Of a stretch of DNA of 64,000 nt, positions 1 to 64,000 are shown one piece after another. Made by a program: the position numbers and the translations under genes. The notes under the pieces were generated by a model. It ran no database searches. It was not told where the DNA came from and saw only the letters and a program-made list of their open reading frames with translations. Numbering within the stretch: position 1 is the first letter of the stretch; each line of letters begins with the position of its first letter. Source of the DNA: Dokdonella sp. (GTDB lineage: Bacteria > Pseudomonadota > Gammaproteobacteria > Xanthomonadales > Rhodanobacteraceae); the NCBI GenBank assembly GCA_023228465.1, contig JALOBC010000004.1, forward strand, positions 1-64,000, in the 5' to 3' direction.

Positions 1-48
1 CTTGCGCTTGCCAAGGTACTCTGCGTCGGAAAAGCTGATCTGCTTCAT
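1..48 (-). CDS. IS5-family transposase, N-terminal fragment cut by window edge
   Basis: Only the first 16 codons are inside the window, reading leftwards from an ATG at 48: MKQISFSDAEYLGKRK. This matches the typical N-terminus of IS5-family DDE transposases, where a short MKQ-S-F-x-x-x-E-Y start is followed by a basic stretch. Nothing of the catalytic domain is visible, so whether the element is intact cannot be judged. It lies about 290 bp upstream of gspC and points away from it. Confidence 0.6.
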   Translation of the reverse strand, partial: MKQISFSDAEYLGKRK

Positions 49-100
49 GGGCCGCGGTCGCTCGATGGAGTGCGCACAATTATACATGTGGACGGGCGGA

Positions 101-117
101 CTTGTTCAGAGTTTCCC
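101..117. repeat. Candidate terminal inverted repeat of the IS element
   Basis: Read inward on the minus strand, this stretch is GGGAAACTCTGAACAAG. I recognise the CTCTGAACAAG core as typical of IS5-family ends, and it lies about 50 bp outside the transposase start, where an end is expected. The partner repeat is outside the window and no target duplication can be checked, so the boundary near 117 is a proposal. The remaining 118-336 up to gspC shows no gene I can support and should contain the T2SS promoter. Confidence 0.4.
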
Positions 118-336
118 GAGCGGGTTTCGGTTTGGTCCCGGCGATCGGGGGTGGGCGCACGCGGGGGCGCCGATTAACCTTGCCCTACCCTCAGATACGC
201 GGGTTGGGCGGCAAACCCGCCACCGTCAGCAGCTTCGCGACGGAAATCCCTGCAGGCGCGCCGCTGGAAGTCGCGAGACGCGCATCGCTCCCGACGTTTG
301 CTACCCTTGCGCTTCCTTCGTGGGTGGGTGTTCCGC

Positions 337-1266
337 ATGGCGCGGCGGGCTTTGGGCGTGGACTTCAGGCGTGCAGCGGAACGCTTGCCGTGGCTGGCGT
401 GCGCGGTGCTCGCCGCGCTGGCCGTCTGGCAGCTGGCGCGCATCGTTCCGCAACGCGTGCCCCGCGCGTCCGTGCAGGATGTGCCGGGCGCGTCCGCCTC
501 ACCCGAACCGGCGCCGCCGCCACACCGTTCGATTGCGAGCTGGCACCTGTTTGGCACGGCGCCAGCGGATCGCGCCGGCGGCGCGGGCGCTGCCGGTGCG
601 GCGGGTAGCCCGACCTTGTCGCTGATCCTGCGCGGTACGCTTGCCGAGGCGGACCCCAAGGCCGGCGTTGCAGTGCTCGGCGATGCGGGAAGTGCCGAGC
701 GGGCGGTGCGCGTGGGCGAGGAGGTCGAGCCGGGCATCCGGCTGATTGCCGTCTACCCGGACCGGGCGGTGTTTTCGCAAGGCGGCGCCGAGCAGACGCT
801 GCACCTGCCGCGCGAACCGCTGCCGACGCCGGGCGGAGCCGTGCCGCGCACGCCCGGGACGGCCAGCAGCCAGCCGGGCGCAAAGGGGTTTCGACCGCCG
901 CTGGGTGGTCCGGTCGCCGCCGCGTCGGGCGTGCCGGCCTCGTCCGGTCAAGGCGGCGCGCAGGACGAGATCGCGCGGGCGCGGCACAATCCGGGCGATC
1001 TCTTGCAACGCTTCCGCATCGAGCCGGTGTTTGCCGGTGGCGCCCTGGGCGGCGTGCGCGTGAGCGCGGCGAAGGCGGCGGACGGCGCTCTGTTGCAACA
1101 GGCCGGCCTTCAGCCCGGCGATGTGGTGACACGCATCGATGGCCAACCGATCGATACGCTGGCGGCCGGCCAGCAGGCGCTGGCGCGGTTGGGCAATGCG
1201 AGCAGCGTGCGCGTGACCGTGGAGCGCGGCGGCCGGCCCGTGGAGATTTCCATCAGTCTGCGCTGA
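337..1266 (+). CDS. gspC: Type II secretion system inner-membrane protein GspC
   Basis: The product is 309 aa. A short cytoplasmic N-terminus is followed by one membrane anchor (about residues 17-36, LPWLACAVLAALAVWQL). A homology-region domain follows (about 60-165, with HRSIASWHLFG and SLILRGTLAE). After a Pro/Ala/Gly-rich linker comes a C-terminal PDZ domain (about 220-309, with GLQPGDVVTRIDGQPID). This is the full GspC plan: it links the inner-membrane assembly platform to the secretin, and the PDZ domain is tied to substrate or secretin recognition. I chose ATG 337 over an in-frame TTG at 298 because it sits directly before the anchor. It is the first gene of the secretion cluster, 195 bp upstream of gspD. 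Confidence 0.85.
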   Translation: MARRALGVDFRRAAERLPWLACAVLAALAVWQLARIVPQRVPRASVQDVPGASASPEPAPPPHRSIASWHLFGTAPADRAGGAGAAGAAGSPTLSLILRGTLAEADPKAGVAVLGDAGSAERAVRVGEEVEPGIRLIAVYPDRAVFSQGGAEQTLHLPREPLPTPGGAVPRTPGTASSQPGAKGFRPPLGGPVAAASGVPASSGQGGAQDEIARARHNPGDLLQRFRIEPVFAGGALGGVRVSAAKAADGALLQQAGLQPGDVVTRIDGQPIDTLAAGQQALARLGNASSVRVTVERGGRPVEISISLR

Positions 1267-1461
1267 CGGCGTTGCGGCAGACGTGATGCGACGCCGCGTT
1301 TGGTCTGTCCCGCGTTTGCCTCGCCTCATGTACGCCGGAACCGGCGTGCGCCACCCTGTCGCCTGCAATCTTGCGCGTCGGATCGCGCCGCCGCTGCTGC
1401 GCCTTTGCTACTCTTGCCCGTCGCCCGTGCGTCGCGCCCCGCAGGGGTACTGGAGTCACCG

Positions 1462-3633
1462 ATGAGCTTTCCTTCCCCTCTGCCAGCCCGCCACCCAGCC
1501 GATGCGCGTCACGTGCCTGCGCGGACGGCCCATGACGCTGCATCGTGGCGCGTGCCCGTCCGTGGCGGCCTGCTGGGGATCCTGCTGGTCGTCCTGGGCA
1601 TGTTGGCCGCCGGCGCGCTGGTGGCGCAACCTCGGGTGGAGGGGCAGGCCGGCGTGCAGACGGCGCAAGGCGATGGCCGGCACACGCTCAACATGAAGGA
1701 TGCCGATATCCAGGCGCTGATCGCCACGGTCAGCGAGATCACCGGCAAGAACTTCATCATCGCGCCGAACGTGCAGGGCAAGGTGACCGTGATCTCGGCG
1801 CGGCCGATGCTGCCGGACGAGCTTTACCAGGTGTTCCTGTCGGTGTTGCGCGTGCACGGCTTCGCCGCCGTGCAGTCGGGCAGCATGGTGCGCATCGAAC
1901 AGGAGGCGCAGGCACAACAGGATGGCGCCACGCCGGTCGGCGATGCGCACCTGCGCGGCAGCGAGGAACTGGTCACCCAGGTCCTGCCGGTGCGCCATGT
2001 GGCCGCAGCGGATCTGGTCGCCATCCTGCGCCCGCTGATGGCGCAGGGTGGACAGCTGGTGGCGCATGCCTCCTCCAATTCGCTGGTGGTGTCCGACCGC
2101 GCCGGCAACGTCGAGCGCCTGGCGCGCATCATCGAACGCATCGACACCGCCTCCGATGCGCAGGTGGAGGTGATTGCGCTGCGTCACGCCAACGCCGCCG
2201 AGCTCGCCCGCACGCTCACCGCGCTGGGCGAGGACAAGGCCACCCAGGCCAAGGGCGAAAATGCCAGCGTGTATGCCGACACGCGCACCAATTCGATCCT
2301 GCTCTCGGGGGCGAAGAACGCGCGCCTGCGCCTGCGTGCGCTGATCGCACATCTGGACACGCCGAGCGGTGACGGCGGAGATACGCAGGTGGTGTATCTG
2401 CGCTATGCCAATGCCAAGGACCTGGTGCCGATCCTGCAGGGCGTGGCGGCCACGCTCAGCGGCGTGGCGCCAGCGACCGCAGCCAGGGCCGGCGACGGCA
2501 GCGCCGGCCCGGACGCAGGGCCGGCCACCATCCAGGCGCATGCCGAAACCAATGCGCTCATCATCACGGCGCCCCCGGCGGTGTTCCGCTCGCTGGCCGA
2601 AGTGGTGCGCCAGCTGGACATCCGCCGCAACCAGGTGCTGATAGAGGCGGTGATCGCCGAGGTTTCGGCACAGACGGCCAGCGAAATCGGCGTGCAGTGG
2701 CAGATGCCGCTCAAGAACGACCCCAACCACACCATCGTTGGCGGCACCAACTTCGGCGCTTCCGGCGGCAACATCCTCAACGCCGCGATCAACCCGCTGG
2801 GGGTCGGCAATGGCCTCAACCTTGGTTACATCGATGGCACCGTGACCGTGGGCGGCCGGACCCTGTTCCAGCTCGGCGCCCTGGTCACCGCGCTGCGCGG
2901 CGACGGCACGTCCAACATCCTTTCCACACCCTCCATCCTCACCCTGGACAACGAAGAGGCGCAGATCAAGGTGGCCCAGGAAGTGCCGTTCCTGACCGGC
3001 CAGTACACCACTGCTGCCACCACCTCCAATCCGCTGGTCGGCAACGCCATCAGCAATCCCTTCCAGACCATCGAGCGCAAGGACGTGGGCCTGGTGCTGA
3101 AGGTGACGCCGCAGATCAACGAGGGCGATTCGATCCGCCTCACCATCCACCAGGAAGTCTCCTCGCTGGCACCGCCCGTATCGGGCGCGGTCGATCTCAT
3201 CACCAACAAGCGCGAGCTCACCACCAGCGTGCTGGTGCAGGACGATTCGCTGCTGGTGCTCGGTGGCCTGATCGACAGCCAGGCCAAGGACAACGTGCAG
3301 AAGGTGCCGGCGCTCGGCGACATCCCGCTGATCGGCAACCTGTTCCGCTACCGCACCAACGACCGCAGCAAGAGCGACCTGATGGTGTTCCTGCATCCCA
3401 AGATCCTGCGCGATGCGGCCAGCGAAGCGGCGGTGTCGAGCGAGAAGTACAACTACATGCGCACCGGCCAGCTGCAGATGCGCCAGCAGGACTGGCCACT
3501 GACCCCGCGCGGCGAGCGCCCGGTGCTGCCCGAAGTGCATGACTTCCTCGCCAGTCCCAACCTCGATGGGAAGCCCGGCTCGCCGCCCGTGCCGGTCCAG
3601 GTGCCATCGCCCGCGGCGTCGGATCGGCGCTGA
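1462..3633 (+). CDS. gspD: Type II secretion system secretin GspD
   Basis: The product is 723 aa, a normal secretin length. A hydrophobic export segment (about residues 36-55) is followed by the N0 domain (HTLNMKDADIQALIATVSE) and N1-N3 repeats of the RYANAKDLVPILQGV type. The C-terminal secretin core contains VLIEAVIAEVSAQTASEIGV, the STPSILTLDNEEAQIKV block and LVLGGLIDS. Secretins form the outer-membrane channel through which folded proteins leave the periplasm. ATG 1462 is chosen because it gives a standard signal peptide; upstream in-frame codons would add an arginine-rich stretch. The stop codon shares one base with the next start at 3633, which indicates translational coupling. No pilotin gene is visible nearby. 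Confidence 0.92.
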   Translation: MSFPSPLPARHPADARHVPARTAHDAASWRVPVRGGLLGILLVVLGMLAAGALVAQPRVEGQAGVQTAQGDGRHTLNMKDADIQALIATVSEITGKNFIIAPNVQGKVTVISARPMLPDELYQVFLSVLRVHGFAAVQSGSMVRIEQEAQAQQDGATPVGDAHLRGSEELVTQVLPVRHVAAADLVAILRPLMAQGGQLVAHASSNSLVVSDRAGNVERLARIIERIDTASDAQVEVIALRHANAAELARTLTALGEDKATQAKGENASVYADTRTNSILLSGAKNARLRLRALIAHLDTPSGDGGDTQVVYLRYANAKDLVPILQGVAATLSGVAPATAARAGDGSAGPDAGPATIQAHAETNALIITAPPAVFRSLAEVVRQLDIRRNQVLIEAVIAEVSAQTASEIGVQWQMPLKNDPNHTIVGGTNFGASGGNILNAAINPLGVGNGLNLGYIDGTVTVGGRTLFQLGALVTALRGDGTSNILSTPSILTLDNEEAQIKVAQEVPFLTGQYTTAATTSNPLVGNAISNPFQTIERKDVGLVLKVTPQINEGDSIRLTIHQEVSSLAPPVSGAVDLITNKRELTTSVLVQDDSLLVLGGLIDSQAKDNVQKVPALGDIPLIGNLFRYRTNDRSKSDLMVFLHPKILRDAASEAAVSSEKYNYMRTGQLQMRQQDWPLTPRGERPVLPEVHDFLASPNLDGKPGSPPVPVQVPSPAASDRR

Positions 3634-4193
3634 TGGCGCATCCCGACGCTTCGGTGTTTGCCGCACGCCTGGGCGGCGTGGTGCTCTGGTTCACCATCGG
3701 CACCAGCGCGCTGCTGGTGTCGGTGGTGGTCATCGGCTGGATCAAGATCGGCCATGATCCGCTCGCGCGTACGCTACTGCTTGTCGTGCCGACGCTGATC
3801 CTGGTCTTGTCCTGGGCCTGGCGCCCGACCGGTTACGCAATCGATGCGACGGGCATTTACGTCCTGCGGTCGGTCGGCCGACTGCGTATCGCCGCACCGA
3901 CCGCCTCCGCCAGCATCGACGACAAGGTGTTCCCGGGCAGCCTGCGCCTGTTCGGCAACGGCGGCCTGTTCGCCTTCAGCGGCTACTTCCGCAATCGGAA
4001 GCACGGCAGTTTCCGCGCCTGGGTCACCGATGCCTCCAGCACAGTGGTGCTGCATTCGGACGCCCGCACCGTGGTGATTTCGCCGGTCGACCGGCGACGT
4101 TTCGTTGCCGTGTTGGAAGCGGCGCACGGCGCGTCCGGGCGTGTCACGGCACCGGCTCACGGTTGGCAGCAAAGCAGGAAGGTGGCTGGATGA
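3633..4193 (+). CDS. PH-like membrane protein within the T2SS operon
   Basis: The product is 186 aa. Two membrane segments (about residues 18-40 and 49-66) are followed by a soluble domain starting [15 protein letters not shown] and including [15 protein letters not shown]. This resembles the small bacterial PH-like domains found after two transmembrane helices. It is not a standard T2SS component, yet it starts on the last base of the gspD stop and ends inside the gspE start (ATGA), so it is almost certainly co-translated with them. It might modulate or scaffold secretion assembly, or be a passenger gene. The function is unknown; the PH assignment rests on pattern recognition and would need a profile search. 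Confidence 0.7.
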
Positions 4194-5674
4194 GCGGGAC
4201 GTCGCCGCCGCGGCCCTCGTTCGGCTTCGCGCGCCGCCATGGCGTGGCGCTGACCGGCTGGGGCGGGTCCCACGCCGAGATTGCCTGTCGCGGACAGGTG
4301 GCGCCGCAGGTGCTGGCGGAACTGCGCCGGCACCTGGGCGTGCCGCTGCGCCTTGCCGGTCTCGACGATTCCGCCTTCGAACGCCTGCTGCGCGACCTCT
4401 ACGAACAGGGCGACGATGCACGCGCGATGGTGTCCGACCTCGACGAGCGACTGGATCTCAAGGCGGTCGCCGATGAGCTGCCCGAGCCCGAGGATCTGCT
4501 GGAAAGCGACGATGATGCGCCCATCATCCGCCTCATCAATGCGCTGCTCACCGAAGCCGTCAAGGAAGGCGCCTCGGACATTCACGTGGAGCCCTACGAA
4601 AACCGTCTGGTGGTGCGCTTCCGCGTCGATGGGGTGCTGCGCGAGGTACTTGCGCCGAAGAAGGCCATTGCCGCCGCGGTGGTGAGCCGCATCAAGGTGA
4701 TGGCCAGGCTCGACATCGCCGAGCGGCGCCTGCCGCAGGATGGACGCATCGGTCTGCGCATCGCCGGCCGACCGGTGGACGTGCGCGTCTCGACCATTCC
4801 CGCCGGGCGCGGCGAGCGCGTGGTGCTGCGCCTGCTCGACAAGCAGACCGGCAAGCTGGACCTTGGCCAGCTCGGCATGGACGACGCCTTGCGCGCGCGG
4901 CTGGAAGACCTGATCGCGCGCCCGCACGGCATCCTGCTGGTGACCGGGCCGACCGGTTCGGGCAAGACCACGACGCTCTACGGCGCCCTGCTCAAGCTCA
5001 ACGATTCCTCACGCAACATCATGACCGTGGAGGACCCGATCGAGTACTACCTCGATGGCGTCGGCCAGACCCAGGTCAATCCACGCGTGGACATGACCTT
5101 CGCGCGCGGCCTGCGCGCGATCCTGCGCCAGGATCCGGACGTGGTGATGGTCGGCGAGATCCGCGATCTGGAAACCGCGGAGATCGCCGTGCAGGCTTCG
5201 CTGACCGGGCACCTGGTGCTCTCCACCCTGCATACCAATTCCGCTGCCGGCGCCGTGGCGCGCCTGCGCGACATGGGCGTGGAGCCGTTCCTGCTCGCCT
5301 CGAGCCTGATCGGCGTGTTTGCCCAGCGCCTGGTGCGGGTGCTGGATCCGGATACGCGCGAGGCCTACCGCGCCACCGCGGCCGAACTCGCCGCGTTCGG
5401 GCAGGCGCCGGCTGCGGACGTGACCCTGTACCGCCCGCGCGCCGACATTGCCGCGCGCGGTCGGGAAGCCGGCTATCGCGGGCGCACCGGCATCTACGAA
5501 CTCATCGCCATCGACGAGACCCTGCGCCGGCTGATCCACGAAGGCGCCTCGGAAGCCGAGCTCGAGCGCCACGCGCGCACGCGCTCGGCCGCGATCCTCG
5601 CCGACGGCTGGGCCAAGTGCCTGGCCGGCATCACCTCGGCCGAGGAAGTGCTGCGCGTGACGCGCGAAGCGTAG
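4190..5674 (+). CDS. gspE: Type II secretion system assembly ATPase GspE
   Basis: The product is 494 aa, the usual GspE length. The N1E-like N-terminal region is followed by the ATPase core: Walker [11 protein letters not shown] near residues 253-262, an Asp box with [15 protein letters not shown], Walker [13 protein letters not shown] near 315-326, and a His box [19 protein letters not shown]. The ATPase powers pseudopilus assembly at the cytoplasmic face. I do not see the four-Cys zinc motif that many GspE proteins carry near the C-terminus. The start ATG at 4190 overlaps the previous stop. The remaining T2SS genes (gspF-M) are not downstream, so the system is split between loci. Confidence 0.92.
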
Positions 5675-5692
5675 GCGGGCCAGCAACCCGCC
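5674..5692 (+). terminator. Weak hairpin after gspE
   Basis: GGCGGG and CCCGCC form a 6-bp stem around a 7-nt loop, starting on the last base of the gspE stop codon. No T-run follows, so this is at best a weak or Rho-assisted terminator between gspE and the convergent peptidase gene. Confidence 0.3.
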
Positions 5693-5812
5693 AGGTCGCA
5701 GGATGGCGGATGTCCGGCAAGCGTGACACCCGCTCGCGCGGCCGGTCGCGTCCGCAGCGGTCCGTGCGGCAACGCCCACGCCAACGGGCGCGCCGCGTCG
5801 GCAGCCACCCTG

Positions 5813-8650
5813 CTAGCGCAGCACCCGGCCTTCGGCGTCCATCACCTTCACCTCGCCGACCTTGAGGTCGCGGATCGGCTGCTCGATCTTGCCGAGATCG
5901 CCCACCACCACCCAGGTCAAGGCATCCGGATGGATGACTTCCCGGGCGGCGGCTTGCACGGCGGCGTCGGTCTGCGCTTCGATGCGAGCCTTCAAGGTCT
6001 GCACGTAGTTGTCCGGTCGCTCGTAGAGGCTGATGCCGGCCAGCGCGCCGAGCACCGCGCCGGTGGTCTGGTACTCACCGGGCATGGAGCGCACGTCGCC
6101 CTGCTTGATCTTGGCGATTTCGGTGTGGGTCAGCGGTCGGTCGCCGACCACGGCGCGTGCTTCGGCGAGCAGCTCGGCCAGCGCCGGCGCGGTCTTGTCG
6201 GTCTGCACCGGCGAATACAGCATGAAGGGACGCTGGCCAAGCGCGTTCTGCAGGAAGCTGTAGGCGCCATACGCCCAGTGCTTGTCCTCGCGCAGGTTCA
6301 TGTTGAGGCGCGAGGAAAAGTAGCCGCCGAAGGCGCCGTTCATGGTCTGGATTTCAAGATAATTCGGTGCCCTGGTCGAAGGTGCGACCAGCCCGGCGAG
6401 GATCATCGTCTGCGGTGCATCGGGCTTGTCGATCAGGAAGACGCGCGCCGCCTTCGGCAGGGCCACCTTGGCAATGTTGCGCGCCGGTACCGCTTGCGCC
6501 GGCGCCTTCCAGTCGCCAAACACCTTGTTGAGCTCGGCCGTGATCGCTTCCAGCGTGGTGTCGCCGGCGACCAGCACGATGGCGTTGTCGGGGCGCACGA
6601 AATCGCCCAGCCACGCGCGCAGGTCGTCCGCGCTGAGCGATTCGATCGAGGCGCTGGTGCCAGAACCCGTGAACGGGATCGCATAGGCGTGGCCCTTGCC
6701 ATAGATGAGCGGCGGCAGGGTGCGCAGGGCGAGGCCGATCGGCTGGGTCTTCTCCTGGGCAATGCGGGCCAGCCACTGGCCGCGGATGCGCGAGAAATCC
6801 TCGGCGCGGAAGGCGGGATTGCGCACGATGTCGGAAAACAGCGCGAGCGAAGGCGCCAGTTCGGACTTGAGCGTATTCAGGTGCACGCTGGCGCTGTCCA
6901 GCCCGGCGCCCGCGCTGATGATGGCACCCAGGCGCTCGGTGCGGCGCGCGATCTCCAGCGAATCGAGCTTGGCGGTGCCTTCATCGAGCATCGCCATGGT
7001 GAAGGCGGAGGTTCCGAGCTTGCGCCCCTGGTCCGACGCATAGCCGCCGCCGAACTGCAGCTGCACCTGGATCACCGGCACGGCATGGCGTTCGGCGAGC
7101 AGCACCGGCATGCCGTTGGCCAGCTTGCCGTGCTGCAGTGTCGGGAAGTTGAGGTCGGGGAAGGTCGTCACGGCCGGCACGCCCTTGCTGCGGTCCACGT
7201 CCGACTTGACGGTCCGGTACTCGGCCGGTGGCGGGAGCTTGGCGGGCGGACGACCGGGAATGGCTGGACGGCCGGCATCGGCCGTGGCATCGGCTTCGGC
7301 CACGTCCTTGCCCGCCGGCGCCGGTCGCACGGTCAGGGTGTAGTCGCCGCGGGCGATCCAGGCGTTGGCCGCTGCGCGCACGCTCTCGGGCGTGGCCGCG
7401 TCGATACGCGCCAGGTCGATCTTCCACGCCCCCGGGTCATTGCGGTAGAGCTGGCCCTCGGCAAGCAGGGTGGCCTTGCCGTTGACCCGTTCCAGCGCGC
7501 GAATCAGGCTCGCGCGGGTGTTGATCCGAACCCGTTCCAGTTCGTCTGCGGTCGGGCCCTGATCGAGGAACTTCTTCCATTCGTCGGCAATGGCGGCCTC
7601 GACCCGCGCCGGGTCGATGCCGTCCTTGACCGTCACCTGCAGCTCGAACATCGAGGCCAGCGCAAACGGCATGACCGATACGGACACGCTGTCGGCCAGC
7701 TTGTCCTTGTAGACGAGCCGCTCGTAGAGGCGCGAAGTCTTGCCGCCGCCGAGCACTTCGGCCGCCAGTTCCAGCTGTGTTTCCGCCGGATCGCCAAGCT
7801 GGGGCACGTTCCACTCGCGATAGATGCGCACCTGCGCCACCTGGTCGAACATGCTGCCGCGGGTGGATTCGGTGCGCGGCGCGATCCACGGCTGCTGGCG
7901 CGCCACGGGTGGACCGGCCGGGATATCGCCGAAGTACTTGAGCATCTTGGCCCTGGCCACCTCGGGCGTGATGTCGCCGACCAGGGCGACTACGACGTTG
8001 GCCGCGCCGTAGTAGTCATGGAACCAGCGCTTGACGTCGTCCAGCGAGGCCGCGTCGAGGTCGGCCATCGAGCCGATGGTTTCGTGGTGGTAGGGGTGGT
8101 TCGCGGGGAAGGCATTGGCGGCGATGCGCTCGTCCACGCGCCCGTACGGCTGGTTCTCGCCCTGGCGCTTCTCGTTCTTCACCACCCCGCGCTGCTCGTC
8201 CAGCTGCGCCTGGCCGATCGCGCCGAGCAGATGCCCCATGCGGTCCGACTCCATCCACAGCGTCATGTCGAGCGCGGTGGTGGGGACGGTCTCGTAGTAG
8301 TTGGTGCGGTCCAGCCAGGTGGTGCCGTTCTGGTCGATCGCGCCGGCCAGTTCGAACGGTGCGAAGAATTCGTCCTTGTGGTTCTCCGAGCCCTGGAACA
8401 TGAGGTGCTCGAACAGATGCGCGAAGCCGGTCTTGCCCGCGGGCTCATCGGCCGAGCCGACGTGATACCACACGCTCACTGCCACCACCGGCGCCTTGTG
8501 GTCCTCGCTGACGATGACCGTCAGCCCGTTGGGCAGGGTGAAGCGGGTGTAGGGAATATCGATCGCATCCGGCGCCGCGGCGGGCGCGGCACTGGCGCAG
8601 CCAAGGGCGAGGGACAGCGCGGTCAGGCGGCGGAGGAGCTGCTTGCGCAT
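5813..8650 (-). CDS. M16-family zinc metallopeptidase, two-domain, exported
   Basis: The product is 945 aa: two tandem M16 repeats behind an N-terminal export signal (hydrophobic core LTALSLALGCASAAPAAA). The first repeat carries the inverted zinc motif HLFEH at residues 78-82, with the downstream glutamate region VVKNEKRQGENQPYG. The second repeat (from about residue 520) lacks HxxEH and is probably structural, as in pitrilysin-type clam-shell peptidases. It probably degrades peptides in the periplasm. A lipobox reading around Cys18 (ALGC) is possible but not canonical. It is a single gene that converges on gspE; 174 bp upstream (8651-8824) show no gene. Confidence 0.88.
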   Translation of the reverse strand: MRKQLLRRLTALSLALGCASAAPAAAPDAIDIPYTRFTLPNGLTVIVSEDHKAPVVAVSVWYHVGSADEPAGKTGFAHLFEHLMFQGSENHKDEFFAPFELAGAIDQNGTTWLDRTNYYETVPTTALDMTLWMESDRMGHLLGAIGQAQLDEQRGVVKNEKRQGENQPYGRVDERIAANAFPANHPYHHETIGSMADLDAASLDDVKRWFHDYYGAANVVVALVGDITPEVARAKMLKYFGDIPAGPPVARQQPWIAPRTESTRGSMFDQVAQVRIYREWNVPQLGDPAETQLELAAEVLGGGKTSRLYERLVYKDKLADSVSVSVMPFALASMFELQVTVKDGIDPARVEAAIADEWKKFLDQGPTADELERVRINTRASLIRALERVNGKATLLAEGQLYRNDPGAWKIDLARIDAATPESVRAAANAWIARGDYTLTVRPAPAGKDVAEADATADAGRPAIPGRPPAKLPPPAEYRTVKSDVDRSKGVPAVTTFPDLNFPTLQHGKLANGMPVLLAERHAVPVIQVQLQFGGGYASDQGRKLGTSAFTMAMLDEGTAKLDSLEIARRTERLGAIISAGAGLDSASVHLNTLKSELAPSLALFSDIVRNPAFRAEDFSRIRGQWLARIAQEKTQPIGLALRTLPPLIYGKGHAYAIPFTGSGTSASIESLSADDLRAWLGDFVRPDNAIVLVAGDTTLEAITAELNKVFGDWKAPAQAVPARNIAKVALPKAARVFLIDKPDAPQTMILAGLVAPSTRAPNYLEIQTMNGAFGGYFSSRLNMNLREDKHWAYGAYSFLQNALGQRPFMLYSPVQTDKTAPALAELLAEARAVVGDRPLTHTEIAKIKQGDVRSMPGEYQTTGAVLGALAGISLYERPDNYVQTLKARIEAQTDAAVQAAAREVIHPDALTWVVVGDLGKIEQPIRDLKVGEVKVMDAEGRVLR

Positions 8651-8824
8651 GGGAGGGGTCCTTTCAGGCGCCGACGGGGGGAGTCGAGGCTAGCGAGCCA
8701 GCGCGCCTGCCGCAATGGCGGCGGCGCGCCCTTACCCCATCCGCGGGGCCGGAGAGGGCGCAGCACGCAGTGAATGGCCGCGGGCCGGGCGCCACGGCAG
8801 GCGCGCGGCGCGGGCAGGAACGGA

Positions 8825-9355
8825 TTACTTGAGCTGGTCCATCATCCAGTCGACGGCGGCCTTCACCTGTTCGTCGGACAGGGCCGGATTGCCGCCGCGC
8901 GCCGGCATCACCCCGGTCTTGCCGGTGAAGCCGTCGATGGCGTGCTTGAGAAGCGTTGCCTCACCCTGCGCCGCGCGCGCATCCCAGTCGGCGTGATCAC
9001 CCACCTTGGGCGCACCGGCCACGCCGGTCGTGTGGCAGCTGTGGCAGAGCTTGTCGTAGATGGTCTTGCCATCGGTGGTGCCGTCATAGGCCACCTGCGA
9101 GGCGGCTGCCTGGGAGGCCGCTTCCTGGGCGGCCTGCATGGCCGCGCGGCCGGTGTCGCCTGCATACACCCCGCCGACCGGCGCAATGCGCGCGGCGACC
9201 TCGCCGGCCCGATCCGGGTTCACCGGCCTGGGATTCTGGCCGTTGATGTAATGCGCCACCAACAGCAGGCAGATCACCAAGGCTGCGAGGAAGGCGATCA
9301 TCATGCTGAAGCGCTTCAGGAAAACCGCATCGGTCTGGTTGACTGGACTGCTCAC
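8825..9355 (-). CDS. Cytochrome c5-type monohaem protein, membrane-anchored
   Basis: From GTG 9355 the product is 176 aa. One N-terminal membrane segment (about residues 17-36) is followed by an Ala/Gln-rich linker. The class I cytochrome c domain has the haem motif CHSCH at residues 104-108 and a likely axial Met in GVMPARGG (Met150). The domain resembles cytochrome c5, a soluble electron carrier of respiratory chains; here it appears tethered. The GTG start is preferred because a good ribosome site (AGAGGTGG) lies just upstream, whereas the more upstream codons encode no signal. The 236 bp upstream hold no gene I can support. Confidence 0.85.
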   Translation of the reverse strand: MSSPVNQTDAVFLKRFSMMIAFLAALVICLLLVAHYINGQNPRPVNPDRAGEVAARIAPVGGVYAGDTGRAAMQAAQEAASQAAASQVAYDGTTDGKTIYDKLCHSCHTTGVAGAPKVGDHADWDARAAQGEATLLKHAIDGFTGKTGVMPARGGNPALSDEQVKAAVDWMMDQLK

Positions 9356-9591
9356 GAATCCACCTCTGAGCTGGTACTGGAAGCCGCAATTGGCCGAAAA
9401 CACCCCATCGGCGCCCCGTCCGTGCCGGCCTGGGCGCCCGTATCAAGACCCCTCGGCGTTCCCCATGAAGCTGCCGAACCCTGAGGGCAGCGCCACAACG
9501 CGACAGCCGCGCCGGCGCTTGAAAACCCTTGGAGTATAGCGACCGCTTGGGGGCCGCGGAAGGCGCGCGCCGGGCGCAGCGGCGAAGCGGC

Positions 9592-10269
9592 TCAGGGGAT
9601 TTCCAACTCGCCGACCAGGGGCAGGTGATCGGACGCCACCCGGGAGAGGCGGCTGCGGTGGACGAGCAGACGCCGGCAAACCGCCGGTGGCGAGACCAGG
9701 ATGCGGTCGAGGGCGGCCACCGGGAAGGGTGAAGGGAACGTCCGCGGCGCTGCTGGCGCGCCGCCCCCCAGCCCGCGCAGCATGCGGCCGCGCCAGGCGT
9801 TGAAGTCGCCCATGACCAGGAGCGGCAGCGTGTTGCCGGCGAGAAGATCGGCGAGACGTCGCACCTGCCCGTCGCGTTCGCTCCGCAAGAGGCCGAGATG
9901 GGTGGCGACTACGCGCAGCTGCCGGCCGTCCGCGTCCAGCACCGCGTCGATCGCGTTGCGTGGCTCGCGACCCGGTACGCCAAGCAGCTGGCAGGCCGAC
10001 GAGGCGAGTGGCAGGCGGCTCAGTAGCGCGTTGCCGAACTCGCCGTGCCGATCGGTGCAGGTCGCCACGAAATGCACGCCGTGGCCGAGCGCATCGGCGA
10101 GGTGCCGCTGCATGTCCACTTCCGTTCGGCGCGAGCCGACTTCCTGGAGGGCGATCACGTCGGCGTCCAGTTCTTCGATGACGCGCGCCACGCGCTCCGG
10201 CGCGAAGCGCCCGTCCAGGCCCACGCCGCGGTGGATGTTCCAGGTGGCGACGCGCAGGCGCGTACTCAT
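9592..10269 (-). CDS. Endonuclease/exonuclease/phosphatase-family protein
   Basis: The product is 225 aa with the EEP fold signatures: RVATWNIHRG at the N-terminus, DVIALQEVG for the metal-binding Glu, VVATHLGLL, LLVMGDFNAWRG, and SDHLPLVGE for the catalytic Asp-His pair at the C-terminus. Family members cleave DNA or phosphodiesters in phospholipids or inositides. No signal peptide is seen. The start overlaps the stop of the VTT-domain gene (ATGA). In that operon, with a ClsC-like phospholipase-D protein, a role in phospholipid metabolism is more likely than DNA repair, but this is inference. Confidence 0.82.
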   Translation of the reverse strand: MSTRLRVATWNIHRGVGLDGRFAPERVARVIEELDADVIALQEVGSRRTEVDMQRHLADALGHGVHFVATCTDRHGEFGNALLSRLPLASSACQLLGVPGREPRNAIDAVLDADGRQLRVVATHLGLLRSERDGQVRRLADLLAGNTLPLLVMGDFNAWRGRMLRGLGGGAPAAPRTFPSPFPVAALDRILVSPPAVCRRLLVHRSRLSRVASDHLPLVGELEIP

Positions 10270-10985
10270 GGTTCGCTGTTGCGCCGGCGCGTACGGCGAC
10301 GTTGCCACAGATGCAGCAGGAAGGCGCTGGCGATCAGCAGCACGATGGCGAGGACGAAGCCGCCCCAGGCCAGTGGATGCGGGTCGAGCAGCACGGTCCG
10401 CGCGCGCTCGGCGAAGATGCCGTAGAGGATGATGTCGTGGAGCATGCCGACCGCACTGCCGATCAGGAAATCGCGCCGGCCCAGGCGCGCCGCGCCGGCA
10501 AGGAAGCTGACCACGCTCCACGGCGCAACCGGCAGCAGGCGCAGCACGATCATGGCCACCAACCCGTGGCCCACGACCTTCGTGCGCAGTCGCTGCCCCC
10601 GTTCGCCGAACCAGCGCAGGAACTGGCGTTCGGGAAGCAGCCGACCGAGCTCGTAGACCAACCATGCATCCAGCAGGCCGCCCGTCATCGCGCAAGCCGC
10701 GCCGAGCCACGGGCCAAACACGAGCATGGTTGCCGCCGTCATCCAGCTGATCGGGAACATCACCAGCGCGCCGATCATGTAAATCGCCAGGGCGATGAGC
10801 GGCGCCAGCGGCTCGGCGCGCCAGCGGTCCGCGTCATCGAGCAGCAGGTGCACGAGATCGTGCCAGGCGGGCAGTTCGACCTTCTGCCAGACAATCCATG
10901 CAAGCGTTGCAAGCACCGCCAGCACCAGGCCTGCGAGGACCAGGCCGCGCCCGCGCCATGAACGGCGTTCGTCTGCGCCAGCCAT
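10266..10985 (-). CDS. TVP38/TMEM64 (VTT-domain, DedA-like) membrane protein
   Basis: From ATG 10985 the product is 239 aa and polytopic. A first helix (LVLAGLVLAVLATLAWIVW) is followed by the VTT/SNARE-associated core with MFPISWMTAATMLVFGP and RLLPVAPWSVVSFLAGA, the two re-entrant motifs of this family, and a final C-terminal helix. DedA/VTT proteins are linked to lipid scrambling and membrane homeostasis. ATG 10985 is 2 nt after the stop of the upstream ClsC-like gene; an in-frame ATG 60 nt earlier would lie inside that gene. The stop overlaps the next start. The three genes look like one envelope-lipid operon. Confidence 0.85.
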   Translation of the reverse strand: MAGADERRSWRGRGLVLAGLVLAVLATLAWIVWQKVELPAWHDLVHLLLDDADRWRAEPLAPLIALAIYMIGALVMFPISWMTAATMLVFGPWLGAACAMTGGLLDAWLVYELGRLLPERQFLRWFGERGQRLRTKVVGHGLVAMIVLRLLPVAPWSVVSFLAGAARLGRRDFLIGSAVGMLHDIILYGIFAERARTVLLDPHPLAWGGFVLAIVLLIASAFLLHLWQRRRTRRRNSEP

Positions 10986-10987
10986 CG

Positions 10988-12556
10988 CTAGAGCAGTGCT
11001 TCCAGCGGCAGGATCCGCCAGAACTGGAGTTCCACGCGCTTCCACGCCGATACCTCCGGATCACGCTCGTAGCACACGCGCCGGCCGTCCTCGACGGCCG
11101 TCCAGCGCATCCTGCCGTGAGGTCCGGTTCGATCCGGGCAGTGTCCCGGTTCGACGTGGAAGGCATGCTCCGGCGCGCTGGCACTGGCGAAGAAGTCTTC
11201 GACGGCGGCGGCCAGCGACGGGCTGTCGACGATCACGCCCATTTCCGTGTTGAGGGTGCGTGAGCGCGGATCGAAATTCATCGAGCCGATGTACACCTTG
11301 CGCCGGTCGATCACCATGGCCTTGGCGTGGAGGCTGAGGCCCGATGACTTGCCGCGCGCATGCGCCGCATTCTCGCCACCGATCGGGCGGAACTCGTAGA
11401 GATCGATGCCGGCGCGCAGCAGGGCAGGCCGGTAGGCCAAGTAACCGGCATGCACCGTGGGCTCGTCGCTGGCTGCGAGCGAGTTGGTGAGCACGGCGAG
11501 CTCGACGCCCTTGGCGGCCAGTCGGTCGAGCAACTGCTCACCGTGCGCACCGGGAATGAAATAGGGCGAAATGATGATCGCGCGCTTGCGCGCCGAGGCC
11601 AGTGCGGCGCGCACCGCGTGCGCGATGCGCCCGCCGCCCTCCGTGTCCGGATCGGCCTTTTCCGGCGCGTCGGCGATCAGGCGCGCCTCGCCCCACAGCC
11701 AGCCGCCGCGCTGCTCGGCGCTCGATCCATCGGGGAGTTCCTCGGCCACCATCTGTGCGTAGTCGCTCTCGCTGAACGCCCGGGCGTCGTGGGTGAGCGC
11801 CTCGCGCAGCCTGGCAAGATCGTGCGCGCTCGCCTGTTCGCCAGCATACGCGCGCACCGGATAGGCCGCCGGAGAATTCCAGTACGCGTCGAAGGACCGG
11901 GCCGCCTGGGCCACGATCGGGCCGATGAACAGCACGTCCAGGTCGCGGAAGTGCCTCTCCTTGCCGGCATCGAAGTAGGCATCGCCGATGTTGCGGCCGC
12001 CGATGATCGCCTGCACGCCATCGACGATGAACGACTTGTTGTGCATGCGCCGGTTCAACCGACGCGCCGCGAACAGGAACTGCCACGCCTTGCCCATCAG
12101 TGAGCTGGCCTGGAACGGAAACGGATTGAACAGCCGCACCTCGATGTTGGGATGGGCATCCAACCCTTCGAGCAGGCCGTCCTCATCACCCGCATCCAGG
12201 TCGTCCAGCAGCACGCGCACGCGCACGCCGCGGTCGGCTGCGGCGAGCAGGCGCTGCGAGAACAGGCGGCCAGTCGCGTCGTTGGCGTAGATGTAGTATT
12301 GCAGGTCGATCGAACGGGACGCCTGGTCGGCCAGCACCAGGCGGCTCATCAACGCGTTCGTGCTCCTTGCCAGCAGGCGGAACCCCGAGCGCCCCGGATG
12401 CGCGTCAAGATCGGCCCGCGTGTGCCTGGCCATCGCCGTGTCCGTCGCCGGCGGCAGCGAACGCGAGGGCGTGCGCACGAAGTCCTCGCGTAGTGGCGCG
12501 CAGGCGCCAAGCACGGCGAGCAACGCGCAAGCGCCGAAGCGCTGGAGTCGGGTCAC
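10988..12556 (-). CDS. ClsC-like phospholipase-D-family lipoprotein
   Basis: From GTG 12556 the product is 522 aa. It has a lipoprotein signal ending in LGAC (lipidated Cys19). Two HKD motifs follow: HNKSFIVDG with downstream GGRN, and HAKAMVIDR with downstream GSMNFD, which is the paired catalytic site of phospholipase-D enzymes. The overall plan resembles cardiolipin synthase ClsC (YmdC), which makes cardiolipin from phosphatidylglycerol and phosphatidylethanolamine. The GTG start is chosen because it begins at the signal peptide; the longer upstream frame runs back through a tRNA gene and is not coding. It is followed after 2 nt by the VTT-domain gene. Confidence 0.85.
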   Translation of the reverse strand: MTRLQRFGACALLAVLGACAPLREDFVRTPSRSLPPATDTAMARHTRADLDAHPGRSGFRLLARSTNALMSRLVLADQASRSIDLQYYIYANDATGRLFSQRLLAAADRGVRVRVLLDDLDAGDEDGLLEGLDAHPNIEVRLFNPFPFQASSLMGKAWQFLFAARRLNRRMHNKSFIVDGVQAIIGGRNIGDAYFDAGKERHFRDLDVLFIGPIVAQAARSFDAYWNSPAAYPVRAYAGEQASAHDLARLREALTHDARAFSESDYAQMVAEELPDGSSAEQRGGWLWGEARLIADAPEKADPDTEGGGRIAHAVRAALASARKRAIIISPYFIPGAHGEQLLDRLAAKGVELAVLTNSLAASDEPTVHAGYLAYRPALLRAGIDLYEFRPIGGENAAHARGKSSGLSLHAKAMVIDRRKVYIGSMNFDPRSRTLNTEMGVIVDSPSLAAAVEDFFASASAPEHAFHVEPGHCPDRTGPHGRMRWTAVEDGRRVCYERDPEVSAWKRVELQFWRILPLEALL

Positions 12557-12650
12557 GGGACGGTTCCCTGGATTCACCCGGGGGAGCCTGAAGGGCAACC
12601 GGGGAACCAAGAATGAATGCGCGGGCGTCGGCAACCGGAAACGGGTGAGG

Positions 12651-12727
12651 TGGCGCGCCTGGCAGGATTCGAACCTGCGACCCCTGCCTTCGGAGGGCAG
12701 TACTCTATCCAGCTGAGCTACAGGCGC
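12651..12727 (-). tRNA. tRNA-Arg (anticodon CCG)
   Basis: The minus strand folds as a complete 77-nt tRNA with encoded CCA. The acceptor stem is GCGCCTG/CAGGCGC and the D-arm carries AGCTCAGCTGGATAGAGT. The anticodon stem CTGCC/GGCAG holds loop CTCCGAA (anticodon CCG), and the T-arm holds GGTTCGAATCC. It decodes CGG. It lies 94 bp upstream of the ClsC-like gene on the same strand. No integrase or duplicated 3' end was seen, so it is not obviously used as an attachment site here. Confidence 0.97.
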
Positions 12728-12942
12728 ATCGGGTAAGGCGGTGCCGCCACGTCCCGTGGAGCGACGGCGGTCGGGCACTTTACCTGCCTCGGGCCGTCGT
12801 GGATACCGTCGCCGCGGCAGAAGGGCGTGAATCGGGCGCCCGAACCGGGATTTTCGCATGGAATCCACCCCGGGTCAGGGGTGGTGACTCGGCAGCGCCC
12901 GCCCGGTGCGTGGGCGGGGCCATGGCCGGACGGGAAACCTGA

Positions 12943-12974
12943 CCGGTGAAGCCACGTGGTGGTGGCTTCGCCGG
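12943..12974 (-). terminator. Strong hairpin downstream of the beta-propeller gene
   Basis: A 13-bp stem (12943-12955 with 12962-12974, one T-G wobble, core GAAGCCAC/GTGGCTTC) encloses a 6-nt loop. It lies 7 bp after the stop of the minus-strand gene at 12982. On that strand it is followed by TCAGGTTTCCC, only a short T-run. It is a probable terminator. The rest of 12728-12942 shows nothing I can identify. Confidence 0.55.
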
Positions 12975-12981
12975 AAGCGCC

Positions 12982-15837
12982 TCAGTTGAAGCCGTCGCGG
13001 AAGATGCCCTCGCTCCAGGCCGGGCCGCCTTCGAACAGGATGGCGTTCGCGCTGGCCGGGCGATAGCTGCCGAAGGCCCCGTTCTCGAGCAGCAGCTCCC
13101 AGGTGTCCGGCGCGACCTGCGTCGCCCGCGCGCTGAAATCATGCCAGCCCAGGGTCGAGGAATCTCCCGGGGTCGACGGACCGAAGAAGCGGAACACGTG
13201 GCCGGCGCCGAACGTGGTGCCGTGAAATTTCACGATGGCCCGCGCGCGCTGGCAATCGAGGATCTCGAAGCGCGCCAGCTGGCGCGGGTAGGCGTAGGCG
13301 TCGCCGTAGGTCGAGAAGTCCTGGCCGTGGTAGGCGGCGTACACCGACTGCACGTCGACGGCCTGGGTGCAGGTGCCCTCGAGCGGATGGATCGCGACGG
13401 TGAAGTAGTCGTTGCCGCCGCGCGCTTGCGTACCGGCGTCCGGTGCGGAGCCGACACTGGTCAGCGAGCCCACGTTGGACTCCAGTGCGTCGGGGATGCC
13501 GTTGTGGTTGCCATCCCCCCCGTTGGGCGCGGCATTCTCCACTTCATCGGGGATCCCATCGCCGTCTGCGTCAGGCAACTGGGTCAGGCTCCACACGCCA
13601 CTGTTGGTGCCGGCATAGAGCACGCGCGGGTCGACCGGGTCGACCTGGAGCGCCAGGGCCGCGTTGGCCGGCAGGCCGATGCTGATCGAGCGCCAGTTCG
13701 CCCCGCTGTCTTCGGTCTTGAAGATGCTCCCGGGGTTGCCATCGGTTCCGCCGCCGGCCGCGTAGACCGTTGCCGGGTTGGCGGGATCCACGTACAGCGC
13801 GCGGATGTCGATGGAGGTCAGGCCGTTGCTCGTTTCCGTCCAGGTGGCCCCGCCATCCACGGTGTGGAAGACCCCGCCGGAAGAGCCCGAGAGGCCCGAC
13901 AGGTCGATCACCGAACACCACAGCTCCAGCGGGTTGGACGGATTGATGGCCAGGCTGAGGACGTCCTGCGTGGTGGTCGCCGAGCCCGGGAACCGCGGCA
14001 GCCCCTGGCTGCGGTGAACCCAGGTGGCACCGCCATCGCTGCTCTTGAACACGCCACTCGCAATCGTCGGCACCGTGTGCGTGGGATCGAAGGAGGTCGA
14101 GGTGCCGACGTAGAGCTCCTGGGGATTCACCGGATTGATCACGATCGGCACCACCAGGACGGACTGCGGATCGGCGCCGCCGGGATCGATCGGTTGCGGG
14201 ATGCCGTTGTCGCGACTGGTCCAGCTGTCACCTCCATCAGTGCTGCGGATCACGCGGAACGAGAAGGTACCCGCGCTTGAATACCCGTTGCTGGTGGCAT
14301 AGAGCGTCTGCAGCGGTCCGCTGGTGCAGGGTCCCGAGGGCGGCGGCGCGGCGCACGAACGCGGATCGATGACCAGGTTGCGCACGGTGCCGATGTCCGG
14401 GGCCGGTGGCGAGCCGCGCAGGGGCAGCCCGGCATCGATGGTGGACCAGGTGCTGCCGCCGTCCAGGCTGCGGTAGATGCCGCCGTTGCGGACCGGATCG
14501 TTCCACTGGATCGCGCTGCGACCGGTGGCGTAGATGCGCGTGGCGCCAATGCCGCCGGCACGAGTCGTCGGATCGATCAGCAGCGCCCGGATCTGGTAGG
14601 CGTCGAGATTGGTGTTCGAGGGCGCCCACGACGTGAAGGGCTGCCCCGGACCACTGGTGTTGCCACGAAAGAGCGCGGGAGAGGGCGAAAACATGTCCCC
14701 ATAGCCGGCGAACAGGCGGTGGGTCGCGGCGTCGTGGAACATGGCAAGGGCACGGATCTGCGTCGCGGAAAGCCCCTCGTTGCGTGCGGCCCAGGTGGCG
14801 CCCGCATTGGCGCTGAAGTAGACGCCGGCGCCCTCGGTGCCCAGCCAGAGCTGCGGCACCGCCGGATAGGCTGGATGCGCGGCGATGGCATTGATCAGCG
14901 CCGGCTGGCCCGCGACCATCTCCAGGCCCGAGTTGAGCATCGTCACGGTTGCACCGCCGTCGGTCGACCGCGCCAATCCCGCTGCGGTGGCAAGGAGGAC
15001 GTGATCGGCGTTCGTCCGATCGGCCAGGACCGAGACGGTGCCGTACAGTCCGCCGGCGAGCATCTGCGTCCAGGTCGCACCGCGGTCGTCGCTCCGGAAC
15101 AGGCCGCCGTACACCGCCGCGTAGACACGATTGCCGGCGCCAAAATCCACGTCGCCGAGGTACCCGTAGTAGGGCGCACCGCCCCCCAGCGTGATCACGC
15201 CACTCCAGTTGGCGCCGCCGTCGGTGCTGAGGTAGACCGTCGCCGGGTACAGGGGATCCAATGTACCGTAGGCCAGTCCGGCAATGATCCGCTGCGGGTC
15301 GAGCGGATCGACCTGGATGCGCCCGATGGCGACACCTGTCGGCAGTCCCACGCCGAGAGGATGGAAGCTCGCGCCGCTGTCGCTGCTCACCAGGACGCCG
15401 CGACTGCTGCTCGCCGCGTACAGGGTGCCGATGCTGCCGGGCGCATCGGCGATGTCCACCACCCATTCCGTATCGGGCAGCGTGTAGCCGGTGGCCGCCC
15501 AGTTTTCGCCCCCGTCGGTGGTGCGGAAGAGGCGTCCGAAACTGTCGAAGAGCCACAGGGTGCCTGGTGCTTCCGCGTCCATTGCGAAGGCGCCGGTCTG
15601 GTAGATCGCACCGGTCAGACCCGCCATCTTGCGCGCCCAGCTCACCCCGCCATCGTCGCTGCGGAAGATGCCGCCCTGCGTGCTGGCGTACAGCACCGCA
15701 GGTGCAGCGGGATTGACCAGCAGCCGGTCCACCCGGCCGCCATGGGGACCCTCGGAGGTCCACACGCCCGCGCCTGCAAAGGCCAGGCTGCTGCACAAGG
15801 CCAGCAGGAATGCTGCAATCGAGACGATCCGTTTCAT
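12982..15837 (-). CDS. Exported Asp-box (BNR/sortilin-like) beta-propeller protein with C-terminal tail tag
   Basis: The product is 951 aa with a clean signal peptide (KRIVSIAAFLLALCSSLAFA). About twelve Asp-box repeats of the S-x-D-G-G-x-x-W type (FRSDDGGVSW, FRTTDGGENW, LSTDGGANW, FKSSDGGATW) run to about residue 790, as in sialidase/sortilin propellers. A calcium-binding segment (PDADGDGIPDE, DGNHNGIPDALE) follows, then a beta domain resembling the choice-of-anchor type, and the tail IFRDGFN. No sialidase active site is evident. It may bind or modify extracellular polymers. Three consecutive ATGs lie at the start; the third (15837) has the best spacing, 8 nt from GGAGG. It is a single gene with its own hairpin. 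Confidence 0.8.
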   Translation of the reverse strand: MKRIVSIAAFLLALCSSLAFAGAGVWTSEGPHGGRVDRLLVNPAAPAVLYASTQGGIFRSDDGGVSWARKMAGLTGAIYQTGAFAMDAEAPGTLWLFDSFGRLFRTTDGGENWAATGYTLPDTEWVVDIADAPGSIGTLYAASSSRGVLVSSDSGASFHPLGVGLPTGVAIGRIQVDPLDPQRIIAGLAYGTLDPLYPATVYLSTDGGANWSGVITLGGGAPYYGYLGDVDFGAGNRVYAAVYGGLFRSDDRGATWTQMLAGGLYGTVSVLADRTNADHVLLATAAGLARSTDGGATVTMLNSGLEMVAGQPALINAIAAHPAYPAVPQLWLGTEGAGVYFSANAGATWAARNEGLSATQIRALAMFHDAATHRLFAGYGDMFSPSPALFRGNTSGPGQPFTSWAPSNTNLDAYQIRALLIDPTTRAGGIGATRIYATGRSAIQWNDPVRNGGIYRSLDGGSTWSTIDAGLPLRGSPPAPDIGTVRNLVIDPRSCAAPPPSGPCTSGPLQTLYATSNGYSSAGTFSFRVIRSTDGGDSWTSRDNGIPQPIDPGGADPQSVLVVPIVINPVNPQELYVGTSTSFDPTHTVPTIASGVFKSSDGGATWVHRSQGLPRFPGSATTTQDVLSLAINPSNPLELWCSVIDLSGLSGSSGGVFHTVDGGATWTETSNGLTSIDIRALYVDPANPATVYAAGGGTDGNPGSIFKTEDSGANWRSISIGLPANAALALQVDPVDPRVLYAGTNSGVWSLTQLPDADGDGIPDEVENAAPNGGDGNHNGIPDALESNVGSLTSVGSAPDAGTQARGGNDYFTVAIHPLEGTCTQAVDVQSVYAAYHGQDFSTYGDAYAYPRQLARFEILDCQRARAIVKFHGTTFGAGHVFRFFGPSTPGDSSTLGWHDFSARATQVAPDTWELLLENGAFGSYRPASANAILFEGGPAWSEGIFRDGFN

Positions 15838-16047
15838 CATCATTTCCTCCGCAGGGCCGATTCCCAGGGTGGGCAATCGCACCGCAGAGTGTCGCTGGAA
15901 CGTGCCGGGGAAACCGTGACCTTGCAGAACCCCTGTAGCGGGCCTGGCGCACTCCGCAAGCGTGACGCGCTTCACGCACGGGTTGCCCCGCATGGGCGCC
16001 AGCGCGCGTGCCGGCGGCGCGCGGGCGACCCATCTGGCGACGGGAAC

Positions 16048-17118
16048 TCAGTGCCCCTGCTTGCGGGCGCCGCCAGGCGCGCGCGGCGTGATCAGTCCAT
16101 GCTTGCGCAGCAGCGCGCGCAGTTGATGATAGGTCAGGCCCAGCAGGGTGGCCGCTTCGGTCTGCCGGTGTCGCGCTTGCACCAGCGCGCGCTCGAGGAG
16201 CGCGGTTTCCAGCCGCGCGACTTCCTGCTTGAGATCGCACGGCAGCGAGGGTAGCGGCGACGGAGGTTCCGGCGCTTCGGCGTTTGGTGGCTGCGCTGCG
16301 GGCAGCGCCGCGGCGTCCGCCCGGAGTGCGAAGGAATCGGCAAACGGGTCCAGGACGATATGCGTCACCGGCGTGCCCGGCGCGGTCCGATAGACGGAGC
16401 GCTCGATCGCGTTCTTGAGCTCGCGCACGTTGCCCGGCCAGTCGTGCGCGAGCAGGGATGCACGCGCATCGGCGCTGAAACCGGCGAAATACTCCCGGCC
16501 GAGTTCGCGTGTGACCTCGATCGCGAAGTGGTCGGCGAGTGCCTCCACGTCTTCGCTGCGCACGCGCAGCGGTGGCACCGCGAGTACCTCGAAGGCCAGT
16601 CGGTCGAGCAGGTCGGCGCGAAAGCGTCCGTCGCGGACCGCCACGCGCAGATCCTCGTTGGTGGCGCCCACGATGCGTACATCCACGTTGATCGTCTGCG
16701 CGCCGCCGACCCGCTGGAACTCGCCATATTCCACCGCGCGCAGGATCTTTTCCTGCACGCGCAGCGCCACGTTGCCGAGTTCATCAAGGAACAGCGTGCC
16801 GCCATCGGCCTGCTCGAAGCGGCCGATGTGGCGGCGCGTGGCGCCGGTGAAGGCACCGGCTTCGTGGCCGAACAGTTCCGACTCCAGCAACGATTCGGTC
16901 AGCGCCGCGCAGTTGAGCTTGACCAGCGGACCTTGCCAGCGCGGCGAGAGGTAATGCAGGCGCGCGGCGATCAGCTCCTTGCCGGTGCCGCGCTCGCCGA
17001 TCACCAGCACCGGCTTGCTGATCGCCGCGATGCGCGAGACTTCCTCCAGCAGGGTAACGAACGCCGGCGATTCGCCGAGCAGGGTGGTGTCGGCCGGCGG
17101 CGGCAGGGGTGGGGGCAT
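16048..17118 (-). CDS. pspF: PspF, sigma-54 enhancer-binding activator of the psp operon
   Basis: The product is 356 aa. It has no N-terminal receiver domain and starts directly at the AAA+ module, as PspF does: Walker A GERGTGKE, the sigma-54 contact loop GAFTGA, Walker B GGTLFLDELG, and the R-finger region DLLDRLAFEV. The C-terminus carries a Fis-type helix-turn-helix (QTEAATLLGLTYHQLRALLRK). In enterobacteria PspA binds and inhibits PspF until envelope stress releases it. It is transcribed divergently from pspA, with a sigma-54 promoter between them, which supports the assignment. ATG 17118 places the ATPase core directly after a Pro-rich start. The 210 bp downstream (15838-16047) hold the propeller gene promoter and no other gene. 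Confidence 0.88.
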   Translation of the reverse strand: MPPPLPPPADTTLLGESPAFVTLLEEVSRIAAISKPVLVIGERGTGKELIAARLHYLSPRWQGPLVKLNCAALTESLLESELFGHEAGAFTGATRRHIGRFEQADGGTLFLDELGNVALRVQEKILRAVEYGEFQRVGGAQTINVDVRIVGATNEDLRVAVRDGRFRADLLDRLAFEVLAVPPLRVRSEDVEALADHFAIEVTRELGREYFAGFSADARASLLAHDWPGNVRELKNAIERSVYRTAPGTPVTHIVLDPFADSFALRADAAALPAAQPPNAEAPEPPSPLPSLPCDLKQEVARLETALLERALVQARHRQTEAATLLGLTYHQLRALLRKHGLITPRAPGGARKQGH

Positions 17119-17266
17119 GCGCGCAAAGGTCGAGTGAACAAGTACATCAAAGTTTAGCGCATTGCACTTATTGTTGGTCAGGTGCGCCACTGCCGAGTTG
17201 GCCCCAATCCCGCGACACAGGACAAAATGCAAGCGCAAACAGTCACTTGCACCATCTATGCATGCC

Positions 17267-17282
17267 TGGCACGGAGCCTGCT
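17267..17282 (+). promoter_or_regulatory. Sigma-54 promoter of the psp operon
   Basis: TGGCACGGAGCCTGCT matches the -24/-12 consensus (TGGCAC, 5 nt, TTGCT) at all but one position, with the invariant GG and GC correctly spaced. Transcription should begin near 17294, about 29 bp before the pspA start. The stretch 17160-17260, between this site and pspF, is where PspF enhancer sites would be expected; I could not define them. Confidence 0.82.
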
Positions 17283-17322
17283 ATGTCCTTCTCGCCACAA
17301 CCCCACTTCACGAGGCAAGACC

Positions 17323-18003
17323 ATGGGCATGTTCTCCCGCATCAGCGACATCATCAATTCCAACCTCAATGCCATGCTCGACAAGGCCGAGGATCCGCAC
17401 AAGGTGGTGCGCCTGATCATCCAGGAAATGGAAGACACCCTCGTGGAAGTGCGCTCGGCCGCAGCGCGCGCCATCGCCGACCGCAAGGAGCTGGAGCGGC
17501 GCATCGCCGGCGTCAGCCGCGAGGCCGACGAGTGGCAGCGGCGCGCCGAACTGGCCGTGAGCAAGGGGCGCGATGACCTCGCCTCCGCCGCGCTGGCGGA
17601 AAAGCAGCAGACGCACAATGAGCTGGAATCACTGCGACGGCAGCAGCAGGAACTGGAAGAAGGCCTGGCCAAGCTCAACGACGATATCGCCGCGCTGCAG
17701 GGCAAGCTGGCCGACGCGCGCGCCCGCCAGCAGAGCCTGGAACGGCGCCACGACAACGCCGCGCAGCGCCTGGAAGTGCGCCGCCGCGTGCACGACGAGC
17801 GCGTCAACAATGCGCTGGGACGCATGGACTACTACGAGCGGCGCCTGGAGCAGATCGAAGGCAAGGTCGAAGCCTACGACCTTGGCAAGGTGCAGGACCT
17901 GCACCGTGAATTTGCGGACCTCGAAACCGACGACCGGGTCAAGGAGGAACTGGCGGCACTCAAGGCGCGCATGGCGGCCGACAAGTCCGCGGCCGGGGAG
18001 TAG
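17323..18003 (+). CDS. pspA: PspA/IM30 phage-shock protein A
   Basis: The product is 226 aa and nearly all alpha-helical. It starts with the membrane-binding amphipathic helix (MGMFSRISDIINSNLNAMLD) and the conserved stretch EDPHKVVRLIIQEME, followed by long coiled coils rich in Glu, Arg, Gln and Ala. PspA is an ESCRT-III-like protein that assembles on damaged inner membrane and, when unbound, represses PspF. ATG 17323 gives the canonical N-terminus. It is the first gene of a five-gene cluster with gaps of 0-7 nt, controlled by the sigma-54 promoter upstream. Confidence 0.95.
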   Translation: MGMFSRISDIINSNLNAMLDKAEDPHKVVRLIIQEMEDTLVEVRSAAARAIADRKELERRIAGVSREADEWQRRAELAVSKGRDDLASAALAEKQQTHNELESLRRQQQELEEGLAKLNDDIAALQGKLADARARQQSLERRHDNAAQRLEVRRRVHDERVNNALGRMDYYERRLEQIEGKVEAYDLGKVQDLHREFADLETDDRVKEELAALKARMAADKSAAGE

Positions 18004-18009
18004 GCCCCG

Positions 18010-18234
18010 ATGGAGCAGTTCGTTCCCATCTTTGCGCTCTTCTGCATCTTCGTCGCGCTGCCGTGGATCGTCTTCCACTACAGCATGCAGCGCCGCGCCG
18101 CCCAGGGGCTCAGCCGCGAAGACGAGAAGATGCTGGCCGACCTGTGGCAGCTGGCAACGCGCATGGAGCGCCGCGTCAGTTCGCTGGAAACCATCCTTGA
18201 CGCCCGTGCCCCCGGCTGGAGGGAAAAACCATGA
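18010..18234 (+). CDS. pspB: PspB-like phage-shock membrane protein
   Basis: The product is 74 aa, the size of PspB. One N-terminal transmembrane helix (FVPIFALFCIFVALPWIVFHY) is followed by a charged cytoplasmic coiled coil (LSREDEKMLADLWQLATRME). PspB with PspC senses envelope damage and releases PspF from PspA. It begins 6 nt after pspA and overlaps the next gene by 4 nt (ATGA). Confidence 0.88.
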   Translation: MEQFVPIFALFCIFVALPWIVFHYSMQRRAAQGLSREDEKMLADLWQLATRMERRVSSLETILDARAPGWREKP

Positions 18235-18506
18235 GCTTCCAACGTGTCCGCAATGATGTCCGCGCGCGACTGTGGCGCGATCCCGAGCAGGGCCTGATCC
18301 TCGGGGTGTGCGCCGGGCTGGCCGACAGCCTGGCCTGCCCGGCCTGGTTGACCCGCCTGGCCGCGCTGGTCCTCGCCTGGTTCTATCTGGCACCGACCGT
18401 CGTCGCCTATCTGGTGGCCGCGCTGCTGTTGCCCGAGCGCCCGCTGCACTATTCGGGCCCCGGTGACGAAGCGAGTTTCTGGCGCGCGCACCGGCGGGGA
18501 GGCTGA
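18231..18506 (+). CDS. pspC: PspC-domain protein, short copy
   Basis: The product is 91 aa with a PspC core: the motif ILGVCAGLADSLACPAWLTR leading into a transmembrane segment (LAALVLAWFYLAPTVVAYLVAALLLP). It lacks the C-terminal coiled-coil tail carried by the next gene, so it is a reduced copy. It overlaps the pspB stop by 4 nt and lies 3 nt before the second PspC gene. PspC proteins are polytopic sensors or effectors of inner-membrane stress. Confidence 0.82.
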   Translation: MSFQRVRNDVRARLWRDPEQGLILGVCAGLADSLACPAWLTRLAALVLAWFYLAPTVVAYLVAALLLPERPLHYSGPGDEASFWRAHRRGG

Positions 18507-18509
18507 ACC

Positions 18510-18902
18510 ATGCGTCAAGACAACCGCTGGCGCGCGCAGCGCTTCTACCGCGATCCGCAGAACGGCAAGCTGATGGGCGTGTGCGCCGGACTGGCCGACT
18601 ACTTCGGCTGGAACGTCACCCTGGTGCGCATCCTGGCCGTCATTGCCCTGCTGTGGCTGAACGTCGTCACCCTGATCGCCTACGTCGTGCTTGGCATCCT
18701 GCTGCCGACCAAGCCCGAGCGCCCCTACGACTGGGACACGGGCGACGAATACTGGCGCAGCGTGCGGCGCTCGGCCAGCGCCACCTTCCGCGACGTGCGG
18801 CAGAACTTCCGCGAGCTGGATCTGCGCTTGCAGCGTATGGAAAGCTACGTCACCTCGCGTCATTATGACCTCGACCGCAAGTTCCGCGATCTGGAGCGCT
18901 GA
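18510..18902 (+). CDS. pspC: PspC-domain protein, long copy
   Basis: The product is 130 aa. The PspC motif LMGVCAGLADYFGWNVTLVR is followed by a hydrophobic segment (ILAVIALLWLNVVTLIAYVVLGILLP) and a charged helical tail predicted to be a coiled coil (LDLRLQRMESYVTSRHYDL). This is the standard PspC layout, so it is the better candidate for the functional PspC. It is adjacent to a shorter paralogue and directly abuts the next gene (stop 18902, start 18903). Confidence 0.88.
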   Translation: MRQDNRWRAQRFYRDPQNGKLMGVCAGLADYFGWNVTLVRILAVIALLWLNVVTLIAYVVLGILLPTKPERPYDWDTGDEYWRSVRRSASATFRDVRQNFRELDLRLQRMESYVTSRHYDLDRKFRDLER

Positions 18903-19112
18903 ATGTCCCCTTTCACCTTTGTCCTCGGCATCGTCATCGTGGTCATGCTCGCCCGCGTGTATCGGGATCACCTGCGGCTGAAAGCCAGCCAGGTCGAGAA
19001 TGGCACCGCCGCCCAGGCGCGCATCGATGCGCTGGAGGAGCGCGTGCGCACGCTGGAGAAGATCGTCACCGACGATGGCTTCGACCTCAAGCGCGAGTTC
19101 AACAAGCTTTGA
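18903..19112 (+). CDS. Small PspB-like envelope-stress membrane protein
   Basis: The product is 69 aa. One transmembrane helix (FTFVLGIVIVVMLARVY) is followed by a heptad-like charged helix (ALEERVRTLEKIVTDDGFDL). The size and plan resemble PspB, and the tail motif L-E-x-I-V-T-D-x-G-F-D-L resembles the small envelope-stress proteins found next to psp genes in Xanthomonadales. It is probably the last gene of the psp operon, beginning on the base after the pspC stop. The exact role is unknown. Confidence 0.75.
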   Translation: MSPFTFVLGIVIVVMLARVYRDHLRLKASQVENGTAAQARIDALEERVRTLEKIVTDDGFDLKREFNKL

Positions 19113-19166
19113 GCCGTGCGTGCTGGAGGCGCGCGCCTGCCGCAAGGCTCCGGCGCGCAAGGGAAT

Positions 19167-19187
19167 CGGCAGCCGTCGCGGCTGCCG
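19167..19187 (+). terminator. Perfect 9-bp hairpin after the psp operon
   Basis: CGGCAGCCG and CGGCTGCCG pair perfectly around a 3-nt loop (TCG), 55 bp after the last psp stop and 100 bp before putP. A second small inverted repeat (TGCCC/GGGCA, 19188-19202) follows at once. There is no T-run, so termination would depend on the hairpin or on Rho. Confidence 0.5.
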
Positions 19188-19286
19188 TGCCCATTCTGGG
19201 CAAGGCTGCCCGTGCATGACTTCAAGCCCGCGCATTGACCCGCCCGGGCTGGGGTAAGCTGCCCGCCTTTCCTCCCGGGGTCGCCC

Positions 19287-20789
19287 ATGACCGCCAGCAC
19301 GCCGCTGCTGATCACCTTTGGCGTCTATCTGTTGCTGATGGTCGGCATCGGTTTCGTCGCCTGGCGCGCGACCCGCAGCCTCGACGACTACATCCTCGGC
19401 GGACGCTCGCTTGGCGGCTATGTCACGGCGCTCTCGGCCGGCGCCTCGGACATGAGCGGCTGGCTGCTGATGGGCCTGCCCGGTGCGCTCTACCTGACCG
19501 GGCTTTCCGAGGTCTGGATCGCCGTTGGATTGAGCGTTGGTGCGTGGCTCAACTGGCGCTTCGTCGCCGGGCCGCTGCGCGTGTACACCGAGCGCACCGG
19601 CAACGCGCTGACCCTCCCCGACTATTTCACCACCCGCTTCGCCGGCGATGGGCGCGTGCTGCGGGTCATCTCGGCGCTGGTGATCCTGGTCTTCTTCGCC
19701 ATCTACTGCGCCAGCGGCATCGTCGCCGGAGCGCGCCTGTTCGAGAGCGTGTTCGGCCTTCCCTACGCACAGGCGCTGTGGTGGGGCGCGGCGGCGACCA
19801 TCCTCTACACCCTGATCGGCGGCTTCCTGGCCGTCAGCTGGACCGATACCGTGCAGGCCACGCTGATGATCTTCGCCCTGCTGCTGACGCCGGTGATCGT
19901 CATCATCGGCATCGGCGGGCCCGGCGCGACGCGGCAGCTGATCGAGCAGGTCGATCCGCTGCGCCTCGACTGGTTCGGTGGTGGCGGCGCGATCGCGGTG
20001 ATTTCAGCGCTGGCCTGGGGCCTGGGCTATTTCGGCCAGCCGCACATCCTGGCGCGCTTCATGGCCGCCGATTCACTCGCCGTGATCCCGCAGGCGCGGC
20101 GCATCGGCATGACCTGGATGGTGCTGTGCCTGCTCGGCGCGGTCGCCGTTGGACTGGCCGGTGTCGCCTGGTCGGCGCAGCATCCGGAACTGGCCGGGCC
20201 GCTGGTGGAGAACCCCGAACGCGTGTTCATCGTGCTGGCCGAAACCCTGTTCAATCCGTGGATCGCCGGCGTGCTGCTGTCGGCCATCCTCGCCGCCATC
20301 ATGAGTACGCTGAGCTGCCAGCTGCTGGTGTGCTCCAGCGCGCTCACCGAGGACTTCTATCGCGGATTCCTGCGCCCGCACGCCGGCCAGCGCGAACTGG
20401 TCTGGGTGGGCCGCGCCATGGTGCTGGCCGTCGCCCTGCTGGCGATCTGGATCGCCCGCGATCCGCACAGCCGCGTGCTCGGCCTGGTCAGCTATGCCTG
20501 GGCCGGTTTCGGCGCCGCATTCGGCCCGGTCGTGCTGTTTTCGCTCGGCTGGGGCCGCATGACCCGCGCCGGTGCCCTGGCCGGCATGCTCGGCGGCGCG
20601 CTGGCGGTGATCCTGTGGAAGCTGATTGCCGTGGATCACTACGGCAGCGGGCTCTACGAGATGGTGCCCGGTTTCCTCGTCGCCAGCCTCGCCATCATCC
20701 TCGTCAGCCTGCTTTCGCCGGCGCCCGATGGGCAAGTGCGCGCGCGCCACCAGCAGGTGCGGCTGAGCCTGCAGGAGAACGGCTACTGA
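19287..20789 (+). CDS. putP: Sodium/proline symporter PutP
   Basis: The product is 500 aa with about 13 membrane segments, typical of the sodium:solute symporter family. Recognisable stretches include DDYILGGRSLGGYVTALSAG, ASDMSGWLLMGLPGALY, the Na+-site region TRFAGDGRVLRVISALVIL, and YCASGIVAGARLFESVFG. The GAxDMSGW signature favours proline as substrate over pantothenate or sugars. It uses the sodium gradient for import, which suits its neighbourhood next to an Mrp Na+/H+ antiporter operon. Its last 7 bases overlap the 3' end of the convergent mrpG gene. Confidence 0.88.
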   Translation: MTASTPLLITFGVYLLLMVGIGFVAWRATRSLDDYILGGRSLGGYVTALSAGASDMSGWLLMGLPGALYLTGLSEVWIAVGLSVGAWLNWRFVAGPLRVYTERTGNALTLPDYFTTRFAGDGRVLRVISALVILVFFAIYCASGIVAGARLFESVFGLPYAQALWWGAAATILYTLIGGFLAVSWTDTVQATLMIFALLLTPVIVIIGIGGPGATRQLIEQVDPLRLDWFGGGGAIAVISALAWGLGYFGQPHILARFMAADSLAVIPQARRIGMTWMVLCLLGAVAVGLAGVAWSAQHPELAGPLVENPERVFIVLAETLFNPWIAGVLLSAILAAIMSTLSCQLLVCSSALTEDFYRGFLRPHAGQRELVWVGRAMVLAVALLAIWIARDPHSRVLGLVSYAWAGFGAAFGPVVLFSLGWGRMTRAGALAGMLGGALAVILWKLIAVDHYGSGLYEMVPGFLVASLAIILVSLLSPAPDGQVRARHQQVRLSLQENGY

Positions 20790-21205
20790 GTCTGATCGGG
20801 CGCTGCGTGGGAGGCATCCCGGGCGCGCTTCGCCGACCCGGATGGATCGTCATCGGGGCGGCCCGTGTCCGCCGCCGGCACCGACCGGTCGCCGGCGACG
20901 TGGTCGCGATAGAGCGCGGCGCGAACGAGCAGCAGCAGGGCGATCGGTGTGCTCAGGAACAGGAACACGCCAAGCACGATTTCGCGCGCCACCGGGCGGC
21001 CCTCGACCAGCGAACCATGCAGCATGGAAGCGACCAGGATGCAGGTAACGCCCAGGGTGCCGGCCAGGGTCGGCGCATGCACGCGCTCGTAGAACGTGCG
21101 CAGGCGCAGCAACCCGATGGAGCCTGCCAGGGCGAGGCCCGCGCCGATCAGCACCAGCAGCGACATCACGATCGCCGCCCACAGCGGCAGTTCCGCAGCA
21201 CTCAC
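20783..21205 (-). CDS. mrpG: Mrp Na+/H+ antiporter subunit G
   Basis: The product is 140 aa. Three membrane helices (about residues 7-29, 44-62 and 74-95) contain the family motif GSIGLLRLRTFYERVHAPT. A hydrophilic Asp/Ser-rich tail of about 40 residues is longer than usual for MrpG. It is the last gene of the antiporter operon; the start overlaps the mrpF stop, and the 3' end overlaps putP by 7 nt in convergent orientation. Confidence 0.9.
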   Translation of the reverse strand: MSAAELPLWAAIVMSLLVLIGAGLALAGSIGLLRLRTFYERVHAPTLAGTLGVTCILVASMLHGSLVEGRPVAREIVLGVFLFLSTPIALLLLVRAALYRDHVAGDRSVPAADTGRPDDDPSGSAKRARDASHAAPDQTQ

Positions 21206-21483
21206 TCGATCACCTCGCCGCGCAACAGGAACTTGGACAATGCCACCGTGCTGACGAAGCCGAACACCGCCATCACCAGCGCCACCTCGAAGTACAGCGT
21301 GCTGGCACTGCCGACATTGAACGTGAGCACCAGCAGCAGGGCATCGAGGTAAAGCGCGTCGAAGGCAAGCACGCGATCCTGCGCACGCGGGCCCTGGAAC
21401 AGCCGCCAGCCCGCGAGGGCCATGGCCAGCACCAGCATGAGCTGCGCCACCAGCAGCGCGCCGCCGAGCAGCGTTGCACTCAT
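21202..21483 (-). CDS. mrpF: Mrp antiporter subunit F
   Basis: The product is 93 aa with three membrane helices and the conserved DRVLAFDALYLDALLLVL segment of MrpF/PhaF, in which a buried acidic residue is essential in studied homologues. Overlapping start/stop junctions of 4 nt at both ends show tight coupling to mrpE and mrpG. Confidence 0.92.
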   Translation of the reverse strand: MSATLLGGALLVAQLMLVLAMALAGWRLFQGPRAQDRVLAFDALYLDALLLVLTFNVGSASTLYFEVALVMAVFGFVSTVALSKFLLRGEVIE

Positions 21484-21971
21484 CCGAAGATCTCCAGCAG
21501 CGGCGTCTCGTAGCGACGACGGATGGTCGCCACCCAGGCCGCCTCGTCCACCAGGTCGAGCACGTGGATCACCAGCATTCCGTCCTGCGGATCCCAGGAC
21601 ACCCAGATCGTACCCGGCGTCGCGGTGATGATGCAGGCCAGCACCGCCAGGCCGTTCGGTGCGCGCAGGGTCAGCGGGATATGCACGAAGCCGGCGCGGC
21701 GCGGTCGTGGCCAGGGCTTGAGCGCGATGGCCGCGACCGCCAGGTTCGAGCGGGTGACGTCCAGCGTCACGCGCCCGGCCAGGCGCAACATCAGCAGCGG
21801 CCGGCGCGCACCGTTGCGCGCGTGCTCGAGCGCCACCAGCAGCCGCGGCAGTACCAGTGCCAGCAGGCCGCCAAGCAGCACCGCGCCCACCGATGGCGAT
21901 GGCGCCAGCAGCAGCCACAAGGCCCACACGGCCAGCGCCGCGCGCGGAAACGGCAGCCAGCGTGCGCTCAT
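21480..21971 (-). CDS. mrpE: Mrp antiporter subunit E
   Basis: The product is 163 aa. N-terminal hydrophobic helices are followed by a cytoplasmic region with VTLDVTRSNLAVAAIALKP and the conserved LACIITATPGTIWVSWDP block, both diagnostic of MrpE/PhaE. ATG 21971 overlaps the mrpD stop by 4 nt; longer upstream frames run inside mrpD and are not real. Confidence 0.92.
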   Translation of the reverse strand: MSARWLPFPRAALAVWALWLLLAPSPSVGAVLLGGLLALVLPRLLVALEHARNGARRPLLMLRLAGRVTLDVTRSNLAVAAIALKPWPRPRRAGFVHIPLTLRAPNGLAVLACIITATPGTIWVSWDPQDGMLVIHVLDLVDEAAWVATIRRRYETPLLEIFG

Positions 21972-23545
21972 GGTGTGGCCTCCGCCGGCGTGCCCAGCAC
22001 GGCCTCGATGTAGGTTTGCGGCGCATGCAGTGCAGCCGCGGTGGCATCCAGGTAGCGCAGTGCCGGCCCGGCCCATACGGTCAGCGCGGCACAGGCCAGC
22101 AGCAGCAGGGCGACCGGCGCCATTTCGATCACCCGCACCCGCGGTACGGCGGGCGCCAGCGGGGCCCAGAAGCGGTGCAGGCCGGCGCGCGTCAGCGCGA
22201 TCAGGGTGGCCAGGCTCGATACCAGCAGCAGGGCCAGCAGCAGCCAGGCCAGGCCTGGCGAGACGCCGGCGTGGGTGCCCAGTGCGCCGAACAGGGCATC
22301 GAGCAGGGCGAACTTGGCAATGAACCCGGCCAGCGGCGGCAGGCCGACCAGCAGCAGCGCGCAGCCGACGAAGGCGAGGCCGAGCAGGGCCATGGTGGCC
22401 GGAATGGCCACGCCGATCTCCTCGTCCTCGTCATCATCTTCCTCGCCGTAGGCTTCGCGCGTCACTGCGAGGATGTCCGCGGCGGCAGAGCGTCCGCGCT
22501 CGGCCAGTTCGACCAGCAGGAAGAAGGCGCCCAGGGCCAGGGTGGAAACCACGAGGTAGTACAGCGCGGCGCCGATCACGGCCGCGTTGCCGGTGGCAAT
22601 CATGGCCAGCAGGGTGCCGGAGGAAACCAGTACGCAGCTCGCCGCCAGGCGCGCCAGCTCCTGGGCGGCCAGCACGCCGAGCATGCCGACGAACAGGGTG
22701 GCGATGCCGATCGCCAGCAGCCAGTCGGCGCCGAAGTCGTTGCCGGCCAGCAGCAGCCACAGGCGTGCGATGGCGTACACGCCGACCTTGCTCATGATGG
22801 CGAACACCGCGGCGACCGGCGCGGCGGCCGCGGCGTAGGTGTCTTCCAGCCAGAAGCCCAGCGGCCAGGCCGCCGCCTTCACCAGGAAGGCGGTGCCGAG
22901 CAGGGCCGCGCCGCTCTGGAACAGCGCCCGGTCGGTGCTCGCCAGTGTGGCCAGGCGGGGCGCCAGGTCGGCCATGTTGAGCGTGCCGGTGACGCCGTAG
23001 ATCAGGCTGACGCCGAGCAGCAACAGCAGCGACGCCGCCAGGTTGACGGCGATGTAATGCAGTCCCGCCTGTACGCGCCGGTTGCCCGAACCGTGCAGCG
23101 CAAGGCCGTAGGAAGCGACCAGCAGCACCTCGAAGAACACGAACAGGTTGAACAGGTCGCCGGTCAGGAAGGCGCCATTCAGGCCCATCAGCAGGAACTG
23201 GAACAACGGATGGAAATGCACGCCCACGCGGTGCCAGCGTGCCAGCGAGAACAGCAGGGCCGCCAGCGCCAGCACCGCCGTCACCAGCAGCATCAGGGCG
23301 GAGAGGCGATCCACCACCAGCACGATGCCGAACGGTGCCGGCCAGGCGCCCAGGCGGTACACCTCGACCGTGCCCGTGGCGGCCTGCCCGGCCAGCATCC
23401 ACGCGCTGCCGAGCAGCGCCAGGGTGGCCAGCAGGTTGAGGATGATCTTCAGCGTGCGCCGGCTGTCGCCCAGCGGCAGCATCGAGGCACCGGCCGCGAG
23501 CGGCAACAGGATCGGCAGGATCGCCAGGTGCTCCCATGCGCTCAT
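21968..23545 (-). CDS. mrpD: Mrp antiporter subunit D (proton-translocating, NuoN/M-like)
   Basis: The product is 525 aa and polytopic. It carries the complex-I-like antiporter core: NGAFLTGDLFNLFVFFEVLL, the key-lysine helix GTAFLVKAAAWPLGFWLEDT, and SKVGVYAIARLWLL. An acidic insert (YGEEDDDEDEEIG) in a cytoplasmic loop near residue 355 is unusual. With MrpA it forms the ion-translocating units of the complex. The ATGA overlap with mrpC fixes the start. Confidence 0.93.
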   Translation of the reverse strand: MSAWEHLAILPILLPLAAGASMLPLGDSRRTLKIILNLLATLALLGSAWMLAGQAATGTVEVYRLGAWPAPFGIVLVVDRLSALMLLVTAVLALAALLFSLARWHRVGVHFHPLFQFLLMGLNGAFLTGDLFNLFVFFEVLLVASYGLALHGSGNRRVQAGLHYIAVNLAASLLLLLGVSLIYGVTGTLNMADLAPRLATLASTDRALFQSGAALLGTAFLVKAAAWPLGFWLEDTYAAAAAPVAAVFAIMSKVGVYAIARLWLLLAGNDFGADWLLAIGIATLFVGMLGVLAAQELARLAASCVLVSSGTLLAMIATGNAAVIGAALYYLVVSTLALGAFFLLVELAERGRSAAADILAVTREAYGEEDDDEDEEIGVAIPATMALLGLAFVGCALLLVGLPPLAGFIAKFALLDALFGALGTHAGVSPGLAWLLLALLLVSSLATLIALTRAGLHRFWAPLAPAVPRVRVIEMAPVALLLLACAALTVWAGPALRYLDATAAALHAPQTYIEAVLGTPAEATP

Positions 23546-23880
23546 GGCGGCGGTTCCCTGCCGTCCACGTGATCGGTGCCGGCCAGGCCACGGTTGGCCA
23601 GCAGCACCACCAGGAACAGGGCAGTGGTGGCGAAGCCGATCACGATCGCGGTCAACACCAGCGCCTGCGGCACCGGATCGGTGTAGTGCGCGGCCTCGCT
23701 GGCCGCCTTGACGACCGGCGCCGCATCGACGGCCAGGCGCCCCATGGCGAAGATGAACAGGTTGACCGCGTAGGAGAGCAGCGACAGGCCGATGATGAGC
23801 TGGAAGCTGCGCGGACGCAGCAGCAGCCATACACCCGAGCCGATCAGCGCGCCGATGGCGAGTGCGATGAGGAGTTCCAT
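23542..23880 (-). CDS. mrpC: Mrp antiporter subunit C (NuoK-like)
   Basis: The product is 112 aa with three membrane helices and the NuoK-like stretch IIGLSLLSYAVNLFIFAMG, followed by DPVPQALVLTAIVIGFATTA, the MrpC hallmark. ATG 23880 shares its first base with the stop of the mrpAB gene. Confidence 0.93.
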   Translation of the reverse strand: MELLIALAIGALIGSGVWLLLRPRSFQLIIGLSLLSYAVNLFIFAMGRLAVDAAPVVKAASEAAHYTDPVPQALVLTAIVIGFATTALFLVVLLANRGLAGTDHVDGREPPP

Positions 23881-26792
23881 CAGGCCTCCGTTGCCGGGTT
23901 GCCGGTGCGTGCCGGACGCTGGCTGCGCAGCGACTGATGTGCCAGCGCGATCAGGATCAGCGTGGTGGCGCCGACCACCAGGGCGAACACGCCAAGGTCG
24001 AAGAACAGCGCGCTGGCCAGCGGCAGGCGGCCCAGGCCCGGCACCTGCGGCATGAACAGGTGCGAAGTAAGGAACGGATAGCCGGCCAGCCAGGCGCCGA
24101 CACCGGTCAGCAGCGCCAGCAGCAGGCCGATCGCCATCCAGCGCAGCGGGTGCACGCGCAACTGCGCCTCGACCCGCCGCGTACCGGCCGCCATGTACTG
24201 CACGATCAGGGCGATGGCCACGACCAGGCCGGCAACGAAGCCGCCGCCGGGCAGGTCATGGCCGCGCATGAACAGATACACCGCGATCGTCAGCATCGGC
24301 GGGAATATCCAGCGCATCAGCACGCCCGGCACCAGCAACTGCTCGGCCACGCTGTCGCCGTCCTGACGATCCGGGTGTGCGTGTTCCCAGGCATTTTGCA
24401 CACGTTGCTGCTCGGGCGCGCCGATGCTTTCCTGTGCCGGACGGAAGCGGCGCAGCAGCGCATACACCGTGATCGCCACCACGGCCAGCACGCTGATCTC
24501 GCCGAGCGTGTCGAAGCCGCGGAAGTCGACCAGGATCACGTTGACCACGTTGTGACCGCCGCCTTGGGGCAACGCATGTTCGAGGAAGTAGCGGGCGATA
24601 CTCTGCGGTGCCGGCCGGGTCATCGTCAGGTAGGCGAGCATGGCCACGCCAATGCCGGCGCCCGCCGCCAGGGCAAAGTCCGCGGCGCGACGCAGGCGTG
24701 CCGGCAGGGTGGTCGTCTCGTCGATGCGTTCGAAGCGCTTGGGCAGCCAGCGCAGGCCGAGCAGCATCAGCACCGTGGTCACGATCTCGACCAGCAACTG
24801 CGTCAGTGCGAGATCCGGCGCCGAGAACCACACGAAGGTGAGGCAGGTTGCCAGCCCCGCACCGCCCATCAGGATCAAGGCCGCGAGCCGGTGGTACTTG
24901 GCCTGCCAGGCCGCGCCGATCGCGCAGGCCGCTCCGATCAGCCACACGCCGGCCAGCACCGGGTCCGGCCAGCCGGCAAAGCCGGGCCAGGCAGCCCGCC
25001 AGTGGCGCAGCAGCGGCAATGCAGCGACCAGCACCGCCACCACGACCAGGGCACGCAACTGCGGTTGCAGCCGATGCGTGCCGAGCAGCCCACGCAGGGT
25101 GCGCGCCCAGCGCCAAGACAACGTGACCAGGATGCGCTCGAAGACGCGCTGGCCGGCGATCCGGCGCAGCACGGGCGGACCGTCCGGGGAATGGGCGAGG
25201 TAACCGTGCAGCAGCCGGTACATCACCACCCCGCCCACCAGCGCCATTGCGCTCATCAGTACCGCAAGGTTGAAGCCGTGCCAGACCGAGAGGCTGTAGA
25301 TCGGCGTATCCGCACCGAGGATCGCGCGCACCGCGGTCTGCAGCATCGAGCCCAGGGTCAGCGTGGGCAGAATGCCGACCAGCAGGCACACCAGCACCAG
25401 CAATTCCACCGGAAAGCGCATCCAGCGCGGTGGTTCCTGGGGCATGTGCGGAAGATCCAGTGGTGGCGGCCCGAAGAAGGCACCGTGGATGAAGCGCAGT
25501 GAATAGGCTACCGCGAACATGCCGGCCAGGGTCGCCGCATAGGGCAGCAGCTCGCCCAGCAGCGGCAGCGGCGTGGTGGCAAGGATCGCCTCGGTGAAGA
25601 ACATCTCCTTGGAAATGAAGCCGTTGAGCAGCGGCACCCCGGCCATCGCCGCGCAAGCGACCATGGCCAACGTTGCCGTGTAGGGCATCAGTCGATACAG
25701 ACCGCTGAGGCGGCGGATGTCGCGCGTGCCCGCCTCGTGGTCGATGATCCCCGCCGCCATGAACAGCGAGGCCTTGAAGGTGGCATGGTTGATGATGTGG
25801 AATACCGCGGCCACCGCCGCCAGCGGACTGTTGAGGCCGAGCAGCAGGGTAATGAGACCGAGGTTGCTGATGGTCGAATAGGCCAGCAGACCCTTGAGGT
25901 CCTGCTGGAAGATCGCGCACCAGCCGGCGAACAGCAGGGTCACCAGCCCGGTGCCGCCCACCAGCCAGAACCACGCATCGGTGCCGGCCAGTACCGGCCA
26001 CAGGCGCGCCAGCAGGAACACCCCGGCCTTCACCATCGTGGCCGAATGCAGGTAGGCCGATACCGGAGTCGGCGCCGCCATGGCTTGCGGCAGCCAGAAG
26101 TGGAACGGGAACTGCGCGCTCTTGGTGAACGCGCCAAGCAGCACCAGCCCGAGCACCGGCAGGTACCAGGGGTGTGCGCGGATCGTCTCGCCTGCAGCCA
26201 GCACCACATCGAGGTCGTAGCTGCCGGTGATGCGTCCGAGCAGCACCACGCCGCCGAGCAGGGCCAGGCCACCCAATGCCGTGACCGTCAACGACAGTCG
26301 GGCCCCGTCGCGGGCCGCCGCGTTGTGGTGCCAGTAACCGATCAGCAGGAAGGAAAACAGGCTGGTCAGTTCCCAGAAGAACACCAGCTGGATCAGGTTG
26401 CCCGACAGCACCAGGCCCAGCATCGAGCCCATGAAGGCGAGCAGGAACGAGAAGAAACGCGGCATCGGATCGGCCGCCGACAGGTAATAGCGCGCATACA
26501 GCACCACCAGCGCACCGATGCCGGTGATCAGCAACGAGAACAGCCAGGCGAAGCCATCCAGGCGCAGGTTGAAATCCGCACCCTTGATCGGCATCCACGC
26601 CACCTTGAAGTGCAGCACTGCGCCATCGGCCAGCGCGGGATACAGGATGATCGCGACGACCACGCCCGCCACCGCCACCGCTCCCGCCAGCCACGCCTCC
26701 GCATTGCGTGCATTGGCCGGCAGCAACGCAGCCACGACGCTCCCGGCGAAGGGGAGCGCGGCCAGCACGATGAGGAGGAGCTCGGGCGCCAT
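23880..26792 (-). CDS. mrpA: Fused Mrp antiporter subunits A and B
   Basis: The product is 970 aa. The first about 770 residues are MrpA (NuoL-like): NLIQLVFFWELTSLFSFLLI, the lysine helix LGAFTKSAQFPFHFWLPQAM, HSATMVKAGVFLLARLWPVL and INHATFKASLFMAAGIIDHE. The C-terminal about 160 residues are an MrpB domain (MLTIAVYLFMRGHDLPGGGF). Such A-B fusions are characteristic of group-2 Mrp/Pha systems of Pseudomonas and Rhizobium. The complex expels Na+ (or K+) for H+ and supports pH and salt tolerance. ATG 26792 starts at the first helix; an in-frame extension upstream is Arg-rich and unlikely. It is the first gene of mrpABCDEFG. Confidence 0.92.
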   Translation of the reverse strand: MAPELLLIVLAALPFAGSVVAALLPANARNAEAWLAGAVAVAGVVVAIILYPALADGAVLHFKVAWMPIKGADFNLRLDGFAWLFSLLITGIGALVVLYARYYLSAADPMPRFFSFLLAFMGSMLGLVLSGNLIQLVFFWELTSLFSFLLIGYWHHNAAARDGARLSLTVTALGGLALLGGVVLLGRITGSYDLDVVLAAGETIRAHPWYLPVLGLVLLGAFTKSAQFPFHFWLPQAMAAPTPVSAYLHSATMVKAGVFLLARLWPVLAGTDAWFWLVGGTGLVTLLFAGWCAIFQQDLKGLLAYSTISNLGLITLLLGLNSPLAAVAAVFHIINHATFKASLFMAAGIIDHEAGTRDIRRLSGLYRLMPYTATLAMVACAAMAGVPLLNGFISKEMFFTEAILATTPLPLLGELLPYAATLAGMFAVAYSLRFIHGAFFGPPPLDLPHMPQEPPRWMRFPVELLVLVCLLVGILPTLTLGSMLQTAVRAILGADTPIYSLSVWHGFNLAVLMSAMALVGGVVMYRLLHGYLAHSPDGPPVLRRIAGQRVFERILVTLSWRWARTLRGLLGTHRLQPQLRALVVVAVLVAALPLLRHWRAAWPGFAGWPDPVLAGVWLIGAACAIGAAWQAKYHRLAALILMGGAGLATCLTFVWFSAPDLALTQLLVEIVTTVLMLLGLRWLPKRFERIDETTTLPARLRRAADFALAAGAGIGVAMLAYLTMTRPAPQSIARYFLEHALPQGGGHNVVNVILVDFRGFDTLGEISVLAVVAITVYALLRRFRPAQESIGAPEQQRVQNAWEHAHPDRQDGDSVAEQLLVPGVLMRWIFPPMLTIAVYLFMRGHDLPGGGFVAGLVVAIALIVQYMAAGTRRVEAQLRVHPLRWMAIGLLLALLTGVGAWLAGYPFLTSHLFMPQVPGLGRLPLASALFFDLGVFALVVGATTLILIALAHQSLRSQRPARTGNPATEA

Positions 26793-26980
26793 GCAAGCGG
26801 ACGTTTCGGGTTCGACAGGGAACAAGGACACCGGCACGCGACTGCCACGCCAGCGGCTTCGCATGGCGAACCCCAGGGCGCAGCGGACCCGAACGCCCGG
26901 CGAGTGTCCCTATCCTAACCGCAGCACCGTGATGTCGACGAGGTGTCACCCCCACCCGCGTTGCAGCCGCGCCTGCTTTT

Positions 26981-27004
26981 GTGGGAGCGGCTTCAGCCGC
27001 GATG
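26981..27004 (-). repeat. REP element at the RAYT 3' end
   Basis: GTGGGAGCGGCTTCAGCCGC followed by GATG is the same sequence as the right half of the two 75-bp units beyond the RAYT gene, and it is palindromic (GCGGCT/AGCCGC). It lies over the last codons and stop of the RAYT gene. To its left, 26949-26980 (CCGCGTTGC, CGCCTGC) is a degenerate match to the central part of those units, so a decayed third copy probably occupies about 26949-27004. The rest of 26793-26948 holds the mrp promoter region only. Confidence 0.85.
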
Positions 27005-27523
27005 GACCTGGTCGATCCACACGGCGTCCCAGAACGGGTAGTCGCCGACCCGTTTCACCAGACCGGCGCGCACTGGATTGAGGACAATGTAGCGCGCGAC
27101 ATCGAGAACATGCTCCTCGGCACGCAAGGCATGGTCGTGGAAGCCCTCCGCCCACAGGGCACCGCTCCTTTCGCGCGCCTGGTTGGCCTTGCGCGAGGTG
27201 ATGCCCTTCAGGCGACGAACCAGTCGGGACAGGTCCTCCTGCGGGCCAAGCTCGACCAGGCCATGCCAGTGATCCGGCATCAATACCCAGCACAGCAACC
27301 GCGATTCACTCCAGATCGCGGGCATGTACAAGACGCGGGAGACTGCAAGGGCGCCATTCCAGTCAGCCAGCAGAGGAGCCCGGTTGGCGGTGGCAAAGGT
27401 AATCAGGTAGATGCGCCCCGCTTCGCTGTGGCGGCCACGCCGCAAGAGCCTGCTGCCGCGCCTGGGTATCGGGTGGTCGTGGGCATGCACGACAGGATGG
27501 ATGACCCGGCACATCGGCACCAT
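26993..27523 (-). CDS. REP-associated tyrosine transposase (RAYT, Y1 HUH type)
   Basis: From ATG 27523 the product is 176 aa. It carries the RAYT signatures GRIYLITFATANR, the HUH-type motif VLMPDHWHGLVELG (His-x-His), GALWAEGFHDHALR with the region for the catalytic Tyr, and ARYIVLNPVRAGLV leading to YPFWDAVW. These single-copy transposases act on REP hairpins. In relatives I recall the protein starting MPRRGS-LLR; here that codon (27467-27469) is ATA, so translation must begin upstream, at ATG 27523, ATG 27514 or GTG 27490. The stop codon is formed by the REP sequence. The start is uncertain. Confidence 0.82.
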   Translation of the reverse strand: MVPMCRVIHPVVHAHDHPIPRRGSRLLRRGRHSEAGRIYLITFATANRAPLLADWNGALAVSRVLYMPAIWSESRLLCWVLMPDHWHGLVELGPQEDLSRLVRRLKGITSRKANQARERSGALWAEGFHDHALRAEEHVLDVARYIVLNPVRAGLVKRVGDYPFWDAVWIDQVHRG

Positions 27524-27571
27524 GGAGAGAAGTCGGCTGAATTTGTAGGCGTTTGCCGAACCGAAATGCAA

Positions 27572-27646
27572 GCATCGGGACTGAAGTCCCTCCCACACGC
27601 GTTGCGACCACGCCTGCTGCCGTGGGAGCGGCTTCAGCCGCGATGC
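27572..27646. repeat. REP doublet (REPIN), copy 1
   Basis: This 75-bp unit has two REPs facing each other: GGGACTGAAGTCCC with CTCCCAC on the left, and GTGGGAG with GCGGCTTCAGCCGC on the right, separated by a short spacer containing CGCGTTGCGACCACGCC. It is identical over all 75 bp to copy 2, which lies 21 bp downstream. It lies upstream of the RAYT gene. Confidence 0.9.
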
Positions 27647-27667
27647 CCTCCGCGACGATCGAACAAG

Positions 27668-27742
27668 GCATCGGGACTGAAGTCCCTCCCACACGCGTTG
27701 CGACCACGCCTGCTGCCGTGGGAGCGGCTTCAGCCGCGATGC
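27668..27742. repeat. REP doublet (REPIN), copy 2
   Basis: This is a second perfect 75-bp copy of the inverted REP pair, separated from the first by 21 bp of unrelated sequence. It lies between the RAYT gene and the mutagenesis operon, ending about 55 bp before the proposed promoter. The whole stretch 27524-27770 consists of these repeats and short linkers, with no gene. Confidence 0.9.
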
Positions 27743-27795
27743 TTGTGGTTGCGGGCAAAAACGCCAGGCTTGAAGTTCTCCTGTCGTTCCCGAGG

Positions 27796-27827
27796 TGCTA
27801 ATCTTGATTCATGTCCCATGAATCAAG
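27796..27827 (+). promoter_or_regulatory. Extended -10 promoter overlapping a perfect 11-bp palindromic operator
   Basis: TGCTAATCT (27796-27804) reads as an extended -10 element; I see no good -35. Overlapping it is a perfect inverted repeat, CTTGATTCATG (27803-27813), a 3-nt spacer TCC, then CATGAATCAAG (27817-27827). An operator covering the -10 and start site is the usual layout for SOS-type repression. The palindrome is not the Xanthomonas LexA box (TTAGTA-N3-TACTAA) as I know it, and its TTGA...TCAA ends recall the site reported for the UmuDAb repressor of Acinetobacter. Confidence 0.6.
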
Positions 27828-27835
27828 ATGACGCC

Positions 27836-28405
27836 ATGTCCCGCTCCCGCCATGGAGGTTTCCGCCCCGGCGCCGGTCGCCCCGCCGGCGAGCCCACGCA
27901 GCGCCTGCGCGTGCCGGAAAGCCAGGTGCCGGCGGTGCGGGCCTGGCTGGATGCCAGTCGCGCACCGGTCGCGCTTGGCGCGCCGCGCGCCTTGTCGCTG
28001 GAGCCGTCGAACATCGCCCTGCATGCCTTCCTGAACCGCGTACCGGCCGGTATTCCGGCGACGCTGGAAGCGGCCGCGGACGAGGCAGTCGATCTCAACC
28101 GGCACCTGGTGATCGCCGGACATGAAGGCAGCACGGCGATGATCCGTGTCTCCGGCTGGTCGATGATCGGTGCCGGCATTTTCGACCAGGACGAGGTGTT
28201 GGTCGACCGGGCCCTCGAGGCCCGCCAGGGCGACATCGTGGTGGCGCTGGTCAATGGCGAGCTGTCCATCAAGCGCCTGGGCATGCTCGACGGCCAGGTC
28301 GCGCTGCTGCCGGAGAACCCGCACTTCAGGCCGATCGTGCTGCGCGAGGATGAAACCCTCGACATCTGGGGCGTGGTCACGCGCTGTCTGCGCAAGCTGC
28401 GTTGA
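27836..28405 (+). CDS. UmuD-like S24 peptidase with possible DNA-binding N-terminus
   Basis: The product is 189 aa. The C-terminal half is a LexA/UmuD self-cleaving domain: nucleophile Ser109 in RVSGWSM, Lys146 in GELSIKRLG, and a scissile Ala71-Gly72 in NRVPAGIPA. The N-terminus (GGFRPGAGRP, then RVPESQVPAVRAWL) is longer than in E. coli UmuD (139 aa) and resembles AT-hook/ribbon-helix-like modules, so it may bind DNA. Typical relatives of this operon have lexA2 in this position. ATG 27836 is preferred to ATG 27818 because the latter lies inside the palindrome. It is followed by imuA after 4 nt. No umuC partner is seen. Confidence 0.78.
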   Translation: MSRSRHGGFRPGAGRPAGEPTQRLRVPESQVPAVRAWLDASRAPVALGAPRALSLEPSNIALHAFLNRVPAGIPATLEAAADEAVDLNRHLVIAGHEGSTAMIRVSGWSMIGAGIFDQDEVLVDRALEARQGDIVVALVNGELSIKRLGMLDGQVALLPENPHFRPIVLREDETLDIWGVVTRCLRKLR

Positions 28406-28409
28406 CGCC

Positions 28410-29030
28410 ATGGCTGTTGCTTCCCTCGCTGCGCTGCTCGCAAACCGCCAGGTCTGGCAGGGTCACGCCGCGCCTGCCGTCGATGGCGAACCGACGGGCT
28501 GGGCCGAACTGGACGCACTGCTGCCGGGAGGTGGCTGGCCGCAGGCGGCGCTGAGCGAAATCCTCATTCCCGTCGATGGCGTCGGCGAACTGCAGCTGGT
28601 GTTGCCGGCGCTGGCGCGACTGACCCGCGCCGCCCGTCCGGTGATCGTGGTCGCACCGCCGTACCGGCCCTATGCGCCGGGCTGGGAAGCACGCGGGATG
28701 GTCATGTCTGCGGTCGAGATCGTCCAGGCCAGCGCACCGAAGGATGCCCTGTGGGCGGCCGAACAATGCCTGCGTTCGGGCAGTTGCGCGGCCGTGCTCG
28801 CCTGGCCGCGAGGCGCGGACGAACGCGCGCTGCGCCGCCTGCAGGTGGCTGCCACGGCGGGTGCGGCGCTGGGATTCGTCTTCCGCGACCGCCGGCATGT
28901 CGGCCAGCCTTCGCCGGCGGCCCTGCGGCTGGAGATCGAAGTCCGGCCGGCGCCGCGGTTGCATGTACGCAAATGCCGTGGCGCCAATCCGCCGTCACGG
29001 CCCCTTGCGTTGCCGACGGCCTGGCGCTGA
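28410..29030 (+). CDS. imuA: ImuA, RecA-like mutasome accessory protein
   Basis: The product is 206 aa. It is a RecA/SulA-like protein with LPGGGWPQAALSEILIP at its start, corresponding to the RecA Walker A region but without a full GxxxxGK[ST], as is normal for ImuA. PVIVVAPPYRPYAPGWEARG follows. ImuA works with ImuB and DnaE2 in damage-induced mutagenesis. It lies between the UmuD-like gene (4 nt gap) and imuB (11 nt gap), so it is clearly in one transcript. Confidence 0.88.
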   Translation: MAVASLAALLANRQVWQGHAAPAVDGEPTGWAELDALLPGGGWPQAALSEILIPVDGVGELQLVLPALARLTRAARPVIVVAPPYRPYAPGWEARGMVMSAVEIVQASAPKDALWAAEQCLRSGSCAAVLAWPRGADERALRRLQVAATAGAALGFVFRDRRHVGQPSPAALRLEIEVRPAPRLHVRKCRGANPPSRPLALPTAWR

Positions 29031-29041
29031 GGAAAGCGACG

Positions 29042-30451
29042 ATGTCGTGGGCCTGTATCCGCCTGCCGCAACTGGCGCTGGACGCGGCCCTGCGTCGCCA
29101 TGCCGAGCCGCAGGCGCCGTTGGCCCTGGTGACCGGTCCGGCGCAGGCACGCGCGCTGTTCGCCGTGAACCCGGCCGCACAGGCGGCTGGATTGCGTCCT
29201 GGCATGCGCCTGGCCATGGCCGAGGCCCTGCTCGCCGGTTTCGGAAAGATCGAATACGACCCGGCTGCCGCCCGGCGCTGGCAGTGCTTCCTTGCCGCCT
29301 GGGCCTATCGCTACAGCGCCGAAGTGGTGTTGCTGCCGGATGCAATCGGCTTCGAGGCCAGTCGCAGCCTGGGCCTGTTCGGTCCCTGGCCGCGTTTCGA
29401 GGCGCGCCTGCGCGAAGACCTGGTCGCGCTCGGCTTCCAGCATCGCATCGCGTTGGCGCCTGTCGTGCATGCGGCCCATGCCCTGGCCGGCGCCCACGAT
29501 GGCCTTGCCGTGACCGCGCTCGATGCATTGCAACGCGCCCTGGCGCCGCTCGCGCTCAAGCACGCCAACCTTCCGCCCGCGACGGTCGAGACCCTGGCCG
29601 CGATGGGCGTGCGCAGCCTGGGCCAGCTCCTGCGCCTGCCGCGCGCGGGCCTGCAGCGGCGCCTGGGTGCGAGCCTCCTGCTGCACCTCGATCGCCTGCG
29701 CGGTCTTGCGCCGGATGCGCTGGAACGCTATCGCCCGCCCGATCGTCTCGACCTGCAACTTGCCTGGGAATACGACATCGAACGCGGCGAGGGACTGGTG
29801 TTCCCGCTGCGTCGCCTCACCGCGGATCTGGCTGCCTGTCTAGCCGGCCGCGATGGCGGCGTGCAGCGCTTCACCCTGCTGCTGGAACACGCCGACCGCG
29901 CGCCCACGCGGATCGACGTCGGCCTGCTCGCACCTGCCCGCGAAGCCGCCTTGCTGTTCGACTGCGCACGCGGCCGGCTGGAACGGCAAACCCTGCCCGC
30001 ACCGGTGCGCGCCTTGCGCCTGGTCGCGAACGATCTGCCCCCTTTCGTACCGGCCGGACGCGACCTGTTCGATAGCCGGCCTGCGCATGCCATACCGCCC
30101 GAGGAACTGCGCGAGCGCCTGCGCGCACGCCTGGGTGGACAGGCACTGCAACGACTCGCCTGTACCGTGGATCCACGCCCCGAACGCGCGCAGTCGTCGA
30201 GCGCACCACCGGCCACGCTGCCGAGTGCCCGCCTGCCGCGCCCGACCTGGCTGCTGGAAACGCCAATCCCGCTGCGTGGCCCACCGCCCACCCTGCTGGC
30301 CGGCCCGGAGCGCCTGGAAACCGGCTGGTGGGACGGTGGCGACCTGCGGCGCGACTACTACCTGGCGCGAACCAGCGAAGGCCAGCGTGCGTGGATCTTC
30401 TGCGCGCCGGGCGAGCGCGGTCCATGGATGCTGCATGGGTGGTTTGCATGA
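29042..30451 (+). CDS. imuB: ImuB, Y-family-like mutasome protein
   Basis: The product is 469 aa. It has a Y-family polymerase fold but lacks the catalytic acidic triad, as expected for ImuB. Recognisable parts are the start [32 protein letters not shown], the finger/helix-hairpin-helix region [20 protein letters not shown], and the C-terminal domain ending [17 protein letters not shown]. ImuB binds the sliding clamp and recruits DnaE2. The stop overlaps the dnaE2 ATG (ATGA). Confidence 0.9.
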
Positions 30452-33400
30452 AGATCCCCCTTTCCAAGGGTGGTGCAACCCGGAGTGGTGTCCCCGGCGG
30501 TGCAGGCTCGCGACCTGGGGCGGTGTCCGTCGCCCGCGTAGGACCCCCGCCCCATGGGTCGTCCACTCACGAGGCAGTGCCCGCCTACGCCGAGCTCCAT
30601 TGCCTTTCGAACTTCTCCTTCCAGCGTGGCGCCTCGAGCGCGCGCGAGCTGTTCGAGCGGGCGAAGGCCTGTGGTTACACCGCGCTGGCGATCACCGACG
30701 AGTGTTCGCTGGCTGGCATCGTGCGCGCCAACGAAGCGGCGCGCAGCAGCGGCGTCAAGCTGATCGTCGGTGCCGAGCTCCAGCTGGTCGATGGCCCCAG
30801 GCTGGTGCTGCTATGCCAGGACATGGACGGCTATACGGCCCTGTGCGGCCTTATCACGCAGGGTCGCCGCGCGGCAGGGAAGGGCGAATACCATCTGCAA
30901 CGCGCCGATCTGGCGGGCGGCCTGCCGGGTACGCTGGCGCTGTGGCTTCCGCCGGACGCGCCCGATCCCGCCGACGGTGCGTGGCTCAAGGACCTGTTCG
31001 GCACGCGCCTGTGGCTGGCGGTGGAGCTGCACTGCGGTCCGGATGACGCGCGTCGCCTGGCGGCACTGGACGCGCTGTCCGGTCGGCTCGGGATTCCCGC
31101 CGTCGCCGCCGGTGACGTGCACATGCATGTGCGCCGGCGACGCGCATTGCAGGACGTGATGACGGCCTTGCGCCACCGCTCCACCGTGGCCGCGGCCGGC
31201 GCGCACCTGTTCCGCAACGGCGAACGCCATCTGCGCAGGCGCGAAGCACTGGCAGCCATCTATCCGCCCAGGTTGCTGGAGGAAACCCTGCGCCTTGCCG
31301 CCCGCTGCACGTTTTCCCTGGATGAGCTCGATTACCGCTATCCGGCCGAGCTGGTGCCGGACGGCCATACGCCCGCCAGCTGGCTGCGCGAACTTACCGA
31401 GACGGGCATGGCCTGGCGCTGGCCGCAGGGTGCCGGCGAGCGGGTGCGCACGCAGATCGAACACGAGCTCGCCCTGATCAGTGCGCTTGGCTACGAAGCC
31501 TATTTCCTCACCGTGCACGACATCGTGCGCTTTGCCCGCAGCCGCGGGATCCTCTGCCAGGGCCGCGGTTCGGCGGCCAATTCCGCGGTGTGCTTTGCGC
31601 TGGGCATCACCGAGGTGGATCCGGCGCGCAGCAACCTGCTGATGGAGCGTTTCATTTCGCGCGAGCGCAACGAGCCGCCGGACATCGACGTCGATTTCGA
31701 GCACGAGCGGCGCGAGGAGGTGATCCAGTACATCTATGCCAAGTACGGACGCGAGCGCGCCGCGCTCGCCGCCACCGTGATCTGCTACCGCGCCAGGAGC
31801 GCGGTGCGCGACGTCGCCCGCGCGCTCGGCCTGCCGGGCGATGCCATCGACCAGCTCTCCCGCGCCTGCGCCGGCTGGACCGGCGAGGACACGCTCGACG
31901 AGCGTCTCGCCGAACGGGGCTTCGATGTGGCCAGCCCGCTGATCCAGCGCCTGCTGAAGCTTGCCGCGGAACTGCTCGATTTTCCGCGCCATCTTTCCCA
32001 GCACGTCGGCGGCTTCGTCATTTCCGATGCGCCGCTGTCGAGCCTGGTGCCGGTCGAGAACGCTGCCATGCCCGAGCGCACCATCATCCAGTGGGACAAG
32101 GATGACCTCGACTCACTGGGTCTCCTGAAGGTCGATTGCCTGGCGCTCGGCATGCTCACCTGCGTCAGGAAATGCCTCGACCTGCTGCGCCGGCAGCATG
32201 GACGCGATCTCACCATGGCGACAATCCCGGCCGACGATCCGGCCACCTACGCCATGATCCAGCGCGCCGACACGCTGGGCGTGTTCCAGATCGAGAGCCG
32301 CGCGCAGATGGCCATGCTGCCGCGTCACCGGCCGGCCAACTTCCACGACCTGGTGATCCAGGTCGCCATCGTGCGGCCGGGACCGATCCAGGGCGACATG
32401 GTGCATCCGTACCTGCGCCGGCGGCGCGGCGAGGAAGCGGTCGAGTACCCTTCCGATGACCTCAAGCGGGTGCTGGAACGTACTCTCGGTGTGCCGCTGT
32501 TCCAGGAACAGGTGATGCAGATCGCCATCGTCGCCGCCGGCTATACGCCCGGCGAGGCCGACCAGCTGCGCCGGGCGATGGCCGCCTGGAAACGCCACGG
32601 CGGCATGGAAGCCCATCGCGAGCGCATCACCCGCGGCATGCTCGCGCGCGGCTACAGTGCGCAGTTCGCCGCGCAGCTCTTCGAGCAGATCAGGGGCTTT
32701 GGTTCCTACGGCTTCCCGGAAAGTCATTCGGCCAGCTTCGCCGGCATCGTCTATGCGAGCTGCTGGCTGAAATGCCACGCGCCGGCGGCCTTCGCCTGTG
32801 CGCTGCTCAACTCCCAGCCGATGGGCTTCTACGCGCCCAGCCAGATCGTGCAGGACGTCCGGCGCCATGGCATCGCCGTGCGGCCCATCGACGTACGCTG
32901 GAGCGACTGGGACTGCACACTCGAAGCCGATCCGCGCTCGACACTGCAGCAACCGGCGCTGCGCCTGGGCCTGCGCCAGCTGCGCGGCTTCCGCGAGGAT
33001 GCGGCGCTGTGCATCATGCAGGCGCGGGCCGCTGCGCCGTTTGAAGACGTGGCCGATCTGTGCGCGCGTGCCGGTCTCGACCAGCGCCAGCGCGCCCTGC
33101 TCGCCGAGGCCGGTGCGCTGCGTGGCCTGGCCGGCCATCGCCACCGTGCGCGCTGGGCCGTGGCCGGCATCGAGCCGCAATTGCCGCTGTTCGGCCACGC
33201 CAGCCCCGCCGAATCGGCCATCACCCTGCCATTGCCGACGCAGGGCGAAGACACCCTCGCCGACTACGCACGCACCGGACTCAGCCTGGGCCCGCACCCG
33301 CTGCGGCAGATCCGCTCCCGACTCGCCGCCGCACGGTGTCTCGACTCGCGCACGCTCGCCGCGCGTCCCAATGACAGCCAGGTGCGCACCGCCGGCCTGG

Positions 33401-33657
33401 TCACCCAGCGCCAGCGCCCGCAGACCGCCAGCGGTGTGTCCTTCTTCACCCTCGAGGACGAATTCGGCAGCATCAACATCGTCATCCGTCGCGCGGTCGC
33501 CGAACGCCAGCGCCGGGTGTTCCTCGAAGCGCGCCTGCTCGGCGTTTCCGGGCGCTGGCAGATGGCCGATGGCGTCGGCCACCTGGTCGCCAGCCGCCTC
33601 ACCGATTTCAGCGCGCTGCTGGGTTCACTTGACAGCCGCTCGCGGGACTTCCATTGA
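30448..33657 (+). CDS. dnaE2: Error-prone DNA polymerase DnaE2 with N-terminal extension
   Basis: The product is 1069 aa. A PHP domain begins at [18 protein letters not shown], followed by the polymerase core with [20 protein letters not shown] and the catalytic acidic motif [15 protein letters not shown]. The helix-hairpin-helix region is also present, as is a C-terminal OB domain ([17 protein letters not shown]). It lacks the C-terminal clamp/tau regions of DnaE1, as DnaE2 does; clamp contact comes through ImuB. From ATG 30448 about 43 extra residues precede the PHP domain (Gly/Pro/Ser-rich). GTG 30577 would give the family's normal start, but has a weak ribosome site. It is the last gene of the operon. 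Confidence 0.93.
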
Positions 33658-33678
33658 ATGCGCTGCACCGCCAGGGGT

Positions 33679-34233
33679 TCACGGGGCCGCGCGCTCGAGC
33701 AGGCCACGTGCGAGGAAAAGCTCCACGCGCTCGAAGGCAATGTGGTCGCCCGCATCGCGCGCATAGTGGGACTCGGCGATGCGGCCCTTCTCGTCGATGA
33801 GGAAATCCACCGGCATGAGGTTGTTGGTGTTCAGGCCCGCCATGCCGACGATACGCAGGCCCTTGAGCAGGGTCGGGATGCGCGTGGCGATGGCCTTGAG
33901 CTTGCCCCACAGCGAGGTTTCGACCCCGTAGGCCGCGTAGCTGCGCAGGTGCGGATCGGCGACCACCGGGAAGGGGCGTGGGCTGCGCGCGACGAAGCGC
34001 TTCACGGCAGCGACGTCCGAGGCGAACACGGCCACGACATCCAGGCCGAGCTGTTGCAGTGCGGCGTGGTGGTGCGTCAGCTCGTAAATGCGGAAATTGC
34101 AGAACGGGCAGGCCGCGTCGCGAAAGAAGCAGAGCAGGGTGCGTCGGCCGCTGGACGCGCCGATGCTCACCGGATTTCCGTAGATATCCTCGAGTTCCAG
34201 CGCGGGTGCACGTGTGGGAGGTGAGAGTCGCAT
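33679..34233 (-). CDS. Peroxiredoxin-like (AhpC/TSA) redox protein
   Basis: The product is 184 aa with a thioredoxin fold of the redoxin/AhpC-TSA type. The redox site is AACPFCNFRIYEL, a CxxC rather than the single peroxidatic Cys of classic peroxiredoxins. It is followed by VVAVFASDVAAVKRFVA, the VVADPHLRSYAAYGV stretch and a C-terminal NLMPVDFLIDEKGRI block. It should reduce peroxides or act as a thiol oxidoreductase. No signal peptide is seen. It is transcribed convergently with dnaE2 and lies 140 bp downstream of the ECF sigma/membrane gene cluster on the same strand, so it may share that regulation. Confidence 0.75.
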   Translation of the reverse strand: MRLSPPTRAPALELEDIYGNPVSIGASSGRRTLLCFFRDAACPFCNFRIYELTHHHAALQQLGLDVVAVFASDVAAVKRFVARSPRPFPVVADPHLRSYAAYGVETSLWGKLKAIATRIPTLLKGLRIVGMAGLNTNNLMPVDFLIDEKGRIAESHYARDAGDHIAFERVELFLARGLLERAAP

Positions 34234-34373
34234 GGTTGAAGTCCGGTTCCCCTGTTGAATGGATGCGCCAGCCGGTCGCGGGCTGGCACCTTGCGTCGTG
34301 GTGATACGCGCGGGCCTGTCAGGATCGCGCGACGCGGCCCGCGTGTTGTCAGCACCGCACTGCGCCTGCGTGT

Positions 34374-34784
34374 TCAGCGGCGCCCCACGCCATGTCCGTA
34401 CACCAGGCGCCCGCCGAACCAGCCGCCGACCGCCAGCGCGGCAAAACCGGCGCCGTCGAGGACCAGGGCCAGCGCATCGGGCGGCAGCGACTGGAGCTTG
34501 TCCAGGCGCAGCAGCAGGCGTGCGAGGAACAGCGCGAAGGCCGTGAGCATCGCGCCCATGTGCCACCAGGTGTCGCGCAGTGCCGGTCCTTCGGGCACGC
34601 GGGCCAGTTCCAGCAGGCCCGCCATCATCGCCACCAGCGCCATCACGCAGCCGACCAGCAGCAGGCCGGGCGACCATCGCCAGGCCGCCTCGCCGAACCA
34701 GAGACTGGCGTAATCCGCCGCGGTCGCCAGCGACCAGCAGGCGACCGGAAAGTGCACGAGCGCCGGATGCAGGGGATGGCGCAT
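34374..34784 (-). CDS. DUF2231-type membrane protein
   Basis: The product is 136 aa with four predicted membrane helices and the DUF2231 start RHPLHPALVHFPVACW, whose His/Pro pattern is typical of the family. The internal WWHMGAMLTAFALFLARLLL matches too. The family is poorly characterised; members are often linked to haem or cytochrome-like redox functions. It starts 4 nt after the upstream small membrane gene, in the ECF sigma operon. Confidence 0.75.
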   Translation of the reverse strand: MRHPLHPALVHFPVACWSLATAADYASLWFGEAAWRWSPGLLLVGCVMALVAMMAGLLELARVPEGPALRDTWWHMGAMLTAFALFLARLLLRLDKLQSLPPDALALVLDGAGFAALAVGGWFGGRLVYGHGVGRR

Positions 34785-34788
34785 GGCG

Positions 34789-35127
34789 TCAGAACAACAG
34801 GCTGAGCAGGGTCAGGAAGCCGGCTACTGCCAGGCCCGCATGACCAATGACCACCGCCTTGGGCGGCAGCTGTTTGCGCAGGTGGAACGAGGCCAGGAAA
34901 AAGCCGCCCAGCGCCGCCAGGACCAGCAGTGCAAATCCCACCAGCAGGCGTTGTGCGCCATTGCCCGCGAGCAGCATCACGATGAGCAGGATCAGTCCGG
35001 TGGCGCCCAGCAGGGCGTGCAGCACCGACAATGCCCAAGGCGCAAACCGGCCCCGCAACACGTGTGCGGCGAGGATCAGACCGCCCAGTGCGGCGATGGC
35101 GAAGATGACGAGTGCATAGACGAGCAT
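34789..35127 (-). CDS. Small four-helix membrane protein, unknown
   Basis: The product is 112 aa, almost entirely hydrophobic, with four predicted helices (LVYALVIFAIAALGGLILA; SVLHALLGATGLILLIVML; LLVGFALLVLAALGGFFLA; VVIGHAGLAVAGFLTLLSL). The second and fourth helices carry His residues. I do not recognise the family. It begins 1 nt after the ECF sigma gene, so it is expected to be co-expressed; it is too short and lacks a cytoplasmic domain to be a classical anti-sigma factor. Confidence 0.65.
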   Translation of the reverse strand: MLVYALVIFAIAALGGLILAAHVLRGRFAPWALSVLHALLGATGLILLIVMLLAGNGAQRLLVGFALLVLAALGGFFLASFHLRKQLPPKAVVIGHAGLAVAGFLTLLSLLF

Positions 35128-35128
35128 T

Positions 35129-35836
35129 TCAGTTCTCCCTGCGTGGTTGGACATCGCTCGCCAGCCGCTGCATCACGATGTCGGTGAGACGGGCGCAACG
35201 TGCGCCCAGGAACTGGAAGGCCTCGCCGCTGGCGTCGGCGAGCTGATCGCGCAAGGCCAGGCGCAACTGTCGGCGCGCGCGGAACAGCCGCGTCTTCACC
35301 GTTTCCGGACGGATGCCGAGCGCGGCAGCCGTTTCCTCGATGCTGCACTCCTCGATGTCGCGCAACACGAACACCACCCGAAATGGCTCGGGCAGGGTCG
35401 AGATGGCCTGTTCGATCAGGCCACGCATCTGCGCGCGTGCGGCGCACAGCGCCGGATCGTCCGGGCCGGAGCGCACCGGAAAGGCGATCACGTGGGCGCC
35501 ACCCGACTCGCCGTCGAGGACCTCGAGATCCACCGTGGGACGCTGGCTGCGCAGGCGGCGATGGCATTCATTGAGCACGATCCGGGTCAGCCAGGTGGTC
35601 AGTTCCGCCTCGCCGCGAAAGCTGTCGATATGGCGGAACGCGTTGAGATAGGCATCCTGCAGCGCATCCTGTGCCTCGTCGTCGTCGGTCAGTACCGCGC
35701 GCGCGACGCGGAACAGGCGCTGGTTGCAGCGTTGCATGATGTGGCGAAAGGCCTCGGTTTCACCGCGTCGGGTGAGTTCGGCCAGTTCGGCAAGCGTCTT
35801 GCCGGCGAAATCGATGGCAGTGCTGGATGAATGCAT
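35129..35836 (-). CDS. ECF-type RNA polymerase sigma factor
   Basis: The product is 235 aa. Sigma region 2 (RVARAVLTDDDEAQDALQDA, then FRHIDSFRGEAELTTWLTRI) and region 4 (STLPEPFRVVFVLRDIEECS, then IEETAAALGIRPETVKTRLF) are both complete. A C-terminal extension of about 45 residues (SGEAFQFLGARCARLTDIVM) contains the motif C-x-x-L-T-D-x-V-M typical of zinc-finger anti-sigma starts, suggesting a short regulatory tail. No separate anti-sigma gene is adjacent. It is the first gene of a cluster with two membrane proteins. The 171 bp upstream (35837-36007) hold no gene. Confidence 0.88.
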   Translation of the reverse strand: MHSSSTAIDFAGKTLAELAELTRRGETEAFRHIMQRCNQRLFRVARAVLTDDDEAQDALQDAYLNAFRHIDSFRGEAELTTWLTRIVLNECHRRLRSQRPTVDLEVLDGESGGAHVIAFPVRSGPDDPALCAARAQMRGLIEQAISTLPEPFRVVFVLRDIEECSIEETAAALGIRPETVKTRLFRARRQLRLALRDQLADASGEAFQFLGARCARLTDIVMQRLASDVQPRREN

Positions 35837-36007
35837 GGCAGTGGTTTCCCCCTTCAGCGCATCCGATGCAGGTCGTGCGGAAAAGGTTCCCGTGCGTCTC
35901 GCGCGGCAGCCTGCGCCGTGGTTTCGGTGGAAGAATCCGCGCCGCCTGGCCCGCGCGGACCCTGCACCTGCTGGCGCGACTCTACAGCGGTCTGCTGCCC
36001 AGCCGAC

Positions 36008-37015
36008 CTACGCCGTCGATGCGTAGCGGCGCGCCAGTTCGGCTGCTTCCGCGCCCAGTCGCCTGCGCAAGCCCAGCGGCTTGATGACCTCCACCGATGT
36101 GCCGAGGCTGCGCAACCACCAGTAGAACTGCTCGGTCGCGGCCACCGTGGCGGTAACGCGGAACACATCGGCTTCGCCGCGCAGCGGAGTGATGCGCTGG
36201 TCGGGCGCCAGGTGGCGCTCGTCCAGGTGCGTGCGCAGCCATTCGTCACGGATCCTCAGTTCCAGCCTGACCTGCCTTCCGTGCGGCCACTCGAATCCGC
36301 GCAGTGCATGGACGTAACGCTCGAGGTCGAAATCCTCAGGACGCCTGGCCGGCGCGTCCAGTACCCGTGCCTGGCTGAAGCGCTGCAGCGCGAGGTTGCG
36401 CACGTCATCGTAGCCGTCGAACAGCGCGGCCAGGTAGATCACGCCATCGCGATGCACGAGCCCGAGCGGATCGAAAATGCAGCGACGTGCGCGTGGCCAG
36501 CTGAGTGCCCGGTAGTGCGCTTCCAGGCGACGATCTTGCAACAGGGCGTCGCACACGGTGGCGAATACGCCCGGTGCAACCTGCGGCGGCATCAGCGGCG
36601 CGCCTTCGGGCAGCACGGCAACCCGCTCCGCCCAGCGCCCAACCGGCGTGTCGGAAAGCAGCTTCAGCGTCTGCCTGGCTTCTTCGAAGGGCTGGGCCAG
36701 CGCCTCGAGCAGGCGCGGCGGCAGGTTGGTGGCCAGGTTGCGCCGCACCAGTTCGAGCAGCAGCGCGTTTTCGGTGCTCATCGGTGGTAGCGATACGCCC
36801 TTGGCGCCCGGCTGCCAGGACCAGCGGGCCGGCTTGCCCTCGTCGCTCACCAGGCCGAAGTTGGAAAGCTTCTGCAGATCGCGCTCGATGCTGCGCGAAT
36901 GCACCTCGAAACCCTGGGCCGCCAGCCTGGCGTGCAGTTGGGAAGCGGTGACCGTGTGCGGGTACGCCGGAATCAGGCTCAGCATGGCAAGGTGGCGCTG
37001 CAGGGTGGCACTCAT
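36008..37015 (-). CDS. WYL-domain transcriptional regulator (YafY-like)
   Basis: From ATG 37015 the product is 335 aa. A winged helix-turn-helix at the N-terminus (TASQLHARLAAQGFEVHSRS, IERDLQKLSNFGLV) is followed by the WYL region with HYRALSWPRARRCIFDPLGL and VIYLAALFDGYDDVRNLALQ, then a WCX-type C-terminus. WYL proteins sense ligands, often nucleic acid or nucleotide, and control stress and defence genes. It is divergent from the tandem AAA ATPase gene with about 100 bp between the starts. An inverted repeat in that gap is a likely operator. Confidence 0.85.
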   Translation of the reverse strand: MSATLQRHLAMLSLIPAYPHTVTASQLHARLAAQGFEVHSRSIERDLQKLSNFGLVSDEGKPARWSWQPGAKGVSLPPMSTENALLLELVRRNLATNLPPRLLEALAQPFEEARQTLKLLSDTPVGRWAERVAVLPEGAPLMPPQVAPGVFATVCDALLQDRRLEAHYRALSWPRARRCIFDPLGLVHRDGVIYLAALFDGYDDVRNLALQRFSQARVLDAPARRPEDFDLERYVHALRGFEWPHGRQVRLELRIRDEWLRTHLDERHLAPDQRITPLRGEADVFRVTATVAATEQFYWWLRSLGTSVEVIKPLGLRRRLGAEAAELARRYASTA

Positions 37016-37056
37016 CGTCGTGACTCCGGGTGCATGCGTGGAAGACTGCAATAATA

Positions 37057-37071
37057 CGACATGAATTGTCG
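37057..37071. promoter_or_regulatory. Inverted repeat in the WYL/AAA divergent promoter
   Basis: CGACA, a 5-nt AT-rich spacer TGAAT, then TGTCG form a perfect 5-bp inverted repeat about midway between the two divergent starts. This is the typical size and place for a YafY-type operator, so the regulator probably controls itself and the ATPase gene. The spacing fits, but binding is untested. Confidence 0.45.
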
Positions 37072-37117
37072 CATCGCCATGGCATAAATGTCTTCCATCA
37101 AGCTACCGGGAGACGCC

Positions 37118-39220
37118 ATGAGCATGCCAGCCGACACTGCCTACCTGCCCGTCAGCCTGTCGACCCCCATTGCCCGCGAGGCGGCCCTGCTGGCCTGCCG
37201 CATGCTGGTCGGAAGCGGCTGGTACCAGCGTCTCTACGAGCGCGGGCGCATGCGCGACCACGATGTGCTGACCCTGCTCGGGCTGGAAGAGCACGAAGAC
37301 TTCTCCGCCCTGCCCGGGCCCCGCGACCTGCGCGAGGCAGTCGAGCACCGGTTGGCCAGGCTGGAACGCCAGAGTCCGCGCGGACGTGATCGCCTCACAC
37401 GCAATATCGAGCGGCTGGGCACGGCGCTGCGACTCAGGCGCACCGAACAGGCCTTGCTGCGGGTGCTGGTGATTGCTGCGCGCGTCGGTTATCTCAATGA
37501 TTTCTATCGGCTGACCATCAGTCACCAGCGCGACTTCCTGCACCTCATCCACCACGCGATCGGCTGCCGCCCACAGGATCTCGCGATGGTCTGGCGGCCT
37601 TGCGGCGCCCTGCGCCGCAGTGGCCTGCTGGAAGAACGCGCGGTGGGCGTCAACATCCCCACCGCGCTCGACGAGCGCATGGCCGACCTGCTGCTTGCCG
37701 ATGAATTCGACGAAACGCGCTTCCTGCGCCACCTGGTGCGCGAGGCGCCGCCCAGTCGGCTCGCCTTCGGCGACTTCGCGCACATCGCCGACGCGACCCT
37801 GATCCGCGACTACCTGGGGGCAGCGCTGGCGCGTCGTTCGCGTGGAGTCAACGTGCTCATCTACGGCGCGCCGGGCACCGGCAAGACCGAGTTCGCGCGC
37901 ATGCTTGCCGGTCCGCTGCGCGCGAACGTGTACGAGGTGCCCAACGCCGATGGCGACGGTGATCCGATTTCCGGCCAGCGGCGCTTCGGCGCCTACGCCG
38001 TGTGCCAGTCGATACTCGCGCCACGGCGTCGTCAGATCCTGCTGTTCGACGAGGTCGAGGACGTGTTCGGGGCCGAAGACGGGTTGGGCATCGCCGGATT
38101 GTTCGGTGCACGCATGCGCAACCGCGATCCTGACCGCCTGCGCAAGAGCTGGGTCAACGAGACCCTGGAGTCCAATCCGGTGCCGGCGATCTGGGCATGC
38201 AATGTGATTGGCGCAATCGATCCGGCCTTCCTGCGCCGCTTCGACCTGGTGGTCGAGTTCCGCGCGCCGGGAACGGCGGTGCGCCGGCGCATCGTCGATC
38301 GCTACTTTGCCCCCGGAAGCCTGTCCGAGGCCTGCATGGATCGGCTGGCGCGCACCCAGGCGCTCGCGCCCGCCCAGGTGGAACGCGCGGCGCGCGTCGT
38401 CACCGCGCTGCGCGGGCATGACCAGGCGGCGCGCGACGTGTATGCGCAGCGGGTAGTCGCCGCCAGCCTGCGTGCCATGGGTGCCCGGCCCTGCACGTCG
38501 AGCGTGGCCCTGCCGGCGCACTACGACCCGGCCTTCCTCAATGCCGATCGCGATCTGCAGGCCCTTGCGCAGGGGCTGGGCAAGGGGCACGGCGCGCGCC
38601 TGTGCCTGTACGGCCCGCCGGGCACCGGCAAGACGGCCTTCGCCCATCACCTCGGGCGCGTGCTCGAGCGACCGGTGCTGGTGCGGCGCGGGTCGGATCT
38701 GCTCGACATGTTCGTCGGCGGAACCGAGCGGCTGATCCGCGAGGCCTTCGACGCCGCGCGCGACGAGGGTGCCATCCTGGTCATCGACGAGGCCGACGGC
38801 TTCCTGCGCGACCGCAGCGGCGCGCGACAAAGCTGGGAAGTCAGCCAGGTCAACGAACTGCTGACCCAGATGGAAGGTTTCGAGGGGCTCTTCATCGCTT
38901 CCACGAATCTCGTCGACACCCTGGATGCGGCGTCCCTGCGGCGCTTCGATTTCAAGGTGGGGTTCGACTATCTCACCCGCGCGCAGCGTCGTGCCCTGTT
39001 GCTGCGCGTCGTCGCCGAGGCCAGCGAGACCCCTGAAGCGCAATGTCCCGCGCTGGCTGCGCTCGATCGCCTGGAGCACCTTGCCCCCGGCGATTTCGCC
39101 AACGTGCTGCGCCAGCTGCGCGTCACCGGCGAAACGCCAACCGCCGCGCGGGTCGTCGCATTGCTGGCGTCGGAAGCATCGATGAAACCCGAAGGCAGGC
39201 ATCGCGGCATCGGGTTTTGA
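37118..39220 (+). CDS. Tandem AAA+ ATPase of unknown function
   Basis: The product is 700 aa. An N-terminal helical domain of about 230 residues has no family I recognise. A first AAA module has Walker A YGAPGTGKTEFAR (near residue 250), LLFDEVEDVFG and IWACNVIGAIDPAFLRRFD. A second has YGPPGTGKTAFAHHLG (near 500), ILVIDEADGFLRDRSGA and FIASTNLVDTLDAASLRRFD. Both keep Walker A, Walker B and arginine-finger positions, so both should be active. The second module resembles FtsH/CDC48-type modules but no protease domain follows. ATG 37118 has a GGGAGA ribosome site. It is divergent from a WYL regulator. Confidence 0.85.
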   Translation: MSMPADTAYLPVSLSTPIAREAALLACRMLVGSGWYQRLYERGRMRDHDVLTLLGLEEHEDFSALPGPRDLREAVEHRLARLERQSPRGRDRLTRNIERLGTALRLRRTEQALLRVLVIAARVGYLNDFYRLTISHQRDFLHLIHHAIGCRPQDLAMVWRPCGALRRSGLLEERAVGVNIPTALDERMADLLLADEFDETRFLRHLVREAPPSRLAFGDFAHIADATLIRDYLGAALARRSRGVNVLIYGAPGTGKTEFARMLAGPLRANVYEVPNADGDGDPISGQRRFGAYAVCQSILAPRRRQILLFDEVEDVFGAEDGLGIAGLFGARMRNRDPDRLRKSWVNETLESNPVPAIWACNVIGAIDPAFLRRFDLVVEFRAPGTAVRRRIVDRYFAPGSLSEACMDRLARTQALAPAQVERAARVVTALRGHDQAARDVYAQRVVAASLRAMGARPCTSSVALPAHYDPAFLNADRDLQALAQGLGKGHGARLCLYGPPGTGKTAFAHHLGRVLERPVLVRRGSDLLDMFVGGTERLIREAFDAARDEGAILVIDEADGFLRDRSGARQSWEVSQVNELLTQMEGFEGLFIASTNLVDTLDAASLRRFDFKVGFDYLTRAQRRALLLRVVAEASETPEAQCPALAALDRLEHLAPGDFANVLRQLRVTGETPTAARVVALLASEASMKPEGRHRGIGF

Positions 39221-39332
39221 ATGCGTCGCTACGGCACGTGTGCGGTGCGGCGGCCGTGTGCCGCCGCACAGTGCTTCCCGCACTGTGCAAAACGGCATAC
39301 AGTGGCGCCAGCAAGGCTGGGGGGCCGTGCCC

Positions 39333-41039
39333 ATGCAGGGGTGGCTGCTACGTGTCGTGGCCGTGTGGCTTGTGTGCTGGCTGCGCGCGGGCGTGGCCGA
39401 GCCCGTTCCACTGCGCGTGGCGCATCTGGCCGAGCCGCCGGTCATCGACGCGGCAGGTGGCGCGGCGGCTGCGTTGCCGGACGCGCAGTCGACAAGGGTT
39501 GCCGTGCTGACTTCGCGGCGGCACGGGATCGACTGGTATCAACTGCAGCTCGCCGGCGATTGGCAGGTCGACAGCCGGCCGTTGCTGGCGATCCGCGGCA
39601 TCCTGACCGGGCGCGTGGCGGTGTACGTGCCGCCCGACTACCAGCCGCAGGTGCTGCGCGTGTTCGACGCGAAGCTCGATTCCGCCTATTCGCGCCGCGC
39701 AATGGTCTATCCCTTGCCCTATGACCTGCGCGCCGACCAGCCGATCTTCATCGCCACCGGCGAGCCGGGTCATCCGGTGCCGGTGCACGCCAGCATCGAG
39801 GACAGCACGGCCTACCACGCCGCCGACCTGCGCTACGTGCGTGCGAACACCTTCTTCGTCACCGTGCAGGTGTCGATGCTGCTGGTAATCGCCTGTTTCT
39901 GGCTGCTGCTGCGCGAGCGCATGTACCTTTACTTCATCGGTTACCAGCTCTGCCTGGTGGCGTTCGCGATGTCCCAGACCGGGGAACTCTACGGCCTGCC
40001 CGGTGGCGCGGCGCTCGGCGCTGCACGTCTCCAGTTCACCAACGGGATCGCCGCCCTGGTACCTGCGTTCGGCATCCTGTTCGTGCTGGATTTCGCCAAC
40101 CTGCGCCTGTACGCACCACGGCTGGCCAAGGCGTTGGCCGTGGCCTGCGGCGCATTCCTGGGCGTGGCCGTCCTGATGGCGTTGCCGTTTCCCTGGTGGC
40201 TCGCCAATCCGATCGTGCGCACCTTCAATGGGCTGCTGATCATCGCCACGCTGGTGGCACTCGTGGCGAACGGCAAGGCCTGGCGTCGTGGCAACCGGCA
40301 GGCCGGTTTTTTCCTGTTGTCTTGGCTGCCGCTGCTGGCCTTGTTGATGGTGCGCGCAGCGCAGCAGATCCAGGATCTGCTGCAGCCGAAATGGATGGAA
40401 TACGGTTTTGCCGCGAGCATGGCCTACGCCGCGTTGATCATCGCCATTGCTCTGGCCGAGCGCACCGAACAGACCCGTCGCGAACGCGACCAGGCGACGC
40501 ACCTGGCGCAATTCGACCCGCTCACCGGCGCGCTCAACCGGCGCGCCATTCTTGCGCAGCTGGCCGACGCGTGGGCGGCGCCGGGCGCGACCGCGACGCG
40601 CATGGCGGTGCTGTTCCTCGACATCGATCGCTTCAAGCAGATCAACGACACGTGCGGGCATGCCGCCGGGGACGCCTGCCTCACGGCAGTCACGCGCACG
40701 GTGCGCGGTGAGCTGGGCGAGGAAGACCGCCTGGGGCGTTTTGGTGGTGAAGAATTCGTGGTGCTGCTGCGCGGCGAACACGCATCGCTGGCCAGACAGG
40801 TGGCCGAACGCATCCGCGCCCGCGTGGCTGCACTCGAAGTGGCCTGCGACGCACGGATCATCCGCCTGTCGGTGAGCATTGGCATAGCCCAGCGCGAGGA
40901 GGCAACGCCCAGCGTCGAGGCGCTGGTAGCGCACGCCGATCAGGCCCAGTACCAGGCCAAGGCCGCCGGCCGCAACCGGGTAGTCGAATATCGAGGCGCC
41001 ACCGTCGCCGCACCCGTACCAGCCTACCGACCCTTTTGA
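39333..41039 (+). CDS. Membrane sensor diguanylate cyclase (7TM-DISM plus GGDEF)
   Basis: The product is 568 aa. A signal sequence is followed by a periplasmic domain (about 30-175), seven membrane helices of the DISM type (from FFVTVQVSMLLVIACFWLLL to FAASMAYAALIIAIALAER), a short coiled coil and a C-terminal GGDEF domain. The active site is intact (RFGGEEF), as are DPLTGALNRRA and LFLDIDRFKQINDTCGHAAG. The residues five positions before GGEEF are GEED rather than RxxD, so the allosteric inhibitory site is absent. It should synthesise cyclic di-GMP in response to an extracytoplasmic signal. The 112 bp before it show no other gene. Confidence 0.88.
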   Translation: MQGWLLRVVAVWLVCWLRAGVAEPVPLRVAHLAEPPVIDAAGGAAAALPDAQSTRVAVLTSRRHGIDWYQLQLAGDWQVDSRPLLAIRGILTGRVAVYVPPDYQPQVLRVFDAKLDSAYSRRAMVYPLPYDLRADQPIFIATGEPGHPVPVHASIEDSTAYHAADLRYVRANTFFVTVQVSMLLVIACFWLLLRERMYLYFIGYQLCLVAFAMSQTGELYGLPGGAALGAARLQFTNGIAALVPAFGILFVLDFANLRLYAPRLAKALAVACGAFLGVAVLMALPFPWWLANPIVRTFNGLLIIATLVALVANGKAWRRGNRQAGFFLLSWLPLLALLMVRAAQQIQDLLQPKWMEYGFAASMAYAALIIAIALAERTEQTRRERDQATHLAQFDPLTGALNRRAILAQLADAWAAPGATATRMAVLFLDIDRFKQINDTCGHAAGDACLTAVTRTVRGELGEEDRLGRFGGEEFVVLLRGEHASLARQVAERIRARVAALEVACDARIIRLSVSIGIAQREEATPSVEALVAHADQAQYQAKAAGRNRVVEYRGATVAAPVPAYRPF

Positions 41040-41181
41040 GGCCCTGCTCCGGGACTGCCCGCGTCGCGCTGCCCCCTTGCAGCGACATGCACAAGCGGAA
41101 AGCTGAGCCCGGCCTTCTTGCGGATGACAAGCATCCAAGGCAACCGGCCGGGACCATCGCGGCCCAAGCCGCTTCCTGCGC

Positions 41182-42612
41182 TCAATTTGCCTCGAAACCG
41201 CTCGCGAAAATGGCATCGACCCGCAACTCGTAGGCGCCAGGATCGAAACCTGCGCCCTGCGGTCGCGGCACGCCCTCGATGTCGATGGTCGGCGCCAGAC
41301 TGGCGCTGCCGGTATCTACGGCGACCGTGCCGGGCAGCAGGTGCAGGTCGAACGGTGGCGCAACGAACAGTGTCGGCGCATCGGCAAAGGCGAACTCGAC
41401 ATTGTGGTCGGCGATGATGTTGGTCCCGGCCAGCGAATAGTCGGTAGCCAGGTTGTTGCGCACCACCACGTTGGAACTCGGGCGACCATCCTTGTGCGCA
41501 TGCACCATGATCCACGGTGGCCCTGGCGAGGTGGCATCGAGGTCGATCACGGTGTTGTTGACGATGCGCGAATCACGCATTCCGTAGAAACTGATGCCGT
41601 GCCAGTGATCGGTGATGACCACGTTGTTCTCGACGACCCAGTCGATGAAGAATCCGTCGAAGCAGCCGATGCCCTGCATGCTGTTGCGCAACGGATCATT
41701 CGGGTCGGTCGAATTGATGAAAACGTTGCCGCGCAACACGACACCGGTCACCTGGCCGGTGCCGACGCCGCCCGCACCGACCGACCAGCTCTGGAAGCCG
41801 TCATCGTGGTTGCCGTCGGGCGGATCGCCGACCTTGACGTTCTGCACGCGGTTGTATTCGAACAACCCGCGATCGCCGAGCCCGCGCAGGCCATCGGCGG
41901 AAAAGCCGTCGATCAGGTTGCGCTGGACCTTCGCATCGTCCCCACCCACGCTGATGCCGAATCGCAGGTTGCGCAACTGGTTGTCGTGCACGCTGATGCG
42001 ATCGCCGCCGATGCTGATTCCGCTCGAGGGACGATCGATCCAGTCCTGTGCGCTCCACCCCGAGGCGTCCGCGACGCTGAACAGCTCGCTGTCGGCCAGC
42101 TCGATATCCCAGGTCGGACCGAAGTGGTTGTGGTTCTCGAAGCGCGCCATCGTGGTCGGCGTGCTGGTTGCGTCGTAGGACGGACTGATCGAAAGGCCCC
42201 GCAGCACCCAGTTCTGCGCCGACTGCACGCGCAGGCTGCGCAGGTGCGGCGCGTGCCCGGCGCGCGCCGCGATCGTGATCGGCGCCGTGTTGTACAGATG
42301 CCGGACAACCACATCCCCGTAGTAGCCATCGCTCAACCACAGCGTATCGCCGGCCCTCACCGGCGCACCGGCGTTCACCGGCACCAGCGGCATGCCGGCC
42401 TGGTAGGGGTATGACGGCCAGTCGCGCGATTCCACCTTTCCGCCATCCAGCACGCCTTGCAATGACTGCCATGGGGCTCCCGCACTGCCGTCGCCTGCGT
42501 CGCTGCCGTTGACCGGATCGATGTAGAACGAGGCCGCCGCCGCAGGCAGGCTGATGCAGCACAAGCCGATCGCCAGCCAGCAGCGTCGGCTGAAAGTTTC
42601 CACCTCGCGCAT
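41182..42612 (-). CDS. Exported parallel beta-helix protein with C-terminal tail tag
   Basis: The product is 476 aa. A signal peptide (WLAIGLCCISLPAAAAS) is followed by YIDPVNGSDAGDGS, the usual opening of right-handed beta-helix proteins. Repeats with Asn ladders include IVNNTVIDL, VVENNVVITDHWHGISFYG and NVVVRNNLATDYS. The fold is that of polysaccharide lyases and related enzymes, but I see no defined catalytic triad, so substrate and activity are unknown. The chain ends DAIFASGFEAN, similar to the tail of the propeller protein at 12982-15837. It is a single gene, converging on the GGDEF gene with 142 bp between. Confidence 0.78.
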   Translation of the reverse strand: MREVETFSRRCWLAIGLCCISLPAAAASFYIDPVNGSDAGDGSAGAPWQSLQGVLDGGKVESRDWPSYPYQAGMPLVPVNAGAPVRAGDTLWLSDGYYGDVVVRHLYNTAPITIAARAGHAPHLRSLRVQSAQNWVLRGLSISPSYDATSTPTTMARFENHNHFGPTWDIELADSELFSVADASGWSAQDWIDRPSSGISIGGDRISVHDNQLRNLRFGISVGGDDAKVQRNLIDGFSADGLRGLGDRGLFEYNRVQNVKVGDPPDGNHDDGFQSWSVGAGGVGTGQVTGVVLRGNVFINSTDPNDPLRNSMQGIGCFDGFFIDWVVENNVVITDHWHGISFYGMRDSRIVNNTVIDLDATSPGPPWIMVHAHKDGRPSSNVVVRNNLATDYSLAGTNIIADHNVEFAFADAPTLFVAPPFDLHLLPGTVAVDTGSASLAPTIDIEGVPRPQGAGFDPGAYELRVDAIFASGFEAN

Positions 42613-43114
42613 GGTGCAATCCCGCCTCGATCCGGCCCCCGATTCAACCACAGACCGACCCTCACGATGGTGATTGGTGTCGCGCTTCGATAGCGGAAAG
42701 CCAGGGCCGCAGCAGGGTGGACGTTCCTGCACGTTCCTGCGGAGACTTCCGATTGACCGGCTTGCGCGAGGGCCCCGGGTTCGCCGGGATTGCATTGCAG
42801 GAAAGGCCTTCAGGCCTGATGCCGTTGATCCTCGAGCCTGACCGCAACCCAGTGCCTTTCCTCCTGGCCGGTGATCACCCTCCGGAGCAACAAGACCCGG
42901 ACACCCAGAGTTGAGACCAGCTGGAAGGGCGGGCACACCTGGATGCCCAGAACTTCCGCCGAGAGTTTTCGGGTACGGATCGTGGGTGTCGCGGTCGTCC
43001 GGTTGAGAGATTCTTCAGTGAAGCGCGCGCGCGCCGCGCGCTGCGCGTCCCGTCGCCACGCGCCCGTCAAGGACAAGGCCACGCTGCGGCGGAATGGCCG
43101 CGGCAACCATGCCG
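42613..43114. other. 502-bp stretch without a supported gene
   Basis: Between the beta-helix start and the sirtuin stop I find no frame with a credible start, ribosome site and family resemblance. It should contain the beta-helix promoter. A minus-strand open frame here encodes VITGQEERHWVAVRLEDQ before its stop, which reads more like protein than most shadows, but it has no clear start and no match I know. Local base composition is slightly lower in GC around 42640-43010, and a direct repeat (ACGTTCCTGC twice, 42722-42740) is present. It could be gene debris. Confidence 0.4.
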
Positions 43115-43888
43115 TCACAAGTGCGCCTCCAGGCACAGGGCCAGTCCCTGCGCCGCGGAGGTGCGCAGGCAGTGATCCGCGGCGGCGGAGAGTTGCGTCT
43201 GCGCGGGATTGATTTCCACGATCAGGGCACCGGCCCCGCGCGCGATGGCCGGCAGGCTCGCAGCGGGATACACCACACCCGAGGTGCCGACCACCAGCAT
43301 CAGCTCGCAGCGGCCGGCGCGTGCCACCGCTTCGGTCCAGGCGGCGTCGGGCAGCGATTCGCCGAACCACACCACGCCGGGGCGGACGTGTCCCCCGCAA
43401 GACACGCAGCGCGGCGGCTCGACGCGCAGCACGGGCGCCTGCGTGGCAGCGTCGGGAATCGCGATCCCGGCGTGCGGACGCGCGCAATCGAAGCAGCGAT
43501 GCGCGAACAGTTCACCGTGCAGGTGCACCACGTCGGTCAGCCCGGCGCGTTCGTGCAGGTCATCGACATTCTGCGTGACGATGCCGAACTCGGGAACGCG
43601 GCGGGCCAGCTCGGCGAGCGCCGCGTAACCCGCGTGCGGCATTGCCTGGCGCACCTGCGCCATCCGCCACAGGTACCAGCCCCACACCAGGGCGGGGTCG
43701 GCCTGCCAGGCCTCCGGGGTGGCAAACTCGCCCGGATCGAAATTCGACCACAGGCCGGACTGCGCATCGCGGAACGTCGCCACGCCGCTTTCGGCGGACA
43801 TGCCGGCGCCGCTGAAGACGAGGATGGACCGTGCAGCGCGCAGTCGCTTCAGCAATGCGGTCGGCAGGGCGTGAGGCTTCGGATTCAT
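43115..43888 (-). CDS. NAD-dependent protein deacylase, Sir2 family (CobB-like)
   Basis: The product is 257 aa. It has the sirtuin NAD motifs GAGMSAESG (residues 27-35), TQNVDD (105-110) and the catalytic His124 in HLHGE. A zinc ribbon has four Cys (132, 135, 161, 164) and GTSGVVYPAASLP forms the final NAD-binding segment. All catalytic residues are present. It removes acyl groups from lysines, coupling NAD to protein regulation. The first base pairs after its start form a 106-bp divergent promoter shared with the DUF6150-like gene. Confidence 0.92.
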   Translation of the reverse strand: MNPKPHALPTALLKRLRAARSILVFSGAGMSAESGVATFRDAQSGLWSNFDPGEFATPEAWQADPALVWGWYLWRMAQVRQAMPHAGYAALAELARRVPEFGIVTQNVDDLHERAGLTDVVHLHGELFAHRCFDCARPHAGIAIPDAATQAPVLRVEPPRCVSCGGHVRPGVVWFGESLPDAAWTEAVARAGRCELMLVVGTSGVVYPAASLPAIARGAGALIVEINPAQTQLSAAADHCLRTSAAQGLALCLEAHL

Positions 43889-43994
43889 GCACGCGGACGT
43901 CCGGGACGGGTACCAGGCAGCATGCCACGTTGTTCCGACAGCAGGTGTCGCCAGGGCATGGATAATGGGCGGCACGACCCATGCCGGCGCCGCC

Positions 43995-44348
43995 ATGTTG
44001 ATTCGCAGCACGATCCAGTTCCTGACGGCACTTGCCCTGTTGGCCACTGTCCCGGGCGCCGCAGCCTTGACAGTGCACGAGGCCGGGCATGCCGCACAGG
44101 CGGATCTGCGCATTTACGTCGTCGATCACGCCGCGCAGGCGGATCTGCGCGTGTACTGGGTCGATTACGCATCGCAGGCCAGGGGTGACGCGCTGTGGTG
44201 GCGGGCGAAGTATGCCGCGCAGGCCGAGCGGCGCATCGTGTTCGTGCGCTACGCCGCGCAGGCCGATCTCAAGGTGTACTTCGTCAAGCATGCTGCGCAG
44301 GCCGGCTGGAACGGGCCGCCGCGCGGCCTGGCGATCAGGCGCAGATAG
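43995..44348 (+). CDS. DUF6150-like exported repeat protein
   Basis: The product is 117 aa. A signal peptide (IQFLTALALLATVPGAAA) is followed by six copies of [HY]-A-[AS]-Q-A spaced 13, 13, 15, 13 and 13 residues apart, beginning at residue 32 (HAAQADLRIYVVD, HAAQADLRVYWVD and so on). Alternating Ala-Gln-Ala and aromatic-hydrophobic-Asp positions suggest stacked beta-strands. I associate this pattern with the uncharacterised DUF6150 family, usually found as duplicated short repeats. It should be secreted or periplasmic. ATG 43995 begins directly at the signal peptide. It is divergent from the sirtuin gene; no operon partner follows. Confidence 0.7.
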   Translation: MLIRSTIQFLTALALLATVPGAAALTVHEAGHAAQADLRIYVVDHAAQADLRVYWVDYASQARGDALWWRAKYAAQAERRIVFVRYAAQADLKVYFVKHAAQAGWNGPPRGLAIRRR

Positions 44349-44480
44349 TCATGGCGCCGACGTGATCGTGCCCGGCGCAAGCGCTCGCAGCACGCCGTCA
44401 TCCCGCAAGCCGGAGGGCGCTCGGTCTGGGCGTGTGTCGTTGCGCCGTGGCTCCCAGGGTGGCACGCCCCGTCCCGCGCT

Positions 44481-46031
44481 TCAGTGTCCGCCGGCGGCCG
44501 GCGCGCGCGGGCTGAAGGGCGGCTTGGCCAGCCACACCACGGCGATCAGTGCGAAGAAGCAGTAGCCCAGCCCGTTCATCACCTGGTTGAAGGAAATCTG
44601 CATGGCCTGCTGGGTGATGATGCCGTTGACCAGCTCTGCATAGCGCGGCAGGTCGCCGCCCATCGCCGCGATCCCGTCGCGTACCTGGGCACTGTAGGGA
44701 TTGATGTGCTCGGCCAGGTTGGCATGACTGGCCACGCCGCCGCGGCTCCACAGATAGGTCACGATGGAGATGGCGAAACTCGCCCCGACGGTGCGCAGGA
44801 AGGTCGCCGAGCCCGAGCCCTCGGCGATCTCCGGACCTTCCAGGTCGGACAGCAGGATGGTCAGGATCGGCAGGAAGAACAACGCGATGCCCAGCCCCAT
44901 GAGGAGCTCGGTCAGGGCCACGCTGGCAAAGCCGACCTCGGTATCGAAGCTGCCGAAGCGCAGCGCGACGAAGCCCATCACGGCAAAGGAAAACGCTGCC
45001 AGCAGGCGCAGGTCGAACTTGTGCGCGTACTTGCCGACGAAGAACACGGTCAGCACGGGAATGACCCCGACCGGCGCGGCGGCCAGCCCGGACCAGAACG
45101 CGGTGTAGCCGAGCGTGTTCTGCAACCACAGCGGCAGCATCAGGGCGATGGAGAAGAACAGCGCATAGGCCAGTACCAGCGCCAGCGTTCCGGCGGCGAA
45201 GTTGCGGTGCCGGAACAGGCGCAGATCCACGATCGGGTCATCGTCGGTCAGCTCCCAGATCACGAACACCGCCAGCGCGATGCCCGCCACGATGGCGAGC
45301 ATGACGATGGTGGTGGAGTGGAACCAGTCCAGCTCGTTGCCCTTGTCCAGCATGATCTGCAGTGCGCCGACGCCGATCACCAGTGCGATCATGCCCACCC
45401 AGTCGATGCGCGCGCGGCGCAGCTGCTCGACGCGCCCGCCCATCTGCGCCAGCACCACCACGCCGGCGAAGATGCCGAACGGCACGTTGATGAAGAAGAT
45501 CCAGCGCCAGGAATACGAGTCTGTGATCCAGCCGCCGAGCAGCGGGCCGACGATCGGCGCCACCACGGTGATCATGGCGATGATGGCCAGCGCGATGCCG
45601 CGTTGCTCGCGCGGGTAGATCGATACCATCAGGCTCTGCGTGATCGGGTACATCGGCCCGCACACCGCGCCCTGCAATGCGCGGAAGGCCACCAGCATGG
45701 ACAGGCTGGTGGCCAGCCCGCAGGTGAAGGAAAACACCGTGAACAGCAGCACCGCGGTGATGAACAGCTTCACCTCGCCGATGCGCCGTGACAGGAAGCC
45801 CGTCATCGGCAGGGTGATGGCCTGGCACACGGTGAACGAGGTGATGACCCAGGTGGACTGATCCTGGCTGGCGCCCAGGTTGCCGGCGATGGTCGGCAGC
45901 GAGACATTGGCGATGGTCATGTCCAGCACCTGCATGAAGGTGCCGAGCGAGAGACCAATGGTGGCCAGTGCCAGGCTGGCCGGCCGGAACGGGCCGGCCT
46001 GCGGCAGCACGCTGGCGGCGGTTGCAGCCAT
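44481..46031 (-). CDS. emrB: DHA2-family multidrug efflux transporter (EmrB-like)
   Basis: The product is 516 aa with 14 membrane segments. The drug:H+ antiporter signature appears as LGTFMQVLDMTIANVSLPTI and as LSRRIGEVKLFITAVLLF for the A-loop. Motif C-like stretches occur in IVGPLLGGWITDSYSWRWIF. It exports hydrophobic drugs or organic compounds using the proton gradient. It is the last gene of a tolC-emrA-emrB-type operon, 10 nt after emrA. No regulator gene of the operon is adjacent. The stretch 44349-44480 between it and the convergent DUF6150-like gene holds no gene. Confidence 0.9.
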   Translation of the reverse strand: MAATAASVLPQAGPFRPASLALATIGLSLGTFMQVLDMTIANVSLPTIAGNLGASQDQSTWVITSFTVCQAITLPMTGFLSRRIGEVKLFITAVLLFTVFSFTCGLATSLSMLVAFRALQGAVCGPMYPITQSLMVSIYPREQRGIALAIIAMITVVAPIVGPLLGGWITDSYSWRWIFFINVPFGIFAGVVVLAQMGGRVEQLRRARIDWVGMIALVIGVGALQIMLDKGNELDWFHSTTIVMLAIVAGIALAVFVIWELTDDDPIVDLRLFRHRNFAAGTLALVLAYALFFSIALMLPLWLQNTLGYTAFWSGLAAAPVGVIPVLTVFFVGKYAHKFDLRLLAAFSFAVMGFVALRFGSFDTEVGFASVALTELLMGLGIALFFLPILTILLSDLEGPEIAEGSGSATFLRTVGASFAISIVTYLWSRGGVASHANLAEHINPYSAQVRDGIAAMGGDLPRYAELVNGIITQQAMQISFNQVMNGLGYCFFALIAVVWLAKPPFSPRAPAAGGH

Positions 46032-46041
46032 CCCGGTCCCG

Positions 46042-47298
46042 TCAGTGCGCGACCGCGGCCGCTGGTGCGGGTGCCTCGGACGGCGCGCTGTCGCTCCCGC
46101 TGTTGGCGGCGATGATGCCTGCGATGAGGGTGTTCGCGGCCGCCGGGTCGTGGGCGTACACGTCGGTCGTGAACACCGGCTGCGCCGTGGCGGTGCTGGC
46201 CAGCATCGGGCCCGACTGCTGGTGCAGGTCCACGCTCACATCCATCGACAGTCCGATGCGCAAGGGGTGGGCGGCCAGTTCCTTCGGGTCGAGCCGGATG
46301 CGCACCGGCAGCCGCTGCACCACCTTGATCCAGTTGCCCGAGGCGTTCTGCGCCGGCAGCAGCGAGAACGCGCTGCCCGTGCCGATGCCGAGCCCGGCGA
46401 CGTGGCCATGGTAGGTGACGCTGCCGCCGTAGACGTCCGCCTGCAGGGTCACCGGCTGGCCAATGCGCATGTGGGTGAGCTGGGTCTCCTTGAAGTTGGC
46501 ATCCACCCAGACCGTCTCCAGCGGCACCACGGCCATCAGGGGCATGCCCGGTTGCACGCGCTGGCCGACCTGGACGCTGCGTTTGGCGACGTGGCCGGAT
46601 ACCGGTGCGGGCAGGGCCAGGCGCTGGGTGTCCAGCCAGGCGGCACGCACCCGGGCGGCGGCGGCCAGGACGTCCGGATGGGTGGCGATGCGCGTATCGG
46701 CGATCTGTGCATCGCGCGTGGCCAGTTGCGCCTGGCTCGCCGCCAGGGCGCTCTGCGCAGTGGTCAGCGCATCGCGCGCATGGGCCAGTTCCTCGGCCGA
46801 GATCGCGCCGGAGGCGGCCAGGCCCTGGCGGCGCTTGAAGTCCGCGCGCGCCTGGCGCAACGCCGCTTCGCGCACCGCGACATCCGCACCGGCGCTGTGA
46901 GCGGTGCTGTAAAGGCCACGCACCTTGCGTACCGTCTGTGCCAGGGCCGCCTCGGCGGCACTCAGGGCCAGCCGGGCATCGGCCGGATCGAGCTGCACCA
47001 GGGTCTGCCCCTGGCGCACGAAATCGTTGTCGTCGGCACCGATGCTGATCACCGTGCCTGGCACCTGCGGCGTGATTTGCACCACGTTGCCGCCGACATA
47101 GGCGTCATCCGTGCTTTCATACCAGCGCCCAATCAGCAGGTGGTACAGGCCCCAGCCGATGGCCGCGAGGATGACCGCCCCGCCGAGCGCGCGCAGCCAC
47201 CAGCGCCGCCGACCCTGACGTACGGCATGCACGCTTGACGCATCTTCGCCACTGGCAGGGGTGTCGCTAACGTTCGGGTCTGGCATCGGCGTGTTCAT
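46042..47298 (-). CDS. emrA: EmrA/HlyD-family periplasmic adaptor
   Basis: The product is 418 aa. An N-terminal membrane anchor (LRALGGAVILAAIGWGLYHLL) is followed by DDAYVGGNVVQITPQVPGTV, the lipoyl/biotinyl half typical of EmrA, and a long alpha-hairpin coiled coil (about 100-220). A second lipoyl half (LALPAPVSGHVAKRSVQVGQ) and a beta-barrel (VWVDANFKETQLTHMRIGQP) complete the fold. It bridges EmrB with the outer-membrane channel. The reading frame overlaps the upstream TolC-like gene by 32 nt. ATG 47298 is used because earlier in-frame codons add an Arg-rich stretch lying further inside that gene. Confidence 0.9.
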   Translation of the reverse strand: MNTPMPDPNVSDTPASGEDASSVHAVRQGRRRWWLRALGGAVILAAIGWGLYHLLIGRWYESTDDAYVGGNVVQITPQVPGTVISIGADDNDFVRQGQTLVQLDPADARLALSAAEAALAQTVRKVRGLYSTAHSAGADVAVREAALRQARADFKRRQGLAASGAISAEELAHARDALTTAQSALAASQAQLATRDAQIADTRIATHPDVLAAAARVRAAWLDTQRLALPAPVSGHVAKRSVQVGQRVQPGMPLMAVVPLETVWVDANFKETQLTHMRIGQPVTLQADVYGGSVTYHGHVAGLGIGTGSAFSLLPAQNASGNWIKVVQRLPVRIRLDPKELAAHPLRIGLSMDVSVDLHQQSGPMLASTATAQPVFTTDVYAHDPAAANTLIAGIIAANSGSDSAPSEAPAPAAAVAH

Positions 47299-48766
47299 GT
47301 GTGGGCAGGACAAGCTGGGCAATCGCCCGTGCCGGCGCCGTGGCCGGGGCTTCGAAGCCACCGCCAAGGGACAGGTTAAGCATTGCCCAGGCCTTGCATT
47401 GGGCGGCTTCGAGCTCGGCCAGATGGCGTTCGGCGCCGATCAGCTGCTCGCGCACGGCCAGCGCTTCGAGAAAGCTGCCGACGCCGGCGCGGTAGCGCTG
47501 CATCGCCAGATCGTAGGCGCTGCCGGCGCTGGTACGCGCCGCGCTGGCCGCCTGTCGTTGCAGCTCCAGTGATTGCAGTGCGTCGATTTCGTCCGCCACC
47601 TCGTGGATCGCGTGCACCAGGGCGCGGTTGTAGCTGGCGACGGCCAGGTCGCGCGCGGCATCCTTGCCGGCGAGGTTCGCGCGCAGCGCACCGCCTTCGA
47701 AGATCGGCAGGCTGATCGCCGGCGCAATGCTGTAGAAGCGGTTGCCCAGCGAAAAGAAGTCCAGGGCCGAAGGCGCGATCAGGCCGGCCAGCGCGCTGAT
47801 GTCGAGATTGGGCAGGAATTTCGCCTTCGCCGCGTCGATGGCGGCGCCGGCGGCTTCCACGCGCCAGCGGGCTGCGAGCACATCCGGGCGCCGCCCCAGC
47901 AGCTCGGCCGGGAGCTTGCTGGGCAGGTGCAGTTCGGGCACGCGCGGCAAGGCGGCCGGCTGGATGGCCAGGCCGCGATCCGGGCCGGCGCCGAGCAGCG
48001 CCGCCAGCACGCGCTGATCGGTGCGCACGCCGTTGGCGGCGGCCTCCAGGCGCGCCTGGTCGGCGGCAACCTCGCCTTCGAGCTGGTGCAGGGACAACTG
48101 GTTGTCGATGCCGCTGGCCACGCGCTGGCGGGTCAGGTCGAGGAAGTCCTGCGCGCGCTGCAGCTCGGCGCCGGCGAGTGCCTGGGTCGTGTGGGCGGCA
48201 CTGAGATCGAAGTAGGCCTGCACCACGCTGGCGGCGAGCTTGAGACGCGCGGCCCGGGCGTCGATGGCGGCCGCGCGTGCGCTGCCCACGGCCGCCTGCC
48301 AGGCGGCACGCTGGCCGCCCCACGCGTCCAGATCCCAGGAAAAGCTCAGATAGCCGTAACGGATCACGCCGAAGTGGCCCGAGGCAAGCGGCGGCAGCAT
48401 CGGCGGCAGCCGCGCGCCGGCGACGCTGGCGCCGCCATTCAAGGTTGGCAGGCGCGCGGCATCCGCAGCACCGGCCGCCGCCAGCGCGGCCTGCGTGCGT
48501 GCATCGGCGATGGCCAGGTCCGGGTTGTCGGCCAGCGCCTGGTCGACGAGCTGGTCGAGTTGTGCATCGCCCAGCACATGCCACCAGCCCAGGCGTGGCC
48601 AGGCGCGGGTGTCCGTGTGCACGCCGGCCAGGCTCTGGCTGGCCGCCAGACTGGCCGGGTCGCGCGGTACGGCGGTGGATTCGAGCTGGCCCGTGCTGGC
48701 GCAGCCTGCCAGGGCCACGGCGCAGGCCAGCGGCAGGCAGCGGGACAGGGCGGGCAGAATGCGCAT
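47267..48766 (-). CDS. Outer-membrane efflux channel lipoprotein (TolC/NodT type)
   Basis: The product is 499 aa. A lipoprotein signal ends VALAGC (Cys22), followed by a TolC-like fold with two internal repeats (WWHVLGDAQLDQLVDQALAD, and later LPAELLGRRPDVLAARWRVE). NodT-type channels of this kind serve RND or MFS tripartite pumps. It is the first gene of the tolC-emrA-emrB-type cluster. It is followed by emrA with a 32-nt overlap, which implies translational coupling. Together the three make a complete tripartite exporter spanning both membranes. Confidence 0.9.
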   Translation of the reverse strand: MRILPALSRCLPLACAVALAGCASTGQLESTAVPRDPASLAASQSLAGVHTDTRAWPRLGWWHVLGDAQLDQLVDQALADNPDLAIADARTQAALAAAGAADAARLPTLNGGASVAGARLPPMLPPLASGHFGVIRYGYLSFSWDLDAWGGQRAAWQAAVGSARAAAIDARAARLKLAASVVQAYFDLSAAHTTQALAGAELQRAQDFLDLTRQRVASGIDNQLSLHQLEGEVAADQARLEAAANGVRTDQRVLAALLGAGPDRGLAIQPAALPRVPELHLPSKLPAELLGRRPDVLAARWRVEAAGAAIDAAKAKFLPNLDISALAGLIAPSALDFFSLGNRFYSIAPAISLPIFEGGALRANLAGKDAARDLAVASYNRALVHAIHEVADEIDALQSLELQRQAASAARTSAGSAYDLAMQRYRAGVGSFLEALAVREQLIGAERHLAELEAAQCKAWAMLNLSLGGGFEAPATAPARAIAQLVLPTHEHADARPER

Positions 48767-48834
48767 GGCGGTCCCGGACTATATCGGCATTCGGTGCGGC
48801 GGCCCCTGCCGGCGCCTGAACGGGGGTTGCCCGG

Positions 48835-49488
48835 TCAGTGTTGCAGTACCGGGTAGAGGATATCGCCGAAGCCCGCTTCAGGATGCTCGAGCATCAGCTC
48901 CAGGACCACCGGGACCACGGCCAGCAGGATGTTCACGCCGTCGCGTACCTGTTCCCGGTTGACCTTGCTGTTCCAGGTCGCGCCGCCATGCACCAGCTGG
49001 TTGCGCAGCACGTACAGGCGGTCGAACACCACGCCCAGCACGGTATCGGTATGGCCATCCACGATGGCGCGCAGCGCTACCTTGCGACTGGCCTTGAACT
49101 GCTCACGCCAGCGCTCGCTGGCATCGTGCTCGCGCAGTGCCCGCCAGAAGGGTTCGAATACGAACTTGTTCCCGATCAGCGTGCGGATCGGCCCGCAGAA
49201 GCGCTCGAACAGCAGGGTATGCAGCCGCCTGTCCGCATCCAGTGCCAGCAGGCGGGCGAAGAAGATCCTGAGCTGGTCGCGCGCGCTGTCCGCGCTGCCC
49301 ACGTCGGCGGCGTAGGCGGCATTGAAGGCGATCCAGAGGAAGATGAAGCAGGCATCTTGGTCGTGCGCGGCGGCTTCGGCCCGCTCCAGCCAGCTGATGG
49401 CGCGGTGGATACGCACGCAGGATGCGTCGCTGTGTGTGTCCTTGCGCTGCCCGAACCTGGCTTGCAACCGCCTGCCTGCATTCCCCAC
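48835..49488 (-). CDS. HEPN-like protein of unknown function
   Basis: From GTG 49488 (ribosome site GGGGGGA upstream) the product is 217 aa and helical. CFIFLWIAFNAAYAAD and a C-terminal LRNQLVHGGATWNSKVNR resemble HEPN-domain proteins. The HEPN signature R-x4-H is present as R162-N-Q-L-V-H167, which in many families is the RNase site. HEPN proteins often act in toxin-antitoxin or antiviral systems, paired with a nucleotidyltransferase; no such partner is adjacent here. Upstream frame extension to 49662 is rejected because it is Arg/Pro/Gly-rich. The family call is by motif only. Confidence 0.6.
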   Translation of the reverse strand: MGNAGRRLQARFGQRKDTHSDASCVRIHRAISWLERAEAAAHDQDACFIFLWIAFNAAYAADVGSADSARDQLRIFFARLLALDADRRLHTLLFERFCGPIRTLIGNKFVFEPFWRALREHDASERWREQFKASRKVALRAIVDGHTDTVLGVVFDRLYVLRNQLVHGGATWNSKVNREQVRDGVNILLAVVPVVLELMLEHPEAGFGDILYPVLQH

Positions 49489-49664
49489 GCCGTTCCCCCC
49501 GTGGCCACTGCACCACCCGCCCGGAGTGTGCCGCATGCGTGGCGCAGGTGGCCAGCGATCGGCGGATCCTTCGCCCCGGCAGGGTGCCGGCCCGCCCCTC
49601 GGCCGGCGCTTCTGGCACGATTCACCATCGATCCGCCAAGCTCGCGGCGGTTTGCGGAGCACAC

Positions 49665-50048
49665 ATGAGAATCCTGACCTTGACCCTTGTTCTGGCCCTG
49701 CCGCTCGCTGCCTGCAGTTGGGGCATCAAGCTCGATTCCGGTGGCGAGCAGGTGCGCACCGCCTGGGACGGAAACGTCACCGGTTGCCGGGATGCCGGGC
49801 GGGTGACGGTCTCGGTACTCGACCGGGTCGGTCCGGTCGGGCGCAGTGACCTGAAGATTCGCGACGAACTTGAGGTGATGGCGCGCAATGAGGCGGCCGG
49901 CCTGGGCGCCGACACCATTCGTCCGCTCGGCGCGCCCAGCGACGGCCAGCAGAGCTGGGCCGCCTACGTGTGCGGCACGGCGCGGCCGGCCCCGGGCGCC
50001 ACGCGGCGCGACGACGACCAGACACAGACCTACCCGCTCAAGGATTGA
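49665..50048 (+). CDS. DUF4156-type lipoprotein
   Basis: The product is 127 aa. A lipoprotein signal (LTLVLALPLAAC, Cys17) is followed by a small domain with VRTAWDGNVTGCRDAGRVTV and ELEVMARNEAAGLGADTIRP. The Cys and Asn-Glu-Ala-Ala positions match the DUF4156 family, whose function is unknown. It should sit in the outer membrane. It is a single gene whose last 11 bases overlap the 3' end of the convergent hydrolase gene. Confidence 0.78.
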   Translation: MRILTLTLVLALPLAACSWGIKLDSGGEQVRTAWDGNVTGCRDAGRVTVSVLDRVGPVGRSDLKIRDELEVMARNEAAGLGADTIRPLGAPSDGQQSWAAYVCGTARPAPGATRRDDDQTQTYPLKD

Positions 50049-51432
50049 TGCGGGCCGCTGCGGGCGCGCCGCGCGTGTGCCGCGGCGGGCGCAGGGGCGC
50101 AGGTCCCACGGGCGGCAGGCGGGTCGGCAGGCCAGGCCCCGCCGGGCGCGGGCGCACCACGCTGTCGAACGGCGCGACCTGGGCATCGGGATCGAAGCGG
50201 CAGGGGCCTTCGATGCCATCGGCGACCAGGTCGCCGCAGGCGGTCTGCAGGTCGCTCACGCGCGGTTGCGAGCCGCCGGCCGTCCAGCCGCGCAGGGCCT
50301 CCCAGCCGGCGAGGCCTTCGGCCGGGGTGAAACCGCAATGGCTGGGTACGTCCTCCACGACGATGGCGCTGGTCAGCTGCTCGGCCGCGATCCGCTCGCG
50401 CAGGAAATCCTGGTTGCCGGGAATGACCAGCTGATCCTGGCTGGTATGCAGCGAGAGTACCTTCGCCGTGCCGATCGCGCCGGCGAAATCCGAGCTCGCG
50501 CGCAGGGCGATCGCGCCGAGCGGATCGGCGCCGATGCGCGCAATGGAGGCCTCGATGGCCGGATCGCTGGAGTAATCCACGCCGGCGGTGGTGAAGGGAT
50601 TGCGCCCGGCCAGCTTGTCCGGCGCGCGCACCAGGTCGCCGAGCACGAAGGTGGCGTAGGCGAGGTTGGTGGTGAGGAAATCCTCGTCCGTGATGTGGGT
50701 GAAGGCCATCAGCTCGGTCCTGCGCCGTTTCATTGCGCCGTTGCGGATGCCGTTGGGCAGGCCCAGGCCCGTGCAGCGCACCACCGGCAGCAGGGCGGAG
50801 AGGAAGTCACCGCGATCGGACGGGTCGTCCAGGTTCAGGTCATCGGGAATGCGGTCGAGGTCGAAGGCCCAGGGCAGCGGTTCGGCGCCGGTCGGCAGCG
50901 CGCCGGCGTCCGCGCACACCACGTCATAGGCCAGGCGCAGGTCGATGGCCGCGTCCCACAGGCGTGCACCGGCTGCGGCCGGGCACAGCGCGTAGACGCC
51001 ACTGACCGGCGGCAGGCCGCGCGTTTCGGCGAGCTTCAGTGCAATCAGGCCGCCCATCGAGCCGCCGAAGGACACGATCTCGCCGGGCGCGCCGAACTGC
51101 CGGGTGAAGCGATCGAGCAGTTCGCGGTTGTCGGCCAGGGCAGTGAACAGGGCCCAGCCGCGCTGGCGATAGCTGCTTGCGGCCACCGCGTAGCCTTCAT
51201 GCAGCATGACGTCCAGCAGCGGGCCAAGGCTGGGAGGCGCGCTGGGGGCATCGAAATCGAAGCCATGCTGGTAGAGCACCAGCGCATCGCCCGCCTGCCA
51301 GCCCGCCGGGGCGGCGATGCGGTACCACGCGCCCGAAGGGGCCTGTCCGCTCATTTCCTGCGTCGCACCGGCGATCGCGGGCAGGCCGGAAAGCAGCAGG
51401 ACGAGCATCAGGACAGTCACACGGCGGGTCAT
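50038..51432 (-). CDS. Exported alpha/beta hydrolase
   Basis: The product is 464 aa. A signal peptide (VLMLVLLLSGLPAIAGA) is followed by a large alpha/beta hydrolase domain: LVLYQHGFDF for the oxyanion His-Gly, and the nucleophile elbow SFGGSMGGLIAL. A late His is in VEDVPSHCGFTPAEG and a candidate acid in SLHTSQDQLVIPG. A C-terminal about 60-residue Pro/Arg-rich tail is unusual for the fold. It is probably an esterase or lipase acting in the periplasm or outside, and possibly a T2SS substrate, though nothing here proves that. ATG 51432 is preferred to ATG 51444 for its ribosome spacing. Confidence 0.75.
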   Translation of the reverse strand: MTRRVTVLMLVLLLSGLPAIAGATQEMSGQAPSGAWYRIAAPAGWQAGDALVLYQHGFDFDAPSAPPSLGPLLDVMLHEGYAVAASSYRQRGWALFTALADNRELLDRFTRQFGAPGEIVSFGGSMGGLIALKLAETRGLPPVSGVYALCPAAAGARLWDAAIDLRLAYDVVCADAGALPTGAEPLPWAFDLDRIPDDLNLDDPSDRGDFLSALLPVVRCTGLGLPNGIRNGAMKRRRTELMAFTHITDEDFLTTNLAYATFVLGDLVRAPDKLAGRNPFTTAGVDYSSDPAIEASIARIGADPLGAIALRASSDFAGAIGTAKVLSLHTSQDQLVIPGNQDFLRERIAAEQLTSAIVVEDVPSHCGFTPAEGLAGWEALRGWTAGGSQPRVSDLQTACGDLVADGIEGPCRFDPDAQVAPFDSVVRPRPAGPGLPTRLPPVGPAPLRPPRHTRGAPAAARINP

Positions 51433-51571
51433 TTCCACTTCCATGGCGCAGGATGGTCGGCGCAGGGTAACCCAGCCACCACCCAGCGCAGGCTGAATGC
51501 CGGCCCGGTCGCGTCGGGCCGCTACCCCGCGCGTGGCGTGTGCGCCGCTTCGGGCAGGTAGAATCCCGGCC

Positions 51572-52228
51572 ATGCCAGAAGCCAACGCCCATGCTGCGCG
51601 CCGCCCCCATCCCGTGCTTGCCATCCTCGGCCGGGGCCTGGAATCGGTTCTCAACCGCCTGCTCGCACTCGATCCGGAGACTGCGGCACGCGTGGCCGCA
51701 CTCGAAGGTCGTGCGCTGACGGTCGACCTTCGCCACGGCCTGCCACCGCTGCGGCTGGTGGTGGCCGCCGGGCGCCTGGGCGTGGGGCCGGATGATGCGC
51801 CGTCCGCCCTGCGCGTGAGTGCCACGCCCGCCAGCCTGCTGGCGCTTGCCCTTGCCCGCGGGCGCGAGGGCACCCTGCCCGACGGACGGGTCGAGATTGC
51901 CGGGGATGCCGCCCTGGCACGCCAGCTCGCGCAGCTTGCCACGCGGTTTGCCCCGGATATCGAGGAGGCCTTCACGCGCATCCTGGGTGACGTCGCCGGC
52001 GTGGCCCTGGCGCGTGCGTTGCGCGCGGGCCTTGCCGGCGCAGGCGCGGCCGTGCGTGGCCTGGCGCGGGACAGCGCCGAGTTCCTGACCGAAGAAAGCC
52101 GCGACCTCGTCGCGCGGGCCGAGTTCGAAGCCTTCGGTGATGAAGTCCAGGCGCTGGCCGCGCGTGCCGGTCGCCTGCAGGTGCGCCTGGGCCGGCTCGC
52201 CGGGCACGCCGGAATGCCTGGCGCATGA
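51572..52228 (+). CDS. ubiJ: UbiJ, ubiquinone biosynthesis accessory protein
   Basis: The product is 218 aa. An SCP2-like lipid-binding N-terminal half ([60 protein letters not shown]) is followed by a helical C-terminal tail ([20 protein letters not shown]). UbiJ binds ubiquinone intermediates in the soluble Ubi complex. It overlaps the ubiB start by 4 nt. ATG 51572 follows a short leader region (51433-51571) that carries the promoter. Confidence 0.85.
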
Positions 52229-53904
52229 TGCCGCTGGGCCAGCTCTGGCGCATCGTGCGCATCGTGCGCCTGATGGTGCGCCATCGCCTCGATGATCTCG
52301 TCGATGGGGCGCATCATTCACGCCTGCTGGCGCTGGCGCGCTTCGTCCTGCCGCGCCCCCCGGTCGCGCTCGCGGCGTTGCCGCGCGGCGAGCGGCTGGT
52401 ACTGGCGCTGACCGAGCTGGGCCCGATTTTCGTCAAGTTCGGGCAGATCCTCTCCACCCGTCGCGACCTGATCCCGCCGGATGTCGCCGATGCGCTGGTC
52501 AGCCTGCAGGACCAGGTGGCGCCGTTTCCGGGTGCGCTTGCCCGCGCCGCCGTCGAGCGCGGGCTGGGCGCCGCGATCGATGCGCGCTTCGCCAGCTTCG
52601 ATGACGTACCGCTGGCGTCTGCCTCGATCGCCCAGGTGCACGCCGCGCGCCTGCCGCCGGATGCGGCGCACCCGGGCGGGCGCGAGGTGGTGGTCAAGAT
52701 CCTGCGCCCGGACATCCGCCAGCGTGTCGCCGCCGACGTGGCGCTGCTGCGCGCGCTGGCCGACGCGGCTGCGCGCTTCCACCCCAATGCCGACAAGATC
52801 CGCCCGCACGACATCGTCGCCGAGGTGGAGTCGACGCTGGAAAACGAGCTCGACCTCGAGCGCGAAGGCGCCAACGCTTCCCTGCTGCGGCGCAATTTCG
52901 CCGGCTCGGACGATCTGTACGTGCCGGAAGTCATCTGGTCCCATACCAGCGTCGGCATCCTGACCCTGGAGCGCGTGCATGGCATCCCGGTGGATGACCT
53001 GGCCGCGCTCGATGCGGTCGGCATCGACCGTGTGGCGCTGGCCGAGAAGGGCGTGCGCCTGTTCTACGAGCAGGTGTTCCGCGACAATTTCTTCCATGCC
53101 GACGCGCACGCCGGCAACATCTGGGTGGACGCCGAGCGACCACACGACCCGCGCTTCATCGCACTCGACTTCGGCATCATGGGCTCGCTGTCCGAACGCG
53201 ACCAGTACTGGCTGGCGGAGAACTTCCTCGCCCTGTTCAAGCGCGACTATGCGCGCATCGCCGAACTCCACGTGCGCGCCGGCTGGATGCCGGCCGAGGT
53301 GCGCATGGACGAGCTGGAAGCGGCCGTGCGCACGGTGTGTGAACCCTATTTCACACGCCCCTTGAGCGAGATCTCGCTGGCCGAGGTGGTGGTCAAGCTG
53401 TTCCAGACCGCGCGCCGCTACGAACTCACCCTGCAGCCGCAGCTGATCCTGTTGCAGAAGACCCTGCTCAACATCGAGGGCGTGGGCCGCCTGCTGCACC
53501 CGCAGATCGACATCTGGGCCGTGGCCGAGCCGGTGCTCGAGCGCATCTGGCGCCGTCGGCGCGGGCCGCGCGCGATCCTCGATGTGGTGCGCCGGCGCCT
53601 GCCCGGTTGGCTGGCGGCTGCGCCGGACATGCCGCAACTGGTGCACGATTATCTGGCCCAGGCCACGCGCGGGGCGCTGGAACTTCGCGTCGCCTCGGAT
53701 GATCTCAGACGGCTTGAGCAGCGCCTCGAGCGCAGCCAGCGCAGTCGCCTGTGGCTGGCGCTCGGCGTCGTCTCGGGACTGGCTGCCATCGCGGCGGCGC
53801 TGCTCGTCCAGCACGGCGCCGCATCGACCAGTTCGCACGCGGCGACCTGGCTCGGCACCATCGGTGCCGGCTTCGCCTTCTGGCGCGCCGCCCGGCGCGC
53901 CTGA
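52225..53904 (+). CDS. ubiB: UbiB, atypical kinase-like ubiquinone biosynthesis protein
   Basis: The product is 559 aa, the normal UbiB length. The ADCK/UbiB hallmark is present: [20 protein letters not shown] (KxGQ motif), [20 protein letters not shown], and a kinase-like [20 protein letters not shown] catalytic loop. Two C-terminal membrane helices ([33 protein letters not shown]) anchor it. It is thought to use ATP to extract or present lipid intermediates. It is co-transcribed with ubiJ (ATGA overlap) and followed by a lipoprotein gene. Confidence 0.93.
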
Positions 53905-53938
53905 CCCACACCCGAAAAACCCCAGGAGACAACCCATC

Positions 53939-54661
53939 ATGTACAAGACAGCAATCGTGGCCTTCCTGTGTGTCTTCGCACTTGGCGCGTGTTCCGAACC
54001 GCGCGCACCCGATGATGCGCAGCTGGCGCAGATCCTGCGCGCCGAGAATGCCAGCCCCGCCGACGCCAGTGCCCCCATCGACCGTCCTGCCGTCGAATGT
54101 CTGCGCGCCTGGTCGGGGGACGCGAAACTGCTCAAGGGGCTCTCGATCCGCTACGCCGGCGAAGACGGCAAGCGCACCTGTCGCAGGCAGCTCGACCAGC
54201 GCCTGGCGGACGCCGCGCGCAACCCGGATCGCTACAGCTTCGATGAGATGACCCGACCGGAAACCGTCGAGCGCGCAGTGGCCCTGTTGCAGGCCAACGA
54301 GGCGCAAGGCGCCGCCGTCGCCCCGGTGCGCGCGGCGCCGCCGATGGCGATGACCAGCTCGCGCAGCAAGGTGAAGGACCTGGCCACGCCCGATCCCGCG
54401 GTGGACCTGGGTGCCGCCGGCGCACGTCTGAAGGAGGCCGAGAACATGTGCCTGGAGGTGCGCGCGCAGGTGGCGGCGAAACCCGAGCTGAAGCGCTTCG
54501 CCGATTATTGTGGCGGAAGCCTCAATCGCCTGCGCCGCACGCTGGAGGCCAGCGCGCGCAATGGCGCCACGCCGGAGCGGCTGGCGAAGCTTGCCGACCC
54601 GGCCGACAACCTGGCCCAGGCCGCGCGTGACCAGCTCGCCGCTGCGTCCGGCAACCCGTAG
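53939..54661 (+). CDS. Putative lipoprotein, unknown
   Basis: The product is 240 aa. A lipoprotein signal (IVAFLCVFALGAC, Cys18) is followed by an Ala/Asp-rich, mostly helical mature region with conserved-looking Cys pairs (VECLRAW, RTCRRQL; later MCLEV, DYCGG). The first half resembles small helical lipoproteins of unknown function. The ribosome site CAGGAGAC is strong. It lies 34 bp after ubiB and 12 bp before arfB and may be read through from ubiB. I do not recognise a family. Confidence 0.7.
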   Translation: MYKTAIVAFLCVFALGACSEPRAPDDAQLAQILRAENASPADASAPIDRPAVECLRAWSGDAKLLKGLSIRYAGEDGKRTCRRQLDQRLADAARNPDRYSFDEMTRPETVERAVALLQANEAQGAAVAPVRAAPPMAMTSSRSKVKDLATPDPAVDLGAAGARLKEAENMCLEVRAQVAAKPELKRFADYCGGSLNRLRRTLEASARNGATPERLAKLADPADNLAQAARDQLAAASGNP

Positions 54662-54673
54662 GCGCCAGGTGCC

Positions 54674-55093
54674 GTGCTGGACATCGATGGCCTGCTGATC
54701 GACGAGGGCGAACTGATCGAGCGTTTCGTGCGCGCCACAGGTCCGGGTGGCCAGAACGTCAACAAGGTGTCGAGCGCGGTCGAGCTGCGCTTCGATGTCG
54801 GCGCCTCGCGCAGCCTGCCCGAAGCGGTGCGCACGCGCCTGCTGGCACGGCGCGACCGGCGCATGACCGCGGATGGCGTGCTGGTCATCCAGGCCAGCCG
54901 CTTTCGCGACCAGGCGCGCAACCGCGAGGATGCACGCCAGCGCCTCGCGGCGCTGGTGCGGGCGGCGCAGGCGGTGCCCAAGGCGCGCGTACCCACGCGC
55001 CCGACGCGGGCGTCCAGGGAGCGCCGCATCGACGCCAAGCGCACGCGCGCCAACCTGAAACGCTCGCGCGGGCGGCCGCTCGACTTCGAATGA
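54674..55093 (+). CDS. arfB: ArfB (YaeJ) ribosome-rescue peptidyl-tRNA hydrolase
   Basis: The product is 139 aa from GTG 54674. It has the release-factor GGQ motif in RFVRATGPGGQNVNKVSSAV and the basic C-terminal tail (ASRERRIDAKRTRANLKRSR) that inserts into the mRNA channel of stalled ribosomes. The length and plan match ArfB rather than RF1/RF2. It releases nascent chains on non-stop ribosomes. It overlaps the next gene by 4 nt (ATGA). Confidence 0.92.
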   Translation: MLDIDGLLIDEGELIERFVRATGPGGQNVNKVSSAVELRFDVGASRSLPEAVRTRLLARRDRRMTADGVLVIQASRFRDQARNREDARQRLAALVRAAQAVPKARVPTRPTRASRERRIDAKRTRANLKRSRGRPLDFE

Positions 55094-55686
55094 ATGCCCT
55101 GCCCCTGCCGCTGCCGGCCGGCGTGCCGCAATTCGCGCAGAACCGGCGCCGGCGGCTGGTCGGCTGGCTGCTCGCGCGGCGTGGCTGGCATATCGAGGGC
55201 GGGCTTCCGGACATCGCCCGATTGGTGCTGGTGGCCGCGCCGCACAGCTCCTGGTGGGATGGCGTGATCGGGCTGGCGTTCAAGGTCGCGCTGGGCGTGG
55301 ATATCGCCTTCATGGGCAAGCGCGAACTGTTTCGCGGCCCGCTTGGCTGGCTGCTGCGCAAGCTCGGCGGCATCCCCGTCACGCGTGGCCAGGCGCAGGG
55401 CGTCGTGGAGCAGATGGCGGCGCGCTTTGCCGATAGTCCACGGCTGTGGCTGGGGCTGGCGCCGGAGGGCACGCGGCGTCCGGTCAAGGCCTGGCGTACC
55501 GGCTTCTGGCATGTGGCGCGCGCCGCCGGCGTGCCGATCCTGCCGGTAGCCTTCGACTATCCGGCGCGCCGCATCGTCATCGGCCAGTCATTCCTGCCGG
55601 CGGCCAGCCCGGCGACCGACCTGGCCCGCCTGCGGGACTTTTATGCGCCCTTCCGCGGCCTGCGCCGGGGCGTCAGCGGCTTGTGA
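55090..55686 (+). CDS. Acyltransferase of the PlsC (LPLAT) superfamily
   Basis: The product is 198 aa. The LPLAT motifs are H-x4-D in APHSSWWDGVIGL, the FMGKRELFRGP block, IPVTRG, and the catalytic-site motif LAPEGTRRPVKAWRTGFWHV. No N-terminal membrane helix of note. It probably acylates a glycerolipid or related acceptor; the compact size and HSSWWD variant fit an LPLAT subgroup often found near arfB and ubi genes. It overlaps arfB upstream and converges with the next gene, sharing 14 nt. Confidence 0.82.
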   Translation: MNALPLPLPAGVPQFAQNRRRRLVGWLLARRGWHIEGGLPDIARLVLVAAPHSSWWDGVIGLAFKVALGVDIAFMGKRELFRGPLGWLLRKLGGIPVTRGQAQGVVEQMAARFADSPRLWLGLAPEGTRRPVKAWRTGFWHVARAAGVPILPVAFDYPARRIVIGQSFLPAASPATDLARLRDFYAPFRGLRRGVSGL

Positions 55687-57139
55687 CGTTGCGCCAGGCC
55701 CGCGTCGCCAGCCAGGCCAGGCTGGCCAGCAACCAGGCCAGTGCGGCGTTGACGACCAGATGCCCCTGCTTGGCGGTATCGGCCAGGCCATCGCCCAGTA
55801 CGGTCACGCCCAGCGTGATGGCCATCGCCGCCACCGTCAGCGCCGCGTGATCGAGCGATCTGCCGCCGCGGCGCATGCCGGGTCGCACCAGCAGCACGAC
55901 GAGGGCAAGGCAGGGCAGTGCGAGCACGCCCAGGCGCAGCCAGGGCCAGGCATGCAGGGGGCGCCCGAGGCTCGGCACCGTGCTCGGGATCGAGGCGAAG
56001 TCGCCGCCTTCCACTTCGCCGAGGTTCCTTGCAATCCACGGGTCGAGCGCCTCGACCCCGGCGACTGCCAGCCGGCCGGCGAGTGCCGGATGGCGCAACA
56101 GGATTGCCAGTTCGGTGCCGCGGGTGAAGTTGGCCAGACCCGGGCAGACCTTCTCGGGCAGGTCGGGAAACTCCCAGGCGTGTTCGCCGCGGAAGCGCAG
56201 GCATTCGGCTTCGATGCCAAGATCGCTCAACAGCTTCGCCGGATCGTCCGCGAAGGGCAGCAAGGCGGTGAACACGACGTCGGCGCGGTTGTACTGGTCG
56301 ATGGCATTCATCATCGGGTCGCTGCGCTGCAGTTGCGCCAGTTGCACGCCCAGCCCGGCCAGCGCGCCGCATGCCAGTGCGAGTGCGCGCCAGCGGGGCT
56401 GGCCCGGGCGGGCCCAATCCAGCACGGCGAGGACGCAAGCCAGCCCAAGTGGCAGGACCAGGTGCTGGATCTTTGCCATGGCGAGGGCGAAGGCGGCCAG
56501 GGCGAGCAGGCCGAAGCGGCGCCGGTTGCAGGGCGCGCCATGCCACAGCAGGGCAAGGCCGAACAGTCCATAGGCGGCCAGGAGCGCCGTCCACTCGGCG
56601 TAGAAGGTGTTGAGATAGAGCGTGTTGCCCGGATCGGCAAACAGCAGCGGCACCAGGACAGCGTTGCCGATCGCCGCCGCCTCGTTGCCGCGTTGCAGCC
56701 AGGCGCGCGACAGTGCGATCGACAGCGCCAGCAGCGCCAGCCAGCGCAAGGCCCCGACCCAGCGCACCTGGTGCACCTCGCCGCCGGTCAGGGCTGCATC
56801 GATCCGCCATGCCAGGGTGGTGGCGCCGGTGAACAGCAGTTCGCTCGACCAGTAGCACATCGGATCCTCGCTAGCGATGAAGCGATAGCGCGCAAAGGGC
56901 GCCTGCGGGCTGTTCCGCTGCGGCGGGATGGCGGCCGGACGGTCGGGGTAGAAGTGGAAACAGCTGGTATAGCGGGTCTGGTCGTAGCTGTTGGCGTAGG
57001 CGTAGAGCGGATCGTGCGCCCACAGGGCAAAGGCACGCAGGCTGCCGGCAAGCCACAGCAACAGCAGCACCGCCAGCACGCCGGAGCCTGGTCCGGAGCG
57101 GGTGGGCGAGCCTGGCAAGCGGGCGGGCGAAGTGGCCAC
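55673..57139 (-). CDS. Polytopic membrane protein, unknown
   Basis: From GTG 57139 the product is 488 aa with about ten membrane segments. A large loop early in the chain contains YANSYDQTRYTSCFHFYPDR and FIASEDPMCYWSSELL; a second loop lies near ASIPSTVPSLGRPLH. The layout is that of membrane glycosyltransferases or O-antigen-type polymerases, but I see no defining motif, so no function is assigned. It is a single gene, divergent from the Ser/Thr kinase gene with about 174 bp between. A TTG at 57184 would add 15 residues and is less likely. Confidence 0.65.
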   Translation of the reverse strand: MATSPARLPGSPTRSGPGSGVLAVLLLLWLAGSLRAFALWAHDPLYAYANSYDQTRYTSCFHFYPDRPAAIPPQRNSPQAPFARYRFIASEDPMCYWSSELLFTGATTLAWRIDAALTGGEVHQVRWVGALRWLALLALSIALSRAWLQRGNEAAAIGNAVLVPLLFADPGNTLYLNTFYAEWTALLAAYGLFGLALLWHGAPCNRRRFGLLALAAFALAMAKIQHLVLPLGLACVLAVLDWARPGQPRWRALALACGALAGLGVQLAQLQRSDPMMNAIDQYNRADVVFTALLPFADDPAKLLSDLGIEAECLRFRGEHAWEFPDLPEKVCPGLANFTRGTELAILLRHPALAGRLAVAGVEALDPWIARNLGEVEGGDFASIPSTVPSLGRPLHAWPWLRLGVLALPCLALVVLLVRPGMRRGGRSLDHAALTVAAMAITLGVTVLGDGLADTAKQGHLVVNAALAWLLASLAWLATRAWRNVTSR

Positions 57140-57313
57140 GCGCCAGTGTAGGCAGCGCCGCGGCGCGCGGGCAATGTTGCGCAAGTGTGCACTGCGTCAC
57201 AGATGCACCGAGAAACCGGCACGCCGGCGCCTGCGATGGCGTTCCCTTCCGGGGTCACCGCGCGATGCTAGGATGCCTGCCACAGCCGGTCATCCGGATC
57301 AAGAGGAATCGTC

Positions 57314-59287
57314 ATGAGAACGCGCTTGGGTCATTACGACATCGTGTCGGAGCTCGGCCGCGGAGGCATGGGCGTCGTGTACAAGGGCTTCGAAGGGACC
57401 CTGCATCGCTACGTGGCGATCAAGGTGCTGGCAGACTCGCTCGCGCACGACGAGGCCATCCGCGAACGCTTCCTGCGCGAGGCGCGCAGCATGGCGGCGC
57501 TGAACGATCCACACATCATCCAGATCTACTTCATCGGCGAGGACGAGGGGCAGCCCTTCTTCGTCATGGAATTCGTCGAGGGCGAGTCGCTGGGCTCGAT
57601 GCTCAAGCGCGACCATCGCCTCACCGTCGAGCAGGCCGCCAAGATCATCCACCAGACCGCCATGGGCCTGGCCACCGCGCACGACCGCGGGGTCGTGCAC
57701 CGTGACATCAAGCCCGGCAACCTGATGATTTCCAGTCGCGGCGTGGTGAAGATCGCCGATTTCGGCATCGCCCTGTCCAACCAGGACATCAGCAAGAAGC
57801 TGACCTCCACCGGCGAGTTCGTCGGCACGCCCGGCTACCTCTCGCCCGAGGTCTGCCTCGGCAAGCCGGTCGACCAGCGCTCGGACATCTTCTCGCTGGG
57901 CATCGTGTTGTTCGAGATGCTGACCGGCAAGATGCCCTTCAGTGACGAATCGCCGCTCGGCCTGATGCTGGAAGTGGTGCGCGCGGAAATCCCCGACGTG
58001 CGCGAGTTGAATGCCGACGTGGATCCGCAGATCGCGCATATCCTTTCGCGCATGATCGCCAAGGATCCGGCGCAGCGTTACCCGAGCTGTCACGAACTGG
58101 TGGCCGATCTTGCCTCGCACCCGCTGATCGTCAAGGGCGGGCCGATCACGGTGCAGACCCGGCTCTCGCCCGCGGCCGCGACCCTGGTCGGACAGAAGAC
58201 GCCGGTGTCGGGGCGGGTCGAACTGCCTTCGACCCCGCCGCCGCCGTCCAGCGGCGACGGGGCGGCCACGCGCATCACCCCGGTGTCGCAATCGGCGGCA
58301 CCGGCCATCGCGCCGGCCGACGCGGCGACCACGCCCGCGGCGCATCGCCAGGTGCTCGGGGGCGCGACGGGAACGTCACGCAATCCGGTCCTGGCGTGGG
58401 CGGTGGCGGCCATTCTGGTGCTCGCCATCGTCGGCACGGCCTGGAGCTATCGCGCGGACATTCCCGGCCTCAAGGCCTGGTTCGGCGCACCGGCGCCGGC
58501 CATCGCCAACCAGCCCGCCGCCGAGGCGCATGGAGTGGCGGCGAGTACGCCGGCGCCGGTCGCGCCCGCGACCAGCCATGACGCTGCAATCGCCCAGGCC
58601 GGTACCAGCCCGCCGGTGGCTGCGCCAGCCGACCCGAGCGCGCCGCCCGTCGCGCCATCCGAGGGTGATGCCGCAGACGGCGTGGCGCTGACCACCGGTG
58701 CGGGCGACGGCCCGGCCGCACGCGCCGCGCCGGCCGATCTCGAGGCCCTGCGCGAACTGCCGGCAGCCCAGGCAGCGGCGGCGGCCGCCACCGAGCCCGC
58801 GCAGGTCGCCAAGGCGACGCCGGCGCCCAAACCTGCGGCCAAGCCACGCCCGCACGTGCCAACCGTGGCCGTGGTGGCGGCCGGTGACGCCGTGCTCGCC
58901 TCGCCGGCGGGCGAACTGGTCATGCAGCGCCTGCGCGCCCGCGGCTTCCGTGTCATCGAAGGCGGCCAGGTCGATGCCGATCACCCCAACCTGCTTGGCC
59001 TGCTCGGCCTGGCCGGCAAGGCCGACGCCGTGGTGGCCATCATCGCGCGCCCGGTCGGCAGCCAGGAGATGCAGTTCTACGGCCAGTACGCGACGTTGTA
59101 CACGGCCCAGGTCGGCATCAAGATCTATCGCGTGGCGGATCGCTCGGTGGTCTACAGCAGCGGGGTCCAGCAGGTGAACTTCACCACGCTCAACGCGACG
59201 GACCAGGCGCGCGATGCCATCCTGCCGATGCTCGAACGGGCGGATGGCGAGCTCGACGAGTTCCGCCCGCAAGGCAAGCGCGGCTGA
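57314..59287 (+). CDS. Ser/Thr protein kinase with membrane segment and periplasmic C-terminal domain
   Basis: The product is 657 aa. A complete Hanks-type kinase domain is present: GRGGMG (15-20), the Lys37 in VAIKV, HRDIKPGN (129-136), DFGIA (149-153) and GTPGYLSPE. A Pro/Ala linker leads to one transmembrane helix (about 359-378), then about 130 residues of Ala/Pro-rich linker and a final domain (about 515-657) beginning TVAVVAAGDAVLASPAGELV. The last domain resembles CsgG/LpoB-like secretory folds rather than PASTA repeats. It probably couples an outside signal to cytoplasmic phosphorylation. No phosphatase gene is adjacent. Confidence 0.88.
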   Translation: MRTRLGHYDIVSELGRGGMGVVYKGFEGTLHRYVAIKVLADSLAHDEAIRERFLREARSMAALNDPHIIQIYFIGEDEGQPFFVMEFVEGESLGSMLKRDHRLTVEQAAKIIHQTAMGLATAHDRGVVHRDIKPGNLMISSRGVVKIADFGIALSNQDISKKLTSTGEFVGTPGYLSPEVCLGKPVDQRSDIFSLGIVLFEMLTGKMPFSDESPLGLMLEVVRAEIPDVRELNADVDPQIAHILSRMIAKDPAQRYPSCHELVADLASHPLIVKGGPITVQTRLSPAAATLVGQKTPVSGRVELPSTPPPPSSGDGAATRITPVSQSAAPAIAPADAATTPAAHRQVLGGATGTSRNPVLAWAVAAILVLAIVGTAWSYRADIPGLKAWFGAPAPAIANQPAAEAHGVAASTPAPVAPATSHDAAIAQAGTSPPVAAPADPSAPPVAPSEGDAADGVALTTGAGDGPAARAAPADLEALRELPAAQAAAAAATEPAQVAKATPAPKPAAKPRPHVPTVAVVAAGDAVLASPAGELVMQRLRARGFRVIEGGQVDADHPNLLGLLGLAGKADAVVAIIARPVGSQEMQFYGQYATLYTAQVGIKIYRVADRSVVYSSGVQQVNFTTLNATDQARDAILPMLERADGELDEFRPQGKRG

Positions 59288-59302
59288 GCCGCGCCGGCCC
59301 GC

Positions 59303-61519
59303 TCACAGCGCCGCCAGTCTGGCGTAGGCCAGCACCAGGCGCTTGCGGCCGGCGTCGGCGAAGTTGACCTCGATGAGGGTGTGGGCGCCGGCGCCTTCGT
59401 AACCGAGCACCACGCCTTCGCCGAAGCTGGCATGACCGACCCGCTGGCCGAGCTTGAAGGGCCAGGCTGCGGCGTCCTCGGCGCGCACCTCGCGCCAGGC
59501 CGGCGGGTGGGCGACCTGCACCTTCGGGCGCACCTCACGCATGAGCTCGGCCGGCACCTCGGCGAGGAAGCGCGAAGGGCGGGCGTAGGATTCCACGCCG
59601 TGCAGGCGGCGTGATTCGGCATGCGTGAGCACCAGGCGTTCGCGCGCGCGGGTGATGCCCACATAGGCCAGGCGGCGTTCTTCCTCCAGCCGTCCGGGTT
59701 CCTCGGTGGACTTCTGGCTCGGAAACAGGCCGTCCTCCAGGCCGACCAGGAACACCCAGCGAAACTCCAGGCCCTTGGCCGAATGCAGGGTCATCAGTTG
59801 CACGCAGTCCTGCCAGGCTTCGCCCTGGCCCTCGCCGGCCTCGAGTGCCGCGTGGGCGAGGAAGGCCGCCAGTTCCGACAGGCCGGCTTCGAGGTCCTCG
59901 GGCGTGCGCTCGAAGCGGCTGGCCACGTTGACCAGTTCGTCGAGGTTCTCGGTGCGCGCCTCGGCATTGCCGCGGCTGTCCTTTTCGTAGAAGTCGCGCA
60001 GGCCGGAGCGCGCCAGCGCGTGCTCGACCTGCTCGGCCAGCGCCAGCGGCTGGTCGCCGGGCTGCCCATCGGCCGCGGCCGGAGCCAGGCAGTCGCGCGC
60101 CAGGCCTTCGATCAGTTCGATGAAGGCGCGCAGGGCGTTGCGCGCGCGCGTACCCAACTGGCCGGCAGCCAGTTCACCCAGCACCGCTTCCCACATGGAC
60201 ACCTGTTCGCGCCGGGCACGCTGGCGCAGGGCGTCCAGGCTGCGCTCGCCGATGCCGCGTGGCGGCGTGTTCACCGCCCGCTCGAAGGCGGCATCGTCAT
60301 GGCGGTTGGCGGTCAGGCGCAGGTACGCCAGCGCATCCTTGATCTCGGCGCGGTCGAAATAGCGCAGGCCGCCATGGATGCGGTAGGGCACCTCGTACTG
60401 GATGAGCTGCTCTTCGAAGGTACGCGACTGCGCGTTGGAGCGGTACAGGATGGCCAGTTCCGACGCAGGCACACCCTCGCCCAGCTGCGTGCGGATGCGT
60501 TCGACCACGTAACGCGCTTCATCCTGCTCGTTGTAGGCGGCGTACAGGTCGATCGGCGCGCCCGGCGCACCCGCGGTCCACAGCTGCTTGCCGAGGCGGT
60601 CCGGATTGCGCGCGATGACCGCATTGGCAGCGGCGAGGATGGTGCCGGTGGAGCGATAGTTCTGCTCGAGGCGAATGGTGCTCGCACCCGGAAAATCGCG
60701 CAGGAACTGCTGCACGTTCTCCACCCGGGCGCCGCGCCAGCCGTAGATCGCCTGGTCGTCGTCGCCGACCACGAATACCTGGCCGGTACTGCCGGCGAGC
60801 ACGCGGATCCAGGCGTACTGCAACGCATTGGTGTCCTGGAATTCGTCGATCAGCAGATGCCGGTAGCGTTCACGGTAATGCGCGAGCAGGGTGGGGTCGT
60901 TCAGCCACAGCTCGTGCGCGCGCAGGAGCAATTCCGCAAAATCGACCAGGCCGGCGCGCTGGCAGGCCTCCTCGTAGGCGCGGTAGATGTCCACCATCAC
61001 CTTTTGCGCCGAGTGCCCGGCTCCGACCGGCAGCCTGGCTTCCACCGCAGCGGGCCGTCGGCCCTCGTCCTTGGCGCTGTTGATGAACCAGGTCGCCTGG
61101 CGCGGCGGGAAGCGCGCTTCATCCAGGCCCAGGCCCTGGATGGTGCGCTTGACCAGGCGCAGTTGATCGTCGGCATCGAGGATCTGGAAGGTCTCGGGCA
61201 GCCTGGCTTCGCGCCAGTGGCGGCGCAGCAGGCGGTGGGCGATGCCGTGGAAGGTGCCGATGGTGAGCCCGCGCGTGCCTTGCGCGATGAGCTGTTCGGC
61301 GCGCCCGCGCATTTCGCCGGCGGCCTTGTTGGTGAAGGTCACCGCCAGCACCGACCAGGGCGAGACGCGCTCGGCGGCGAGCAGCCAGCCGATGCGGTGG
61401 GTCAGCACGCGGGTCTTGCCGGAACCGGCGCCGGCCAGCACCAGATAGTGCCCGGGCGCCGCCGTCACGGCCTCGCGTTGCGCCGCATTGAGGCCGTCGA
61501 GCAGATGGGAAACGTCCAT
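59303..61519 (-). CDS. uvrD: UvrD/Rep-type DNA helicase (helicase II)
   Basis: The product is 738 aa. It has the superfamily 1A motifs: Walker A AGAGSGKTRVLTHRI (from residue 30), LLIDEFQDTNALQYAWIRVL, GDDDQAIYGWRGA and LEQNYRST. Later motifs are also present (LMTLHSAKGLEF, EEERRLAYVGITRARERLVL). The C-terminus carries the UvrD-type tail with GQRVGHASFGEGVVLGYEG. This unwinds DNA in nucleotide-excision and mismatch repair. ATG 61519 is chosen over upstream in-frame ones, which give an Arg-rich stretch without motifs. It converges on the kinase gene with 15 bp between. Confidence 0.93.
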   Translation of the reverse strand: MDVSHLLDGLNAAQREAVTAAPGHYLVLAGAGSGKTRVLTHRIGWLLAAERVSPWSVLAVTFTNKAAGEMRGRAEQLIAQGTRGLTIGTFHGIAHRLLRRHWREARLPETFQILDADDQLRLVKRTIQGLGLDEARFPPRQATWFINSAKDEGRRPAAVEARLPVGAGHSAQKVMVDIYRAYEEACQRAGLVDFAELLLRAHELWLNDPTLLAHYRERYRHLLIDEFQDTNALQYAWIRVLAGSTGQVFVVGDDDQAIYGWRGARVENVQQFLRDFPGASTIRLEQNYRSTGTILAAANAVIARNPDRLGKQLWTAGAPGAPIDLYAAYNEQDEARYVVERIRTQLGEGVPASELAILYRSNAQSRTFEEQLIQYEVPYRIHGGLRYFDRAEIKDALAYLRLTANRHDDAAFERAVNTPPRGIGERSLDALRQRARREQVSMWEAVLGELAAGQLGTRARNALRAFIELIEGLARDCLAPAAADGQPGDQPLALAEQVEHALARSGLRDFYEKDSRGNAEARTENLDELVNVASRFERTPEDLEAGLSELAAFLAHAALEAGEGQGEAWQDCVQLMTLHSAKGLEFRWVFLVGLEDGLFPSQKSTEEPGRLEEERRLAYVGITRARERLVLTHAESRRLHGVESYARPSRFLAEVPAELMREVRPKVQVAHPPAWREVRAEDAAAWPFKLGQRVGHASFGEGVVLGYEGAGAHTLIEVNFADAGRKRLVLAYARLAAL

Positions 61520-61664
61520 CGCGCCATTGTAGGTCGCGGCCACGCCCGCGACGAACGTCTGCGCCGCAGCGCGATACCGGGCCGGCCGGGATGGCATGCT
61601 TGCGGCCTGGTGCGCGACCCGCTGCGTGCTGCCGTCGAGGCGTCGCGAACGCCGCGGGCAGCGG

Positions 61665-62744
61665 CTAGCTTCGCAGCGGGCGACGGCCCAGCAACACGAT
61701 CTCCTCGCCGCACGGCCGGCCCAGCGCGACCAGGCTTCGTTCCAGCAGGCCGAGCAGGCGCCAGCGCAGGTCGGCGAGACGTCGGCGACGCGGATCCAGG
61801 TGCGCCTGGCCGCGACGTCGCGCGGCCCGGATCTGCGCGCTGATGCGTAGCATGCGCGCGGCCCCGGCGGCGCGGCTGTGTACCTGTTCGACCTCGAAAC
61901 CCGCCGCGCGCACCGCCTGGGCAAGCGCACTCGGCGAGTAGAGCTGCAGGTGCCTGGGCGGCTCCAGCCCGCGCCAGTCGGCGCCGAACCAGCGGTGGCC
62001 GAGCGCATCGACATTGGGGGTGACCAGCAGCAGTCGGCCCCCGGGTCGCAGGATCCGCCGGCATTCCGCGAGTTGCCAGGCCGGTTCGGGCAGGTGCTCG
62101 ATCACGTGCAGCATGCTCAGGCCATCGAAGCTGTCCGCCTCGAAGCGCACCGTGGTGAGGTCGCCGGCATGCACTTCCAGGCCCTGCTGGCGCGCCGCGG
62201 CCAGTGCGGCTGCATCGGGCTCCAGGCCAAGCGCGTCCCAGCCAAGCGTGCGCATCGCACGCAGCTGGCCGCCACTGCCGCAGCCGATATCGAGCAGCCG
62301 GCCACCCGGAACGAAGGGCAGGTAGAGCCTTGCGGACAGCGCCCGGTCACGCCGCCGCGGCTGCAGCAGCATGGCCGCCCCGGCGAGCCGCGCGAGCCCA
62401 TCCTCGGGCATCGGGTAGCCGAGCTTCCATGCCGCCCAGACTTGTTGGCCAAGCGTGCCCGGCAGCCGTGGGGGTTGGTTCTCGTCATGCGTGTAGTACG
62501 CCTGGTAGGCCATCCACAGGTCATCGGGATGGGGCGCCGGATCCAGCCACGCGGTGGCGCATCCACGCTCGGTGCAGCGGCGCATGCACCAGTTGCCCGG
62601 CGTGCCGAACAGGCGATCGGCAAGTTCCGGATGCAGTGTGCATCCCGCGCTGCCACACGCGGGACAGCCCGCCTGCCGGACGGTGCGCAGCGGCCAGGCA
62701 GGGGCAGCCGGCCGCTCGGGCACCGTTTGTTGAGGGCGGTTCAT
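61665..62744 (-). CDS. SAM-dependent methyltransferase with Cys-rich N-terminus
   Basis: The product is 359 aa. The N-terminus has a zinc-like pattern, CPACGSAGC with CMRRCTERGC. A class I methyltransferase domain follows: LLDIGCGSGGQLRAMRTLG (motif I), ALGLEPDAAALAAARQQG, FDGLSMLHVIEHLPEPAWQL and LRPGGRLLLVTPN. A final region contains PPRHLQLYSPSAL. This plan is common among methyltransferases of sugar or surface-glycan clusters, so glycan or nucleotide-sugar methylation is possible, but the substrate is unknown. It lies between uvrD (145 bp) and a divergent EcsC-like gene (72 bp). Confidence 0.8.
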   Translation of the reverse strand: MNRPQQTVPERPAAPAWPLRTVRQAGCPACGSAGCTLHPELADRLFGTPGNWCMRRCTERGCATAWLDPAPHPDDLWMAYQAYYTHDENQPPRLPGTLGQQVWAAWKLGYPMPEDGLARLAGAAMLLQPRRRDRALSARLYLPFVPGGRLLDIGCGSGGQLRAMRTLGWDALGLEPDAAALAAARQQGLEVHAGDLTTVRFEADSFDGLSMLHVIEHLPEPAWQLAECRRILRPGGRLLLVTPNVDALGHRWFGADWRGLEPPRHLQLYSPSALAQAVRAAGFEVEQVHSRAAGAARMLRISAQIRAARRRGQAHLDPRRRRLADLRWRLLGLLERSLVALGRPCGEEIVLLGRRPLRS

Positions 62745-62816
62745 GCGCGCAACGTACCATCGGTGCCCATGGATTGCCGAGCCACCCACGGCGTCGATAT
62801 GCACACGGAGTAGACG

Positions 62817-63449
62817 ATGGCCAAAGAACTGCCTTCCCGCCGCATCGCGCCGGCGCCCGCCCGCCCGCAACGCCTGGCGCGCGCCGTTCTCGACGTCGCC
62901 GGGCGCATTCCGCCGACCGTGGAGGAAGCCAGCGCCACGCCCGAGCGTCGCGCACTGGCGATCGCACGTGCGGCTGCCAGTCGGGCTGCCCTGGCGGCTG
63001 GTGCGCTGTCCCTGCCGCCGGGCCCGCTCGGCTGGTTCACGGTGCTTCCCGAGCTCACCACCATCTGGCAGATCCAGCGGCGCATGGTGGCCGACATCGC
63101 CGGCGCCTTCGGTACCAGCGCGCAACTCACCCGCTCGCAGATGCTGTATTGCCTGTTTCGCCATGCCGCCGCGCAGGCCGTGCGCGACCTGGGCGTGCAC
63201 GTGGGTGCCCGGTTCCTGATCCAGGAGGCGCCGCTGCGCGTGGTGGAGCGGGTCGCCGCGCGCATCGGCGTGGATCTCTCGCGGCGCACGGCTGCCCGCA
63301 GCCTGGCGCGCTGGCTGCCCGCGGTCGGCACGCTCGGCATTGGCGCGTACGCCTACTACGACACGCGCGGCGTGGCACGCACCGCGATGATCCTGTTTGC
63401 CGCCGCGGCGGCGGCGCAGGCCGAGGCGGCCGAGGTGCCAGCCGGCTGA
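62817..63449 (+). CDS. EcsC-like membrane-associated protein
   Basis: The product is 210 aa. It resembles the EcsC family: PGPLGWFTVLPELTTIWQIQ in the middle and SLARWLPAVGTLGIGAYAYY near the C-terminus, with hydrophobic stretches but no clear multi-spanning layout. EcsC-like proteins are poorly characterised and are often found with lipid or protease functions. The ribosome site GGAG precedes ATG 62817 by 7 nt. It converges with the LpxL-type gene with only 3 bp between the stops. Confidence 0.75.
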   Translation: MAKELPSRRIAPAPARPQRLARAVLDVAGRIPPTVEEASATPERRALAIARAAASRAALAAGALSLPPGPLGWFTVLPELTTIWQIQRRMVADIAGAFGTSAQLTRSQMLYCLFRHAAAQAVRDLGVHVGARFLIQEAPLRVVERVAARIGVDLSRRTAARSLARWLPAVGTLGIGAYAYYDTRGVARTAMILFAAAAAAQAEAAEVPAG

Positions 63450-63452
63450 AGG

Positions 63453-64000
63453 TCATCGGCCCGACGCGGCGGGCGTGCTCGCCCGGGCATCCTTCGGCCA
63501 GCGCTTGTAGGCCCACTGGTACTGGATGAAGGCGCGCTCCACGCATGCTTCGACACCGCGATTGAGCGCGCCGCAGGCAAGCGTCAGGTCGGCGTCGTCG
63601 AGCCCGTCCGGAGCGGGCAGGAAGTGCAGGCGAAAGCCGGCGCCGCGCGGCAATCGCTCGGCAAAGCCGAACAGCACCACCGCGCCGGTGCGTCGGGCCA
63701 GGCGCGGCAGCAGCACCATCGTGTCTGCCGGCACGCCGAAGAAGGGGGCCAGCGCGCCCTCGCCCTGGCGCGGTTTCTGGTCGGGCAGGATGCCGACGAC
63801 CCCCCCGCCGGCGAGGCGCTTGTACAAGGTGCGTACACCGGCACCTTCGGCACGCACCTGTTCCACCGCCAGCGTGCCACGCGCCCTGCGCAGCAGCGGT
63901 TCGAGCCAGGCCTGGCGCGGCGCCCGGTAGAGGATCGCCAACGGCGTGCGTGCCGCCAGCCAGTAGTTCAGGAGCTCCCAGCAGCCCAGGTGCGGTGCGG
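63453..64000 (-). CDS. LpxL/HtrB-family lipid A acyltransferase, C-terminal part
   Basis: The gene runs off the right edge; about 180 residues are visible. At the edge the frame reads APHLGCWELLNYWLA, which contains the H-x4-E catalytic motif of LpxL/LpxM acyltransferases. Further in are GGVVGILPDQKPRQGEGAL and FFGVPADTMVLLPRLARRTG, both conserved in the family, and the end YQWAYKRWP. It transfers a secondary acyl chain to lipid A or a related lysophospholipid at the inner membrane. The start lies outside the window. The stop is 3 bp from the convergent EcsC-like stop. Confidence 0.85.
   Translation of the reverse strand, partial: APHLGCWELLNYWLAARTPLAILYRAPRQAWLEPLLRRARGTLAVEQVRAEGAGVRTLYKRLAGGGVVGILPDQKPRQGEGALAPFFGVPADTMVLLPRLARRTGAVVLFGFAERLPRGAGFRLHFLPAPDGLDDADLTLACGALNRGVEACVERAFIQYQWAYKRWPKDARASTPAASGR

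Follow-up and report, generated by a model that had tools for sequence, protein, structure and literature searches.

The window, a 64-kb stretch of DNA, lies in a 3.42-Mb source genome (G000) whose assembly is listed as 99.98% complete and which encodes RecA. It harbours an operon that, as the initial annotation had recognised, is led by an S24 protease gene of UmuD type and runs on through imuA, imuB and dnaE2 (27836-33657). The leading gene (27836..28405, + strand), a candidate UmuDAb-type S24 repressor of 189 residues, has a start that agrees with its orthologues; an alternative in-frame start lies at 27818, and its ATG falls within the right arm of the palindrome described below. Directly after it comes imuA (28410..29030, +), not the umuC that would mark the operon of a UmuD serving as Pol V subunit, followed by imuB (29042..30451, +), coding for an inactive Y-family polymerase homologue, and by dnaE2/imuC (about 30448..33657, +), whose start is uncertain. 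Both imuA, with a weak SulA match, and imuB, an ORF with a weak IMS match at the fitting cassette position, fall under the Pfam cut-offs and take their names from homology and gene order; imuA has matches in 28 of the 36 other genomes of the family, at 42-67% identity among the matches listed. Upstream of the operon, an ORF on the reverse strand (26993-27694, -) presumably encodes a REP-associated transposase-like protein, judging by eye from a sequence motif, and a long repeat in two copies ending CTTCAGCCGCGATGC (~27570-27745) lies directly upstream.

Ahead of the leading gene stands a palindrome (27801..27829) of the form ATCTTGATTCATG-TCC-CATGAATCAAGAT. The initial annotation had described a perfect 11-bp palindrome with a 3-nt spacer; perfection and spacer hold, and the arms are two positions longer, at 13 bp. 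Its inner 23 bp (27804-27826) read TTGA-TTCAT-GTCCC-ATGAA-TCAA. Within the window this is the sole perfect inverted repeat with arms of at least 13 (spacer up to 15), such arms arose in none of 10 Markov shuffles of the window, and no arm longer than 11 arose in 1000 shuffles of the 200-nt upstream region. A possible -10 element, TAATCT (27799..27804, +), overlaps the left arm by eye, and a consensus scan of 27600-27900 returned no sigma-70 promoter, so that the -10 element claimed for this spot did not gain support.

Genome-wide (3.42 Mb), the palindrome occurs once when up to 3 mismatches are allowed, and a relaxed pattern, TCTTGATT-N11-AATCAAGA, finds two further sites with 3 mismatches each. 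The TTGA palindrome has three 1-mismatch matches elsewhere in the source genome, and no site at up to 1 mismatch lies at the contig position of recA; a wider regulon of TTGA palindromes was considered for this genome and dropped, as just one full site was found. We also searched six genomes (G000, G028, G034, G018, G024 and G023) for the exact pattern TTGAWT-N11-AWTCAA, for which 0.012 occurrences are expected in the source genome, and detected one each in G000, G028, G034 and G018, always before a UmuDAb-type gene. The exact pattern is absent from G024, which has a box with N10, and occurs once in G023 at another place, the latter's own box differing in spacing and in one base.

The protease domain and its N-terminal module

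The best PDB match of the S24 domain is UmuD, and the NCBIfam model of the pol V subunit scores just above its cut-off. Homology to UmuD and LexA places the predicted self-cleavage site at Ala71-Gly72 (28046..28051, +), conserved in relatives, the predicted nucleophile at Ser109 (28160..28162, +) and the predicted general base at Lys146 (28271..28273, +). In two alignments, of 15 and 14 relatives, Gly72, Ser109 and Lys146 never vary, and Ala71 hardly does. By its Ala-Gly, Ser and Lys the protein is an S24 protease of UmuD type, and these conserved residues would allow it to cut itself between Ala71 and Gly72.

Ahead of the protease lies a module of residues 7-40 (27854..27955, +), running from GGFRPGAGRP to EPTQRLRVPESQVPAVRAWLD. 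The consensus GGxRxGAGR[PK]..EPTxxxRVPES is common to 15 aligned relatives, which were selected for having the extension. Among 82 extended N-termini the R and P of RVP are conserved in 100%, E in 95%, T in 91% and S in 90%, all of them positions outside the GG..R..G..GR pattern by which these sequences were selected; conservation of GG, R and GR is partly by construction because that pattern was used for recognition.

The mutagenic primers of Acinetobacter UmuDAb given in the available part of PMC4807011 (Table 2) translate into GRKAKYQ(E24)PTKVI and RVPESQVAFI(K40 R41)WLLDN, and in the primer-derived A. baylyi protein K comes at position 40 by count, in agreement with the paper's numbering. 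Among 73 S24 proteins this 30-residue fragment detected 42 of the 50 extended UmuDs and 0 of the 23 unextended ones above the HMMER inclusion line, and it matches the source protein with E=3e-5. UmuDAb E24 corresponds to E19 of the source protein, the E kept in 95% of the 82 sequences, and K40/R41 correspond to R35/A36, with a basic residue at the first position alone. The E24K and K40P/R41P substitutions relieve repression according to the part of PMC4807011 at hand, and the accessible text of PMC11332147 gives a 2.5- to 3-fold increase in operator KD for the matching A. baumannii mutants. The source N-terminus is, as judged by homology, of the UmuDAb type, and the parallel to UmuDAb drawn in the initial annotation is supported by it; the operator agrees with UmuDAb's in its TTGA..TCAA arms and GT..C core but differs in spacing and in the middle of the core.

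A Pfam search with the module found no family and a PDB search nothing credible, while its PHROGs matches were mainly to families without known function. AlphaFold gave a pLDDT of about 40-50 across residues 1-80 of the source protein; in a viral relative, residues 21-40 reach a pLDDT of ~70, and an extended piece is followed by a helix at 27-43. With low to moderate confidence, these models suggest a single helix beside an extended segment, which makes up no winged helix and no complete ribbon-helix-helix either, and the ribbon-helix segment once suspected here found no confirmation in them or in Pfam.

Association of the box with the extension

The palindrome is conserved upstream of orthologues: TTGA-N14/15-TCAA occurs in the same place in 7/7 orthologues (L033-L039, from two Luteibacter, two Dyella, a Rhodanobacter MAG, a Frateuria and a Methylococcus MAG), and an eighth (L040) has a weak TTGA..TCAA site. 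For a broader comparison we used a set of 73 loci comprising 49 regions with sequence matches (25 full-length besides the source locus and 24 shorter, among the matches listed), three family loci, the source locus, nine of ten named loci (without L042), seven of eight plasmid loci (without L052, which has no usable ORF) and L007, L008, L010 and L011; three matches with E<1e-40 (one in G313, two in G307) were left out. The box test covered 72 loci, with 49 of the 50 extended UmuDs, L071 being omitted for want of upstream sequence, and its score admits spacing variants, which a rigid first version missed. A TTGA..TCAA inverted repeat was found at shuffle p<=0.02 before 27 of 49 extended and 0 of 23 unextended UmuDs, and the box scores of the two groups differ with a Mann-Whitney p=6e-9, p-values that overstate independence because the loci share descent and differ in base composition. 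The remaining 22 of 49 extended UmuDs missed p<=0.02; many of them have by eye a degenerate box at the same place, and at least L054, L059, L064 and L065 have no fitting box by eye. An enteric-type LexA box, CTGT-N8-ACAG, precedes six of the 23 unextended UmuDs (L050, L053, L097, L099, L100 and L101).

A similar box is seen by eye before the unextended UmuDs L095, L102, L171, L172 and L174. Box and extension thus coincide imperfectly; control in trans would explain boxed unextended UmuDs, and it would fit L095 and L102 since their genomes also hold an extended UmuD.

In family f64, 22 of 30 extended UmuDs scored at least 10 of 12 for TTGA-N4/5-GTNAC-N4/5-TCAA and 8 of 30 fell under 10, as against 3 of 30 control stretches taken from more distant upstream sequence and 2.8% of shuffled sequences at 10 or more, in upstream regions that had been viewed by eye ahead of scoring. 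Arms and core of this score were taken from the Acinetobacter operator and the N5 spacing from loci of this study, and the f64 locus L136 and L059 of the 72-locus test are one gene. The f64 boxes (L136-L165) have mostly GTAAC or GTTAC cores, and by eye none of the 30 loci has umuC directly downstream. N5 spacing with a GTAAC or GTTAC core occurs at other extended UmuDs too, and many extended relatives share their locus with umuC.

In the class sample and among close relatives, at least 21 family codes contain the extension; the box reaches p<=0.02 in 9 of these, and f64 adds another family with the box. Extended UmuDs with a box at p<=0.02 reside on plasmids of Legionella israelensis, Sulfuricella and Acinetobacter portensis, and a Synechococcus plasmid carries one with a weak box. 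Extended UmuDs also occupy 5 of 12 viral-contig loci (L166-L170, two of them near-identical), with boxes by eye, and the A. baumannii operator has no exact match in the viral contigs.

LexA and the leaders of imu cassettes

The source genome has a single match to the S24 family (PF00717), which is the gene at 27836-28405, and the LexA DNA-binding domain (PF01726), which was found in 10 of 14 control genomes, matched nothing in the genome or in the S24 protein itself. Standard LexA control of the operon, which the initial annotation had named as a finding that would refute its reading, was rejected because this search of the genome gave neither a LexA DNA-binding domain nor a second S24 gene.

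The presence of S24 regulators and that of imu cassettes go hand in hand in the family: among its 37 genomes (our own included) S24 occurs in 29, imuA occurs in 29, and the same 8 have neither. By eye, the gene preceding imuA encodes a LexA-like winged-helix N-terminus at 26 of 30 family loci, several of which show a different palindrome, for example ATACGTACATTAGTACGTAT, immediately ahead of the start. A UmuDAb-type protein with a TTGA box stands before imuA in the source genome, G028 and G034, and UmuDAb-type leaders also head the named imu loci L033-L037; G018 and G024 have a LexA-like protein before imuA and a UmuDAb-type protein before umuC elsewhere. Cassettes led by a UmuDAb-type protein have the TTGA box with 0 mismatches in 3/3 cases, whereas the closest approach among the 19 LexA-led loci parsed is a single one with 2 mismatches (seven of the 30 loci, L109, L110, L111, L119, L123, L124 and L126, were unparsed, and the chimera L117 described below was not counted).

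A tree was built from 88 protease domains (the motif filter skipped 7 rows, and L117 was omitted as a duplicate of L010), and in it the eight imu-leading UmuDAb-type domains form one clade (100/87) that adjoins the protease of a Frateuria umuDC (100/98). On this tree the takeover of the imu cassette looks like one event with a umuDC source. The source copy clusters with those of Luteibacter (100/98) even though other members of its own genus carry a LexA-like leader, a pattern that hints at acquisition by transfer.

One locus before imuA (L010, identical to L117; G023:C2) encodes a chimera with a UmuDAb-type N-terminus on a LexA-type protease. The protease is sister to a LexA (97/94) within the LexA clade (100/100), and the upstream box, GTCTTGATTTCTGTTCGGAAATCGAGAT, belongs to the TTGA type and deviates at a single arm position. 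The chimera is a single case, and it provides the best evidence that the N-terminus would be the part that reads the box.

A repressor reading and its rivals

From the gene order, the palindrome, the way in which palindrome and N-terminus are each conserved and occur jointly, the leader swap and the search that found no LexA, all read directly from the DNA, we infer binding, dimerisation, repression, cleavage and induction. We hold it highly probable that a UmuDAb-type repressor binds the palindrome, silences the operon and cuts itself upon damage, whereupon the operon is induced; our confidence is a shade lower than it would otherwise be because the core of the box departs from GTnAC. Binding of the S24 protein to the palindrome of its own gene is very likely, and the UmuD-like protein appears to replace LexA as the DNA-damage switch of the polymerase operon, a role that the initial annotation had anticipated and that homology, the association of box and extension, the swap and the chimera support.

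Under this mechanism, residues 7 to about 40, which make up the N-terminal module, would contact the 29-bp palindrome (27801-27829) from within a dimer joined through the S24 domain. The palindrome would span the gene's own promoter and start region, such that its occupancy would silence the repressor gene together with imuA, imuB and dnaE2. DNA damage would activate RecA, the protein would cut itself at Ala71/Gly72 by means of Ser109/Lys146, and the DNA-binding piece would part from the dimerising piece, inducing the operon. The repressor would have replaced the LexA that heads the cassette in most relatives and brought along its own operator, of which the source genome has a full copy at this promoter alone.

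A different role would be that of a polymerase manager, a partner of the ImuB-DnaE2 mutasome in the manner of UmuD/UmuD', with the palindrome serving another regulator. The UmuD-type protease domain (with UmuD as best PDB match and the NCBIfam pol V subunit assignment) and the many extended relatives that share a locus with umuC fit such a role, but the box tracks the extension across contexts (umuC, imuA or alone) and, in the chimera, across protease types, and the extension counts a tested repressor domain among its homologues, which makes this reading improbable. The protein may yet have a dual role, acting as repressor when whole and, as UmuD' does for UmuC, as manager of ImuB-DnaE2 when cut.

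A second palindrome, TCTCA-N5-TGAGA, bears on the question of another regulator. It occurs in exact form upstream of the TTGA box in the imu cassettes of 6 of 7 relatives (not in L035) and also in the Frateuria umuDC, and eight genomes hold 18 exact sites versus 2 for a backward-read control. Eight of the 18 precede recA, recC, one of three UmuDAb-type genes or one of three genes for a DEAH-box helicase (TIGR03817-like, partial). Another stands before cas3, and of the remaining nine, eight have no such gene and one is unread. The source-genome sites L197 (G000:C33:31326-31340), L204, L209 and L213 lie between them upstream of recA, recC, cas3g and an unknown gene, and sites in relatives (L198, L199, L201, L205, L206 and L211) lie upstream of the DEAH-box helicase and UmuDAb-type genes. 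The motif may mark another LexA-independent damage regulon, and a literature search for it found nothing relevant among the entries listed. Its presence before recA and recC in the source genome and before the cassette in relatives could mean that a second LexA-independent damage regulator exerts the main control and that the UmuD-like protein is a minor tuner, yet no exact copy precedes the source operon (contig C41 has none) and the TTGA box there is perfect, so we judge this very unlikely. Least credible is a hairpin in RNA or DNA (an attenuator, or a site of recombination or of REP type) or a repeat arisen by chance, as might be suspected from the long perfect arms and from the transposase-like ORF and repeats seen by eye just upstream, given that TTGA and TCAA are kept while centre and gene context vary, that the stem is often imperfect and that similar sites precede extended UmuDs of further families as well as those of plasmids and viral contigs.

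Beyond repression of this operon by its leading protein, we lean towards a broader reading, in which GGxRxGAGR..EPTxxxRVPES would be a mobile domain that binds DNA, has a fold not described before and is accompanied by an operator of its own. It would be fused to self-cleaving proteases of UmuD type and, in one case or more, of LexA type, and would provide a private LexA-free damage switch for the operons of error-prone polymerases in many bacteria, be they chromosomal, plasmid-borne or phage-borne, having displaced LexA from the imu cassette here. If this is true, error-prone polymerases that are free of LexA could be told from sequence by the extension together with the TTGA..TCAA box, and the chimera found in nature lets the DNA-binding module be tested directly. 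The parts of the literature covered by our search yielded no report of UmuDAb relatives elsewhere or of a UmuD with imu cassettes; control of an imu cassette by a UmuDAb-type protein and a swappable DNA-binding module would be what is new here, the UmuDAb type being known from Acinetobacter.

E. coli UmuD shares with the source protein the S24 domain, the position of the cleavage site and the catalytic dyad, but has no DNA-binding extension, and its gene is under LexA. LexA proteins have a winged-helix N-terminus and recognise other boxes. Pseudomonas putida LexA2 of lexA2-imuA-imuB-imuC, as presented in the available part of PMC3901139, is likewise a self-cleaving repressor at the head of the cassette, whereas N-terminus and protease of the source protein are of UmuDAb/UmuD type. 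The Bacteroidetes LexA-like repressors, HdiR and Francisella FddR are also non-LexA S24 proteins that have come to control damage-inducible genes in place of LexA (PMC8565304 and PMC13148647, in the portions at hand), but these are of phage-repressor type, unlike the UmuD-type source protein.

The closest parallel is with UmuDAb, for which the following holds as far as the accessible sections of PMC4807011, PMC11332147, PMC7273328 and PMC8565304 go. The published Acinetobacter operator is TTGA-AAAT-GTAAC-TTTT-TCAA, with a GTnAC core reported to be crucial; UmuDAb-type control has been placed in the Moraxellaceae (PMC8565304), and the operator features have been called unique to Acinetobacter (PMC11332147). 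The source protein differs in heading imuA-imuB-dnaE2, whereas UmuDAb is found beside ddrR or umuC, in a box of 23 bp (N5) with GTCCC as against 21 bp (N4) with GTnAC, in having one full site in its genome as against several umuDC loci, and in its host, which belongs to another family, whereas DdrR is reported from Acinetobacter only. What the two have in common is a UmuD-type S24 domain with a homologous N-terminal extension, a TTGA..TCAA operator with a GT..C core before the protein's own gene, and a host without LexA.
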